In this document: positions 1 to 55,381 of the stretch, in pieces
Numbering within the stretch: position 1 is the stretch's first letter
Layout of the letters: each line of letters begins with the position of its first letter
Position numbers and translations under genes: made by a program
Notes under the pieces: model-generated
The model's input: only the letters and a program-made list of their open reading frames with translations
The model's database searches: none
Told to the model about the DNA's origin: nothing
DNA from: Candidatus Nitrosocosmicus agrestis
GTDB lineage: Archaea > Thermoproteota > Nitrososphaeria > Nitrososphaerales > Nitrososphaeraceae
DNA length: 55,381 nt
Direction: 5' to 3'
NCBI RefSeq assembly: GCF_008389435.1
Contig: NZ_VUYS01000023.1
Location: forward strand, 1 to 55,381

Positions 1-204
1 CTTGAACCAAGAGATGGAATTGGTGGACACTGTCTACCAAAGGATACAAAGATGTTTATCAATTCATCTAACACAATGAAGAGCAAGATACTTCAAGCTG
101 CCATGGAAATTGATGAGGATTATAGGGTTTATTTCCATAACTTTGACGAGTCAAAAGAGTCATGCAAGGAAACTAACTGCGAAATAATAAAGGCAATTCG
201 ATGA
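1..204 (+). CDS. Nucleotide-sugar dehydrogenase, C-terminal part (partial)
   Basis: The reading frame is open from the first base and stops at 202-204, so only the last 67 residues are present. The segment GIGGHCLPKDTKMF matches the active-site region of the UDP-glucose/UDP-ManNAc/GDP-mannose dehydrogenase family, in which a GGxCxPKD-type Cys forms the thioester with the substrate. The family oxidises a nucleotide sugar to a uronic acid using two NAD+. The tail after the motif is much shorter than in complete family members, which normally carry a whole UDP-binding domain here. The gene may therefore be C-terminally truncated, or the enzyme divergent. It sits 8 bases before the PIG-L deacetylase on the same strand, which suggests co-transcription. 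Confidence 0.6.
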   Translation, partial: LEPRDGIGGHCLPKDTKMFINSSNTMKSKILQAAMEIDEDYRVYFHNFDESKESCKETNCEIIKAIR

Positions 205-212
205 TTTCTTAA

Positions 213-857
213 ATGACTAGTGAAGGGAAATCAAAAAACATCCTCGTATTTGGGGCACATCCGGATGATTTAGAAATTGGTATGGGAGGCACCGTTACTA
301 AATTGTCGAGATTAGGGTTTAATGTAAAACTGGTCATTGCTACCCTACCCAATTTTACACAAAATGATAAAAAAGAAGAAAGGCGAATGGAGGCAGTTCG
401 ATCTTCAAAGGTAATGGGATGTCCGGAACCGGATTTCTTGGATTTACCGCCCGAACAAATGACGCATAGCAGATCATTAATTGGAACTATAGACAAGTAT
501 ATCCAAGATTATAAACCTGTGGCAGTTTTTACTCAATGGATTGGGGATTCTCACCAGGATCATCAGGCTCTTACGAAATCAGTAATTTCTGGTAGTAGGG
601 ATACTACTGATCTCTATATGTATGAGACTACTATTCCTGGTGGAATAACTGAGCAAGCTTTCAGGTCTCAACTTTTCATAGATATAACTGATTTTATTGA
701 TCCTAAGAAATCTGCTCTGGAATGTTTTGATTCCCAACAGGTCAGGTGCGGACCTATCTGGATAGATGCTATAATTGGTAGAGCTGCCTATAGAGGTTAT
801 CAACTAAATTGCAAGTATGCGGAGGCATTTGAAGTAATTAGAATCTCAAAATGGTAA
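213..857 (+). CDS. PIG-L (LmbE-like) family N-acetyl-sugar deacetylase
   Basis: A 214-residue protein of the PIG-L/LmbE fold. The zinc-binding signature is intact: AHPDDLE (His16, Asp18, Asp19) near the N-terminus and HQDH (His114, Asp116, His117) mid-protein. The family removes acetyl groups from GlcNAc-containing conjugates; members include BshB (bacillithiol), MshB (mycothiol) and GlcNAc-PI deacetylase. The length is normal and no signal peptide is seen, so it is probably cytosolic. It follows the nucleotide-sugar dehydrogenase tail by 8 bases and converges on an operon holding an ATP-grasp enzyme and a BshC-like protein. That context fits a BshB-like role, but the substrate cannot be read from the sequence. 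Confidence 0.88.
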   Translation: MTSEGKSKNILVFGAHPDDLEIGMGGTVTKLSRLGFNVKLVIATLPNFTQNDKKEERRMEAVRSSKVMGCPEPDFLDLPPEQMTHSRSLIGTIDKYIQDYKPVAVFTQWIGDSHQDHQALTKSVISGSRDTTDLYMYETTIPGGITEQAFRSQLFIDITDFIDPKKSALECFDSQQVRCGPIWIDAIIGRAAYRGYQLNCKYAEAFEVIRISKW

Positions 858-916
858 AATTTAACAAAAAGTTAAGGGATTGATCTAGAACATAAATTCA
901 TAAATTAATCGAGATT

Positions 917-1993
917 TTAGAAATAGTTTAACTTTTCTGATTTTAAACTCTTTATTTTAGTTCTGTTTGATCTAATTTTATTGTAATCTGCCAGATCCAC
1001 ATATGTCTCCTCCCAATATCGCATACAAACAAGTAGTCTATATTTTTTAATTTTTATTTTCTCTTTAAATAAAATATTTCTAATCATTATATCAGGTTCA
1101 TTTATGCCTGCGGTTGTTCTCATAGGACAGGATGCTGAGAATCGTGGATTTATTTCCATTATCTTGATTTTATTGTCATCAGGATCAATTCTAGTTTGAA
1201 TATTGAGGGGGCCAACTGCGCCGAGTTTTCCTACTACTTCCCTGCAAATTTTCTCTACCTTTGGATATCTGTCAATGAATGCTTTGTATGTTTGACCATG
1301 CTTTAATATTTTTTTTAAAGTAATGATTGACATAATTTTTTTGGTGTAATAATTAAGGGTAATACCTGTTGTAAACTCTAATGCATCATTCTGCAGGTAT
1401 TTTTGTACCATTGGTCTCCATCCTATCTTTTCAATAGTCTTTACGGCAAACTCAAGCTCATCCTTGTTACGTACAATGCTGAGAAGCTTCGAGCCAAAAC
1501 CTTCTCTGGGTTTTACAACCAATGGAAAATGATTTTTCTCCAAAAACAAATCTGCTTCCGCCGGCAAGCATGTGGGGATCGAATTAAGGTTGTTTTTAAT
1601 AAGAAATTCGTTAGTTAAATATTTGTCCCTACACATTTCTACAATATTCTCTTGACTGGTAATTACTTTGGCCCCAGTCCTATCCTCGAGCAAATCCTTG
1701 GTTTTACAAAGAATTGGAAGTTCTATGTCTGAGCCAATAAATATTACATGAATTTTTTCTTGTGAACATATATCTATTAAATTTCGTATGTAATCCTTTT
1801 GGTCCGGCTTCTTTACTATGGCAAATTTATCGCAGCGATACAGCCCCGCTGCATCATAGCTTATGTCAGTTCCCAAAATTTTGTATTTGTGTTGTTTTTT
1901 ACCTTCTGATCCGTTGTGATATTTTAATGATTTGATTATACCTTGAGCTACAATACCACCAGCCGATGTTACCATTACTTTAACAGTTTTCAT
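917..1993 (-). CDS. ATP-grasp ligase (carbamoyl-phosphate-synthase-like/PylC-like)
   Basis: A 358-residue ATP-grasp protein. The N-terminal third (MVTSAGGIVAQGI, then TDISYDAAGLY) is a Rossmann-like pre-ATP-grasp domain. The ATP-binding lysine lies in VVKPREGFGSK (Lys161), and the metal/phosphate residues in MEINPRFSAS (Glu280, Asn282, Arg284). Such enzymes join a carboxylate to an amine through an acyl-phosphate. It is the last gene of a minus-strand operon, PHP protein then BshC-like protein then this, with a 21-base gap to the BshC-like gene. The partner genes suggest that it ligates an amino acid or other acid to an amino-sugar product, but this is inferred. Many uncharacterised surface-polysaccharide clusters contain similar ligases. 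Confidence 0.85.
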   Translation of the reverse strand: MKTVKVMVTSAGGIVAQGIIKSLKYHNGSEGKKQHKYKILGTDISYDAAGLYRCDKFAIVKKPDQKDYIRNLIDICSQEKIHVIFIGSDIELPILCKTKDLLEDRTGAKVITSQENIVEMCRDKYLTNEFLIKNNLNSIPTCLPAEADLFLEKNHFPLVVKPREGFGSKLLSIVRNKDELEFAVKTIEKIGWRPMVQKYLQNDALEFTTGITLNYYTKKIMSIITLKKILKHGQTYKAFIDRYPKVEKICREVVGKLGAVGPLNIQTRIDPDDNKIKIMEINPRFSASCPMRTTAGINEPDIMIRNILFKEKIKIKKYRLLVCMRYWEETYVDLADYNKIRSNRTKIKSLKSEKLNYF

Positions 1994-2014
1994 TGATATC
2001 TTGGAAGAGAAATG

Positions 2015-3670
2015 TTAATTTATCAGGACGGGTTTTGTCAGATCGTTGTTTTTAACCAAATTACTGGACCACTCCTTTTCAGCATGCTCCAACCCTAAAT
2101 TGACCGCATAATCAATAATACATGATTTTAATTTTAACGCATTTTTAGATTTCTGAACATTTTTCAAAGTATCTTTTATTGCCCTCTGTTCCTGTTTGTA
2201 TCTAAACAACTCATCAAGCAATTTCCTTAAGCTTTCTTCGTCGTTGTATATTAGATTTCTCCTCGAAATGAGCGGTTTGATTCTATCTTTCAGATCATTA
2301 AATTCTTTGTTTTTTGCAGTTAGAAAATTTGACACGTTACTAATTGAATTTTCGGAAAGATAGTCTGATGCTTCTCTTTGACCAATACCTGAATAAACAT
2401 CCGTTCCTGCCCATAAGACCATAATTGGAAGCGACACCTTCAGATCATCAAACACCTTTTTCCCCACTATAGTGTATCCAATACTTCCACCTGTTCCAGA
2501 AATATAACCTGTAATTGATAATTCTCTTGATAAAAGCAACAAGATGGGGATCGCCCGGGGTGAAACCATTTGTATTTTGTCTTTGGGGATGGAAATATCG
2601 GAGGTCTTGCCGATCGCTAATGACAAATATTTTTTACATGATATGCACCGACCGATCAATATACATTGGTCATCGTTTACCATTATTTTTGAAGATGCCT
2701 TGCTGCCGCAAGAACAGTGGAGCCAGAGGGGTGAATGCTTATTAAGATTTGCGCTTACGCCAGTAAAAATTCCTCTCTCTCTAAAAAATGTTTCTGATTT
2801 GTCTAATGATTCTAAATAAACCTCATTATTTGACAATAAGAAATTATATCCTCGTTCAAACACTGAAGACAGATCCGATAAATTAACGAATATTGTATTG
2901 TAACCCCATATTTCATTTGCAATTCTGGACATTATTATTGAATTAAATTCTGCGTAGTTTTCTGCCACCGTTGCCGAATGTTCAACCAGTCTCCAGAATA
3001 CTTCAAAGCGCGAGTATAATTTTTTTAACTGGGGTTTTGACAAATTATTGCTGTTTTTTATCCAGTTATAAACAATATTTTCCCATGATTTTATTAAAGA
3101 ACGAGTGGGTGGTTCTGTTTTACTGGATATCTTCCATCGTTTAGTATCATTAATGGGATATCTCAAATCTAGAATTCCTGATGCACTACGAATGCTTGGA
3201 AGTTTGGCAATATGCATCCACTTATCGTCCATAAAATCATGGTCTACTACCAAGAATAGAGGAATTATCTTAAAGTCATTATCTTTGGAATGATCAGCTA
3301 AGGCCTGAAGGAGTACTATTTTTTTAAATACTCCACTAAAAGCAAACAAATTTGGTTGATGAATACCTACATAAATTTTAGATTTCTCATAATCTAATAA
3401 TTCGATCTGACCCAATATTTTGTCATTAAGAGTGCCAGCCCTATTGTGGAATTTTGTAACTGCATTTTTCAAGCGTTGCCTGTTTGATAATACCGCTTCA
3501 CTTGGCTGTGTCCAAGGATAGTCTCTCAAAGCATCAGTAGCTTGATCGAACTTTGACGGGATTGACTCTACAAATTTGCTGATATCCGAATCAGAGGAGT
3601 TCAGATATTTTGAAAATATTGCATTGAACCTGCTTTGACCGTCAATAGTGGCTACCGTGTTACTTCCCAA
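2015..3670 (-). CDS. BshC-like protein (bacillithiol cysteine-ligase family) with zinc-ribbon insert
   Basis: 551 residues, close to the ~540 of BshC. The core motifs line up with that family. GIHQPNLFAFSGVFKK (102-117) sits where BshC has its TGQQ-GLFGGPLYT motif. PLFLVVDHDFMDDKW (137-151) sits where BshC has VFWVATEDHDF. GYISGTGGSIGYTI (388-401) corresponds to AYVGGPGEIAY. The C-terminal ~100 residues are charged and helical, like the BshC coiled coil. BshC adds cysteine to glucosaminyl-malate. Between the two core halves lies a CxC-x20-CxxC segment (Cys319, 321, 342, 345) that looks like a zinc ribbon and that I do not recall from bacterial BshC. It is the middle gene of the operon PHP, BshC-like, ATP-grasp. 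True substrate unknown. Confidence 0.75.
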   Translation of the reverse strand: MGSNTVATIDGQSRFNAIFSKYLNSSDSDISKFVESIPSKFDQATDALRDYPWTQPSEAVLSNRQRLKNAVTKFHNRAGTLNDKILGQIELLDYEKSKIYVGIHQPNLFAFSGVFKKIVLLQALADHSKDNDFKIIPLFLVVDHDFMDDKWMHIAKLPSIRSASGILDLRYPINDTKRWKISSKTEPPTRSLIKSWENIVYNWIKNSNNLSKPQLKKLYSRFEVFWRLVEHSATVAENYAEFNSIIMSRIANEIWGYNTIFVNLSDLSSVFERGYNFLLSNNEVYLESLDKSETFFRERGIFTGVSANLNKHSPLWLHCSCGSKASSKIMVNDDQCILIGRCISCKKYLSLAIGKTSDISIPKDKIQMVSPRAIPILLLLSRELSITGYISGTGGSIGYTIVGKKVFDDLKVSLPIMVLWAGTDVYSGIGQREASDYLSENSISNVSNFLTAKNKEFNDLKDRIKPLISRRNLIYNDEESLRKLLDELFRYKQEQRAIKDTLKNVQKSKNALKLKSCIIDYAVNLGLEHAEKEWSSNLVKNNDLTKPVLIN

Positions 3671-3719
3671 ACCTTTTAATCAATAATATCTATTTAAGTT
3701 TCTTTTTAACTATATCTTA

Positions 3720-4346
3720 TTACTTTTCTATAAAATTTATCAAATGCATTATTCTATTAAAATCACCTATGTCTTCTAACCTGTGAGCATCACTTCCAAC
3801 ATGAAATTTTACTCCTAATTTGATAAAAATCTCTAAAAAATTCAAAGGAGGACGTATATATTTTGCATTAATCTCAATAATTTTATTGTTTTCGATTAAT
3901 GATTTGCCTATATTATAAATTTGTTCATCATCTAAGGTAAATTCAGCTTCGGGAGCCAAATGTCCGATAACATTGACACAAGGATTCTTAATTGCTTGAA
4001 GCAAGGAATTCAACCATATCTCCTTATCGTACTTTTTATGAAAACTCGCAATTATGAAATAATCATCGGAAATAAATTCATCAGGACAATCAATACTACC
4101 GTCAGGTAGAATCTTTGCTTCAAAACCTTTTAGCACTTGTATGTTTGTCACTTGAGAGTATTGATCCAACTCATTTAGATACCTTCTAGTCCATTCGGAT
4201 GATTTCCGTACATGTTCAGTAAAGGCTATTCTCTCAAGTTTTAAATCTTCTGCTCTTTTTATGACATTAGGTATGGTTAAATCAACGTCGCTGTGGTCAT
4301 TATAATTACAGTGTATGTGCAGATCTTCTTTCAGATTTATTATCAT
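3720..4346 (-). CDS. PHP-domain metal-dependent phosphoesterase
   Basis: 208 residues, one PHP domain. Expected metal ligands are visible: DLHIH (His10, His12), TEH (His45), Glu76, His103, His129 and GSDAH (Asp186, His188). PHP enzymes are trinuclear metal phosphoesterases; histidinol-phosphate phosphatase is the best-known stand-alone type. This protein could also act on a sugar phosphate. It is the first gene of the minus-strand operon, 49 bases before the BshC-like gene, and diverges from the second ATP-grasp gene across a 107-base AT-rich intergenic region. In this context a phosphatase step on a pathway intermediate is more likely than histidine synthesis, since no his genes are nearby; that is inference. 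Confidence 0.82.
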   Translation of the reverse strand: MIINLKEDLHIHCNYNDHSDVDLTIPNVIKRAEDLKLERIAFTEHVRKSSEWTRRYLNELDQYSQVTNIQVLKGFEAKILPDGSIDCPDEFISDDYFIIASFHKKYDKEIWLNSLLQAIKNPCVNVIGHLAPEAEFTLDDEQIYNIGKSLIENNKIIEINAKYIRPPLNFLEIFIKLGVKFHVGSDAHRLEDIGDFNRIMHLINFIEK

Positions 4347-4410
4347 TATTTTGTAAAAAAGTTACTAGGTTATCTTTAATAATTATTCTCAATTGTTTGC
4401 TTCAAAAATA

Positions 4411-4417
4411 TTTATAT
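4411..4417 (+). promoter_or_regulatory. Candidate TATA box for the second ATP-grasp gene
   Basis: TTTATAT lies 37-43 bases before the TTG start at 4454, in the divergent spacer between the PHP operon and this gene. It matches the archaeal box A consensus and would give a short leader of about 15-20 bases. The assignment rests on consensus and spacing only. Confidence 0.4.
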
Positions 4418-4453
4418 CATTAACAAAAACAACTGTATTAAAACGGATGCCGA

Positions 4454-5455
4454 TTGCGTAGAAAAATATCAACAGTATTAATACCCGGAGCCTCTGCACC
4501 TGCTGGAATTAATACAATCAAATCCTTAAGATTAGCAGAATTTCGAGGAAAGATATTATCTACTGACTCTAATAATTTATCGGCTGGTTTTTTCCTTTCT
4601 GACTTTTATGAGGTAATCCCAGAGGCAGAGGCAGATGATTATATCGAGGTATTACTGAATATTATAGATAAGTATAGTGTCGAGGTTTTGATGCCTTCAT
4701 CCGGCTATGATATTTTTCCATTTAGTGAACACAAATCAAAATTAAAAAAGCATGGAGTTTATCCAGTGGTAAGCGACAGAAAAATTCTAGAGATTTGTAG
4801 AGATAAGATTTACACCTTTAATCATTTGAGTAAGAACTTTGAACTGCCATTTACAACATTAAATCCTGAAGAAATTACATCATTTCCAGTTATAGCTAAA
4901 CCTAGATATGGTAAAGGTAGTAGGGATGTACTTCAAGTTAACGATAAATCAGAATTGCAATTTGTAAGCTCAAGATATTCTAATATGATTTATCAGGATT
5001 ACTTACCTGGCGATGAATACACAATCGATATAATGAGTGATTTTGATGGCAATCCGATCATTGCAGTTCCTAGAATCAGACTTCAAACAAAAAGTGGGAT
5101 TTCCACAAAAGGGAAAATTGTAATGGAACCTCAACTTATAGAGGAATCTATGAAAATAGTTAGAAAACTAAGAATTATAGGGCCATCATGCATCCAAATG
5201 AAAAAGGACAAACACGGTAATTTCAGGTTAGTAGAGATTAATCCGAGGCTGGGTGGAGGAACAATTTTTACTACTCTTGCTGGCGCTAATTTTCCAAAAA
5301 TGATAATAGATCTTGTTGAAGGCAAGTCTATAACCCAGCCGAAAATCTCAGAGATTACTGTCTTGAGATATTTTGAGGAGATTGTATTAGATGAGCGAAA
5401 TAAGATAAATTATGTCGGAAAGGATTTGGTTACTAGCAATACATGTAGAGTCTAG
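4454..5455 (+). CDS. ATP-grasp ligase, second copy in the cluster
   Basis: 333 residues with a TTG start; no ATG or GTG in frame lies upstream before a stop. The N-terminal nucleotide-fold-like domain begins IPGASAPAGINTIKSL, followed by an ATP-grasp domain with IAKPRYGKGSRD (Lys149), GDEYTIDI (Glu188) and LVEINPRLGGG (Glu261, Asn263, Arg265). The overall plan is the same as the ligase at 917-1993, but the sequences are clearly diverged, so they probably catalyse two different condensations. It is transcribed away from the PHP/BshC-like operon. The family includes carbamoyl-phosphate-synthase-like enzymes of polysaccharide and natural-product clusters. Substrates unknown. Confidence 0.84.
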   Translation: MRRKISTVLIPGASAPAGINTIKSLRLAEFRGKILSTDSNNLSAGFFLSDFYEVIPEAEADDYIEVLLNIIDKYSVEVLMPSSGYDIFPFSEHKSKLKKHGVYPVVSDRKILEICRDKIYTFNHLSKNFELPFTTLNPEEITSFPVIAKPRYGKGSRDVLQVNDKSELQFVSSRYSNMIYQDYLPGDEYTIDIMSDFDGNPIIAVPRIRLQTKSGISTKGKIVMEPQLIEESMKIVRKLRIIGPSCIQMKKDKHGNFRLVEINPRLGGGTIFTTLAGANFPKMIIDLVEGKSITQPKISEITVLRYFEEIVLDERNKINYVGKDLVTSNTCRV

Positions 5456-5456
5456 T

Positions 5457-5766
5457 TTATCTTTTGAATAAATTTATAGTTTTGTTATCATATCTTGGAT
5501 CCAATCCCAGATACTTTAACATCATCTCAACTGCACTTAAAGAATCCCAATAGCCATTGATGCGAGGCATAAGCAAAAGAGGTGAATGGATCCTTAGCGG
5601 TTTGAAAATTATCAATATTGACGAAATTTCCTGTTGAACTCAATATTTGACATGGCCACATGCCAGTTAAATGCATCAATATCACACAAAAGCCGATGAA
5701 CATGCCCATCCCAATTAAGACAACGTCGAGATACTTTACTTTTATTTGTGTAGTCAAAAGTAGCAA
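5457..5766 (-). pseudogene. Frameshifted small gene downstream of the glycosyltransferase
   Basis: A 79-codon frame (5766 to 5527) starts with a hydrophobic N-terminus and runs to NVSIDNF-like sequence and KDPFTSF. Around 5570-5580 the plausible coding moves to the next frame, which reads MPRINGYWDSLSAVEMM and then KYLGLDPRYDNKTINLFKR, stopping at 5457. The continuation looks more protein-like than the end of the original frame. One indel would therefore restore a gene of roughly 100 codons. It starts 33 bases after the glycosyltransferase stop on the same strand, so it was probably part of that operon. I do not recognise the family. A third frame is also partly open, so the true frame at the 5' end is uncertain. 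Confidence 0.35.
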
Positions 5767-5798
5767 ACCTGCCTATAAAATATTTTTGCTTCCAATTT

Positions 5799-7277
5799 TT
5801 ATCTCCAGCCTGTTTTCTTTATGGTGATTGCTGCATATATCAACAGCCATGTATAAACATAAGTCGACAAGAGCGTGAAAAATGGCCTATATAGCCAATT
5901 GCGATCTCCTGGGTTACGTAGTCTGAAATCAACAGCGTAGATCATCCCCGTAAACAAAACACCCGCAAACCAAACAATTGGAGTTGTATAATCACCCATC
6001 AAAGGCAAAAATACTACAGTTGAAGCTACTATATATGGACGAATAAATTTCATTGCGGTTTGAAGATAATATAGAAGTGCTACATAAAACGGTCTCTTCC
6101 AATAAATTCCTCCTGCAGCAAATAGGCTTCTTATAAAACTCTTTCTCCAACGTACCTGCTGTTTTATTAATGAATCTAGGGTTGGCGGAACTCCAATATT
6201 TACACGAATATGAGAAGAGTATAATACTTTCCAGTATCCGTTGACTTCCATATCCTCAAAACTTGATTTAACCTCGATATGCCCTTTATCCTGACCTAAT
6301 GCCGCTGATGTGGAAGAATCGCCGGTTAAAATTGAAACTGATTGTTTGGTCTTATTGGTAGTGGCAGTGGAAGAAAATCCGGGTGGCCTGGTTGCAAGCA
6401 CATGGGCAGTCATTCTCCTGTCGGTCGCAAATTTAAATTCCATTCCCAAAAATCTATCTCTTGCCCACTGGGGTATAAAGTCCTGTATTGCATCTCTCCT
6501 GTAAAAGCTCAATGAACCTGCACAACAAGTCACCGATGAAAAAACGCTTTCCATCCCCTTTTGGGCACGACAGGCTCCGTCTGCATAAACATCTTGTAGC
6601 TTTTCCAAAAAGTGATCCCTAAAACCACCGGCATGGCGATTTTTTACTCTCCCATGACCGGTTATCGCACCCAATTGTCTATCAAAATAAAAGATTTGAA
6701 CTGCCTTCTCTGTAGCATCATGAGCCATATCGCAATCACTATCCATAAACGCATAAATTTCTCCTTTTGCTATTTTGCTAGCAGCTTCAATTGCCTTTTT
6801 TTTGCCGACACTTTTTTCCAAATGAACTATCCTAAGATTCGCAGATTTGTTTTGCTCTTTTAACCGATCCAAGATTTCACCTGTTTTGTCCGTACTTCCA
6901 TCATCAATAACAATAATCTCTTTATTTTCGTACGTCTGATCAAGACATGATTGGATGCAGTCAGTTATGTCAACTTCCTCATTCTTCACTGGCACTACAA
7001 TTGAAACAAGTGGTTTTTCTGTATCAGGGATTTTCTTATCAAAAACCTTCAGGTATGGATCTTTGTATCTAAAATACGAAATAAAAAGGATGTTGAAGAG
7101 TACAAAAGAGGTAAGAATGCTGTAAATGCCTACTCCTAAGTCAATAACGTAAAAAGTCAGATATGCTTTGGTAAACAATATCGTTAATACTGCTGACAAT
7201 AGCAATGCCCTAACGAACCAACGTTTATTATCTAATTCACTTTTTTTAACAAACTTGGGCACACTACTTAAAGCCAT
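5799..7277 (-). CDS. Membrane-bound processive family 2 glycosyltransferase
   Basis: 492 residues. Two N-terminal membrane segments (about 22-46 and 50-70) precede a GT-A domain: VSIVVPVKNEE (91-101), IDDGSTD (124-130, UDP-binding Asp), MDSDCD (178-183, the DxD metal site), TDRR (285-288) and QQVRW (373-377). Several more membrane segments follow (from about 396 to the end). D, DxD, TDR and QxxRW together mark processive synthases such as hyaluronan, chitin and cellulose synthase, which polymerise and export a glycan. A Ser/Thr-rich stretch (about 300-330) separates the TDR and QxxRW motifs. A frameshifted small gene follows. The likely product is an extracellular polysaccharide; the monomer is unknown. 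Confidence 0.88.
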   Translation of the reverse strand: MALSSVPKFVKKSELDNKRWFVRALLLSAVLTILFTKAYLTFYVIDLGVGIYSILTSFVLFNILFISYFRYKDPYLKVFDKKIPDTEKPLVSIVVPVKNEEVDITDCIQSCLDQTYENKEIIVIDDGSTDKTGEILDRLKEQNKSANLRIVHLEKSVGKKKAIEAASKIAKGEIYAFMDSDCDMAHDATEKAVQIFYFDRQLGAITGHGRVKNRHAGGFRDHFLEKLQDVYADGACRAQKGMESVFSSVTCCAGSLSFYRRDAIQDFIPQWARDRFLGMEFKFATDRRMTAHVLATRPPGFSSTATTNKTKQSVSILTGDSSTSAALGQDKGHIEVKSSFEDMEVNGYWKVLYSSHIRVNIGVPPTLDSLIKQQVRWRKSFIRSLFAAGGIYWKRPFYVALLYYLQTAMKFIRPYIVASTVVFLPLMGDYTTPIVWFAGVLFTGMIYAVDFRLRNPGDRNWLYRPFFTLLSTYVYTWLLIYAAITIKKTGWR

Positions 7278-7437
7278 ACACTAAATCAACTCGCTAACAA
7301 TTAATGTCGCCATTAGCTGTTTATTACTTTTTTCATATTGCATTACTTAAGCTGTTTATTTTTACTTTCAATATAACAATGTGCCTTAAAAAAATTGAGT
7401 ATCTTTGTTTTTCAAAAACGGATTGATTCCATAACGA

Positions 7438-7653
7438 TTAATCCCAGCGCATTCTTTCTGTCTCTCTATCTGTTTTAGAAGATTTTTTCCAGTCTTTGTA
7501 GTGTACTCTGCACAGATAAACCCTTTTTTTTGAAATGTCAAAATCCAAGTCCTGAGACATTCTGGCTTTAACCAAACTCATTGATCTATCAGCCGATTCT
7601 TCACACCCTTTCACACTACAAGTTACTCCCTTCTCTACTTTACCCATTAACAT
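7438..7653 (-). CDS. Small zinc-binding protein, probably in the metH operon
   Basis: The longest frame reaches back into the preceding gene, so I choose the ATG at 7653 (another at 7647), giving 71 or 69 residues. It holds a CxxxxC pair (TCSVKGC) near the N-terminus and CRVHYKDWKK near the C-terminus, a likely four-ligand zinc site, and is otherwise charged. I recognise no characterised function. It starts about 50 bases after the stop of the large MetH subunit on the same strand, with no obvious terminator between, so co-transcription is plausible. Confidence 0.65.
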   Translation of the reverse strand: MLMGKVEKGVTCSVKGCEESADRSMSLVKARMSQDLDFDISKKRVYLCRVHYKDWKKSSKTDRETERMRWD

Positions 7654-7702
7654 GCAAAAACTATTACGCTCTAATAAAGTTAGGGTAATTAAGCAATCAA
7701 AG

Positions 7703-10300
7703 TTATAAGGTAAAATACTGTGCTTTGGGATGGTGCACCACAATGGCGGCAGTCGAATATTCGGGATCTATCTGACCACTTTCCGTTAAAGTCATACCAT
7801 TGAGTGAAGGGTTAATTAACTTCCATACCATAAAGTGTTGGGCTATATCAGGACAACTTGGATATCCCCAACTGTACCTTAAACCTCCGCCTGACTCTTT
7901 TAAATTTAATTCTTCTTTAATTTTGAAATTGATCATATCTGCAAGTGCCTCTGTTGATTCCACAGCAAGTCCATGCAGGTAATAAGCATCCGTATATCGG
8001 CCTTGTTGATTCCATTCTTCTATAAGCTTGGCTACTTTCTGTCCCATTGTTACCGATTGAAATGCTACAAAGTCGTCATAATCGGAATCAAAGTAGTCTG
8101 CGAGACAAAGGTGTTGCTGATTAGAAGACCGGGGAAATTCAAACTTGAGCTCTATTTCTTCTCCTTTCTCATTAGTATATTTGACTAATAGGTCATTATT
8201 TCCAACTTTTCTGCATTTGAAATAGCCATACACCGCCTGGGGGTCGAATAGGTTCTCTTGTATTACTTTTAATTTCCATTCTTCAAGTAAAGCATCAAAA
8301 TTCTCTTTCAAATCCGACGCGGTTTTCCCTCTAACACCCCACGACAATACAAAGAGAGATTTTTTGTTAAGATATGTCCAAATCTCGTTTAAATCAAGTT
8401 GCTTATTTGTGAACCTATAAATTTTGTTTAAAGAGGGGGGTATTGGTTTATTTCTGACAGGTTTGACATCGCTGTTCATTTGTTGTGCTTCTTTGCTTTT
8501 TGAATTTTCATATTTTTTCTCCTTCCATTTAGAGAGTTTTTCATACCAAGTAGACATAAACTGTTCTTTCTGTTCTCCCATCAGACTATTCATTATCTTG
8601 AGCCCTTCAAATGCTGTTTTACAATAAAAGATACCCGGTCGGTAAATTTCTTGCTCCCCTATACCCTTGGCAATTCTGTTGATGTAATCACTGTTAATAG
8701 CAGCCCCACCGCAAAGAACAGGAATTTCAATTTTATTCTCTCTAACAAAGTCTGAAAATAATTGCATTTGCTTAGAAGTTGAAACCAGGAGAGCAGAAAG
8801 ACCAACGGCATCTGCTTTTACCTCTTTAATCTTGTTAATGATGGTTGGAATTGGAACCTGCTTTCCCAAATCGTGTACCTCATAGCCGTTGTTGACAAAA
8901 ATAGTTTTGACCAAATTCTTTCCTATGTCATGTACGTCGCCATAAACGGTACAAAGGACTAATTTTCCTTTGCTAATTCCTTCCTGTTTAATTAGATATC
9001 TTTCGAGCTCAGCAACGGCCGCCTTCATACATTCAGCTGATTTTAATACGAATGGCAGTATTAATTCCCCAGATCCAAACTTGTCACCTACCTCTTTCAT
9101 CGCAGGCAGGAGGACTTCATTAAGAGTTTCAACCGCGGCTTGATGAAGCTTTTCTTTGTCCCCTATTAATTCAATCTTTTCTACCCCGTTACTTGAAATA
9201 TTTTTCACTTTTTTCACCTCTGCCTCTAATATCTTTTTGGATGAAATGGATAGAGCTACATCATTCTCAATGCCTTCTTTTATTCTATTTACTATCCTGA
9301 AGTAACATTTCTTGTCGGCATTCCAAGCCGGATCTATTTCCATACTGCTGGAAGGTTTGACCATCTCGCCAGCGGTACGTTTTCCATTACTCGTTGTGGT
9401 AAAGTGAGAAATTAACTCCGATAGTGCATTAGATTGTGTATTAAAAATCAAATCTTCGCATTTGCTTTTTTCGGATCCACTTATCTGAGGATATGGAATT
9501 ATGTCCTTGGGATTGATAATGACTGTATCTAAACCATTCTTAATTGCATGATATAGAAAAACAGAGTTTAAGAATTTCCTTGCGTTTGCGGGCAAACCAA
9601 AACTCACGTTACTCAATCCAAGTGTAGTAAGGGTTTTTGGAAATTTTTCTTTTACAAATTTAATCCCATTTAAAGTTTCAAAAGCAGAATTGATGTATTC
9701 TTCTTCCCCAGTGGCGAGGGTAAAAGTAAGGACATCAAAAATAAGTTGCCATGGCTTTATTCCTCTATCAAGTGCCTTTGAATGAATCAATCCAGCAACA
9801 TTCACTTTATCTTGCCAAGTCTTGGCCATTCCATGTGGTCCTATACACATCGAAATCGCAGGAGCTCCGTATTTTACCATGAGTGGCGCTATATCTTTAA
9901 ACCTGGAACCATCACCTTCTAGATTAATTGAGTTGATGATAGGAACACCAGGTATCTGTCGTAATGCCGCAGCAACAACTGCAGAATCTGTAGAATCTAT
10001 AACCAGTGGTGCCTCTATCTCTAGACTAAGCCTTTTTACTAGTTTCTGCATGAAAGATTTTTCATCTGACCGCTCGGTAGTTGCGACACAAACGTCAATA
10101 CAGTGAGCTCCATCTTCAACTTGATACCTTGCAATTTCGATCAAACCATCAAAATCATCAGCTAAGACCATCTGTTTCGCTTTTTTTGAACCCTGAGAAT
10201 TAAGTCGTTCTCCTATTATTAACGGTCTTGGGTTTTGAAATAAATCTACGCAATTTAATGAGGAAGAAACTTTAGGATTATTATTGTATTTTAACTTCAT
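7703..10300 (-). CDS. metH: Methionine synthase, pterin/cobalamin/activation subunit
   Basis: 865 residues carrying three of the four MetH modules. The pterin-binding domain covers about 25-300 (IIGERLNSQGSKK and DVCVATTERSDE motifs). The cobalamin cap and binding domain cover about 330-570, with the signature DVHDIGK (His457, the lower axial cobalt ligand). The C-terminal SAM-dependent reactivation domain has RYSWGYPSCPD (808-818). The homocysteine-binding module is absent but is encoded by the preceding gene, 42 bases upstream on the same strand. The two proteins together would transfer a methyl group from a methylated pterin to homocysteine through cobalamin. The reactivation domain implies use of SAM and a reductant to rescue oxidised cobalamin. 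Confidence 0.93.
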   Translation of the reverse strand: MKLKYNNNPKVSSSLNCVDLFQNPRPLIIGERLNSQGSKKAKQMVLADDFDGLIEIARYQVEDGAHCIDVCVATTERSDEKSFMQKLVKRLSLEIEAPLVIDSTDSAVVAAALRQIPGVPIINSINLEGDGSRFKDIAPLMVKYGAPAISMCIGPHGMAKTWQDKVNVAGLIHSKALDRGIKPWQLIFDVLTFTLATGEEEYINSAFETLNGIKFVKEKFPKTLTTLGLSNVSFGLPANARKFLNSVFLYHAIKNGLDTVIINPKDIIPYPQISGSEKSKCEDLIFNTQSNALSELISHFTTTSNGKRTAGEMVKPSSSMEIDPAWNADKKCYFRIVNRIKEGIENDVALSISSKKILEAEVKKVKNISSNGVEKIELIGDKEKLHQAAVETLNEVLLPAMKEVGDKFGSGELILPFVLKSAECMKAAVAELERYLIKQEGISKGKLVLCTVYGDVHDIGKNLVKTIFVNNGYEVHDLGKQVPIPTIINKIKEVKADAVGLSALLVSTSKQMQLFSDFVRENKIEIPVLCGGAAINSDYINRIAKGIGEQEIYRPGIFYCKTAFEGLKIMNSLMGEQKEQFMSTWYEKLSKWKEKKYENSKSKEAQQMNSDVKPVRNKPIPPSLNKIYRFTNKQLDLNEIWTYLNKKSLFVLSWGVRGKTASDLKENFDALLEEWKLKVIQENLFDPQAVYGYFKCRKVGNNDLLVKYTNEKGEEIELKFEFPRSSNQQHLCLADYFDSDYDDFVAFQSVTMGQKVAKLIEEWNQQGRYTDAYYLHGLAVESTEALADMINFKIKEELNLKESGGGLRYSWGYPSCPDIAQHFMVWKLINPSLNGMTLTESGQIDPEYSTAAIVVHHPKAQYFTL

Positions 10301-10342
10301 TTTGTTATCACGGGTGATATTTCCATATATTTTAGGTGGAGC

Positions 10343-11317
10343 CTATAAATTAGATTCGAAAGACTTATGACTCTTCACAAATTGCTCCTTTTCATCCAAC
10401 ATGTATCGAAGTTTACGAATATGACTTGGTGAAGTACCACAACATCCTCCTATAATTCTTATCATTTCGTATTTGCTAACAAAGTCAGACAATTTTGCAG
10501 AAATTTCTTCTGGAGACATTAAATATTTTGCTTGGCCATTTTCATTAATGGGCATTCCCGCATTTGGCATTACTAAAATGGGGATCTCTTTTTGCTCGCA
10601 TAACCAGTGTATGCTAGGGGTCATTTCAATTGGACCAGTGGAGCAATTAAGTCCAAAAAGATCGACTCCAAGATTACTTAAGGTGGTATAAGCTGATTGT
10701 ACATTCGTCCCAAGGAGCATCTTACCGTATTGATCAAGGGTAACATTTGAAATTAAAGGAAGTGATTTTTCCAGTTTTTTAAATGCTCGAAAAATTCCTT
10801 CTACCGCCAATTTCATCTCTAAGACATCTTGTCCCGTTTCAATTAAAAGAACATCGCAACCTCCGCTGATTAAACCAATGGCTTGATCAAAATAAGCTTC
10901 TTCGATCTCATTGAGAGAGATATTTCCCAGATCTGAGTCATTAGAACTTGGCAAAAAACCTGTTGGTCCCATTGATCCGATGATATAGACTTCCTTGTTT
11001 GCTTCCTTCATGGCCTCCTTTGCAATTCTTGTAGCTTGTATGTTAAATTCCTCTGTTTTATACTGGTTTCCGAACTCCTTCAGCTTCAATGTATTGCTTC
11101 CAAAAGTATTAGTTTCGATACAATCGCAGCCTGCCTGGATATAATTTTGGTGAATTTGTTTTATCCATTCAGGTCTGCTAAAATTCAAGCTATCGTTAAA
11201 TCCTTCTTTATTGTCTAGATAATCTCTTTCTGTGGGTGAATACTTTTGAATTTCTGTACCCATTGCGCCATCGAATAAGAGGATTCTATCATTTAATTCA
11301 GTCAGAAAAGAATTCAA
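10343..11317 (-). CDS. metH: Methionine synthase, homocysteine-binding subunit
   Basis: 324 residues matching the N-terminal homocysteine S-methyltransferase module of MetH. It has DGAMGTEIQ (16-24), ETNTFGSN (68-75), and the zinc ligands Cys225 in LNCSTGP and Cys292/Cys293 in GGCCGTSP, which bind and activate homocysteine. The length corresponds to that module alone. It is the first gene of the operon and is followed after 42 bases by the pterin/cobalamin subunit, so the enzyme is split between two polypeptides. A BHMT-like or MMUM-like stand-alone methyltransferase would be possible for an isolated gene, but the neighbour makes MetH by far the better reading. Confidence 0.92.
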   Translation of the reverse strand: MNSFLTELNDRILLFDGAMGTEIQKYSPTERDYLDNKEGFNDSLNFSRPEWIKQIHQNYIQAGCDCIETNTFGSNTLKLKEFGNQYKTEEFNIQATRIAKEAMKEANKEVYIIGSMGPTGFLPSSNDSDLGNISLNEIEEAYFDQAIGLISGGCDVLLIETGQDVLEMKLAVEGIFRAFKKLEKSLPLISNVTLDQYGKMLLGTNVQSAYTTLSNLGVDLFGLNCSTGPIEMTPSIHWLCEQKEIPILVMPNAGMPINENGQAKYLMSPEEISAKLSDFVSKYEMIRIIGGCCGTSPSHIRKLRYMLDEKEQFVKSHKSFESNL

Positions 11318-11374
11318 TATTATTATTAATACTTGTGGTACAGTTTTTGCTTATAATTCTTTCATCTAATTATT

Positions 11375-11392
11375 GGGCTCTGTTATCTTAAG
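11375..11392 (+). repeat. Orphan IS6-type terminal inverted repeat
   Basis: GGGCTCTGTTATCTTAAG is nearly identical to the outer ends of the IS6-like elements elsewhere in the window (consensus GGCTCTGTTAACTTAAG). No matching transposase fragment follows within 100 bases; the IS630 relic begins at about 11484. It is probably the left end of an element whose interior has been lost or displaced. Confidence 0.5.
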
Positions 11393-11483
11393 GATGAACC
11401 AATACCATGAAGTTCTCCTATTTTAATTTTGGTTATCAATAGAAGGCTCTTTTAACAGTTGTACAAAAGATAGTCTGTATCTT

Positions 11484-12650
11484 TGTGTAAACTAACAGTG
11501 TTCGTTTAAACATTATACCACAACACCTTTAGCTTACCCTCTAGAATTACCCTCATCATGAGGGATACGTTCCTCAGATTGCTTTCAGATGACGAAGGAA
11601 ACATGTTATATGATATGTTGCAAGATAATGAAGAATCCGGTTACCGTTTCAAGATCATCTTACCAAAGGGTGGATGATATGCAGTTGCTGAAATAAGAAT
11701 GGCAACCAATCATGACATGACATCAACATCAGAAAATGAAAGAATGTATCGATTCAATGAACAAGGTATCAAAGAAATAGTATCAAAAATACACAGACAC
11801 TAACCAGTCAAGATAACTGCAGAGATGGAGAAAAGATAGTGGATATGGCGACCAAAAATCCAAGAGAAGAGTACGGACTACCCTTCTTCACGCTGTCTTT
11901 GAGGGTACTAGCAAGCTATGTCTCCAAAGAGATAAACTTTGTAGATACTATAAGACCGGCAGAGATTAGAAACATACTTCTCAAGCATGGGATAAATTGC
12001 AGGCAGTCAAAGATTACATTGGGAAATAACCGGGATCCGGAATACCATTTGAAAAAAAGAGTGAAGATTTAAGGTATGAAAATATGCCATCCAATTCCGT
12101 CCTTCTTTACGAAGATGAGGTGAAAGGACCGATAGTAGCCAAGACCTGCGGAGGTACTCTTGGACATCCACCACCTTTTCAAAGGTATTCAAGGCCCAGA
12201 AGATAAAAGGTATGCAGAATGTGTTTGGTGTCTATGACCATACCAACAATCAGAAGTGGACGCACGGTTACAAACAAAGCAAAACTGGAAAACATTTCCT
12301 AGTCTTTATAAAAAGAATTGAACAAAAATACAATAACAGTATCAAACAGATATTTTCGGTACTGGATAATGTATCAATACATAAATCAAACAAAGTAAAA
12401 CAGAATCTAGCCAGTTTTATCCAAGGATACGTCTGGCATTTCTTCAAACGAGATCTCCTGAACATAATCTAATAGAGGTAAGGTGGTGGATGTGGATGCA
12501 CAGACAAGCAGCAATAAACAATTCCACATTTAAAAATGAACAGGATACCGGTAAAGCTGTGTGCGACTGGACCTGTAATTACAGCAAAAAAACATGGATT
12601 CAAAGCAAGTACAATCAGTTTACAGAAAGGAGGTATGTATAAGTTTACAT
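11484..12650 (+). mobile_element. Decayed IS630-family insertion sequence
   Basis: A degenerate IS630 transposase lies between two imperfect inverted ends: TGTGTAAACT at 11484-11493 and AGTTTACAT at 12642-12650, whose complement is ATGTAAACT. The length of about 1.17 kb is normal for the family. The right end abuts an IS6-type terminal repeat, which shows nested or adjacent insertions. The exact ends are approximate because the repeats are short and eroded. Confidence 0.65.
11558..12642 (+). pseudogene. IS630-family transposase, broken by stops and frameshifts
   Basis: Successive frames together give a whole IS630 transposase. The N-terminal helix-turn-helix part starts at ATG 11558 and is interrupted by a TGA at about 11675. 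The segment NPREEYGLPFFTLSLRVLA and the IRNILLKHGI winged helix follow (11839-12072). The DDE core then appears in shifted frames: LLYEDEV (first Asp), LDNVSIHKS (second Asp) and, after another shift near 12420, RSPEHNLIEVRW (catalytic Glu). The frame ends at TAA 12640-12642. With at least two in-frame stops and two frameshifts it cannot make a functional enzyme. It would need an intact relative to move. Confidence 0.8.
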
Positions 12651-12834
12651 AGCTGTTGACTTAAGCGTTTGAAGCAGAGCAAGTTTGAAACGCCATTGGA
12701 CTACACTAGTCACTTTCGACATGATTGTCTGCATTTTAAGCACGATTTCAGACCATATGTTCTAATATCATTCATTCTAATCCATATGAAATATTGGGAA
12801 ACATTTGAAAAATTACTTCAAGTTAACATAGCCC
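12651..12834. mobile_element. Possible 184-bp IS6-derived mini-element
   Basis: The left end reads AGCTGTTGACTTAAG (12651-12665). The right end contains CAAGTTAACATAGCCC (12819-12834), whose complement GGGCTATGTTAACTTG matches the same terminal repeat. The two ends face each other across 184 bases that hold no transposase coding. The piece sits exactly where the left end of the adjacent IS6-like relic should be, since homology to the other copies starts at about 12835. It may be a MITE or just the two ends of a deleted element. Confidence 0.4.
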
Positions 12835-13461
12835 AATAGAAACAAAGAACATATTTAGCATACATTAGTTTTGGTTTGTATTTGTACTTTCTTGGTTTAT
12901 CGTTAAGAAACATTGTCAAGGCATTTTGATATCTTCACATAGTTAAGAAAAGTCGCGTATCTGTCTGGAAATGGATTCATAGATGTCATTTCAGAAAGGT
13001 ATCCTCAAACAAAAGAAAAATATCAGAATACATTATAGACTAGACCATCCTAAAGAGTGGTTCAGAATTTACATGGTTATGGATTGCAATTGGGCAATAC
13101 AACGGATTAATGCTCATACCAAATATAATTAAAGAAACATGTTTGTTGATAAGTGAGAGGTTTCTGTCAGGAGTTGTCGTCAGAGATTACCTAAAACACC
13201 TAGTATCTATAGATATAGATACATAGTACCCGATTGTTCGTTTCTGGAGCTAAAACACCATCTTAATTCTTTTTTTGGCAAAGAAGAGAAAACATTATTG
13301 AAAGGAAGGAAAATACAGCATACCATAATAGAACAGAATATTTTGATGACAATTTTCTTTGCAGAATAAAGAACTGCAAATTAAAGCATGTAAGAAATTG
13401 GATGAACCTGTTTATCACGCATTATAACAAGGAGATGATTAATTCCTAAGATAACAGTGCC
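12835..13461 (+). mobile_element. IS6-like insertion sequence relic, copy 1
   Basis: Transposase-derived sequence is recognisable across shifting frames: a GLYLYFLGLSLRN segment near 12870, SVWKWIHR near 12985, SEFTWLWIAIG near 13065, ISERFLSG near 13155, and RIKNCKLKHVRNWMN near 13360-13405. It ends with CCTAAGATAACAGTGCC (13445-13461), the complement of the family's terminal repeat. Stops and shifts are numerous, so it is inactive. Compared with the copy at 53172-53847 it has lost its own left end. Confidence 0.7.
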
Positions 13462-14694
13462 GAGAAAAACGTACTGATTCAAATCAAATGGATGTGATTG
13501 TTTGTATTTCTTAATTTAAGTGAAAGAATTTTATACTAACCAACCAACTCGAGTGATAACAATAACAATAACTTTTAAATATTATAAAACATATTATATA
13601 AACACATAGATCTTCCTATTTATTTTTGGAGATTGATTTGTTATATTTTCTTTTTTTAAGAGAAAAATACCTGTGTCACTTGAGACACAAAAGTAGAATT
13701 AATCACCCTTAATATATCTATATACCAAATCTTATATAAACAATATTTACAGGAATTGACATAAAAAATTAGAAGAATCCATCATTTTTGTTGATTGGGA
13801 TGAGATAAGATTCACTATTTGATGTTTTGATGTGTCACGTGACTATAAAATGAATTACCATTTCTTTTCTTTTTTTGTAATCGAGTATGCCAAGAATTAA
13901 TACTCTTGCACCGAGTTAATGACACATTCAACTGACCTTGATGTGATTATTATTTTCTTTCTTACTCTCTGTTGCAATTATCCAAATTTACAACCATGTG
14001 GTCAATGGATTTTGGTCCATTTTTAGCAACAAACCTCTGAGTTAACCCCTTCTGGCTAGTACAGATGTCTTGTTAACTTAAGCAACTAACTAAACTGGTA
14101 TTATAGTCTATCCATATTCAAACCAACTAGTTTTATCTAATATCTATCCAATTTGAGTGGAATTTCTGACCTTTTGTGCTAAAGTGAATCGTCGTATTCC
14201 GGAGATAATGTGGATATGAATCGAAAAACTTAAGTTATCATAGCCAGTATGGGTTAGGTCGACAAGAGTGAACGTATTTGATTTCGAACTGAATTTATGA
14301 ACAAATTTCAGAACACATTTTGTTACAAACATAGTTATTTTCTTAAGTTTTTTCTTACATCTGAATCATCAGAACTTACCATGTGTACAAAGATTACTCG
14401 GATTTTCGCTAAATTTGTAGTAATTAACGGGGAGAAGTCTACTTCATTTTTATTATCACATTATTTATTTAACTGCCAAGCATCAAAATTAAAGCGATCC
14501 TGGATAGAATTTATCAGAATATTTTGATTTTGAATCCGACTGACAAACTAAATAAATCGATATGGAAATACTCAAAAAAATGATGATTGGGAATAAATTA
14601 GATTGTAATTTCCATCTAATAGAAATATTAATGAAGGCTGGTGCAAACCTGCCCAATAAACAATAAAAGTATTGAAGGTGGAGATAGTCCATCC
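13462..14694. other. AT-rich spacer between two IS6-like relics
   Basis: I find no credible gene. Short frames on both strands around 14144-14692 overlap each other and show no family features. A small hairpin with arms TGTGTC and GACACA lies at about 13672-13689. The stretch may be old mobile-element or host DNA that has decayed. Confidence 0.5.
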
Positions 14695-15384
14695 GGCTCT
14701 GTTAACTTAAGAAAGTGATTTAGCTTGAAGATGATCTATTTCAGTTATGATCATCAAAAGAAACAGAACACCTTCTTTAGATATTGACCATGCTTTGTAT
14801 TTGTACTTTCTTGGTTTATGAACCAGAAGTGCTTCCTGAGCAATATTTTCCTTACATATGGTAAAGAGAAGTCTGTTTTATTTGCAAAAAAATGGAAGTA
14901 AATTCAAAAGTACAAGCCCAAGAAGATGCCATCAATCAATATAGTAAGGATTTCAGATTACATAGTTTGTGAAACATTGCTCAAGGTTGGTTTAGAATGT
15001 GAATGGCATTGGGTTGCAATAAATAGAGCTCGTAAACTGACAAATCCTAGCACAAAATAAGCCTCAAGAAAGAAACATGTTTACTCTTGAAATGTTTATG
15101 TCTGATCCAAGAGTTATGGAAAACATTTTGTTTCTATAGATGGTGGCACTTGGTACCCCATGACATGCAAGTTTCTAAAACCAAAAAGCCATATTCATTC
15201 TTTTTTTGCAAAGAGAAAAGATTTGTAGATGGAAGGATGCAATGCATCAAAGACGGAATCGAGAGCTTCGACTATTACTTTCCATGTAGACAGAAGAACT
15301 GCAAACTAAAGCATGTATGAAACTGGTTGAATTTATTTTTCAATTGTCATAATGAAAAGATGGTATGCTAAAGTTAACCTGGCC
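14695..15384 (+). mobile_element. IS6-like insertion sequence relic, copy 2
   Basis: Bounded by GGCTCTGTTAACTTAAG (14695-14711) and CTAAAGTTAACCTGGCC (15368-15384), which are inverted copies of each other with a few mismatches. The interior aligns by eye with the other two copies: LYLYFLGL near 14794, DGGTWYPM near 15135, CIKDGIESFDYYFPCRQKN near 15245-15300, then KLKHV. Several frameshifts and stops interrupt it. A 77-codon frame (15087-15320) is only the surviving C-terminal part. The total of 690 bp is slightly short for the family. It ends 48 bases before tRNA-Arg. Confidence 0.75.
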
Positions 15385-15432
15385 AATTTTGGATTAAAAA
15401 GAATTTTATAGAAATTTATTCTTACAGTATGC

Positions 15433-15507
15433 GGGTTCATAGTTCAGTTTGGATAGAATGACTGCCTGCGGAGCAGTTGGTCGAGGGTTCAAATCCCTCT
15501 GGACCCA
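15433..15507 (+). tRNA. tRNA-Arg (anticodon GCG)
   Basis: A complete 75-nt cloverleaf. The acceptor stem GGGTTCA pairs with TGGACCC, followed by discriminator A at 15507. The D stem is GTTC/GAAT. The anticodon stem ACTGC/GCAGT encloses the loop CTGCGGA, giving anticodon GCG. The variable loop is TGGTC, and the T arm is GAGGG-TTCAAAT-CCCTC. CCA is not encoded. It reads CGC codons and, through inosine-free wobble, CGU. It lies between an IS6-like relic and a virus-like gene fragment that begins right after its 3' end, a typical integration site. Confidence 0.92.
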
Positions 15508-15717
15508 TCAGTTGTAGACACAACATTTCTGTCTACACAACTAAGGGAAAAATATTATTTTGTATGGGTCACAGCAAAGGATGATAAGGTCTGCAAGAAA
15601 TACTGCAAGCCTTTGGATGGAGTATTTTGGAAACTAGGTGATCTTAACCTTATACCAAAGCCTGACTTGATTACCCATCCCTTTTGTAGATGTAGGATTA
15701 TCAAGGTAAGGATTTAA
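15508..15717 (+). pseudogene. C-terminal fragment resembling a phage/virus head morphogenesis protein
   Basis: An open frame with no start codon begins at the base after tRNA-Arg and stops at 15717. It contains WVTAKDDKVCKKYCKPLDG, then W, an IP...ITHP spacing and HPFCRCR. The pattern WxTAxDxxVCxxCxxLDGxxW ... HPxCRC is typical of the C-terminus of SPP1 gp7/Mu gpF-type minor head proteins. Only about 70 residues remain of a protein normally several hundred long. A hairpin (15510-15520 with 15530-15542) overlaps the start and might serve the tRNA as a terminator. Position suggests the edge of an integrated provirus that used the tRNA as its attachment site. Confidence 0.5.
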
Positions 15718-15740
15718 GATTGTACCATTAAGATACTTCA

Positions 15741-16010
15741 ATGAAAAAACTATTCCAAAATGTTGATAATGATCGTAAAAATGTGGCTTTAGCAATATTG
15801 AGAAAATTATACTCTGAAAATGAGGTACAAACTCCTTGGGTAGAGAGAACCGCGTTGAGAGCTAGCATGGCAGAAATGATAAAGGGATTTGACGATATGC
15901 TGAACTTTTTATTACAAAATAAATTGATAGATCATAAGATTGGCACAGATAAATTTAGTATAACTAAATTAGGTATTGATAAATTAAATATTGGAGATAA
16001 AATTTCATAG
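15741..16010 (+). CDS. Small winged-helix-like protein of unknown function
   Basis: 89 residues starting with ATG, 23 bases after the head-protein fragment. It is charged and helical with a final FSITKLGIDKLNIGD segment that resembles the wing of a winged helix-turn-helix domain (compare the Y-x-ITxxGxxxL pattern in small archaeal regulators). There is no signal peptide or Cys motif. It could be a host regulator or a leftover of the integrated element next to tRNA-Arg. I do not recognise a named family. Confidence 0.5.
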   Translation: MKKLFQNVDNDRKNVALAILRKLYSENEVQTPWVERTALRASMAEMIKGFDDMLNFLLQNKLIDHKIGTDKFSITKLGIDKLNIGDKIS

Positions 16011-16056
16011 TAAAAAATGAATCTTTATAGCTGAGTCATTTGTACTTTTCTTTATC

Positions 16057-16245
16057 ATGTCAGAACAAATTATCAGCAAAAAAGAAAACAATCCAAATCA
16101 AGCACGCATCTCAGTTATCATCCTGTCAAAGTATAGCGTTATAGTGGAAGGAAATACTAAACCTCAGATGTATCACGTCCATCATGATGTAGATTCTGAT
16201 TCTATATCAGTTAGAGACAATAAACCCATTAATGGCGTTTTATAG
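16057..16245 (+). CDS. Hypothetical 62-residue protein
   Basis: A short ATG frame, 46 bases after the winged-helix-like gene. The sequence is hydrophilic with a SVIILSKYSVIVEG beta-like segment and a HVHHDVDSDS stretch. No family is recognised. Coding is uncertain: it may be a small real gene or a surviving piece of a longer one. Confidence 0.3.
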   Translation: MSEQIISKKENNPNQARISVIILSKYSVIVEGNTKPQMYHVHHDVDSDSISVRDNKPINGVL

Positions 16246-16873
16246 ACTTATGATATTTGACAGTAATATAGAATTAGAATATTTACTTCATTTGTATGGA
16301 TTAAATTAGATGCTTAAGCGGCTAGAATTCTCTCACTGTAAAGGAAAAAATTTACAATGAGGTCTGGCCCACAAGGCAAATGTTTCGCAAGACTCTCCCT
16401 CATGGAGATTTTTTGGAGTAAAAAATAATGTTAGATTATCTACTTTTGATAGAGCAATTCGAGGAAATGTATATTCTCAGAACGGTAAAGAGTCAGGAGA
16501 TAAAAAAACAAAGAGCGAGAAAGGTTAAACAAGAATAATAGTGGCTTATTTTGAAGGTGTTCTGTTTCTAGTATTCATACAAGAGATAGAACCTCTTCAA
16601 GCTATGGATATATCATTAAATGAACAGAGCCCAACAGTGTATGAACTCAAGTTAGGGATAATTATGATATAAGAACGACCATGAAATATTGGCAAGTAAA
16701 ACACTAAACACACAAAGACCTGTTAGGGTTCAGTAGCTGTAGCACTTGAATTTTCATGATATAAAGAAATGAAAAGTGTAGATAATACTACCTTGAATCA
16801 ATTAATTTAAAACACAAGCGTAATTTAGATTTTGATCAAAATACTTAAAGCAATACCATGCATTAACCATTAA
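16246..16873. other. Intergenic stretch without a recognisable gene
   Basis: Frames here are short and broken, and none shows a family motif. The run from about 16350 to 16660 has slightly more protein-like composition but carries stops in every frame. I see no RNA gene or array. Confidence 0.45.
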
Positions 16874-17032
16874 ATGGTTCAAATAGATTTCTCAGAGGAT
16901 GACATAAAGAATTTAAAAACATTATTACAGTTTTCCAAAGATGCTTGTCCCGTAGAAAGTCTGGAGGGAAATATGGACAATGACTATTTAGATACATTGA
17001 TAGATAAATTGGAAAAAGCCAAACAGGATTGA
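16874..17032 (+). CDS. Small acidic 52-residue protein
   Basis: An ATG frame of 52 codons too short to be listed by usual cut-offs. It begins MVQIDFSEDDIKNLKTLL and ends with DTLIDKLEKAKQD, giving two amphipathic acidic helices around a CPVESLEG turn. The composition is clearly protein-like, unlike the surrounding DNA. No family is recognised. Function unknown. Confidence 0.5.
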   Translation: MVQIDFSEDDIKNLKTLLQFSKDACPVESLEGNMDNDYLDTLIDKLEKAKQD

Positions 17033-17645
17033 TTTAATCAAACTATTCCCACTTGACGACTCTATCTACGATACATCATCACTGCCTACCAATATTAACA
17101 AGTTTAACATAGAATCCTAACAAGGGTGGATCCTACAGATTCAACCAAAATAATTACAGATATTCCTGTTACACCTAACATAATTAACTAATTAGCCGCT
17201 TTTGTGTAGTTTAAGCTAGAGAAAAACAAATAGTTGCCTTAATCAAAGAGAAATATTTGTCTTTTTTATTATGTGTTATCAAAGCAGATTTATCCGTAGT
17301 CATTGCGTATCGGTCATAGGAGCTGGTATAGTGTTTGATGTTTGCATAAAACTAGAATGAAAAGCCAAGTTAAAGGACAATTAAAGGACAAATTTTTTTT
17401 ACTCTTGTTTTCAGGCTACGTATTGATTATTCACTTTATTCTTATGTAAGAAACTTAATCCATCTTAGACTAGAAAGATTTAGAAAATATTATAGCAAAT
17501 TAATTTAGTTATCTAACATAATAAATTACAACTGATTCCTGTAATTAGATGATTTTAACTCTTGAGAACAAGGTTTCTATTAATCCGACTCTAATATTGT
17601 TACTTCCTTAAGTATTTCAGACCATTTGATAGAGTGTATATGGTC
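17033..17645. other. Intergenic stretch without a recognisable gene
   Basis: AT-rich DNA with stops in all frames and no tRNA-like or repeat structure that I can support. Confidence 0.45.
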
Positions 17646-18136
17646 CTATGTATTAAATGTACGCATGATTTCATATGCTTTGTCGTTGCCCTTGTAAACA
17701 TTTCTTACCATCAAATTAATATCTGGCTGTCCAATGCGTACTATTATTTCCATGATGCTTTTAGAATTTTGATTAATGATTTCACTTACAATGGATTCAA
17801 TATCTCTTTTTGAAATCTTTATCAGAGATCTGCAACCCTCAATCTTAATAGACGATAGTTAATATCGAAACCTTCTATTAATATTTGCTGAGGTTTCTAT
17901 CCTGCTTCTTCTTCTTCTTTGGACGGTCGACAGAGGAACATCAATTTTTTCTGATATTTTTGATGATTTAGCATTAAGTTATTTATTTCAAGCTTGTGCC
18001 TTAAAATATGAAAAATGTACTGAAGCTCAATATGAGAACCATCAAATTTTCGAATATAATACCATCCACTAAATCTTACTATTCTAAAAATTACTTGCAT
18101 TTTTTTGAAGATTTTGTATAGGAGATCTTTTATCAT
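17646..18136 (-). pseudogene. Possible decayed small gene(s)
   Basis: A 79-codon ATG frame (18136-17897) rich in basic and aromatic residues ends in KEEEEAG. Further along the same strand, another frame without a usual start reads IKIEGCRSLIKISKRDIES and continues to EIMRTFNT, stopping at 17646. The second part looks like real protein: a charged helix followed by a beta-rich VRIGQPDINLMV stretch. The two may be remnants of one gene or unrelated. No family is recognised. Confidence 0.25.
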
Positions 18137-18240
18137 TGAGCTTTTGATATTGTTTGAATTTATATGTCAATTAGATCATTCTAGTCGAAATCCAGATAGA
18201 GCCGAATAATAAATAAAATTTAGTGTTCATAAAGTAAACA

Positions 18241-18942
18241 ATAACTTCTAAATTCACAATAATATTTATTATCATATCCATAAGCCTTATACCAAGTCAT
18301 TATCTAGGGTTTTCTCCTGCTAATGCTCAATTGAATACTACTGATGTAATAAGTAATCAAACGACTATACCGCAATCTGAATCAATTATAATCAAACCTT
18401 TTACAATTCCAAGAGATGAACCGTATAACTCAAATGGATTACCGTATACATCAAGTAGTGCTGATTCAAACAACAATAGTCTGACTAAACCAGTAAATGA
18501 CTTGGTCCTACTTAGTCAGCGATATAACGATGAAAGATTCGGTGATGAGATTATTGGTGAAATTCTAAACAATGGTACTATAACAGCTGAATATGCCAAG
18601 GTATCTGTATCCTTTTACGACGAAAATGGAGCAATTCTAGGTTCAGACTTTACTTATACCGATCCATCAACAATAGCTCCAGATCAAAAGACTGCATTTA
18701 ACATTTTCATAACAAGTGATACAATAGAGGATGATACTGAAACATATGAGTTTATTTTACAGTGGCAAAACAATGATTTTAATGACTTCTCAAAGAGAAT
18801 AACTGGAGAGCAAGTACAAGCTATTGATAATGACGATAACGATAATGATGACGATAACAATGATAACGATAATGATGATAACAATAATAAAGACCGAGAT
18901 GGTAATGCCCTAAAGCGATTGAATAATCTATTCCGAAAATAA
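18241..18942 (+). CDS. Secreted FxLYD-type protein with Asp/Asn-rich tail, no standard start codon
   Basis: The longest usual frame starts with TTG at 18331, but the 30 codons before it (from 18241, just after a TAA) encode a convincing signal peptide. It is a hydrophobic IIFIIISISLIP core ending in SPANAQ, an A-x-A cleavage site. No ATG, GTG or TTG precedes it; ATA at 18241 is the first usable codon. The mature part holds an FxLYD-like domain (DEIIGEILNNGTITAEYAKV and SFYDENGAILG) followed by about 35 residues of Asp/Asn repeats. It resembles the protein at 27702-28229. It is probably an exported, surface-associated protein; whether it is expressed depends on the unusual start. Confidence 0.65.
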   Translation: MTSKFTIIFIIISISLIPSHYLGFSPANAQLNTTDVISNQTTIPQSESIIIKPFTIPRDEPYNSNGLPYTSSSADSNNNSLTKPVNDLVLLSQRYNDERFGDEIIGEILNNGTITAEYAKVSVSFYDENGAILGSDFTYTDPSTIAPDQKTAFNIFITSDTIEDDTETYEFILQWQNNDFNDFSKRITGEQVQAIDNDDNDNDDDNNDNDNDDNNNKDRDGNALKRLNNLFRK

Positions 18943-20182
18943 TCTCTTATTTTCATTGTTTAATTTTTTTGATTAAATCCACTTATTTCCAAGTATTAAA
19001 TCTGATCATAAAGATGAAATTGCCAATTTAATAAAATAGTTTGTAGGATGTACATACAATGTATCTATGACTATGGTTAAATTCATTATGTCATTGTGTT
19101 ATGCATGTCAATAAAACCTTCAAGTTCAAGTAAGATCTTATATGCTAAATTTTGACAATTAATTAAGATGCTGTGATTGTATATAATTCATTTGTCTATA
19201 ATTATGTAAAATTATTTTTGACAATGGTATTAGTGTTTATTTATGTTAGACTTGAATCAACTAAGACTGGATCTACCTCAATTCATCCCTTTAATGTTAA
19301 TATCATAAAATACGGATTTTATAATAATATGCGGTAAATAACGCCGTTATATATCAATAACGAGCCTAAAATTGCATACTAAAGAATTGATAAATACCAT
19401 CTTGCTTATAAAAGAAATTCCTGCCAATTGAAAGTACTGTGACAACAGGCTGCAACCATCAAGATATGAGGATATATACACTGTATTGTGTATGGGGGAG
19501 TAGGCTACACTTACGTCATAAGCATCTTCATCAACCAGACCGATACCATCTGCTAGGGTCATTAAAGTGCGTTAATAATGCTCTATTAGCATCACTCTTC
19601 TTAGTCATTATGGCCCTATCCAGTTGTGTTGATGCAAAAGCGTAAGGGGTTACGAGATGCCTATTGATGCCTACTCTAACATCTCCTCATTTTATTCCTG
19701 TTTATTACACACACATATTGAAATTACAAACTTATTAACTTTCAATTTTGAGAATCACGTTTTTTAAAATCAACTTTCCAGGCTATGATTTATCAGAAAC
19801 ATTGAAATTATTTCAAAAGCAATAAGGTGTCAACAAAGGTCTTGTTTCTTGTAACAGTAGACTTGACATCTATATTTCATATGCCTCAGACCCCCTCCGC
19901 AAGTTTTTGATTTCTACCATCAAACTATCATATTTTCAATGATAGTCATTATGGATTAACCAGATGACGGTATCTTATGACATGGCATTTAACTACTGAT
20001 CATATCTTAAATCAAATTTATTTTATAAATTCAAAACTTATCATCAATCAATATTTTGATTTAATTACTTTCAAACACCATATATGAAATACCACCAAGA
20101 TCAGAATGGCTATTTGTTCCCTTTTGTTCGATGCTTAAAACAATGAATAGATAAATAAATAACTAAAATGATCTATTTGATC
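18943..20182. other. 1.2-kb stretch without a convincing gene
   Basis: Two overlapping opposite frames near 19347-19645 are the only ones of any length. The minus frame contains VAYSPIHNTVYISSYLDG, which resembles a YVTN/NHL beta-propeller blade, so a remnant of a secreted propeller protein is possible. The rest has stops in all frames. Confidence 0.4.
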
Positions 20183-20560
20183 CTAATCTGTTCCCCAAGG
20201 ATTGTCAATCACAAACTTCCAAGTGCCATCAGATTGTTGACGTAAAACATCTGCAGACTTGGCTGACATGTTAACAGGGTTTCCATCTGAGCCTGTTCCA
20301 CTAAATGACCATTCAGTGATTACTAAAGCAAGATCACTTGTTTGAAGGACCCTTTTGACTTTTAAATCTAATTTTCCTTTTAAATCTATGAATCCCTGTA
20401 GACTTTGCCCGACGGATTCTGGGGTATTTGCAAGTTGTCCTGACTGGGTGGCAAAACATGCTTCAGTTTCATAGAGCGTCATGAGAGAATCTAGATCCCC
20501 TATATTAATACCTTCAACTACAGAATTTAGTACTTCTTCAGGCGTCATATTCTTAACCAT
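20183..20560 (-). CDS. SnoaL-like/NTF2-fold protein
   Basis: 125 residues with the cone-shaped NTF2 fold pattern. It has an N-terminal helix TPEEVLNSVVEGINIGDLDS, then LMTLYETEACF, a middle SVGQSLQGFIDL helix and the strand set LALVITEWSFSG and DVLRQQSDGTWKFVIDNPW. It resembles the DUF4440/SnoaL ketosteroid-isomerase-like group, in which members often have no known substrate. It has no signal peptide, so it is cytosolic. It stands alone with AT-rich DNA on both sides. Function cannot be narrowed further. Confidence 0.82.
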   Translation of the reverse strand: MVKNMTPEEVLNSVVEGINIGDLDSLMTLYETEACFATQSGQLANTPESVGQSLQGFIDLKGKLDLKVKRVLQTSDLALVITEWSFSGTGSDGNPVNMSAKSADVLRQQSDGTWKFVIDNPWGTD

Positions 20561-21042
20561 ACAATGGCTTTGGTAAAGTTGGTTTTAACCTTATCACAAA
20601 CTTGTAGTGAAAATAAAGCAAGATGTGTATTTAATCACAATCAAAATTTATTATGCTACTTTTAGGTTAATCTTTACCACAATCATCAAGAATATTTTTT
20701 CACTTATAAAATAAGATCAAATCATGGAATGGGACTACCTCACATGAGAAACGTGGAATTACCGGAAAATAACCCACTCCACAGGCACCTGTTTAAATTT
20801 AATAGATTGAATATATGGTAGTTGAATTGGTTTGAAATTAAATTTAACAAAATTATCAATTAAAGGTTTTCCGTTTTAACAACTTTAGTACTTATGACAA
20901 GATTTTATAAAATATATGAAATAATGCTTGTGATTAAAATGAGTCTGACCCCGACATATTCCTCTTTAATTCCTCACGATATAGGTGAATTAATATCATA
21001 AACTAGAATTTAAAATAAATAATTCAAATGGATCAGAAGAAA
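20561..21042. other. Intergenic DNA
   Basis: AT-rich with no credible frame. The first ~100 bases presumably hold the promoter of the NTF2-fold gene (minus strand), but I cannot fix a box with confidence. Confidence 0.4.
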
Positions 21043-21633
21043 CTAATAAGTAAACATCTGAAACAAAATCTCTGTAATGCTTTTGGGTTCAACTTTTTCT
21101 TTTGGCTCTGAAAGTAATATTGGAAGTAACGAAGAGGTTATTTCTTTTATATTGCTGTTGCGAAAGTATCGCTGATCTTCAATTGAGTATTTTTCCATGA
21201 TAGGGGAGAGGTTTATCATAAATTTGGTAAACATTATCTAGGTGTTTTATCTTTATCGAGCAATTAAATAACCTCGATATATTCACTCTGCTGTTGTAGT
21301 CACCATTTTCTAGTTTGCAATCATATTTTATATCCATCTGGGTTACGTTCCACTGCGAAACACTGGTGTGTATTAGAGGTTCTGAAATACCTAGAGAATC
21401 CTTTATTTTCTGATGTATTGAGCCGCATGCTTGTATCAAATTAAGCCAATCTTTTCTTGAATGCCATTGATATGGCTCCCTGGATGATGCGATTGTAATA
21501 ATGACAGTTCCATAAGGATAAACAAAATTATCTTATACGACCTGTAAAGAGACAGCTTACCCTCATAGACTAATCCCTGATTCCTAGAGGAGAGAAGAAT
21601 CCATTCTAAACTTGAATTGCCTTTTAGTTTCAA
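21043..21633 (-). pseudogene. Frameshifted gene of unknown family
   Basis: Three overlapping minus-strand frames look like one gene read in pieces. The 5' piece (21633-21436) contains LEWILLSSRNQGLVYEGKL. The middle piece (21439-21179) contains LENGDYNSRVNISRLFNC and ends HGKILN. The 3' piece (21234-21043) continues in another frame with EDQRYFRNSNIKEITSSLL. The joins need at least two indels. No family is recognised. The alternative is that only the 86-codon middle piece is, or was, coding. Confidence 0.4.
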
Positions 21634-21915
21634 CCTTTTATGTCTTCTTGTGGAGACTTTAACCAGGACTTTAAAGATATGTGATGAAACTTTGGTTCTG
21701 GTTTATTCGCAAGTAATGAAGTTAGTGTGTTTATTATGGTTAGGTTTTCACCGTCTTTTACTTCTGTTTAAGTTTGTATCCGCCAATGTTCAATCATGTT
21801 ACCCATAACTGATCTATTTTCCCTTTTACTGTGGGATGATAGAGTTTGTCTATGCTTATTTTAACTGCTAATACCCTATATATCATATTGGCTAATACGA
21901 GATCAGAAAATCACT

Positions 21916-22698
21916 TCAAGAGGATGGAGCTGTTCCCCCTTGAACTAAAAATTGATTTGTTACATTACATTCAACAGAATCTCCTGCTTTAACCGAACCA
22001 GTTGCTGTATCCAAAGATGGGAATTCTTGTGTACAATCTCCCGTAAACTCTGGAAGAATTCCAAACTCATCTGCGTTTAGATCATCTTTTAACGATTGAA
22101 TTACTTCATCGTCTACATTCTCTACAATTCTGTAGTCTCCTGCACCTAATGATACATCCGTTCCCGCTTCCGAAGCCGGAAAATTAGATGGATTAGGATT
22201 GTTACCACTAATTAAAAAAGAAAATACTGATGGTTCTATATTGTTTAGAACAAAGTTACAAACGGCAAGATCGCTAGGATTCCCTCCACGACTTTCACAT
22301 CCTATTATTATAGATACAGCTAGCGATGCTGTGTTGTCCTCATCGTCATCGCTAGGTGGAGGTTGATCCGGTCGACTCTCTCTTTCCAGGCAAACTCCAC
22401 TGCTATCTTTTAGGCCGAGTCCCATTGTCCCTTTGTCTCCCGCGCTAGAATTACACATTATCTGATTCCCAGACCCAACTGCATCTCCTCCCGAGATTAT
22501 AAAGCTACTGCTATCAGAAGACGATTGTATTGATGATGATTCTTTTGCATTGGTAGTACCGGTATCACCTCCTGTTTGAGTCAATCCATTTGATTGAGCA
22601 AATACAAACTCTATGCTAAATGTTTCACTCAAATCAAAAGTCATCATTGAAAATATCAGTGGTATTGAAATTAAGAAAACCATCCAATAAGGTTCCAT
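21916..22698 (-). CDS. Secreted/anchored hypothetical protein
   Basis: 260 residues. The hydrophobic N-terminus (WMVFLISIPLIFSMMTF) is a signal peptide or anchor. A Ser-rich linker (about 50-75) follows, then an acidic PPSDDDED stretch, and then an extracellular domain of about 140 residues with six or so cysteines (IIGCESRGG, DLAVCNFVL, TGDCTQEF, SVECNVTNQFL) that may form disulfides. The final VKAGDSVECNVTNQ resembles the end of prealbumin-like/beta-sandwich repeats in archaeal surface proteins. It neighbours two other small secreted proteins, suggesting a surface-protein cluster. Function unknown. Confidence 0.65.
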   Translation of the reverse strand: MEPYWMVFLISIPLIFSMMTFDLSETFSIEFVFAQSNGLTQTGGDTGTTNAKESSSIQSSSDSSSFIISGGDAVGSGNQIMCNSSAGDKGTMGLGLKDSSGVCLERESRPDQPPPSDDDEDNTASLAVSIIIGCESRGGNPSDLAVCNFVLNNIEPSVFSFLISGNNPNPSNFPASEAGTDVSLGAGDYRIVENVDDEVIQSLKDDLNADEFGILPEFTGDCTQEFPSLDTATGSVKAGDSVECNVTNQFLVQGGTAPSS

Positions 22699-22899
22699 GT
22701 TACCATGTATTTTTTACGAGATATATTGAATTGCATATATTTTAATTGTCCTTTATAGCATGTAGATACCTTGGAAGATTATTCGATGAGAATTCTTAGA
22801 ATAATTTAGTATTTAATTAAGGACTTTGCTTGCCATAAAAGTATGTCTGGAAATAAAGGAAAGATACATTCAAGTTTACATCTATTAGAATATTGAAAT

Positions 22900-23373
22900 T
22901 TATACCCTTATTGTTATCTCCTCTGGTCCTCTTTGAGGATTATTTAAGAGATTATAACATATCACACCATTACCCTCGTCAGTTACAGGACCTTCTATAC
23001 AGATGTGAAATGTCTCGTTTACATCTATTATTCCAGATGGCATTACTATATCAGTTGTATATTCTCCATTAGACGTGTCACTATATAGTGCATCAGACAA
23101 ATCCATATTAAAATGACCATATTCAGGATGCTCTTTTACATATATATCGACTAAATCATAAAAAACGTGATCAATATCAATCCGTGAATCGTCAATCAGC
23201 GTGACCCGGATAATGAAATTACCCTGATTTTCACCTTGACTTGCCATTGCTACATTCATAATTAGAGGGGAATTGATTAGAAGGGTTAGGGCTGTCACCA
23301 CAGATAAGAAAATATGAAATAGTTTCCCCTCATGATTCAGTTTATTCATTTTGATATGTGATCTTTTACTCAT
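22900..23373 (-). CDS. Small secreted hypothetical protein
   Basis: 157 residues from the first ATG; the in-frame Met at residue 9 may be the true start. The hydrophobic segment IFLSVVTALTLLINSPLIM followed by VAMASQGENQG is a signal peptide with an A-x-A-like site. The mature part of about 110 residues is acidic, with two cysteines (FHICIEG, GVICYNLL) and a beta-rich RVTLIDDSRIDIDHVFYDL stretch. No family is recognised. It is transcribed in the same direction as the secreted protein at 21916-22698, 201 bases upstream of it. Confidence 0.62.
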   Translation of the reverse strand: MSKRSHIKMNKLNHEGKLFHIFLSVVTALTLLINSPLIMNVAMASQGENQGNFIIRVTLIDDSRIDIDHVFYDLVDIYVKEHPEYGHFNMDLSDALYSDTSNGEYTTDIVMPSGIIDVNETFHICIEGPVTDEGNGVICYNLLNNPQRGPEEITIRV

Positions 23374-23778
23374 ACACTTTGATAGAAAGCCAAATTATTT
23401 AGAATTTATCCTTAAATTGCAATATTCTAATAGTCTTAGAAGATTTGAAAATGATATTTTTATCGTAGTAATGGGGGACGAAATAATATCTAATAAACTA
23501 GTTCTATTCATATTACAAAAGTTATATTCTCCTTAATTATATCATCACTATTAGTTTTGATGACATTACTTTATCAACTCGTATAATGCAATACCTTACT
23601 AAATAACATGAAATCTATTTAAAATTAATTACAAAGACCATCTGATACTTTACCGTCTCAAACCTTGTCTTTGCATGTGACTTGCCATTATAAATTTTAA
23701 GTTCTAATTGTATGAGAGTATTAGAATATTGCAATTGGTTAGTAAATCCAATATATTTTTTTATTCCTTATTGGTGAT
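23374..23778. other. Divergent intergenic region
   Basis: Separates two divergent secreted-protein genes. A 61-codon plus-strand frame (23351-23536) overlaps the signal-peptide end of the minus-strand gene and has no features. A GGTGAT ribosome-binding-like sequence lies directly before the ATG at 23779. Confidence 0.4.
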
Positions 23779-24150
23779 ATGAGTAACAAAATAACAACTC
23801 AATATCGTGAAAAGAAAGAACACGGACATGCAGTAATTGCCATGGTAGTCACATTTGCTGTACTAACATGTTGCATATTGCCTACAAGTAGTATATTTGC
23901 AGCTGCGCCAAATGATCCTGATAAAACTGGATGTGATCCCAAAACAGATACAGATTGTTTTCCAGATGAGATCGTAGTATTCGATAACCCAAGCAACAAC
24001 CGCCTGTTAGTTCTAGATAGTCAAACTACAAGCAGTAACACACCGAAGGATAGTTCAGTAGATATCGAAGCAGATGAACTTGTTGTAAAAGGATGCAAAG
24101 GTGGAACAGCAGGTGAAGTCCCAGGTAAGCCAGGAGTCTGTAAAGAGTAG
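23779..24150 (+). CDS. Small secreted Cys-containing protein
   Basis: 123 residues. A basic N-terminus (REKKEHGH) is followed by the hydrophobic segment VIAMVVTFAVLTCCILP and SSIFAAAPND, a signal peptide with an AAA site. The mature part of about 80 residues has four cysteines in two pairs, GCDPKTDTDCFPDE and a C-terminal KGCKGG...GVCKE. It is otherwise polar and low in structure. No family is recognised. A run of eight T at 24182-24189 just after the gene is a probable terminator. Confidence 0.62.
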   Translation: MSNKITTQYREKKEHGHAVIAMVVTFAVLTCCILPTSSIFAAAPNDPDKTGCDPKTDTDCFPDEIVVFDNPSNNRLLVLDSQTTSSNTPKDSSVDIEADELVVKGCKGGTAGEVPGKPGVCKE

Positions 24151-24181
24151 CCTAAATTGTAAAACGATCCAGACCAATAAC

Positions 24182-24189
24182 TTTTTTTT
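24182..24189 (+). terminator. Probable oligo-T terminator
   Basis: Eight consecutive T residues 32 bases after the stop of the secreted protein gene. Archaeal RNA polymerase terminates at such T-runs without needing a hairpin. Confidence 0.45.
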
Positions 24190-24343
24190 GTTCTTGCTAA
24201 CTTTTTACAATTAGATTACCACTGGAAGATGACTTAATTACTTAGCCCCTACAATACAAATAGATTCATTGTAAAAACTAATTGAATCTGAATTTTTATT
24301 AACGTAATTATTTGCCGTTGTTTCAGTTATTGTCTTCAATATC

Positions 24344-25102
24344 TCATTTTTTTCTTACTTCTGATTGAGTGGATAATATTACCTGAACTGTAGATGCTGT
24401 TTCGCATACAAAATTTGTAAATTCTTCTGCTGACTTAAAGTTAAAGATCATATCCCATTTTTCCGTTTTTTCATCTTCAAATCCTGAGTTGACAAACAAA
24501 TCCTTTAGCAAGTCTTCGTTAGATAAGCTAAAAAGACCAAGGGAATTTGGCGGAGGTGGTGCGATAATTGTTTACTTCAATAACATATTAAATGGTAATG
24601 AAATAAAAGGAGTCCTGTACGGAGTAGCCCAAACTGCTGCAGCGAATCTCCCGCGTTTACTGATGATCTGCTGTGAATATTTGATAATCCTGCTTTGACG
24701 TTGGGTAAAAACACAAGACCAAACCTACAAAGTGCTGCATCGAATGTGGAAGATAGCAGGTCAGTAGTTTCTGCATCTCCTTCCATGAAATCCATCACGT
24801 CTTGAAGGCCCAAAGATATAGACCTCTCTTTTGCAACTGCCAGCATGTAATGAGAAATATCTATTGCTCACACATGTCCATTTTTTCCTACTACCTGTGC
24901 TGCTGTTATAGATGGTTCTCCTATACCAGTTGCTATGTCAAGAATCCTAGAACCTTCCCTCATTCTAGCAAAATCTATCAACCGTTTGCTTACTTTCTCG
25001 CCTGCACTCTGTAATTTTTTACCACTTTAGCCACCCATTAACCAAGGTATTCCAGCCTTGACGCTGACCTGCCTTATACTTTGTCGGATCGATATTAGAC
25101 AT
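24344..25102 (-). pseudogene. Decayed SAM-dependent methyltransferase (UbiE-like)
   Basis: The gene starts at ATG 25102 (MSNIDPTKYKAGQRQGWNT). It shifts frame at an A-run around 25020, then reads ILDIATGIGEPSITAAQ, the SAM-binding motif I of class I methyltransferases. It has an in-frame TGA after GKNGHV, continues AIDISHYMLAVAKERS and DFMEGDAETTDLL, and shows FDAALCRFGLVFLPN. A second shift near 24650 leads to RFAAAVWATPYRTPF, and the frame ends at TGA 24344. Two frameshifts and at least one stop make it a clear pseudogene of a roughly 250-residue small-molecule methyltransferase of the UbiE/Methyltransf_11 type. Its relatives act on quinones or arsenic, but the substrate here is unknown. 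Confidence 0.8.
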
Positions 25103-25260
25103 GCGAAATATATTTTTACTTCAGTTTCAAATTATGTTAAATTATCTATGGTAATGGTTCTTAGTATTTAATTATGTTAGATTTGCCTTTAATTCTCCAA
25201 TCCAGGAACTAACTCTATTTTGCACCTATGTTTTATCCCCAATTTTTGTCGACAATTTTT

Positions 25261-25443
25261 CTAATTATTTGCTTTTAAGATATTCAAAATTTCCTCAACA
25301 TTGGCCTCTAAATTAGATAGCCTGACATTGATCTGCTGTATTTGACTAAATACAATTTCTCTTTTCTTGAATTCAGGAGATTGACTAAATGCTCTTTGCC
25401 TTGCTTCAATTTCCTCTTGATTTAAACCATCAATGTTTGTCAC
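25261..25443 (-). CDS. Small coiled-coil protein, 60 residues
   Basis: A GTG-started frame with strongly protein-like composition. An acidic start (NQEEIEARQRAFSQSPEF) is followed by a heptad-type helix, QIQQINVRLSNLEANVEEIL, which should form a coiled coil. There is no membrane segment. No family is recognised. It is isolated, with AT-rich DNA on both sides. Confidence 0.5.
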   Translation of the reverse strand: MTNIDGLNQEEIEARQRAFSQSPEFKKREIVFSQIQQINVRLSNLEANVEEILNILKANN

Positions 25444-26547
25444 AGATCATACAGGAGAATCTAATGATAAAAGGTTTACTTAGATTGTAAAAATGGGAAC
25501 TCATCAACTATTTAGTAATGATTATTCATCTTCAAGAATAGGTGGGTATTTGAATATTTTTTCTTTCTTTTGTTGAGTTGATTCAGAAGGGATAATACAG
25601 ATGGATTGACAATAGTGTTTAATTCCGAATCTACAAGACTAACCTCTCCAAAGCATCCCTCCTGAACAGAAAACTGGACTGAATAAACCCAAACAGTTCA
25701 GCATCCTATTGAGCTAAATTTTTGAAGCGAGCGCTTGCATCTGTTTTGTTTTGGAGTAATTGATATACTTCAAAAATGTATTTATAGGTTTTCGTTACTT
25801 TGCAGGATTACATAATTTGATCAACTTATTACATCATTGTTGAATTCATTAGACAATAATGTAATATTACACCATCTCCAAAACTTGTGAAACATTATCA
25901 AAATATCATCATACGCTGTCATCGCATTGTGTGACGCAGCAGATGACCGAAAAAGTATCAGAAAAATGAGATGTCCATCTCAAATCTGTCTTCACCTTTG
26001 TTTCGAGGAGAAAGAGGAGATTGTTATCTAATCAAATGCCGGTCCTTCAAATGATATTCTAAGAAACAGAGTTCAAAGTCCTATGCAAAGTATCCAAAGC
26101 ATAGAGAGAGTCTAAAGAAGAATATTCTGACTGCCATCACCACAATGCTTTGTATGTATTTAGAAGACTATCAAGTATTAAGAAAGTTGTTTTGTAATGA
26201 TCTATTCAATAAATTAGACGATCAAGTAGAAGAAGAAAAGAAAGAGATGCCTGTCTAATATGAAAACAATGCATACAAAGGTCTCATAACGAATATCTAG
26301 TAGGAAAGAGGTTAGCACGGTTAGTTTACAATTAGTCTATTTACATTAAATCAAGGATTGTTTAGAAAGTATGAGAAGGAAACCCGGATGACCAAGTAAC
26401 ATTAGGACATTGTATTAAGGCAATCACTGAAAATTTGTTAGATGAGAATAAAATTGTAAAGACTGGCCATGAAATCAAGCATCATAGGCAGAGAAAAAAG
26501 CAAAAATAGCATTAACCCATTACTTTTTTTATAGATAAAACATGTGA
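25444..26547. other. 1.1-kb stretch with broken reading frames
   Basis: No intact gene. From about 26040 to 26510 short protein-like pieces appear in changing plus-strand frames, for example LEDYQVLRKLFCNDLFNKL near 26160-26220 and QVTLGHCIKAITENLLDE near 26395-26450. This suggests one or more decayed genes that I cannot name. Confidence 0.4.
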
Positions 26548-27090
26548 ACCAAAAAGAAAATATATGAAAATCCAAAATTAGGTATTGCATTTGAGTATCC
26601 TCCAGAATGGGTTTCTATGGTAAATTGTAAGCTAACGCATGGGATAGATATTTGTATGTTTAAGGATTTTACCAGTTTTGGAGTCATTAGGGTTTCTGAG
26701 CAAGTTCAATCTGATATAATAACCCAAACAGAAGCTCTCGAAACGCTATTACTATCTTCAGTTCAGAGCAATGAAATAATGGTAGGAGATGTAGAATCAA
26801 ATAAATATCAAACGCCAAAATCGCCTTCAAAATCTGCGACTATACTAGTTCATAAAATTGATAAACGGATCGGTAACATAATTCAAGAAAGAACATTAAT
26901 TATGGAAAGAAAAAGTATACGTGACTATCATTTAGATTATGGTGATAGTTATTATGAATGCGACAAAAGTTCCTTTGCATACAGAGATAAAGTATTCGTC
27001 ATCGCTTTTGAAGATATACCAGAAAACTACAAATCAGGCCAGAGTCAGCAACAATTAAGGGAAGTATTTAGCTCTTTTAGGTTTATTTGA
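26548..27090 (+). pseudogene. 5'-truncated PsbP-like domain protein
   Basis: A usual start exists only at 26617, but the conserved beginning of the domain lies before it: YENPKLGIAFEYPPEW (from 26563) is the typical opening of a PsbP-like module. The frame is closed by a TGA at 26545 and no signal peptide is encoded, whereas homologous proteins such as that at 37777-38859 are exported. The rest (about 170 residues) is intact to QQLREVFSSFRFI, the usual C-terminal helix of the domain. The gene has therefore probably lost its 5' end. A cytosolic short form from 26617 cannot be excluded. Confidence 0.55.
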
Positions 27091-27701
27091 AATGCTGAAG
27101 CCATTAAGGACATTGATATCGTTGCAGTAAGTATTATAGCACTTCTTTCGAAATCTCCTTCCTATGTGATGTCTGTATATCGGCTGAAACAATAAAATAA
27201 AAAATTTCAATTATTGCATGTTGTTAACATAATTATCAATCCCTGTTTTAAGACTGAACCATTTTTTAATAATTTGTACAAATAATAAAGTCTTATCCAT
27301 ACTAATCTCTAACGTCATTTTCAGGATTAGATTCTACTTTGATTCATATACCTATTAATTCAGATATTTTGTCAAAAAGATCAGGATATAAATATAATGT
27401 AATATGTATTTGGCTACCGCAAACTACTATATCCAGAACAAAATGACATCAGGATTCTTTGCATCTTGATAACCGAGGATCGAGGAGTGTATGTTACTGT
27501 TAATCCATCCTACTCCCTTTCATACTTCTTCTTGTCATTAAACTTGGAATGCTTCTCCCATCGTGGACTTTCACATTTGACATAGGCAGGTCAAAGATAA
27601 TTTATTCCTCAGATTCTACTTAAATAACATCTGTCAAGGTAATCAAATACTATGCTATACACTATTCCAGGGTATTTTTTCTTGATATTTTTAATAATAA
27701 T
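27091..27701. other. Intergenic stretch
   Basis: Tail-to-tail spacer with stops in all frames. No RNA gene or repeat recognised. Confidence 0.4.
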
Positions 27702-28229
27702 TTAGTTGTCTTCTCCAGCATCATCGTCTTCTCCAGCATCATCGTCACCATCTCTTGAAATCTCTCCTCCTGTTAACCTCGTAAAATAACTGCTAAATAA
27801 ATATTCATCCTTCCACTTTGCAGTAAAGTCATAACTTGAAGCATTAGTCTTGATACCTTCGTCAAATATTTCTATATTGAAAGTGGCTCTACCACCTGGC
27901 TTAATAGCATAAGGGTTTGTACCACTTCTCTCTTTGCCTATAATATCGTCTTGATCATCATAAAAGATTCCAGTAATTTCAACTGCCTTTATAGTGGCTG
28001 TTCCATTATTAAGTATCTCACCAGCAAGTTCATTGGAGAACAATCCTTCACTATTATAGTTATGATTCAATAATACAATGTCATATTTTTTATTATTATT
28101 GCTGTTATTATGAATATTATTTTCTTGGCCAAATGCTCCAACTTGAAAAAGACTTGTAGCCAATACTAAAATTAACGTTGTCAGCATATAATTAAATCCA
28201 ATTATCTTAGCGATTGACGAAGGTTTCAA
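27702..28229 (-). CDS. Secreted FxLYD-type protein with acidic tail
   Basis: 175 residues. The signal peptide (YMLTTLILVLATSLFQVGAFG) is followed by a polar Asn-rich linker and one FxLYD-like domain: ELAGEILNNGTATIKAVEI, FYDDQDDIIG, and IKPGGRATFNIEIF. The C-terminus is a repeat of DDDAGED encoded by two identical 18-base units. It is a paralogue of the protein at 18241-18942 (shared GEILNNGT, FYD and RLTGG/RITGE positions, plus an acidic tail). FxLYD domains are extracellular beta-sandwiches of unknown ligand. It is probably a surface or exported protein. Confidence 0.75.
   Translation of the reverse strand: MKPSSIAKIIGFNYMLTTLILVLATSLFQVGAFGQENNIHNNSNNNKKYDIVLLNHNYNSEGLFSNELAGEILNNGTATIKAVEITGIFYDDQDDIIGKERSGTNPYAIKPGGRATFNIEIFDEGIKTNASSYDFTAKWKDEYLFSSYFTRLTGGEISRDGDDDAGEDDDAGEDN
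27708..27743 (-). repeat. Two tandem 18-base units coding DDAGED
   Basis: GTCTTCTCCAGCATCATC occurs twice back to back (27708-27725 and 27726-27743) at the 3' end of the FxLYD gene, giving the repeated acidic tail. The units are identical, so the duplication is recent or maintained by slippage. Confidence 0.85.
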
Positions 28230-28469
28230 TTCAGGTCAACTAAGGATGAATAACTAAAATACTTTTATCGAATTTACCTGTTCTATATCCATTTTTGATC
28301 AAAGATATCATCAATATCTACTTAATTTCCTTACACGATGTTTCTTGACTCCCAAGATCTTCTATGTCATAATATACTGGAGGATGTTCTTTTTTGAACT
28401 GTAAATTAGAATCTCTGATGCTTTCTTGATCAAGTCAACGAGGCTATGAAATATAAAAATAAGTCCGAG

Positions 28470-29057
28470 TCACTTGGAAGGCATAATTGGTCCTGCTATT
28501 TCGCCATCTTCGTGAGATATAGTACGTATTTCTACCTGCATTTGGCCTGATTTCATCATAGTTACTAAATCAGATATACTTTTTCCTGCCAAAGAGCCGT
28601 AAAATTTATCAGCAGTTATGACTCCACTAGTTAGCTCCCCATCGATTGGGCCAGTAGGATAGGCGGATTGAAATTGATTTGTAACACGCGGTCCACTTAG
28701 AACTGTAGCGTATGGGTTAATCAGCTCTAAAAGGTTTGTATTATTCTGTGTTCCCATGTAGACATCAAATACTTTATCTATATTGTGAGCGCTAATGTCA
28801 TATGATATAGTTTCATTTGGATTGACGTGGAATTTGACTGTCGCAGTTGCCGTAGTATCGACTGGTGGGACAATACCTTCACCAGTAAGATTTGCAACAA
28901 AATCAGTATCTTGTTGAGCATATGCATATGTTGGAAAATAGGAAACCAAATAAATTGCTCCCAAGATAAGAACAATTGGCACGATTCTGGAAAGAATCAT
29001 AACTTTCCTAAAAAAATTGATGATAAAAGCCTTTTGGTACAAGAATCTAATTGTCAT
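28470..29057 (-). CDS. Secreted CHRD-domain protein
   Basis: 195 residues with a signal peptide (IVPIVLILGAIYLVSYFP then YAYAQQ). The mature part is one CHRD domain: FVANLTGEGIVPPVDTTATA at the start, KFHVNPNETISYDISAHNI, DGELTSGVITA and a final QVEIRTISHEDGEIAGPI, where the H-x-x-GEIxGxI signature is clear. CHRD is a secreted beta-rich domain first named in chordin and common in archaeal and bacterial surface proteins, with unknown biochemical role. An in-frame ATG at residue 20 could be the actual start, giving a more usual signal peptide length. It stands alone between two other secreted-protein genes. Confidence 0.88.
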   Translation of the reverse strand: MTIRFLYQKAFIINFFRKVMILSRIVPIVLILGAIYLVSYFPTYAYAQQDTDFVANLTGEGIVPPVDTTATATVKFHVNPNETISYDISAHNIDKVFDVYMGTQNNTNLLELINPYATVLSGPRVTNQFQSAYPTGPIDGELTSGVITADKFYGSLAGKSISDLVTMMKSGQMQVEIRTISHEDGEIAGPIMPSK

Positions 29058-29263
29058 CGTTTTTATTCTATAGACATAGATAATTGCATCTAGATTTGTT
29101 TTTATGGGATCATCCCTATTAATATCGTAAAAGTACCCATATCTTGTTTACTTCTTATAATAATGTTTTTTTGAATTACCTTCAACTGCTCCTAAACCGA
29201 ATTTCAATTACAAAACTTGACATTTTTGCTATTTTGCTTATTTTTTTGAATTTGATACTCACA

Positions 29264-29815
29264 TTAGGGAAATAGATAGAGAATCAAAATGGCTTCCTTG
29301 TTACCGGTTTGAGTTAGTGTTCCATTTATAATACGATGATCCATTATGTCGTCTGTTTCCGCTGTTCTATCGAGTTTAAAAACTTTGGACCCGTTCTCTC
29401 TTTCTTCTACTGCTTTTACATCGAAGAAACTGGAGTAATCGATAACAGATAATTTACTCTGATTTGTCAAAAGTGGTGTTTTAAAAACCGTCGACAAGAA
29501 TACATCATTATCGGTTACTGAAACCCAGGAAGAAGTGGATTTGCTTAATTCTATTCCTTGCAGGTCAGTTGCATTGGTAGTTATTGAGGTGGGTCTATAT
29601 TCTAATGTTTGAGGAGAAAGAGGATTGAATTTTGCATTATCTAATTTGATAATTAAATTAGAAAAACTCGGAAATTCTACAACCTGTTGAGCATATGATT
29701 TGTAATAAGTGCTAGAAATAGGATCTAAACCTGATGGGATGGGCGATATGCATCCAATTACAATGAAGGCGATCAAAAATATGCATGGAACAATATTCTT
29801 TGAATCAGTAGACAT
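29264..29815 (-). CDS. Secreted/lipoprotein-like hypothetical protein
   Basis: 183 residues. An N-terminal hydrophobic segment, IVPCIFLIAFIVIGCISPIP, includes a Cys in a context that could be a lipoprotein site or part of a signal anchor. The mature region has beta-rich segments (FSNLIIKLDNAKFNPLS, GIELSKSTSSWVSVTDND) and ends in IILYLFP. No family is recognised. It is likely exported, like its neighbours. Confidence 0.6.
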   Translation of the reverse strand: MSTDSKNIVPCIFLIAFIVIGCISPIPSGLDPISSTYYKSYAQQVVEFPSFSNLIIKLDNAKFNPLSPQTLEYRPTSITTNATDLQGIELSKSTSSWVSVTDNDVFLSTVFKTPLLTNQSKLSVIDYSSFFDVKAVEERENGSKVFKLDRTAETDDIMDHRIINGTLTQTGNKEAILILYLFP

Positions 29816-32068
29816 ATGATTAATATTGTAATATACAGCAAAATAGAATAGCTTTTCTATGTATATTTCAATTATACATTAATTGTTTCTCCCAACCATT
29901 TAGTAGCATAATTCTCTTATCTATTACTGATGTTTCACATTTTAATAACATACATTAGATATTTAGTAAGAGAATTCAACTGTTGCCTTTACTTTCCTAT
30001 TCCTTATGTTGGCTTCTTAAGTGAAAGGTTTTTCCATTTTGACTCCCACTATTCTGTTTTGTTACCTCTTTGATTCACTATATCTTTTGTTGTTAAATCA
30101 TGCAAAAAAATTAAATTTGATTATTTCCATGATTCAGTTTCTTTAACCTATTCTTTAACAGAGTGAAAGGAATTTGCCGATACTCGATTCTATATTGTCT
30201 ACTTGAGTGAATTTTTTTTACTTGTCCATTTCCCTGTTCCTCGTATTGAATCAAGATGATCACAAACACTCTTTGGCTTAACCCTGTTCAAAGGTTAGTG
30301 CTTTGTTTGAGAGAATATCATATATCTTTATTAATAATAATATCTCTTATCAAAAGGGTTTCAAAGTATTCTATTATCCAGGGTCATAAACTTCTTTGAT
30401 GGATGATTTTCTTAAAGATTGCATATGGATAAATATGTGTTCATAAAAAATGTAATAATGTAAAAATTGACCAAAATAATGTAATTGTATAATGAACCCA
30501 AAAACGTTAAATATCTTGAAAATGTAGTAAGCCTGCCATCATTTCAGATGCAAGATTGCTTGGTGAATGGAGTCAAATATACCTAGAGGGAGAACTGTAG
30601 GTTTATTCAATCGATTGCAAATCAGGGGGGAGAGATACTGAGTAATCAACTTTGGTCTTAACTCTAAGTTCATGGAGTAAGATTGTAGTCCATAGTCCGA
30701 CGTCCAATAGCATCTGATATCTTTCTTTTCCCCTCACCTTCTGCATGCTATCCAATTGATCTTAATACTTCTCTGATTAGTTATTCATTAATTTCTCTCT
30801 TTATTATTGCATCCGTATAATTGGTGGTTTAAATAATGGTTATAGTAACTCGATCTTAAATAAAAAAGGAATGACAAGTTGGTATAACGGTCGTAGAGAA
30901 GGTAAACGTAAAGGCCGCAATCACTTTGATTCAACATAGGATAGTCCATATCTTTCGAAAATAAAGATGAAGGAATATAAAAACAATAAATAAATTTGAA
31001 AATAATTTTACTACAGAGTTTGTATCAGGATATGACCCTTTTCCGTTAAAATTGAAAAACAAGAGATTAAATGAAATATCCAATATAAAGAATAGGACTT
31101 TTCACTCATCGAGGTGATAATAAATGTTTTTAGCTGTAGACACTTTTTTAATTCAAGAAATGCAATTATGCAGAGGTATATCTACAATTTTTGCATAGTT
31201 TCTTTTCATCTATCTTAATTTTCTCAGTCATGAATCACATTTACATGCATTATCTTGATTAAAGTGTTTTTGGTTTGTTGTTGATTATAATAATGTAGCA
31301 AGTTAATAGGTAAATTGAATTAATTTGTATCTACTGTATGGAAACTCGACATATGTAATATGGAAAATTAGGTGCCACTTACGCTATGCCAGATTTAATC
31401 CATTATCTTCACTGTTTAAGAAATTTTTATCTTAAATAATTTGATCGTAACTTTTAATGATTCTAATGATACTAAAAGGTTGAAATCCTGTATGACGGAG
31501 CTAAAATTACATTGGTTTCAACTAAAACAACATTCTCAATCTTATAATTGGAAAAGTTGTTATCCTACTGGCTATAATAAGTTGTTCTCCCATGTAAGAT
31601 TGTAAATGACAAGGGTTTATTGCGTCGGATAATAAAATTTTTCAAATCGATTCTATCTAACCATTCTTTAAGATAAAGTAATAGTGGTTATTTTCCGGAT
31701 TTAAATAAAACAAATGCAATTCTGATTTCGTACTGAATTCTCAAGGCGTGTATGGTAGACGTTTGGATTAGGATAGATTTGATTAATGTTAATGAATACA
31801 CAAATACACAGATATTTGATAGGAAAAACCGTACTCAGTACAAAGTCAAGTTGAAAACAACTAGGAATTTAGTGGAACAGAAATAGCGGATATGTACAAA
31901 ACCATACAGAATGATGGCTCTATCAGCCTACTGAAATGACTTTTGAAGGGTAAGGAAACAATCCCATCTTCTTAAGTGGATATATACATGAGTGTGTGCA
32001 TGCACATGAGTAACCGACGTGGTTATTTTGATTTTACGTATATACCTGTAGACTGATGATCCACCATC

Positions 32069-32132
32069 CTATACTGAATGCATTTTTTGACTAGTGCAAC
32101 TTTCCCCTTTACAAAGTTGCATGAAAAGCTAC
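32069..32132 (+). repeat. Structured repeat, copy 1
   Basis: Starts with CCATCCT and TGAATG, then ATTTTTTGAC, a perfect 8-base-pair hairpin (GCAACTTT at 32096-32103 with AAAGTTGC at 32113-32120) and AAGCTAC at 32126-32132. The same order and spacing occur at 34041-34114. The shared sequence lies mostly in and around the hairpin, while the loop differs. Confidence 0.6.
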
Positions 32133-32680
32133 GTTATCTACTATTAAAATTTTTTGATATGAATACGAGTAAACCATCTATCAAATACAAAATGTAAAGA
32201 AAGAGATCAGCAACTTGTTATTGTGCATAGTTCGCAGTCAAACATTTCCTGGTCTTTATCTCCACATTCATTAAGGAGGTTTGAATGGTTTTTCCCATAG
32301 TTTGATAGTAAGTAATGCAAATACATCATATTTTTTAAGTCTTTTGATTATTACGTGATTTATTGTATCGACAAAGAACATTTGATATTATATTTTTATT
32401 ATACTTCATCATATTTTCAATTATTTATATTTCTGGAATCTAAATCAAGAAAAGATATTGATTGTTTATCAAAGGAAAGGTGACAAGTTCATAGTTCCAA
32501 AAAATCGTAATAATTAAGAAGGTTTCCTAGACTAATTTAATTAACAAATAGGATAAAGAGAGAAATGCGGTAGAAAGAAAGCATCGATTAGAAGCTCAAA
32601 CAGTGAACTTTTTCACGCTTTTGTATCTAGGTCTACTCATTAGAATGGTAAAATGCATCTGTTAATGCTTTAAAGGTGCA

Positions 32681-32707
32681 ACGAGTGCAATATGGAATTG
32701 TACTCGT
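32681..32707 (+). other. Strong hairpin in the gene desert
   Basis: ACGAGTGCAAT (32681-32691) pairs with ATTGTACTCGT (32697-32707), an 11-base-pair stem with one G-T wobble and a 5-base loop. No gene is adjacent. It could be a terminator, a mobile-element end or part of a small RNA. Confidence 0.45.
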
Positions 32708-33370
32708 CAATGACTCATTATTTTTTAGCTGGCAACTTGGTTTTCTTATGCCTTGATACAAAAATGACCGAAATTCAGTAGTTCTCTGAGACACTAATCA
32801 CATGAATGTGGTCTTTATCTTATTCCGGTTTGGTTATGTGGCTTTTGCCCTCAAACATAGGTCCAAGTTTTCAATAGTAATTAGAAATATGGTAAAATAA
32901 TATTTATGAATGATTTGGAATTTTCATAAAGTGTGGCAAACAGTGAGATTATACATATGGTCATCATTCGTAAATAGTTTTTATTCTAGTCATATTCCAT
33001 TTATCGACTGTTTTAAATACTAGATAGTTTTATCGGGTTAGCTTTATCCTTGATCCTTTTTTTAAATCAAGCATATTTTTGTTTTATAAGTGATGTTTCA
33101 AAAAAACATTCAAAGTCGAATGAGTAGTCTGTCTTGCTACTTTTATTGTTTGGGGTGAGATATCATTTATTTGTGAGTTCCAATATTGTAAGGTGAACTT
33201 GATATCTATCCCTTTTTATTTACTACGGTAAGTAGATTTACGCTATTTTTGTAACCTCTTTAATCCCTGACTAATAACATTCTTAAATAACGGTTTGATA
33301 GCAATCCCTTGATCAACTATTCATTCTTTTTCTCCTATTGTAAAACAATCTTTTTTTTATCCTTGCACAG

Positions 33371-33380
33371 GTTTTATATC
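33371..33380 (+). promoter_or_regulatory. Candidate TATA box for the 33422 gene
   Basis: GTTTTATATC lies about 42-51 bases before the ATG at 33422, a position that would leave a leader of about 20 bases. Consensus and spacing only. Confidence 0.35.
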
Positions 33381-33421
33381 TAAAGGTTTTTAGGTCAACA
33401 GTATATCGAAATATTAGAATT

Positions 33422-33835
33422 ATGAACTCTAAATATGGGGCATTATTTGTTGTAACGTTGTTGCTTACTATTTCATGGTTTGCAATGCCGTCTATATCAA
33501 CTATCAGAGTCGCTTCTGCACAAGGTCCAAAAACTAGTACAGATCCTGAGCCTTATCAGGTTAATGTTGCTGTTACGAATAATGGAAACAATAATTTGAT
33601 TGGCTCGATACACGTTATATCAAGCTCGACTGGAGCTGTAAAGAACGCAAACGGTATAACCTTTCCAGCAGGACAAACTGTTACACAGATATTTGAATTT
33701 AATCAGAGCGAAATACCAAAGGGAACAGAATTTGCTGTTGAAGTGGTCTATGGAGATGATTATTCAATAATTGCATACGGCGTTAATAACCAAGCTGATA
33801 ATGTGCCAGAGTTTTTTAACATGAATATTCCCTAA
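33422..33835 (+). CDS. Small secreted beta-sandwich-like protein
   Basis: 137 residues. The signal peptide (ALFVVTLLLTISWFAMPS) ends at VASAQG, a good A-x-A site. The mature region of about 100 residues is a single beta-rich domain: YQVNVAVTNNGNNNLIGSI, ITFPAGQTVTQIFEF, and FAVEVVYGDDYSIIAYG. The N-terminal half resembles other archaeal exported beta-sandwich domains (VNVAVTNxG), but I cannot assign a family. It is probably a surface or periplasm-like protein. Confidence 0.7.
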   Translation: MNSKYGALFVVTLLLTISWFAMPSISTIRVASAQGPKTSTDPEPYQVNVAVTNNGNNNLIGSIHVISSSTGAVKNANGITFPAGQTVTQIFEFNQSEIPKGTEFAVEVVYGDDYSIIAYGVNNQADNVPEFFNMNIP

Positions 33836-33982
33836 TTCTAGCTAAATCGTTTTCTAGTTCTTTTTTTAAATTGATTCGTTTATCATTTAAGCTGGACTTA
33901 TTCATTAAAAAAAACAAATTTGAGTGTAACTTTATACTTATATCTCATTACGAGATCTTCTCATATCTATCGATTAGAAAAT

Positions 33983-34114
33983 CAATGCAGGATGGATCAA
34001 ATCCTCTGATGTAAACGGGAAGCAACACAGATAATAAAACCCATCCTGCATTGGATGAAGATTTTTGACGTCTATCAGTACAACTTTACTTGCTAAAGTT
34101 GCAGGGTAAGCTAC
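33983..34114 (+). repeat. Structured repeat, copy 2 (three predicted stems)
   Basis: A perfect 13-base inverted repeat (CAATGCAGGATGG at 33983-33995 and CCATCCTGCATTG at 34041-34053) encloses about 45 bases. It is followed by a second stem (CAACTTT 34081-34087 with AAAGTTG 34095-34101) and then AAGCTAC at 34108-34114, next to a short AGGG/CCCT pairing. The second half is homologous to 32069-32132. It lies about 220 bases before the substrate-binding-protein gene at 34336. It may be a structured RNA or the end of a lost mobile element. Confidence 0.55.
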
Positions 34115-34335
34115 TCCCTGAGATATTAAAGTATTTCTCAATTCTTCAAATCAACTTTGAATAATAAATCCTCAAGTGAAGTTATCCAAATCAAACACTT
34201 TGCAAAAGTGATTTTGCTGCGGAATGAACTACACATCCCATTTTTTGATATATTAATTTGGCAGAAATTGCATATACTTTTCATTTTTTGCATATTCCTA
34301 ATTACTATTAGATATCAAACCAATCAAGATGCAGT

Positions 34336-35505
34336 ATGGATTACAAGATTAAATTAGGAATATCAGGGTTAATTGTATTAGCAGTAATTATATCTTCTAA
34401 TTCTACTGTGTATTTATCATTATTGCCAGGTCAGCAAGCATTTAATACAAATTTCAAAGATGATGGAATTAATTCTAAAGCTGATTCTTTAAAGATAGGA
34501 TTTTTTCCAAATTTAAATCACGCTCAGGCCATTATTGGAATAGGTAAAGTCACTTTCAACAATTTTTTTAATAATTTGAGCGATTCTAAAGGATTTAGTC
34601 TTCAACCTCAACTTTTTTCATCTGGGCAGTCAATGCTTGAAGCACTTTATGCTGGCAAAATTGATGCTGCATATGTCGACGCTAGCTCAATTATTCAAGG
34701 TTTCATGCTTTTGGGAGAAAATGAATTTCGGATCGTGTCCGGTGCTGCTAGTGGTGGGGCTTCTTTTGTAGTGAGAAATGATTCTGGAATAGAGGCTATA
34801 TCTGATTTGGGTGGAAAAGTGTTTGCGACTCCGCATTTAGGCGGAATACATGATGTAGCATTAAGAAAGTATTTGATTGATAATGGTTTTAACACCATCA
34901 AAAATGGTGGAAATATAACGGTAATCAACTTGAAGCCTATTGACATTATATCTAAATTTCAGAATAAAGAAATCGATGGAGCCTGGGTCCCAGAACCCAT
35001 TGTTGCAATTCTCAAACATCAAGGAAATGGGGAAATCTTTGTTGATGAGAGAGATCTCTGGCCAGGCGGTGAATTTATTTCATCGAATATCATAGTAAGA
35101 ACTGATTATTTGGAGCACAATCCAGATGTAATCAAGAAATTGCTTGAAGCTCACGTAAATGAAACAATATGGTTGAAACAAATGCTTTCAAATTCAAACA
35201 GCACAGGAACGCACTATAGCCAAAATGAATCAAATATGGCAGCTTCTGCGTTCAGCAAAGGTTTGATGAACATAACGGGCAAGACTTTAACTGAAAATCA
35301 ACTTGTTGACGCCATGTCAAGAATTGAATATACTTGGAATCCATTAGCTGATTCATTACTCAAGATTTCTGAGGATTCAAAAGATTTAGGTTATATTATC
35401 AAGGCGTTTGATTGGAATGATAAATTATTGAAAATGTATGATTTGACAATATTAAATAAAGTCTTGGCAGAAAATAAACTCAAACAAATAGAACCAATCC
35501 AATAA
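34336..35505 (+). CDS. ABC transporter substrate-binding protein (SsuA/NMT1-like)
   Basis: 389 residues. One N-terminal membrane segment (LGISGLIVLAVIISS) acts as signal or anchor. The periplasmic-binding fold of the nitrate/sulfonate/taurine/thiamine-precursor class follows: LKIGFFPNLNHAQAIIG (opening strand and loop), AGKIDAAYVDASSIIQGF, GLSGKVFAT-type DLGGKVFATPHLGG, and KEIDGAWVPEPIVAIL. It would deliver an anion or small organic molecule to a membrane permease. No permease or ATPase gene follows, so partners must be elsewhere or missing. Its start overlaps a 66-codon frame that I consider spurious. A run of nine T follows the stop. Confidence 0.86.
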   Translation: MDYKIKLGISGLIVLAVIISSNSTVYLSLLPGQQAFNTNFKDDGINSKADSLKIGFFPNLNHAQAIIGIGKVTFNNFFNNLSDSKGFSLQPQLFSSGQSMLEALYAGKIDAAYVDASSIIQGFMLLGENEFRIVSGAASGGASFVVRNDSGIEAISDLGGKVFATPHLGGIHDVALRKYLIDNGFNTIKNGGNITVINLKPIDIISKFQNKEIDGAWVPEPIVAILKHQGNGEIFVDERDLWPGGEFISSNIIVRTDYLEHNPDVIKKLLEAHVNETIWLKQMLSNSNSTGTHYSQNESNMAASAFSKGLMNITGKTLTENQLVDAMSRIEYTWNPLADSLLKISEDSKDLGYIIKAFDWNDKLLKMYDLTILNKVLAENKLKQIEPIQ

Positions 35506-35507
35506 TA

Positions 35508-35516
35508 TTTTTTTTT
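35508..35516 (+). terminator. Oligo-T terminator after the substrate-binding protein
   Basis: Nine T residues begin three bases after the stop codon of the substrate-binding-protein gene, a strong archaeal termination signal. Confidence 0.55.
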
Positions 35517-36083
35517 CATTCCTGAGAAATTAGAAAAAGGACTTACTGTATGGAAGATGTTCAATGTTATAAAGAATAATAATATGCGATTTCGCTTGAG
35601 ATTTTGAGAAAGGAAATTTATCTGAAGCAGGAATTTTCTATTCAGCTTCCGCGTGAAATTTAATGAAGGATTGTCATTAAAATAAGTAAAAGGCAATTAA
35701 TGCAACTAGCACCAGTTCTACTTTATTAATTAACTTACTAAAAAATACTTGCACATGTAAATATTTTCTTATCATTTTGGAAATAGGGTAGAATAGCTTA
35801 AATGTTTAACAAGATTATAAAACTAGTACTTTCAGCGTTGAGAAATTACCTTTCTTCTAACCTAAGGATTTAATCCCATTTGGGATGTTATCCCTCTGGA
35901 CCCGATTTTGCGGTTACCGACCCAGTTTGAAGGATTATGAATAGATAATTAGAATGATATCGTTGTAAAACCAAAATTGAGATTCTGAATCAAGTTTTTT
36001 TTATGTCTTTTTTCTGGTGCTCTCTATTGTCATAAAATCTTTAATTAGAATATTTGAGAAATTTAAATATTGTAAAAAGTTTA
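35517..36083. other. Intergenic DNA
   Basis: A 101-codon minus-strand frame (35391-35696) overlaps the end of the preceding gene and has no family features, so I treat it as a shadow. Around 35880-35940 the DNA is GC-richer, with a short inverted repeat CCCATTTGGGA, but I cannot fold it into a known RNA. Confidence 0.4.
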
Positions 36084-36090
36084 TTTATAC
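36084..36090 (+). promoter_or_regulatory. TATA box giving a nearly leaderless transcript
   Basis: TTTATAC lies 21-27 bases before the ATG at 36111. With archaeal TATA-to-start spacing this places transcription start at or beside the start codon. Confidence 0.45.
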
Positions 36091-36110
36091 TATTTTGCCA
36101 GAGATAAATT

Positions 36111-36689
36111 ATGACCTCAGGTAAATATTTCAATAAGGGAGTCAAAGCCTTGGATGAACCAAATCTTGGATATGTCGTAAGAGAAACACCAGACAAGATT
36201 ATAGTATTTGGGGAAAAAAATGAAAGATATGATATTCCAATAGCTGAGATCCAGCAGGTTGGTGCCAATGTGTTAATTGGCCTCAAATATAATGAATTGG
36301 CAAAATATTCTGTATCTAGGGATGCACCTTTGCCAGCAGGCCGAGAAGACCCATGGGATGAGGGTGATCGCATGGTTGACCTTGCTACCTATGAAGGGAA
36401 ATATCCTAACACTCTTTTTAACAAAGGGGTAAGAGCAAAGAATGAAGATCATGTTGGTCATGTGTTAAAGGAAACAGATGATAAGATTGTAATCTTTGGA
36501 GAAAATAACAAGAGATTTGATATTCCAAAGTCTTTGATTTATCAAGTAGGTATGAATGTAATATTGAAGATTGATTTCCCCGAAATTTTCGAATATGAAG
36601 TACCTAAAGAAGCTCCACTTCCTACAGGAGAACCAATCGAAACCGTAGATAGGGATGTTTTTCCACCCGATTACCACGGACCCAAATAA
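36111..36689 (+). CDS. Tandem-duplicated PRC-barrel-like protein
   Basis: 192 residues made of two similar halves of about 85 residues each. Half one reads FNKGVKALDEPNLGYVVRE, KIIVFGEKNERYDIP and IQQVGANVLIGL; half two reads FNKGVRAKNEDHVGHVLKE, KIVIFGENNKRFDIP and IYQVGMNVILKI. Each ends with an APLP segment and an acidic linker. Each half is short and all-beta, with a G-x-V-x-x-E...F...DIP pattern similar to PRC-barrel/DUF2171-type stress proteins. No signal peptide. Function unknown; such folds often bind RNA or other proteins. Confidence 0.72.
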   Translation: MTSGKYFNKGVKALDEPNLGYVVRETPDKIIVFGEKNERYDIPIAEIQQVGANVLIGLKYNELAKYSVSRDAPLPAGREDPWDEGDRMVDLATYEGKYPNTLFNKGVRAKNEDHVGHVLKETDDKIVIFGENNKRFDIPKSLIYQVGMNVILKIDFPEIFEYEVPKEAPLPTGEPIETVDRDVFPPDYHGPK

Positions 36690-36846
36690 TTTTTTATTTT
36701 TTGTAGATATTAATAATGTCGGTCTAAAAGACTAGATTAGGTATTAGATTCTTGTATAATATCACTTTGTTATTTTTTTTTTCTATGCAGATATGTAATT
36801 TAGAAGACTGAATATAGTTAAATGTGCCTCCATTATAGGATTTAAT

Positions 36847-37587
36847 ATGTTAAAAGATAAAGTTGTCCTCATTACTGGAGCAAGTAGTGGAATCGGATTT
36901 ACAACTGCAGTAACTCTGTCCAAAGCAGGTGCAAAAATTGTGGCTGGAGCCAGGAGGGTTGACAGATTAAGGATTTTAGAAAAAGAAATCCAATCCTACA
37001 ACGGTGAGATTTCGATTATTAGTTTAGATGTGACTAAAAAGGATGAATGTAAAAAGTTTGCAGAATTTGCATTGGAGAAGCATGATCGAATCGATGTTTT
37101 AATTAATAACGCTGGACTGATGCCTTTAAGTTTCTTTAAAAACCTGAAAATAGATGAATGGGACAGGATGGTTGATGTGAACTTAAAGGGAGTAATTTAC
37201 GCAACGGCTGCAGTAGTACCTAACATGTTATCGAATAAATCAGGACATATAGTGAATATATCATCTATAGCAGGCAGGATAGTTTTTCCTGCTGGAAGCG
37301 TTTATTGCGCAACGAAACACGCGGTAACTGCCTTCAGCGAAGGACTCAGACAAGAACTCAGTCAGCGGGCAAATATTCGAGTCACATGTATTGAACCAGG
37401 GGTTGTAGACACGGAATTAAACAATACAATTACGGATAACTCACTGCATGGGTTCATTGAATCGGTAAAAAAGATGCAACCTCTAGAAGCTCAAAATATT
37501 GCCGATGCCATCAAATTTGCCATAGATTCTCCGGGTCATATGAATGTAAATGAAATTATGATAAGACCTCTGCATCAAGAACGTTAG
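36847..37587 (+). CDS. Short-chain dehydrogenase/reductase
   Basis: 246 residues, classical SDR length. It has the cofactor motif TGASSGIG (10-17), NNAG (87-90) and the catalytic Ser139 (NISS), Tyr153 and Lys157 (YCATK). Arg residues after the second strand (GARRVDR) favour NADPH. The substrate is not predictable; the closest common type is the YdfG-like serine/3-hydroxy acid dehydrogenase group, judged by the VINNAGLMPLSFF and EPGVVDTEL segments. It is free-standing. Confidence 0.93.
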   Translation: MLKDKVVLITGASSGIGFTTAVTLSKAGAKIVAGARRVDRLRILEKEIQSYNGEISIISLDVTKKDECKKFAEFALEKHDRIDVLINNAGLMPLSFFKNLKIDEWDRMVDVNLKGVIYATAAVVPNMLSNKSGHIVNISSIAGRIVFPAGSVYCATKHAVTAFSEGLRQELSQRANIRVTCIEPGVVDTELNNTITDNSLHGFIESVKKMQPLEAQNIADAIKFAIDSPGHMNVNEIMIRPLHQER

Positions 37588-37776
37588 TTTAAATCAATCC
37601 AGAATGAAATGCTTAAGAGGAACGAAACTGACGAGTTTTTAGTTGATGGGGGGAGAAGATACAATTTCGTTCAACAAGTTAAATATTTTCTGGTAGCGAC
37701 TTTGTAGTGCAGTCAGATTTCGAATCAATAATTCAGTTAATTTTAATTTATATGACAATCCATAAAATAATCCTTT

Positions 37777-38859
37777 ATGTTTAAAGTTCTTTTAATCCAT
37801 CATTGTGTTTTATCCATTGTTACTATCACAGTATTTAGTAGCCTGTACACTGTTTTTAATAATGACCCTGCAAAAGCAATCTCGTGGATAAATTATGACA
37901 CTGTGATTACGCAAAATAACAAATCTTTTTTAATAAGTTTTCCTAATGATTGGAAACTTGAGGACTATTCCTTGAGTGGAAATGACGGATCACTTCTTTT
38001 GGGGCTAAATCCACCACACAACCCATTGGATTATTCAAGCAAATTTACAATTGGAATCGAAAAATCCAATATCGAAACCAATCTAACTGAGTATACAGAC
38101 CAGGCAATAAAATTACTCAAAAAAAAGCTGGCTGGGTTTAAGTTGATTGATTTAGTGCCGGTAATTTTTTCTGGGAAACAAGGGGAGCGTATTTTATATT
38201 CACACTTTTTGGATAACAGACAAATACAGGTGATGCAAATCTGGTTAAAGGATGGATTGGAAACTTACATTTTGACATTTGCTACGAAGCCAGATTATTA
38301 TCAATATTTCAATCCATTGGTAAATCAGATATTAGATTCTTTTAAAATATCGCAATCCAAATCAAAAATCGCAAGTAGTCCAGTCATAAAATTTAATAAT
38401 TTTGTTTTGCCAGAAGAATTCGAAATTCAATATCCACCTGAATGGAGAGTAGATCAAAAAAATAATAGAGTCTCACTAATTTCACCTATTTCTGGCCCAG
38501 GTGATCATTATCTAGAGCGTATTGATATTTATCTTACCAATTCAGGCATTCGTACCAACTCAACATATAGCAATATCACTTTGAACCTGAATAATGAGCT
38601 ATTTTCAGAACTTAATTATATTCAAAAAAACCTACGGTCACTTGACCTCATTTCAATTATCAATATCAAACATAGCCAAGGCATGATAAAAGTGATAACC
38701 TACACTTACGAATCAAATATCGGACCAACCTTTGTCAGAGAATTTTTATTTGAAAATGGACAAAAACATGCATTATTAGTCTTTTCTGCAAGTGTTGATG
38801 AATACTCTACAGTCTTACCTCAAGTAAATCAAATGGTAAAGGGATTCAAATTCAGATGA
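37777..38859 (+). CDS. Secreted protein with two PsbP-like domains
   Basis: 360 residues. The signal peptide (VLSIVTITVFSSLYTVF) is followed by two copies of a PsbP-like module. The first covers about 44-192 (FLISFPNDWKLEDYS, YILTFATKPDYYQYFNPL, VNQILDSFKI). The second covers about 208-360 (FEIQYPPEWRVDQKN, FVREFLFENGQKHALLVFS, VNQMVKGFKF). PsbP-like domains are common exported modules in these archaea; the photosystem name does not imply photosynthesis. It is related to the truncated gene at 26548-27090. Probably bound to the cell surface, with unknown ligand. Confidence 0.78.
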   Translation: MFKVLLIHHCVLSIVTITVFSSLYTVFNNDPAKAISWINYDTVITQNNKSFLISFPNDWKLEDYSLSGNDGSLLLGLNPPHNPLDYSSKFTIGIEKSNIETNLTEYTDQAIKLLKKKLAGFKLIDLVPVIFSGKQGERILYSHFLDNRQIQVMQIWLKDGLETYILTFATKPDYYQYFNPLVNQILDSFKISQSKSKIASSPVIKFNNFVLPEEFEIQYPPEWRVDQKNNRVSLISPISGPGDHYLERIDIYLTNSGIRTNSTYSNITLNLNNELFSELNYIQKNLRSLDLISIINIKHSQGMIKVITYTYESNIGPTFVREFLFENGQKHALLVFSASVDEYSTVLPQVNQMVKGFKFR

Positions 38860-38928
38860 ATCCGCAAAAAATTTGGGGTTTGAACAGGATTGGCATATGC
38901 AGGAACTGTATTGAATTTTTCTCTTTTT

Positions 38929-38960
38929 ATACATTTATATGCTTATAATAGCGCACAAAA
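38929..38960 (+). promoter_or_regulatory. AT-rich promoter region before the glycosyltransferase
   Basis: Contains TTTATATGCTTATAA, two overlapping box A-like sequences about 35-50 bases before the TTG start at 38982. Consensus and spacing only. Confidence 0.4.
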
Positions 38961-38981
38961 TTAGATAGTATATATCTTGGG

Positions 38982-39830
38982 TTGATTAATTTGAGTGAAA
39001 CAGTCATTTGTCAAAAGAAGCAGGAGGATCTAATTAAGAAACTTGGTAACGAACCTCTTATTTCGATAATCATACCGACATTCAATGAATCTCTTAACAT
39101 TGTCAATTTGATTGGCGAAATTAATGTCGCTATGAAACAATTTGGATTCTATGAACTTGTTGTAGTGGATGATAATTCTCCTGATAACACCGTTGGAACA
39201 ATTATTAGTGCTTTTGATAAGGAGGGTAGATTCAAGGTTTTTCGTATTAGAGAGAGAATAGGGATTCGTTCTCATGAATATTTTTTGATATATCCGACTG
39301 TAAATAAACAATTTTACATCAAAGTTATCAAAAGGAAAGAAGAATCCGGTTTGATATCTGCCATTTACGAGGGTTTTAAATCATCGATAGGAGAATATTT
39401 AATTGTTATGGATGCAGATTTTTCCCACCAACCCACAATTCTAACTTCATTGGTCAATGAGATAAAGAATTCAGAAACTGATTTGGTAATTGCTTCTAGA
39501 TATATTAAAGGGGGAAAAATAATAGGTTGGAGTTCAAAACGAATTTTTTATAGCAAATTTGCCACAAATCTCTCAAAGTTAATTTTCAGACTAAAGGTTA
39601 AAGATCCTTTGTCAGGGTTTTTTATAGTAAAAAGAAATATTGTCAGAGCCCTAGAGTTCAATACTTCTGGTTTTAAAATGCTGTTAGAGATCTTAGTAAA
39701 ACGTAGAGATATCAATATAAAGGAAATTCCTTACACTTTTATAGATAGGGCACTAGGGGTTAGCAAATTGAACTCTAAGGTTACCATGGATTTTTTTAAA
39801 GGACTCTACATTCTTTATAAAAGCCAGTAG
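38982..39830 (+). CDS. Family 2 glycosyltransferase, dolichyl-phosphate sugar synthase-like
   Basis: 282 residues with a TTG start (another TTG nine bases later is possible). One GT-A domain: ISIIIPTFNESLN, VVVDDNSPDNT (nucleotide-sugar binding), LIVMDADFSHQP (DxD metal site), DLVIASRYIKGG and PLSGFFIVKR. This combination is typical of DPM1/DpgS-type enzymes that load a sugar from GDP- or UDP-sugar onto dolichyl phosphate on the cytosolic membrane face. An unusual insert of about 35 residues (REKIGIRSHEYF-like region to KQFYIKVIKRKE) lies between the two Asp motifs. There is no C-terminal membrane domain. A likely role is supplying lipid-linked sugar for N-glycosylation. Confidence 0.85.
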   Translation: MINLSETVICQKKQEDLIKKLGNEPLISIIIPTFNESLNIVNLIGEINVAMKQFGFYELVVVDDNSPDNTVGTIISAFDKEGRFKVFRIRERIGIRSHEYFLIYPTVNKQFYIKVIKRKEESGLISAIYEGFKSSIGEYLIVMDADFSHQPTILTSLVNEIKNSETDLVIASRYIKGGKIIGWSSKRIFYSKFATNLSKLIFRLKVKDPLSGFFIVKRNIVRALEFNTSGFKMLLEILVKRRDINIKEIPYTFIDRALGVSKLNSKVTMDFFKGLYILYKSQ

Positions 39831-39861
39831 ATTTGGTTTCGGTATTCTAATTATAATACTC

Positions 39862-39869
39862 TGGAGGTC
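39862..39869 (+). promoter_or_regulatory. Ribosome-binding site pointing to an ATA start
   Basis: GGAGGTCC lies 8 bases before the ATA at 39878. It contains the full GGAGG core complementary to the 16S rRNA tail, and is the main reason for choosing that start, since the downstream GTG at 40070 would delete the conserved N-terminus. Confidence 0.55.
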
Positions 39870-39877
39870 CTTTTAGC

Positions 39878-40819
39878 ATATCTAAATTCCATCGAATTGT
39901 ATCATTTCTTCCCAGTGCTACAGAAATTTTATATGAAATAGATCTGGGTGACATCATTAAAGGTGTTACTCATGAGTGCAACTTCCCGTCACAAGTAAAT
40001 GATAAACCTAGAGTAATTGAGCCAAGCATAAATTTTGATGAATTAAATGCATCCCAGATAGATTCCAAAGTGAGGGAATTATTGAATCATAACATTCCAA
40101 TTTTTAGAATCAACGAAAAACTGATGCAAGAAATTAAACCTGATATGATAATAAGTCAAGATACGTGCTCAGTTTGTGCACCTTACACAAGAGAGACAAG
40201 ATCAGCTTCTGAAATACTTGGTTACGAACCTGAGAATTTGATTCTTAACCCTAAAAACTTCAGTGATGTATTAAAAAGTATAGAAACAATAGGAAAAAAA
40301 ATAGGGAACTTGAACAATGCATATAAATTGATAAATACAATTGAAAGTAGGACAAAGGAGCTTGAATCAGCAATCAAGACTTCAGAAAAATCGAATGAAT
40401 CTATTTACAGTAAACCGACTGTCCTCTTTCTTGATTGGATTAGTCCTTTCTTTGTAGCAGGCCATTGGATTCCTGGAATGATAGAGATAGCAGGTGGAAA
40501 TTCATTGAATAAACCACCCAGTCCTGACTCTGTACAGATATTAATAAACACTATTGCAAATTTAGATCCTGATAAGATAGTAATTTCTCCATGTGGGTTC
40601 AATTTGGAGAGAAGCCTGGCTGAATACAAACGTCTCCGCGAAATCAATTGGAATTCGTTAAAGGCAGTAAAGAATAATGAAATCTATCTAGTAGACTCGT
40701 CATATTTTAGCAAACCCAGTCCACGTTTGATTACTGGAATTGAGATTCTTTGTAAAATCGTTAACCCCACTATCTTTGGTGACCTTGAGGTACCTCCTAA
40801 TAGCCTATTGCGTATTTAA
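39878..40819 (+). CDS. BtuF-like cobalamin-binding protein, apparently cytosolic, with ATA start
   Basis: The usual-start frame begins at GTG 40070, but the conserved N-terminus (RIVSFLPSATEILYEID and GVTHECNFP) is encoded upstream in the same frame. The only codon near a ribosome-binding site there is ATA 39878; no ATG, GTG or TTG exists before the upstream stop. From 39878 the protein has 313 residues. It matches the COG0614 periplasmic-binding family, in particular the cobalamin-binding type with SQDTCSVCAPY and SPFFVAGHWIPGMIEIAGG. There is no signal peptide, so it likely acts inside the cell. Other B12 genes in the window (metH, bluB) support the ligand guess, which remains inference. 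Confidence 0.78.
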   Translation: MSKFHRIVSFLPSATEILYEIDLGDIIKGVTHECNFPSQVNDKPRVIEPSINFDELNASQIDSKVRELLNHNIPIFRINEKLMQEIKPDMIISQDTCSVCAPYTRETRSASEILGYEPENLILNPKNFSDVLKSIETIGKKIGNLNNAYKLINTIESRTKELESAIKTSEKSNESIYSKPTVLFLDWISPFFVAGHWIPGMIEIAGGNSLNKPPSPDSVQILINTIANLDPDKIVISPCGFNLERSLAEYKRLREINWNSLKAVKNNEIYLVDSSYFSKPSPRLITGIEILCKIVNPTIFGDLEVPPNSLLRI

Positions 40820-40846
40820 TAGAGATCTCTTATAAGATATGAAACA

Positions 40847-41551
40847 CTATTTAATACTGTAACATATACATCCGTCAATACGGTCCATTCCTTCAATTGT
40901 TATTGGATAAGATACTGGATTTCCATCCTTATTCTCAAAAATTTTGCCTATCGGAAAAAAAGTCATAGAATTTGGATCGAGTGCATCATCATTGTATCCA
41001 TACATTAAATTCGACACGAAAACTTCAAATCTTAATTGATAGGGGAGGTTACGCATTTTATTCCACCATTCTACTCCTGTAAAACATTGACTAAATTGAT
41101 ATACAAATGTCCTTTTGTCCACAATTAAATCATAAATTTCCACTGTTTTAGTATCAAGATCTTGCAAACAGTATTGAATTATTGATTCATCCTCCTTAAA
41201 CCGTATTTCTCGCCGGTAAGACCCTCCGATCTGAGGGATAACTTTTCTAAAACGATATTGGTTTGTTCCTCTAAATATGGCTTCAAAATAGTTTTGATTG
41301 TCGAATTGACATATGAGATTCAATTCGGCTGGTTGTTTTTGAACGTTAAAAATCTCTAATAGATATAACATCCATGACTTGTCGGGAATAAAATTGCCTA
41401 GATCCTTTATTAACTTAATATTGTCCACTACCACCCTAAATTTATCAAAATCATCGGGATAGTCTGAATTGGGAGTGTCGATGCACCCATACCAATAATG
41501 CATAATTAGAAGTTTAGGTTTTCTTCTTAAATATTCTATTAGGAAATGCAA
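40847..41551 (-). CDS. Hypothetical protein, 234 residues
   Basis: A clean ATG frame with strongly protein-like composition that I do not recognise. It is rich in aromatic residues (LLIMHYWYGCIDTPN, QCFTGVEWWNKM, RFEVFVSNLMYGYND) and looks alpha/beta without membrane segments. Two Cys near the C-terminus (DGCICYSIK) and one near the N-terminus could bind metal. Converges tail-to-tail with the cobalamin-binding-like gene, 27 bases apart, and diverges from the scpA gene. Function unknown. Confidence 0.7.
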   Translation of the reverse strand: MHFLIEYLRRKPKLLIMHYWYGCIDTPNSDYPDDFDKFRVVVDNIKLIKDLGNFIPDKSWMLYLLEIFNVQKQPAELNLICQFDNQNYFEAIFRGTNQYRFRKVIPQIGGSYRREIRFKEDESIIQYCLQDLDTKTVEIYDLIVDKRTFVYQFSQCFTGVEWWNKMRNLPYQLRFEVFVSNLMYGYNDDALDPNSMTFFPIGKIFENKDGNPVSYPITIEGMDRIDGCICYSIK

Positions 41552-41646
41552 CCCCTCATCTGGATTTGATTTCTATTCTATTTATTATTCTTAATTTTTC
41601 ATGGAGCAATCTTTTGCTATCCTCTAAAACGATTTAATTTTAACCG

Positions 41647-41657
41647 TATATATTAAA
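41647..41657 (+). promoter_or_regulatory. TATA box for the scpA operon
   Basis: TATATATTAAA lies 26-36 bases before the ATG of the scpA-like gene, suggesting a leaderless or very short leader. Confidence 0.45.
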
Positions 41658-41682
41658 TTGCGGTATTTCCATAAACCATAAA

Positions 41683-42477
41683 ATGGTTGGAGAAGAGGGA
41701 GATAACTATCAGGTAACAACCAGACAGAAAATATCCAAACCTCCATTAAATTTACTTTTTAATCCTTCGTTAATTGAGAAAGATGATGTTTGGAAAATTG
41801 ATATTGTAAAACTCTTAGAAATTCTTCTTTCTACCCTTACAACCTCAAAATACAAGGACCTTCGACTATGTGGTGTAGCTATTCTCACTTCAACTTTAAT
41901 ACATCGTTTGAAAGTTGAATCTATATTTCGATTAGAGAAGATTGCAAGCAAACAACAGTATAATGATGGTACCGGTTTGAAGGAAGCAAGTGAGAAAATA
42001 CCCATTCCTGAAATCTCAAACCTTTCCTTTCCGTTTAGAAAAGAAGTTACGTATCCAATCTCGCTTGAAGAACTCTTGTCTATTTTAGAAAATATGGTCA
42101 CTGATTTAACCAAACCGGTTATAAAAAAATCTCAGGTTAGCCTTGAGCCTGTAGAGGTTGTCAATTTTCAAGACTATTTAATCAAATTTGAACGAATTAT
42201 AGAAGAATTTGAGATGAAGTTACTAACTAACTTGAAAATTAATAGTCATATAAACTTTAACGAACTGGTAAAGGATCTCGACAGTCTTGAAGCATCGCGT
42301 TATTTTATTGCGATGCTGTATCTTTGCATGAAGGATAAAATAGATATAGTTGCTGAGCCGGTAAGAAAAATCCAACAAAACCTAGTTCCAGATTCTATAA
42401 ATTCCAAATTCAAATATCCAGATAGTAACATTGAATATGAACAAATCATAGTCACACTAAAGTCAACAGTTAGTTGA
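41683..42477 (+). CDS. scpA: ScpA-like kleisin, SMC complex subunit
   Basis: 264 residues. The N-terminus (PPLNLLFNPSLIEKDDVWKI, then DIVKLLEILLS) and C-terminal winged-helix part (EASRYFIAMLYLCMKDKIDI) match the ScpA kleisin pattern: the N-terminal helix set contacts the SMC neck, and the C-terminal wing binds the SMC head. The family bridges SMC heads and loads ScpB, organising and segregating chromosomes. The ATG of scpB follows after 6 bases, so the two are co-translated. The sequence is diverged from bacterial ScpA but the gene pair makes the assignment secure. The smc gene is not in the window. Confidence 0.85.
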   Translation: MVGEEGDNYQVTTRQKISKPPLNLLFNPSLIEKDDVWKIDIVKLLEILLSTLTTSKYKDLRLCGVAILTSTLIHRLKVESIFRLEKIASKQQYNDGTGLKEASEKIPIPEISNLSFPFRKEVTYPISLEELLSILENMVTDLTKPVIKKSQVSLEPVEVVNFQDYLIKFERIIEEFEMKLLTNLKINSHINFNELVKDLDSLEASRYFIAMLYLCMKDKIDIVAEPVRKIQQNLVPDSINSKFKYPDSNIEYEQIIVTLKSTVS

Positions 42478-42483
42478 ATTCAA

Positions 42484-43020
42484 ATGGCAAGATTACCTAA
42501 TGATGAGATTATTGCAAGGATCGAAGCAGCTCTTTACTCTTCAGGACGCCCCTTATCTTTGGATGAAATTATTCGAGCTTCAGGGATCGAATCCAAAGAC
42601 AAAGTAAAAAAATTACTCAGTGAATTAATCAATAAAACTCAAGTAGTTTTCAAGGCATTAGAAATTGCAAAATTGGAAGACGGCACATATGTATTCCAGC
42701 TCAAACCCATCTACAATCCAATAGTAAAAAGGTTCTCAAACAAACCTCAAATTTCTAATTCTGTTCTTAAAACGCTTTCATACATAGCATTTGAACAACC
42801 TGTAACTACACGTAGATTGCTTGAGATTAGGGGTTCTAAAGTTTACCATCATTTGAAAGAACTACAGGAAGAAGATTTCATTAACTTCAAGAGTTCAGGC
42901 AGGATTAAGGTATATACCACAACAAGCAAATTTAATAGTTATTTTGGTATAAATGATTTAAAGTCATTAAAGAAAACCCTGCTATTAAATCCTAAAGAAT
43001 TGGATAAGAAAAACACTTAA
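42484..43020 (+). CDS. scpB: ScpB, SMC complex subunit
   Basis: 178 residues with two winged-helix domains. The first (about 8-80) contains IEAALYSSGRPLSLDEII and LINKTQVVFKALEIAKLEDGTYVF. The second (about 88-160) contains VLKTLSYIAFEQPVTTRRLLEIRGS and then LKELQEEDFI. This is the usual ScpB architecture and length. ScpB dimers bind the ScpA middle region and regulate the SMC ATPase. Gene order scpA-scpB with 6 bases between, followed 24 bases later by rps8e. Confidence 0.92.
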   Translation: MARLPNDEIIARIEAALYSSGRPLSLDEIIRASGIESKDKVKKLLSELINKTQVVFKALEIAKLEDGTYVFQLKPIYNPIVKRFSNKPQISNSVLKTLSYIAFEQPVTTRRLLEIRGSKVYHHLKELQEEDFINFKSSGRIKVYTTTSKFNSYFGINDLKSLKKTLLLNPKELDKKNT

Positions 43021-43044
43021 TTAGCGATTCGTTAAATTTTATAT

Positions 43045-43431
43045 GTGCGTAAATCTATCGAGAACCTTTCAGGTAGGAAATTCACTGGTGGAAGAATAAT
43101 TCCAAATCGAACAAGAAGAAAGTATGAAATTGATAGATATCCTAACGAACCTATTGTAGGAGAGACTAAGAATATTGTCCGTAGGGTGAGAGGTCATAAC
43201 ATTAAAGTTGCTTTTAAATTTGCTGAATACGCCAACGTTAGCGATCAAGAAAGCAAAAAGACAACTAAAGTAAAGATCATAACGGTATCGAAAAATCCAG
43301 CCAATAAGGATTTTGAAAGAAGGGGTGTTATTACCAAGGGTTCGATTTTGGAAACTGAATTGGGTTTAGCCAGAGTAGTTTCGAGACCTGGTCAGGATGG
43401 GGTAGTAAATGCAATTTTAGTAAAACAGTAA
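43045..43431 (+). CDS. rps8e: 30S ribosomal protein S8e
   Basis: 128 residues with a GTG start preceded by TTTTATAT, suggesting a short leader or internal promoter. SGRKFTGGRIIPNRTRRKYE is the S8e signature, followed by GETKNIVRRVRGHNIKVAF and ending in SRPGQDGVVNAILVKQ. Archaeal/eukaryotic-type small-subunit protein that binds 16S rRNA. Complete in length. It lies between scpB and the purine genes. Confidence 0.96.
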   Translation: MRKSIENLSGRKFTGGRIIPNRTRRKYEIDRYPNEPIVGETKNIVRRVRGHNIKVAFKFAEYANVSDQESKKTTKVKIITVSKNPANKDFERRGVITKGSILETELGLARVVSRPGQDGVVNAILVKQ

Positions 43432-43500
43432 CATATTCCCCCACAATTATTAAATTATTGAGAATACGAATTTATTAAATATCACTGGAGTACCTAAGTA

Positions 43501-44178
43501 TTGGCTAAAATTGGAATAACTGTATTTCCTGGCAGCAATTGCGAGAGGGATGTTTATTATGTTCTTAAAAATTTGCTGAATGTAGATGTCGAATATATCT
43601 GGTATAAATCCTCAGTTGATAATTTTGATTCTATCATTATACCCGGTGGATTTACCTATGGTGATAGATTACGGGCAGGTGCAATCGCCGCTCATAGTGA
43701 AATAATGAATAAAATTGTAGAAAAAGCAGAAGATAACGTTCCAATCTTAGGTATCTGCAATGGCTTTCAGATACTTGTGGAATCTCAATTACTACCAGGT
43801 GCTCTTATTCTTAATGATTCTCTTGAGTTCATTTGTAAATGGGTGAATGTAACTGTTGCAAATAATAGAACGCCTTTTACAAATTTATTTGATAAGGAGA
43901 ATTTATTATCGATACCAATTGCACATGGGGAAGGCAAGTACGTAACAGAACCTAATATCATGAATGAGATAAAAGAAGATAATCAAATCGTTCTGCAGTA
44001 CAATGATGACAATCCAAATGGTTCACTTAGTAGAGTCGCTGCGATATGCAACAAAAAAGGTAACGTAATGGGTATGATGCCTCACCCTGAGAGAGGTAGC
44101 GATCCTGATCTTGTTCCCGAAGGGTTTGATAATAGATCAATATTGATATTTAAATCTTTAATCAATTATCTGAAATAA
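43501..44178 (+). CDS. purQ: Phosphoribosylformylglycinamidine synthase glutaminase subunit
   Basis: 225 residues with a TTG start; TTTATTAAATA about 25 bases before fits a leaderless transcript. It has the class I glutamine amidotransferase features: VFPGSNCERD at the start, nucleophile Cys86 in GICNGFQ, and the His/Glu pair in MMPHPERG. It supplies ammonia to PurL for the fourth step of purine synthesis (FGAR to FGAM). purL follows after 17 bases. The small PurS subunit usual in archaeal PurQLS complexes is not next to it and must be encoded elsewhere. Confidence 0.96.
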   Translation: MAKIGITVFPGSNCERDVYYVLKNLLNVDVEYIWYKSSVDNFDSIIIPGGFTYGDRLRAGAIAAHSEIMNKIVEKAEDNVPILGICNGFQILVESQLLPGALILNDSLEFICKWVNVTVANNRTPFTNLFDKENLLSIPIAHGEGKYVTEPNIMNEIKEDNQIVLQYNDDNPNGSLSRVAAICNKKGNVMGMMPHPERGSDPDLVPEGFDNRSILIFKSLINYLK

Positions 44179-44195
44179 CCCTTTTGGTGAAATAG

Positions 44196-46388
44196 ATGGG
44201 AATACTAAGTGATAATGAATATAAATACCTCAAGAATAATCTTGGTAGGACTCCAAATGAACTCGAATTAAACATAATTAGCGCTGAATGGTCAGAGCAT
44301 TGTTCATACAAGTCATCCAAAAAACACATCAAGTTACTTCCAACCCAAAGCAAAAGTTTGATTGTTGGACCTGGATATGATGCAGGCGTAATTGATGTAG
44401 GTGATGGTGAAGTAGTAACAATACATATTGAGAGTCATAATCATCCATCAGCTGTTGAGCCATATGGAGGAGCCGCAACTGGAGTCGGGGGTGTTTTAAG
44501 AGATATACTCTCGATGGGGACCAGACCCATAGCATTGTACAACGCGCTTCGATTTGGAAATATCGATTCCAAAACCAAGGATGGCGGAAAAAATCTCTGG
44601 TTATTTAAGAATGTAGTGAGGGGAATCGCAGATTATGGTAATTGCATGGGAGTTCCAACTCTTGGTGGAGAGGTTGAATTTGATGAGTCTTTTAATGAGT
44701 ACTGTCTGGTGGATGTTGCATCAATAGGATTTTCAAAAAAGGATAAGATAATTGGTAATACTGCTTCAAAGGGTGATCTGATTATATTGGCTGGTAACGC
44801 CACAGGAATCGATGGAATTCATGGGGCATCATTTGCATCCAAAAACTTGGAAGAGGAAAATCGAAGCGCAGTTCAAATTCCAGATCCATTCTTGGAAAAG
44901 ATCCTCATGGAAGCCACAATGGAAGCAGTAGATCGTGCTTGCATTAAATCGATGAAGGATCTGGGTGGTGGAGGTTTGTCTTGTTGTCTATCAGAAACTG
45001 CTGACAATTTGAACAAAGGTATGATGATTGATTTATCTATGGTTCCAACAAATCTCTCTGATATTACGGATATACAAATAATGATCTCTGAATCACAAGA
45101 ACGGATGCTATACATTATTGATCCTAATATGAAAGAAAAATTTTTTGAAATTTTTAATAAGCATGAAATTACTTTTGCAATAATTGGTGAAGTTACAGAT
45201 GATGGCGAGTTATGCATTACTAAAAAGAATAACATATTAGCTAGAATGCCCGCAAAATTAATAGCCCATGCTCCACTTTTAGAAAGAGAGACTTATTACC
45301 CTTCCTACTTAAAGGAAATCAAAAAATCATTTAAATCTCCCGCCATAATTGATGATTATGAAAACAGCATTTATCAATTGCTTTCTGATCCCTCCATATG
45401 CAGCAAAAAATGGGTATATCAGCAATTTGACCACGAGGTTGGAGTTCGTACGGTAACAAAACCAGGCGAATCTGACAGCTCAGTGGTAAAATTGAATTCT
45501 GAGAAATACCTTACTTTTTCTTTGGATGGAAACTCAAAGCAATGTTACTTGGATCCATATAATGGAACACTTGGTATTCTTGCTGAATCACTTAGAAATA
45601 TTTCATGTAGTGGATCTAAACCATTGGGGGTAGTTGATCATTTGCAGTTTGGAAATCCCGAAAATAAGGAGGTTTTTTGGACATTTGTTCAGTCAATTAC
45701 CGCGATTAGGGATTTTTGTAATTTTATGGAAATTCCTGTAGTTGGAGGCAAAGTTAGCTTATATAATGAGACTTCAAATGGTTCCATAAAACCATCCCCC
45801 GTAATAGGTATGCTTGGGATTATTAATTCTAAGACAAAGATGAGAGGTGGAAAATTTGGCCCAGATGAATTTATTTTCATAATCGGAACTACCAAGGAGG
45901 ACCTCGGCGGGTCAGAATACTTTGAATATTGCTTGAATCTTACAGGCGGTCAAGTACCAATAGTAGATTTGGACATTCTAAAACAAACTATAGAGGTGAT
46001 CAAATCGCTGGTTAATCAAGATGGATTAATTAATGCAATTCATGATTGCTCAAAAGGGGGTCTCGTTATCTCATTGCTAGAAATGGCCATACAGTCGCAA
46101 ATTGGGTTTAATATTTCGACTACAAAAATCCCTAATGAATGTAGTCGGCTGGATTACCTACTTTTTTCCGAATCTCATAATCGTTTCCTATTGACAACCA
46201 AGAATCCATTAAAATTGGCAAGTTACTTAGATAATATGGCCATACCCTTTGCTAACATTGGGATTACCCAGTCAACAAAAGAATGTATAATTAAAGCGAA
46301 TGATAAAGAGAATATTATTTTAGACTTGGTCAAAGTAACTGAGATCTATAACAATTGCTTAAACGAATTATTTAAGGGGAAAAGTTGA
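44196..46388 (+). CDS. purL: Phosphoribosylformylglycinamidine synthase large subunit
   Basis: 730 residues, the small PurL type that works with separate PurQ and PurS. Motifs seen: EWSEHCSYKSSKK near the N-terminus, ESHNHPSAVEPYGGAATGVGG (substrate and ATP site), GGGGLSCCLSE-type DLGGGGLSCCLSE, and in the second half IHDCSKGGLVISL. It forms FGAM using ATP and ammonia from PurQ. The ATG is preceded by a GGTGA ribosome-binding sequence. The gene order purQ-purL-purF forms one transcription unit with rps8e upstream. Confidence 0.96.
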   Translation: MGILSDNEYKYLKNNLGRTPNELELNIISAEWSEHCSYKSSKKHIKLLPTQSKSLIVGPGYDAGVIDVGDGEVVTIHIESHNHPSAVEPYGGAATGVGGVLRDILSMGTRPIALYNALRFGNIDSKTKDGGKNLWLFKNVVRGIADYGNCMGVPTLGGEVEFDESFNEYCLVDVASIGFSKKDKIIGNTASKGDLIILAGNATGIDGIHGASFASKNLEEENRSAVQIPDPFLEKILMEATMEAVDRACIKSMKDLGGGGLSCCLSETADNLNKGMMIDLSMVPTNLSDITDIQIMISESQERMLYIIDPNMKEKFFEIFNKHEITFAIIGEVTDDGELCITKKNNILARMPAKLIAHAPLLERETYYPSYLKEIKKSFKSPAIIDDYENSIYQLLSDPSICSKKWVYQQFDHEVGVRTVTKPGESDSSVVKLNSEKYLTFSLDGNSKQCYLDPYNGTLGILAESLRNISCSGSKPLGVVDHLQFGNPENKEVFWTFVQSITAIRDFCNFMEIPVVGGKVSLYNETSNGSIKPSPVIGMLGIINSKTKMRGGKFGPDEFIFIIGTTKEDLGGSEYFEYCLNLTGGQVPIVDLDILKQTIEVIKSLVNQDGLINAIHDCSKGGLVISLLEMAIQSQIGFNISTTKIPNECSRLDYLLFSESHNRFLLTTKNPLKLASYLDNMAIPFANIGITQSTKECIIKANDKENIILDLVKVTEIYNNCLNELFKGKS

Positions 46389-46479
46389 TATTTTTTTAAA
46401 AATTCTTATTAGCTCTCCTGGTTGAATGTCTCGCATCAAAATGGCCCCGAATGAGGAAAACGCACATGATTCCGATGAG

Positions 46480-46489
46480 TTTTTTATAA
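46480..46489 (+). promoter_or_regulatory. Candidate TATA box before purF
   Basis: GTTTTTTATA-type sequence (TTTTTTATAA) about 56-66 bases before the purF ATG, in the 157-base gap after purL, consistent with a separate purF promoter. Consensus only. Confidence 0.35.
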
Positions 46490-46545
46490 CATAGGTTGGT
46501 AAAATGAAATATTAAAAAGAAGGAAAGACGAAGGATAATTTTCTA

Positions 46546-47988
46546 ATGGTTCATGAAAATTGCGGAGTTGTTGGCATATATTCGCTTGGTGGGGTTAACG
46601 TCATACCCTATCTGATAGATTGCCTACGATCGCTACAGCATCGAGGTCAGGAATCTTGGGGAATCGCTGTCCCAAAAAAAATCCCATATAAGAAAACTGG
46701 ATTGGTATCTCGATCCGCTAATGAGTTTGAGAATATAATCACAAAATATTCATCAAATATTGGTATTGGCCATGTTCGATATTCTACCTTTGGTTCGAGC
46801 TCTTTAGAAAACGCCCAGCCACTTAAGGTAAAAGACCTGTGTGTAGCTCATAACGGTACCATTACAAACGCTCAACAACTTTCTAATTTGGTAGGAGGTT
46901 GCACCTTTACTCCACAGAATATGACGGACACTTTGGTGGCAGCTCAAAGGTTGGTTGAAATTTTAAAGAGCAAAGACGACATGAAGAGTGCAATGACTAT
47001 ACTAAAAAAAGAGATGATAGGTTCTTATTGCTTTACATTTTTGACTGATTCTAATACAATTTATGCTGCGAGGGACCCAAAGGGCTTTAGACCAATGGTT
47101 CTAGGTCACCACAAGGATACAAATACTTTTATAATTGCATCCGAATCATGTGCGTTTTCCTCATTCGGGGCCATTTTGATGCGAGACATTCAACCAGGAG
47201 AGCTAATAAGAATTGATCAGAATGGTATTCGATCCGAAACATATGCTGATGCAACAAAGCACGCGCATTGCGCTTTTGAATTCACTTATTTCGCCCACCC
47301 AAGCTCTATCATGGAAGGAATAAACATTTACTTGGCCAGAAAAAAAATTGGTGAATATTTAGCTGAAAAGTATCCTATTAGTGATGCTGACGTAGTTATT
47401 CCAGTTCCAGATTCTTCACGTCCGGCAGCGCTTGGGTATTCACTCAAGCTAGGAATACCATTTGAAGAAGGGTTACTAAAGGATCGATATAGCAAGAAGG
47501 GTTCTATGCGAAGTTTTATAGAGCCTTTAAATGAAGATCGTAAAGAAATTAATCAAAACATACTTCCTATTAGAGAAGTTATTCAAAATAAGCATGTAAT
47601 AATAGTTGACGACAGCATAGTGAGAGGTACGAGTTCTCGAGCAATCATAGAATCGGTAAAAAGTGCCGGAGCCAAAAAAATTTCTATGGTGGTTACCTAT
47701 CCACCTATTAGCTATCCGTGTTACGCCGGAATTGATTTTCCCTCACAAGAGGAGTTGATAGCTTTTCAGGTTGCTAGGAATGAAACTAATTTAGAAAGTA
47801 TCGGAAACAAAGTGTCTAAAATAATTGGAGCCAATACTGTATTGTATAATGACAATTTGACATTGGCAAAAGGAATTGGATTAAAGAAAAGTGAATTGTG
47901 TTTCTCATGTTCAACAGGAGATTATTCACCACTGGGTATTACACCTAATTTCAATTTGAAATATCAAATTAATGACAAATTGCTTTAA
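46546..47988 (+). CDS. purF: Amidophosphoribosyltransferase
   Basis: 480 residues. The N-terminal glutaminase starts MVHENCGVVGIYS; removal of the first five residues would expose Cys6 as the catalytic nucleophile. The phosphoribosyltransferase half has the PRPP loop VIIVDDSIVRGTSSRA. Four cysteines in the positions used by Bacillus-type PurF for a [4Fe-4S] cluster are present: HCAFEF, YPCYAG, and LCFSC. It catalyses the first committed step of purine synthesis (PRPP plus glutamine to phosphoribosylamine). The FeS cluster makes oxygen sensitivity likely. Confidence 0.96.
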   Translation: MVHENCGVVGIYSLGGVNVIPYLIDCLRSLQHRGQESWGIAVPKKIPYKKTGLVSRSANEFENIITKYSSNIGIGHVRYSTFGSSSLENAQPLKVKDLCVAHNGTITNAQQLSNLVGGCTFTPQNMTDTLVAAQRLVEILKSKDDMKSAMTILKKEMIGSYCFTFLTDSNTIYAARDPKGFRPMVLGHHKDTNTFIIASESCAFSSFGAILMRDIQPGELIRIDQNGIRSETYADATKHAHCAFEFTYFAHPSSIMEGINIYLARKKIGEYLAEKYPISDADVVIPVPDSSRPAALGYSLKLGIPFEEGLLKDRYSKKGSMRSFIEPLNEDRKEINQNILPIREVIQNKHVIIVDDSIVRGTSSRAIIESVKSAGAKKISMVVTYPPISYPCYAGIDFPSQEELIAFQVARNETNLESIGNKVSKIIGANTVLYNDNLTLAKGIGLKKSELCFSCSTGDYSPLGITPNFNLKYQINDKLL

Positions 47989-48023
47989 AACTAAAATTTA
48001 AATCCCTTTCAAACAGATTAATC

Positions 48024-48344
48024 TTGTTGAGTTTAGAACAATTAAGAGATAAAGCGTTTTTCCAAAACTCGATAGATGTATGGATTATGCTTTGTGAAGA
48101 AAAAAATTGGGAATACTCTGATACGAAAAACTATCTTAAATTCATTGATTATTTATTTTCTAAGGGTATGAAAATTCAAAGATTTCCGCTTTGTATTAAA
48201 GAATCTGGAGGTGTGTTTGAAAGAGGAAAAAACAAGACAAATTTTTTAGAAAAGATATCCAAAATTCAATCTGACAATGCTGCGGCATTTACCATAAAAC
48301 TCACGGAATCAGCCATAGCAACAATAAGGACATTTTCACCTTAG
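48024..48344 (+). CDS. Hypothetical 106-residue protein
   Basis: TTG-started frame, 35 bases after purF on the same strand. Hydrophilic alpha/beta protein (SLEQLRDKAFFQNSIDVWIML, KYLKFIDYLFSKGMKIQRF) with ESGGVFERGKNK before a C-terminal helix; no membrane segment. No family recognised. Compact spacing suggests co-transcription with purF, but a role in purine metabolism cannot be inferred. Confidence 0.6.
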   Translation: MLSLEQLRDKAFFQNSIDVWIMLCEEKNWEYSDTKNYLKFIDYLFSKGMKIQRFPLCIKESGGVFERGKNKTNFLEKISKIQSDNAAAFTIKLTESAIATIRTFSP

Positions 48345-48354
48345 TTAGTTGATT

Positions 48355-48816
48355 TCAAATTATTTTGGAGGTCCAATATGTGGACTTATGTATTCGCCAA
48401 TCTCTATAGTCTTTAAGTATTCTGACATCATCATCATATAGGTTAGCATTGCTGAGATTTTTAGAATTTAGCCAATTAACATCTAAATTAATGCCTCGAA
48501 TTTTTGCATTAAATTCAGTAACAATGCATATAAAAACGGCAGTGACAAAATGATTAGTTCCACCCGCATCATATTCCGAATAAATCCCAAGTATCGCTAT
48601 AGGTTCGATCTCATATGGGGTACTTTCAGCAATTATCCGTTTAGCAGTTGATTCTGCAGATTCGTTATAAAGTACGTCACCTACTGGAATCTTAATCATC
48701 GAAAATGGATCGTTCTTATTCACAATAATAAAAAGGATTTCATTATTACTATTATTTAGAATGGCTTTAACTCTGATATGTGGAGTCCTGCTTGTCATTT
48801 CAATATACCTCTCCAA
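48355..48816 (-). CDS. Nudix-fold protein with degenerate Nudix box
   Basis: 153 residues from the first ATG; an in-frame ATG at residue 7 is also possible. The fold pattern is Nudix: VKAILNNSNNEILFIIVN, KIPVGDVLYNESAESTAKRI, then ILGIYSEYDAGGTNHFVTAVF. The box should read Gx5Ex7REUxEExGU; here it reads GDVLYNESAESTAKRIIAES, so the RE and EE catalytic carboxylates are replaced. It probably binds a nucleotide-like ligand without hydrolysing it. It follows the topoisomerase gene on the same strand after 9 bases, implying co-transcription. Confidence 0.68.
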   Translation of the reverse strand: MERYIEMTSRTPHIRVKAILNNSNNEILFIIVNKNDPFSMIKIPVGDVLYNESAESTAKRIIAESTPYEIEPIAILGIYSEYDAGGTNHFVTAVFICIVTEFNAKIRGINLDVNWLNSKNLSNANLYDDDVRILKDYRDWRIHKSTYWTSKII

Positions 48817-48825
48817 AACACGAGT

Positions 48826-50565
48826 CTATCGGAAGTTAAAAAAAGATTTCAGTTCTTTGTTTGATACTGAATCCACCCAAAGAAATTTTCTCTGTAATGT
48901 ACCTGTGTACATCTTTTTCCAATCCAACTCAACTAGATTCATCCAAGACTTGAATACACGTGGATCGATATAATTACGAAGGGATGTTCCCAGGTTATAT
49001 TCTCGAGTATCTTTTTGCAATTTGAGCTGAAATTCTAGTTTTTCAATTCTCTCAAGTAATCTTTGCCTTTGCTTATCGGTCTTCCATTTCCGGGAACTTA
49101 GATCAGATTTTAACTTTGAAATAGACTCTTTCTTCTTTAGGACAGAATCTTCAAATCTTTGATTAGTAAGGACTGAATTCGGATTTTTTGGATCAATTCC
49201 TTTTTTATGGTTACAAGTAATCGCGGCTTGAAGATTCGCGTATTTGGCTACATACGTCTTCTCAAACTCACTTGATGCTTTGTTAACTTTGATCGGGGGA
49301 TCCCTGAGCCATCGTTTAACTACGTTGGTAGCAATATAAGTCCTAAAAACCTTCGCAGTCAAACCTGGAACATTCTTTGAGTCAATGTTCCTTAAGAATG
49401 TATTTACTCTTAAAGAGTTTATATTATCAAATATGTGATCAGTCGCATTTTTGTTTTTGACAAACATCATGAGGTTATCATATAAAAGTATCTTTTCAGG
49501 GGTATCAGCTTCAATCGATTTTTGCCACGGGACACTATCTTTTCCTAAGAAATTAAATTCAATGGTTTTAGTCCCATTTGGTAATTCTCTGAAGATCAAA
49601 TGTTCTTTTCTTAGAGTGGTCGCACCTACCGTATCAGCCTCATCTGGATCTTTTTCATCTCCTACCCTCATGGCTAACTTTATGATGAGAAAACACACCG
49701 TAGCAATTTTTTTCTGATTAAGGTCCCTAGAACTCATCCTATGGATAATTTCCTTCTCTATTTTCAAGATGTATTTCTCAAGGTTCAATGCCTTGTCATA
49801 TTTTGCTTTATCGTAATTTTGACGAATCAAAGATGAATCATGAAGCCAAACATATTTCCGCTTTCCAGTCAAAGTCTCGATCCAGGATGCTAGCCATGTA
49901 GATGTATGATCGTGAATGATCTTTTGCCATGGTCCCTCTGGAACGCTCGCTTCTTCACCTAAATTCAATATTACATCTTGTGGACTAACCCTTGGTTTCC
50001 ATCTACCGCGTAATGGATGCTGACCTCTGCCCATAAAAAGGCCAGGAGGTTCCACGAGCCAGTTTGCGACATCTACCTCAGTACCATCAACGAAAGCTTT
50101 TCCATAAAAATTTTTTAACCTTTCTTTTTCAACTTTTTTTTCTAAAGATATTCTTTTCTTTACATCTTTTGGCAAATCCCTCCAATTTTGTTTCTCTTTT
50201 TCCTTAATTGCTTTTTCTTTATCGACCAGTTCATTGAATTTACTAAAATCTAAATCAGAAATTTGGTTTATCCTTGATCGAATATTATCAGGAAATAATT
50301 TTTTAAAATCCTGAATAAAATTTTGTTGAAAAACCGGATCATGCACGTAGTGTGTATCCTTTTTCTTAGACCATGCGTATACCAATTCTTCTTGATCCGC
50401 ATCCAATGTAATCCTTTCACCTTTAATTCTGAACTCTAAGCCCTTTGGCTGATAAATTGGTGGAAAGCAGACTCCGTTATGAAAGAGTGTATTCCATTTT
50501 CGGTTCTCTTTGTTTTTAATGTTTTGCTCAGATTTATCGTCAGAAGAAATCGAAATGGAAGTCAA
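48826..50565 (-). CDS. DNA topoisomerase type IB
   Basis: 579 residues, the eukaryote-like TopIB found in Nitrososphaerota. The N-terminal core (FPPIYQPKGLEFRIKGERI, then WLVEPPGLFMGRGQHPLRG) wraps the DNA. The catalytic part contains ALRVGDEKDPDEADTVG-type AMRVGDEKDPDEADTVG and KVFRTYIATN (active-site Arg). A coiled-coil linker follows, and the C-terminal LGTSLRNYIDPR carries the nucleophile Tyr532. It relaxes supercoils ATP-independently. It precedes a Nudix-fold gene by 9 bases on the same strand. Confidence 0.97.
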   Translation of the reverse strand: MTSISISSDDKSEQNIKNKENRKWNTLFHNGVCFPPIYQPKGLEFRIKGERITLDADQEELVYAWSKKKDTHYVHDPVFQQNFIQDFKKLFPDNIRSRINQISDLDFSKFNELVDKEKAIKEKEKQNWRDLPKDVKKRISLEKKVEKERLKNFYGKAFVDGTEVDVANWLVEPPGLFMGRGQHPLRGRWKPRVSPQDVILNLGEEASVPEGPWQKIIHDHTSTWLASWIETLTGKRKYVWLHDSSLIRQNYDKAKYDKALNLEKYILKIEKEIIHRMSSRDLNQKKIATVCFLIIKLAMRVGDEKDPDEADTVGATTLRKEHLIFRELPNGTKTIEFNFLGKDSVPWQKSIEADTPEKILLYDNLMMFVKNKNATDHIFDNINSLRVNTFLRNIDSKNVPGLTAKVFRTYIATNVVKRWLRDPPIKVNKASSEFEKTYVAKYANLQAAITCNHKKGIDPKNPNSVLTNQRFEDSVLKKKESISKLKSDLSSRKWKTDKQRQRLLERIEKLEFQLKLQKDTREYNLGTSLRNYIDPRVFKSWMNLVELDWKKMYTGTLQRKFLWVDSVSNKELKSFFNFR

Positions 50566-50635
50566 TTGATATAAAGTAAAACCCTATTTAGAATATAAAA
50601 ATATTCTCCATATAATAAACCCATTAAAGAGCCTG

Positions 50636-51463
50636 TCAATAACTATCAAGTATTCCAGATTTGTTTCTATAAAAGCGGCCAAATTCGGATAATTTTGATA
50701 TTTGGCCTTTGTTGAAAACGGTTCCGTCTACGCATACAAGCTTATCATTTATACTACAGCTTGAGCAAATTCCTATTCCACATTTCATATATCTCTCGAC
50801 ACTTGCCTCTAATTGTATAGTTTTTTTAGAAATAATTTCATATACTCCTTTCATCATTAATTCCGGACCGCAAGTATATACCATATCTATCTTGGGATCC
50901 TTTTCTACGATATTATCTAAAAGTTCAGTGGGGTATCCTTTAAACCCTATAGAACCATCATCTGTTGCAATCAGAAGTTCAAATTGCCTGTCTTGCATAA
51001 TATGTGAAATCAAGTCGATGAAAAATAACTCACTCTTTGACCTCGCACCAACGATAATTGTAGAAAAGATGTCAGAATTTTTAGTATGATTGAGAAGTCT
51101 GACCAAAGGAACCAAGCCAGTTCCGCCACCAATCAGAAGCCTATGTTTAAAACCAGGGTCGGTTGAAAACGAATTTCCATAGGGTCCTCTAATGCCTATT
51201 GTTTCTCCTTCCACTAAATTAAACAATGAAGTAGATGCTAACCCTTTCTTCCTTATTGTTATCGCTGCTTCACCTTGCGAATTAGATATCATGACACTTA
51301 GTGGGATCTCCTCTTTTTGTGGAATCCAGACCATCAAAAACTGGCCAGGTTTAGCGTTATGAGAAAGATAGTCATCAAAGATTAAGGTTTTAACAGAAGG
51401 AGTCTCCTCTCTAGTTTTTTTTATCCTCACAATCCGCAGAATGTTCTTATCGATGTGCAACAC
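50636..51463 (-). CDS. pyrK: Dihydroorotate dehydrogenase electron-transfer subunit
   Basis: 275 residues. An FAD-binding barrel (about 1-100, IRGPYGNSF) and an NAD-binding domain (LLIGGGTGLVPLVRLL, MVYTCGPELMMKGV) precede a [2Fe-2S] site with Cys228, Cys233, Cys236 and Cys244 in KCGIGICSSC and VCVDG. It passes electrons from dihydroorotate oxidation by PyrD to NAD+. It overlaps the end of pyrD by 17 bases on the same strand, so the pair is translationally coupled. Confidence 0.95.
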   Translation of the reverse strand: MLHIDKNILRIVRIKKTREETPSVKTLIFDDYLSHNAKPGQFLMVWIPQKEEIPLSVMISNSQGEAAITIRKKGLASTSLFNLVEGETIGIRGPYGNSFSTDPGFKHRLLIGGGTGLVPLVRLLNHTKNSDIFSTIIVGARSKSELFFIDLISHIMQDRQFELLIATDDGSIGFKGYPTELLDNIVEKDPKIDMVYTCGPELMMKGVYEIISKKTIQLEASVERYMKCGIGICSSCSINDKLVCVDGTVFNKGQISKLSEFGRFYRNKSGILDSY

Positions 51464-52352
51464 CTATCAACTCCCTTAACGAATCATATTTTTTTGCCTC
51501 AAGATAGACCTTTAAATCCTTGGCAAGTCTTTGAATTGAATTGATGCCGTATGTTCCTATCATGCTTCCAACTTGAACCGCTGTAGCACCCGCCATCACA
51601 TATTCAATAACATCCTCATAATTTTGAATTCCCCCGCATCCAATGATAGGAATTTTGATGCTTTTATAAAGCTCATAAACACATCTTACTCCAATAGATT
51701 TTAAAGCAATTCCTGATAAACCACCTATTTTGTTTTCTAAAATAGGGCATCTATTTGTTATATCAATCTTCATCGCTCTTATGGTATTGATTGCGGTTAC
51801 ACCATCAGCCCCAGAATTTTCTGCTGTTTTTGCAATATGAATAACGTCAGTCTTACCTATACCTACCTTTACAAATAATGGCTTACTTGTCTTGGTCTTT
51901 ATTGATCTTATTATGTCAGAAACCAGCTTTGGATCATCGCCAATCTCCATACCCATCTTCTCTACATGAGGACAAGATAGATTGAGTTCGAAGCCAAGAA
52001 TGTTGTGATTTTTAATCTTTTCTACAATTTGAATATATTCAGAAACATTCGATCCTACTAAACTAACAAACAAAGGGACAGAGTTGTTTGCAATTTCTTT
52101 GGCAAAAGCTTCTGCACCAGGATTTGCCAATCCAACAGCATTTAGCCAATTATTATTACCTAATGCTACTATGGTGGGATTCCTATAACCATCCCGCGGT
52201 TTAATGCTGATTGATTTGCTGACAATAGCACCGACGCCTATCTTTTCTAATCTTTTAAATATACTTTGAGATAAACCCAATATTCCTGATGCTACAATGA
52301 TGGGATTGTTCAGTTCAATTCCAGCAAACTTTGTGGGAATGTCAAAAACCAA
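51447..52352 (-). CDS. pyrD: Dihydroorotate dehydrogenase, class 1B catalytic subunit
   Basis: 301 residues. FMN-dependent TIM barrel with LNNPIIVASGILG, NAVGLANPGAEAF, the catalytic Cys127 in LNLSCPHVEKMG, and FVKVGIGKTD. A Cys rather than Ser base is typical of class 1, and partnership with PyrK identifies class 1B. It converts dihydroorotate to orotate in pyrimidine synthesis. First gene of a two-gene operon with pyrK. Confidence 0.96.
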   Translation of the reverse strand: MVFDIPTKFAGIELNNPIIVASGILGLSQSIFKRLEKIGVGAIVSKSISIKPRDGYRNPTIVALGNNNWLNAVGLANPGAEAFAKEIANNSVPLFVSLVGSNVSEYIQIVEKIKNHNILGFELNLSCPHVEKMGMEIGDDPKLVSDIIRSIKTKTSKPLFVKVGIGKTDVIHIAKTAENSGADGVTAINTIRAMKIDITNRCPILENKIGGLSGIALKSIGVRCVYELYKSIKIPIIGCGGIQNYEDVIEYVMAGATAVQVGSMIGTYGINSIQRLAKDLKVYLEAKKYDSLRELIGVAHR

Positions 52353-53171
52353 CTCTTTTTATAAAGAATTCACATTTCATTAATTAAAACGTTCCTTCCA
52401 ATGTTCTTGATTTTTACAATTGCAAAGTTTATGGTCTTAAGAATAAATTATAAAATGATTTTAGCTGCATTATCAATATTTATTTTGTCTCGAACACATT
52501 TACTATGATTTATAAAACGTTTTAATTTAGTATATCACCATATTTTTTAGTTTTCCATCAGCAATATGAAGGATTCAAAACTCGTCTAATGATTCCTAAT
52601 TCCCTAAAACATGGTTAACTTTTACCAAAATCCGTTGCCGTGATCTAGACTAAGAGAATTACATTTTGGAAACTTTTATTGTTCGAATGGCAGTGATTTA
52701 TAGTTGTATAGATGTTTTAAATGATTGTATCTTTGATTTCAATGTGTGACTTTTGATATGTCTTTTAGAATTCCCAGTAGGACATTAAACTAACTTGTAT
52801 AGTATTTTATCAATAAGAAATACGACAATACCTTAGTGGTATTTATTTTATCCTATGGTATGGAGCAATATCTTTATTGGTATTTATTTGACCTCGATTG
52901 CCACAGGAACAATGATATTAATCTTTAATACCCCATTGCGGATACTGCTCCTAAGATAATACAAGTCAATAAAAATCAAAAAAATATCTATCAGTAAATA
53001 GACATTACCGGACTTCTAAAATTGCATAATTAAGGATTTCGAGTATCTTAATCACCTTATATTCAAATGAGCACCTGAAAGCAAAGATTACTTCAGACTT
53101 TGAATCTGCCATTCCGCTACTCACAAAAAATATTTGAACGCTTGGCGTGCAATTATGTGGACCTTCAAGAA
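52353..53171. other. AT-rich spacer, possible interrupted gene end
   Basis: Most of this 0.8 kb has no credible frame. Two copies of TGGTATTTATTT (near 52838 and 52878) form a short direct repeat. At its right end a minus-strand frame (53005 to about 53171) reads GMADSKSEVIFAFRCSF and then LEILNYAILEVR and runs into the IS6-like element, so it may be the tail of a gene cut by that insertion. Confidence 0.35.
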
Positions 53172-53847
53172 GGCTCTGTTCAGTTAACGATAAGCCTATA
53201 GCTTGAAAGCATTCCATTTCTTTTATGCTTACTAGAAACAGAACGCCTTCAAAGTATGTATATTATGGGTTGCATTTGTACTTTTCAGGCCTATCCTTAA
53301 GGAAAGCCTCGGAAAGATTATCTCAGATATACAAGAGAAATCACGTTTTCTTTGCCAAAAGTGGAATTGGATTCAAAAGTACAAGCCTCAAAAGCTGAAG
53401 TCAACTAGAAGAAGAGTTCTAGAGTATATAATAGATGAGACCATGTTGAAGGTGGGATCAGAGTACATCTGGCTATGGATTGCTATCGAACCAAAAAACA
53501 AACAGATCCTCGCACTAACTATCTCAAAGGAGAGAAACATGTTTGTAGCTGAAAGATTCATTTCAGGTTTAGTCAAGATTCATGGAATTCATCCAGTTTC
53601 GACTGATGGAGGTACTTGGTATCCACTGGCCTGTAGATTCTTAATTCTCGATCATCACATTCATTCCTCTCTGGAGAAAAGTCTGATTGAAAGAAAGATG
53701 CAATACATAAAAGACAGAACGGAAAGTTTTGATGATTATTTTCCCTGTAGAATAAAGAATTGCAAGTTGAAGCACGTAAGTAACTGGTTGAATATGTTTT
53801 CAGATTATCATAACAAGGAGGTGAACGACGCTTAAGTTAACAGCGCC
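53172..53847 (+). mobile_element. IS6-like insertion sequence, copy 3 (least decayed)
   Basis: Left end GGCTCTGTTCAGTTAACGA (53172-53190) and right end CTTAAGTTAACAGCGCC (53831-53847) are inverted copies with small changes. The interior holds one transposase gene with a single frameshift. At 676 bp it is a little short. The two flanking 8-mers are not the same, so no target duplication is visible. Confidence 0.75.
53221..53835 (+). pseudogene. IS6-family transposase with one frameshift
   Basis: The first part reads YYGLHLYFSGLSLRKASERL to about 53358. The frame then shifts and continues WNWIQKYKPQKLKSTRRRVL and on to the stop at 53835. The DDE catalytic residues are visible: IIDETMLKVG (first Asp), VSTDGGTWYP (second Asp) and IERKMQYIKDRTESFDDYF (Glu). 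The 130-codon ATG frame at 53443-53835 is only the C-terminal two-thirds. Apart from the frameshift it looks intact, so it is the youngest of the three copies, or the frame could be restored by programmed shifting, which is less likely. Confidence 0.75.
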
Positions 53848-54134
53848 CTCTTTCCGATATATATAATTTAAATTGGATTATACGAGTTTATTTTTTTATG
53901 CATCAGTTTTTGTTAGTCTTTTTTAATCTTAATAAATCAAAATTTAGCATGTTAATTAAAGAGCAATAATGGGAGAGGATTAAGGTTGCTCTTGGGAAGG
54001 TTGAATTAACAACTAACCTATCTTTCATGTTTAACCCTTTATGACAAAACATAAAATTTTGCGCCTCGGAAAGGATAGATTATATTGTACATAACTTTAA
54101 GATGATATGCTTATAACCTAGAATGGCTGGGCTT

Positions 54135-54209
54135 GCCGGGGTAGCTCAGCCTGGTCAGAGCGTTCGACTCATAATCGAAAGGTCGCGGGCTCAAATCCCG
54201 CCTCCGGCA
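54135..54209 (+). tRNA. tRNA-Met (anticodon CAU, elongator type)
   Basis: A complete 75-nt cloverleaf: acceptor GCCGGGG/CTCCGGC with one G-T pair, D stem GCTC/GAGC, anticodon stem TTCGA/TCGAA around CTCATAA, variable loop AGGTC, T stem GCGGG/CCCGC, discriminator A. CAU could also belong to tRNA-Ile2, but the acceptor and D arm look like archaeal elongator Met. The T loop is CTCAAAT, with C in place of the usual T at position 54. CCA is not encoded. TTATAA at about 54111-54116 may be its TATA box. Confidence 0.9.
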
Positions 54210-54507
54210 TAATTTTTTCAGCTTCTTATCTCATTTATGTAAATTATGGTATGGAAATTACAATATTTATCAAAAATGTAAATAATCCGCAATATATAAA
54301 TTGAAGACAAAATCAATTTAATTGATTTGCAAAAATCAAAAAGGATAAAAAAGCCTCCTCAATGTGGATTACTGCTAATTCAATATAAAAAGTCAAAGTA
54401 ATGTTACTAAATAATTAGCACTATTTCATTAATTTTATATTTGTTTTAACTAGTAAAATGTTAAAAAAAGAACAGTAGTTCGCAAAGCAGGCTTGAAAAA
54501 AGTTATA

Positions 54508-55227
54508 TTACCAGAAAATTTTCTGTTGATTTATTTTATCAATGTCGTTTTCTGGATCTTTTAATCCCCAACACTCGAAATTTACTACTTGCGTCAATGG
54601 CATTCTTTCAGCCCAATTGCTTTTTTCAAGATCAGGCAAAGGTTCAAATTCTTTTACATATCCCAAACACAAGTAAGCGATAGGCTTTATGTGTTGAGGA
54701 ATGTTTAATATTTTCTTTAGATCTCGATTGTTTAATATACTTACCCATCCAACTCCAATATTTTCTGCCCTTGCAGCCAGCCACAAATTTTGAATTGCAC
54801 AACAAACGCTATAGATACCTGCTTCTTTAATTGTCATCCGACCTATTACGAAAGGGCCAAATCTAGCATGATCATAAGTTACACAGATGTTTAAATCTGA
54901 TTCCAAAATTCCCTCCAATTTTAATTCAAGATATTTTTGTTTTTTTTCATTTTGATTATCTAGTAAGTGAATAGATTTCAATTTTTGATCCAAAAACGAA
55001 TTCTTTATTTGACTCCGTTTATCCAGATCCCGAACCAATATAAAATCCCATGGCTGGGAGTATCCAACAGAAGGTGCATGATGGGCTGCCAACAAAATTT
55101 TATACAAAGTTTGGTTTGATATTTTCTTTTTAATGAAATCTTTTCTTACATCCCTTCTTGAAAAGAGAATTTTGTAAAATGCGCTTCTTTCAGATTCGTC
55201 TATATTGCCATGACTACTCGAATTCAC
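54508..55227 (-). CDS. bluB: 5,6-dimethylbenzimidazole synthase (BluB), nitroreductase family
   Basis: 239 residues. Motifs typical of BluB rather than other nitroreductases: SRRDVRKDF (23-31), AAHHAPSVGYSQPWDFI (47-63), ICVTYDHARFGPFVIGR (114-130) and AIQNLWLAARAENIGVGWVS (144-163). BluB cleaves FMNH2 with oxygen to make the lower ligand of vitamin B12. It stands alone, 298 bases after tRNA-Met on the opposite strand. With methionine synthase and a cobalamin-binding-like protein in the same window it supports B12 synthesis by this organism. The alternative is an uncharacterised nitroreductase of the same subfamily. Confidence 0.85.
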   Translation of the reverse strand: MNSSSHGNIDESERSAFYKILFSRRDVRKDFIKKKISNQTLYKILLAAHHAPSVGYSQPWDFILVRDLDKRSQIKNSFLDQKLKSIHLLDNQNEKKQKYLELKLEGILESDLNICVTYDHARFGPFVIGRMTIKEAGIYSVCCAIQNLWLAARAENIGVGWVSILNNRDLKKILNIPQHIKPIAYLCLGYVKEFEPLPDLEKSNWAERMPLTQVVNFECWGLKDPENDIDKINQQKIFW

Positions 55228-55381
55228 TACCCATGAGTTACAAGTAGCTTTAGTATATTGTTTTATCCAGTGTAAAAAGGGGTAAGACTACCTATAATAC
55301 AAATTAAAGGCGTCAGGGTTATTCTTTGGCCCATTACAATGAATTTTATAAAACCGTATTTTTTATAGATCTACAAAATTC

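Follow-up and report, generated by a model that had tools for sequence, protein, structure and literature searches.

Does a gene for a relative of the bacillithiol enzyme BshC, lying beside a PIG-L de-N-acetylase gene in a soil ammonia-oxidizing archaeon, belong to a thiol pathway or to some other amino-sugar conjugate? In bacillithiol synthesis, GlcNAc-malate is deacetylated by BshB and cysteine is then coupled by BshC (PMC5372718). From the 55,381-nucleotide stretch of Candidatus Nitrosocosmicus agrestis analyzed here (the window), the initial annotation had proposed that a BshC-like, a PIG-L, a PHP and two ATP-grasp genes form a single pathway to a cysteine- or amino-acid-capped amino sugar, serving either as a cytosolic thiol buffer or on a surface glycan. 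Every gene that it named was recovered where it had been placed. The dehydrogenase homologue at the left edge is cut short because the window begins at base 1 of the contig. The block and the next glycosyltransferase gene are as follows.

1 to 204, forward strand: UDP-glucose/GDP-mannose dehydrogenase homologue, C-terminal part (PF00984, 26.1 bits)
213 to 857, forward strand: PIG-L de-N-acetylase, 214 aa (PF02585, 71.4 bits against a cut-off of 28.2)
917 to 1993, reverse strand: ATP-grasp 1, 358 aa (NF009402, 304 bits against a cut-off of 218)
2015 to 3670, reverse strand: BshC-like protein, 551 aa (PF10079, 34.7 bits against a cut-off of 27)
3720 to 4346, reverse strand: PHP-domain hydrolase, 208 aa, PolX-PHP/YcdX-like (PF02811, 33.5 bits against a cut-off of 26.4)
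4454 to 5455, forward strand: ATP-grasp 2, 333 aa (PF15632, 88.1 bits)
5799 to 7277, reverse strand: GT2 glycosyltransferase, 492 aa, PgaC/NodC-like (PF00535, 108.6 bits)

A motif check found the catalytic motifs complete in PIG-L, PHP and both ATP-grasps. The genes are laid out as a dehydrogenase–PIG-L unit, a convergent PHP–BshC–ATP-grasp 1 unit, and ATP-grasp 2 divergent from PHP. Conservation in relatives, which the initial annotation had suggested surveying, was evident: the order dehydrogenase, PIG-L, ATP-grasp 1, BshC-like, PHP, ATP-grasp 2 is kept in Nitrosocosmicus and at least three other genera, judged on as much of the block as each contig contains, with BshC-like proteins 42–72% identical across the genera keeping it, and the block is therefore not a chance arrangement. 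The GT2 gene is linked to the block by synteny within the genus and in one further locus (L103), and its product scores below the PgaC/NodC cut-offs (TIGR03937, 124 versus 422 bits). Full-length dehydrogenase orthologues are present in relatives. In the three genera scanned they contain PF03721 and PF00984 only, the C-terminal domain PF03720 not being found, and so differ from the three-domain UDP-sugar dehydrogenase architecture.

Phylogenetic profiles divided the block into three modules. Because the dehydrogenase–PIG-L and PHP–ATP-grasp 2 pairs both occur in genera without a BshC-like gene, the notion of one five-gene pathway had to be abandoned. PHP, whose closest solved structures are PolX and YcdX, co-occurs with ATP-grasp 2 in 42 of 61 genomes. 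Both ATP-grasps belong with the PRK12767/ATPgrasp_Ter ligases (2pn1; L-amino acid ligase 3vot), from which ATP-grasp 1 is set apart by its restriction, in Nitrososphaeraceae, to genomes with a BshC-like gene: all 29 genomes carrying it also have that gene (29/29; Fisher p 2e-13). For this BshC-like/ATP-grasp 1 core, none of the outcomes that the initial annotation had expected to overturn its reading was observed.

The BshC relationship, initially read from motifs, held up in both profile and structure comparisons. Same-genus orthologues score 36–38 bits against PF10079, and hhalign related the protein to bacterial BshC at 97.2% (E 3.8e-11, 319 columns). Searched with Foldseek, the predicted model (AlphaFold, pLDDT 91) found Bacillus subtilis BshC (4wbd) as its best PDB match, aligned along the entire length (E 7.6e-15, TM 0.59, probability 1.00, 585 columns), and the feared placement outside the BshC family did not occur. 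The next match was class I LysRS 1irx (E 3.6e-7, probability 1.00, TM 0.36–0.40), so that the predicted model also resembles the catalytic-domain fold of class I aminoacyl-tRNA synthetases. A sequence-level tie was rejected, since hhalign found no relation to the class I LysRS of the same genome (probability 0.15%); the likeness is at the fold level only. MshC, the mycothiol cysteine ligase, is a class I CysRS relative, and its aminoacyl-adenylate is transferred to glucosamine; it would be a mechanistic analogue of the BshC-like protein, and no sequence match between the two was seen. To our knowledge, the reaction mechanism of BshC itself is not settled.

Judged by its sequence, the archaeal protein is nonetheless not a bacterial BshC. 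It scores 22.4 bits against the BshC equivalog TIGR03998 (cut-off 265.8), the PQER motif is missing from all 45 archaeal members (0/45), a four-cysteine ribbon (CxCG...CxxC, residues 319–345) is extra, and the 43 relatives found, all archaeal, form a single long-branched clade separate from three bacterial BshCs. Shared with BshC are the overall fold, the QQ/HQ and DHD motifs (here HQPN at residue 104 and DHDF at 143) and a PIG-L-family deacetylase partner, whereas HQPN, invariant in the archaeal family, replaces the QQAG of the three bacterial BshCs. Unlike BshC, the archaeal clade also comes without BshA and usually in glycan or amino-sugar loci. The HQPN motif is reminiscent of WbqC; WbqC (PF08889) was rejected as the family of this protein, with no Pfam match at E 0.1 and none in the genome, and the literature searched on WbqC yielded nothing helpful.

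Pairing with PIG-L, which the initial annotation had noted at this one locus, proved to be conserved across archaea. Of 43 BshC-like loci, 32 have a PIG-L gene alongside or close by, and the two genes are on the same strand, touching, overlapping or at most 135 bases apart, in Nitrososphaera, Bathyarchaeota, Methanomethylicus, a Euryarchaeota MAG, Thermoplasmata, Hadesarchaea and Aenigmarchaeota. In the window's own genus, the adjacent PIG-L gene is convergent with the BshC-like core. The encoded protein shares with BshB1, BshB2 and other PIG-L de-N-acetylases (PF02585; 2ixd, 6p2t) its family, intact catalytic motifs (AHPDD and HQDH) and place beside a BshC relative, and among PDB chains it comes closest to an LmbE-related protein, BshB1 and diacetylchitobiose deacetylases. 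It differs in scoring below both equivalog cut-offs (TIGR04001 for BshB1, 101 versus 182.5 bits; TIGR04000, 30.6 versus 195 bits) and in falling, in the PIG-L tree, within a dehydrogenase-linked clade whose genes also neighbor the dehydrogenase where no BshC-like gene is present. The tree gives no support to the adjacent PIG-L as the ancestral BshC-like partner in Nitrosocosmicus; a copy from the BshC-partner clade is encoded elsewhere in the same genome (L119).

Across archaea, the neighbors of the BshC-like gene are mainly glycan or amino-sugar genes. These include a GalE-like epimerase, a UDP-sulfoquinovose synthase (above cut-off) with an adjoining GT2, and, in Bathyarchaeota, GT2/GT4 clusters with DUF1616. 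GlmS adjoins in two genomes and an archaeal GlmU in another locus (L110). The GT4 enzyme PelF of Pel polysaccharide synthesis (above cut-off) is encoded beside the PIG-L/BshC-like pair in Nitrososphaera; the window's block has no PelF. Nitrosocosmicus has no S-layer, and an amino-sugar glycocalyx has been proposed for the genus (PMC11559005). In L110 and in archaeon B6/Maxine3, the pair lies outside any obvious polysaccharide cluster, and a soluble product is therefore conceivable.

On this evidence we lean toward a core in which an archaea-specific BshC-family protein and PIG-L re-acylate an amino sugar, probably on a surface glycan or glycolipid. The order of steps that we infer begins with PIG-L, which would strip acetate from a GlcNAc-type residue to leave a free amine. 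With its BshC fold and class I aminoacyl-tRNA synthetase likeness, the BshC-like protein would bind ATP together with a carboxylic acid, in all likelihood an amino acid, whose acyl group it would couple to the exposed amine through an amide bond. ATP-grasp 1, where present in Nitrososphaeraceae, may then either lengthen the product by a further carboxylate or amino acid or provide the acyl donor. The acceptor would most likely be part of a surface glycan or glycolipid, where bacillithiol has malate. PHP–ATP-grasp 2 and dehydrogenase–PIG-L would be separate modules beside the core in several genera, probably acting on the same glycoconjugate. More tentatively, and as a proposal that we rate plausible rather than probable, N-aminoacylation of this kind may be widespread in archaea, with PIG-L and a zinc-ribbon BshC-like ligase replacing the acetate of hexosamines in surface glycans or glycolipids with an amino acid.

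How far a thiol could account for the same genes depends on the rest of the bacillithiol pathway. The initial annotation had seen no BshA in the window, and this absence extends to the whole genome (99% complete), where the best BshA candidate reaches 70.7 bits against a cut-off of 273.7. The best YpdA candidate reaches 54.8 bits against 339.9, and BrxA/B has no match in the genome. As neither BshA nor YpdA qualifies and BrxA/B is absent, bacillithiol itself is an unlikely product, and it was rejected once BshB had failed as well. A thiol product of some kind is possible but not favored. In its specific form, a cysteine-capped glucosamine conjugate analogous to bacillithiol or mycothiol, built on a carrier other than malate and acting as a cytosolic redox buffer, it seems to us rather unlikely: the BshC fold does occur together with a BshB-like deacetylase, GlmS or GlmU stands beside the pair in non-glycan settings and ATP-grasp 1 could lengthen the molecule, but the loci are mainly glycan clusters, the distribution is patchy inside one family, and a different thiol route, through ergothioneine genes, has been reported in ammonia-oxidizing archaea (PMC7554672). 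Of the two fates initially offered for the product, the cytosolic thiol buffer thus becomes the less likely, as no candidate bacillithiol redox partner reaches its cut-off and the neighbors point mainly to glycans and amino sugars; the evidence favors the other, an amino sugar capped with an amino acid on a surface glycan.

By analogy with eukaryotic PIG-L, whose substrate is GlcNAc-PI, the archaeal modules might serve a glycolipid head group, with dehydrogenase–PIG-L acting on an archaetidylinositol-linked amino sugar that the BshC-like core then decorates. An archaetidylinositol-phosphate-synthase-like gene does lie beside dehydrogenase–PIG-L in relatives, but it is divergent and under its cut-off (NF040950, 156 versus 180 bits), and in the loci read from other archaea the BshC-like/PIG-L pair is not beside such a gene; we hold this account to be distinctly improbable. 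Least credible to us is that the six genes are simply three modules brought together by slow rearrangement, with the BshC-like protein in a different, non-acylating role. The existence of PHP–ATP-grasp 2 and dehydrogenase–PIG-L without a BshC-like gene would fit, yet the adjacency of PIG-L and BshC-like genes in many archaeal lineages and the invariable company of ATP-grasp 1 would both be left unexplained.

Our search of the literature on Nitrosocosmicus, Nitrososphaerales and archaeal thiols found no description of the present BshC-like family. A 2020 review placed archaeal BshC homologues mostly in Asgard archaea and took them as possible bacillithiol synthesis (PMC7278568); the present family is separate, occurs in ammonia-oxidizing soil archaea and lacks BshA, so that the label 'bacillithiol synthesis' would mislead. 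By sequence comparison, it is a distinct BshC relative of soil ammonia-oxidizing archaea and scattered other archaea, usually encoded near PIG-L. Such a PIG-L-tied sister family, with an invariant HQPN and an extra metal-ribbon insert, offers a new handle on the BshC mechanism, and its genes are now named candidates for the amino-sugar glycocalyx proposed in Nitrosocosmicus. If a widespread archaeal N-aminoacylation system does exist, bacillithiol synthesis would represent a single bacterial offshoot within a broader amino-sugar ligase family.

The window opens contig C26 of a 3.22-Mb, 99% complete genome (G000) that is nearest, among named archaea, to Candidatus Nitrosocosmicus, and the first 5.5 kb encode the following proteins, after which a GT2 glycosyltransferase gene comes next:

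1–204, forward: UDP-sugar dehydrogenase homologue (tail)
213–857, forward: PIG-L deacetylase
917–1993, reverse: ATP-grasp 1
2015–3670, reverse: BshC-like protein
3720–4346, reverse: PHP hydrolase
4454–5455, forward: ATP-grasp 2
5799–7277, reverse: GT2 glycosyltransferase

Profile matches and motifs bore out the family calls of the initial annotation for the 5.5-kb block, and the catalytic motifs were intact in every case checked. Elsewhere, the window encodes methionine synthase as two proteins, a homocysteine methyltransferase and a separate pterin/B12/activation protein (7703–11317), a eukaryote-type DNA topoisomerase IB with three Pfam domains above cut-off (48826–50565) and an IS240-type DDE transposase-like fragment under the Pfam cut-off (53443–53835), which is probably a decayed insertion element.

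The BshC-like protein passes the PF10079 cut-off (34.7 bits versus 27); it does not reach that of the BshC equivalog (22/266 bits). The BshC structure 4wbd was the sole significant PDB protein for the family profile (E = 2e-4), and hhalign against three bacterial BshCs gave 97.2% over 319 columns. The suspected BshC kinship also held in structure prediction: an AlphaFold model built from 30 archaeal sequences (pLDDT 91.3, pTM 0.90) had 4wbd as its top structural match (E = 7.6e-15), so a BshC fold is predicted with confidence. The next match was class I lysyl-tRNA synthetase (E = 3.6e-7); profile comparison with the LysRS of G000 itself found nothing, so the modeled tRNA synthetase link is one of fold alone.

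Compared to bacterial BshC, the archaeal proteins carry HQPN in place of QQAG, lack the PQER motif (45/45 members) and contain an inserted four-cysteine ribbon (41/45, strict pattern). They form one clade (support 0.98) separate from the three bacterial BshCs. Patterns specific to this family, as distinct from ordinary BshC, were run against about 85,000 species genomes and detected it in archaea only, at 43 loci. By a review's count, archaeal BshC homologues are mainly Asgard (PMC7278568); our literature search found no papers describing the present family. One Nitrososphaeraceae genome, G056, carries two divergent copies (L058 and L057) in two different glycan gene settings.

At 32 of the 43 loci, the sequence examined includes a PIG-L gene in the vicinity of the BshC-like one; several of the remaining loci are short contigs. 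The two genes are on the same strand and touch, overlap or lie ≤135 bases apart in Nitrososphaera, Bathyarchaeota, Methanomethylicus, a Euryarchaeota MAG, Thermoplasmata, Hadesarchaea and Aenigmarchaeota. Judging from the few PIG-L genes per genome, chance would be expected to produce such closeness in well under 1% of loci, and this link is the strongest result of the analysis. In the PIG-L tree, the window copy falls in a dehydrogenase-linked clade, different from that of the PIG-Ls touching the BshC-like gene in Nitrososphaera, a copy of which G000 holds on contig C18 (L119:9282–9977). Because of this difference in clade, either copy could be the partner in G000. The C18 gene is solitary and adjoins one for a TackOD1-domain protein.

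The PIG-L-linked dehydrogenase homologue was found in the window and at loci of related genomes:

window 1–204: UDP-sugar dehydrogenase homologue (tail)
L041:6430–7386: UDP-sugar dehydrogenase homologue
L040:6246–7349: UDP-sugar dehydrogenase homologue
L051:1–1068: UDP-sugar dehydrogenase homologue
L126:7569–8510: UDP-sugar dehydrogenase homologue

Its NAD and central domains are present, together with a GGHCLPKD catalytic stretch (as read in L041), and the C-terminal PF03720 domain is absent in three genera. The substrate may be something other than a free nucleotide sugar. An archaetidylinositol-phosphate-synthase-like gene (L041:5011–6306 and equivalents in relatives; NF040950, 156/180 bits) is divergent from the dehydrogenase–PIG-L pair, which suggests a possible inositol-lipid role for the pair.

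Presence profiles across 61 Nitrososphaeraceae genomes did not support the grouping of BshC-like, PIG-L, PHP and two ATP-grasp genes in one pathway, and split them into separable modules. ATP-grasp 1 is confined to genomes with the BshC-like gene (29/29; P = 2e-13, indicative as related genomes are not independent), and the modules stand side by side in one order in genera g1, g6, g9 and g10, as far as contigs reach. PHP and ATP-grasp 2, both present in 42 genomes, also occur without the BshC-like gene (in 14 and 15 genomes, respectively), and the dehydrogenase–PIG-L pair is likewise independent of it.

The analysis establishes the gene identities and the PIG-L/BshC-like linkage; for the reaction, amino acid and scaffold, we infer a route in which PIG-L would expose the amino group of a GlcNAc residue. 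The BshC-like protein would then activate an amino acid with ATP and form an amide, and ATP-grasp 1 would extend the product. The second step is proposed by analogy to class I synthetase folds and to BshC, which joins GlcN-malate and cysteine (PMC5372718). The thiol product initially considered, in the form of bacillithiol, is unlikely, as profile searches found no BshA, BshB equivalog, YpdA or Brx above cut-off. In Nitrosocosmicus, an S-layer was not found and an amino-sugar glycocalyx has been proposed (PMC11559005). The Nitrososphaera PIG-L/BshC-like pair adjoins PelF (156.8 bits versus a cut-off of 100), an epimerase resembling GalE and a multi-pass membrane protein that matched no Pfam family. 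Other BshC-like loci contain UDP-sulfoquinovose synthase (591 versus 575 bits) and GT2; GlmS, a luciferase-like protein and a DegT aminotransferase (two archaeal genomes); archaeal GlmU (one Euryarchaeota MAG); or GT2/GT4 clusters with DUF1616 (Bathyarchaeota). These neighbors point to glucosamine-type acceptors and, for the most part, to glycans.
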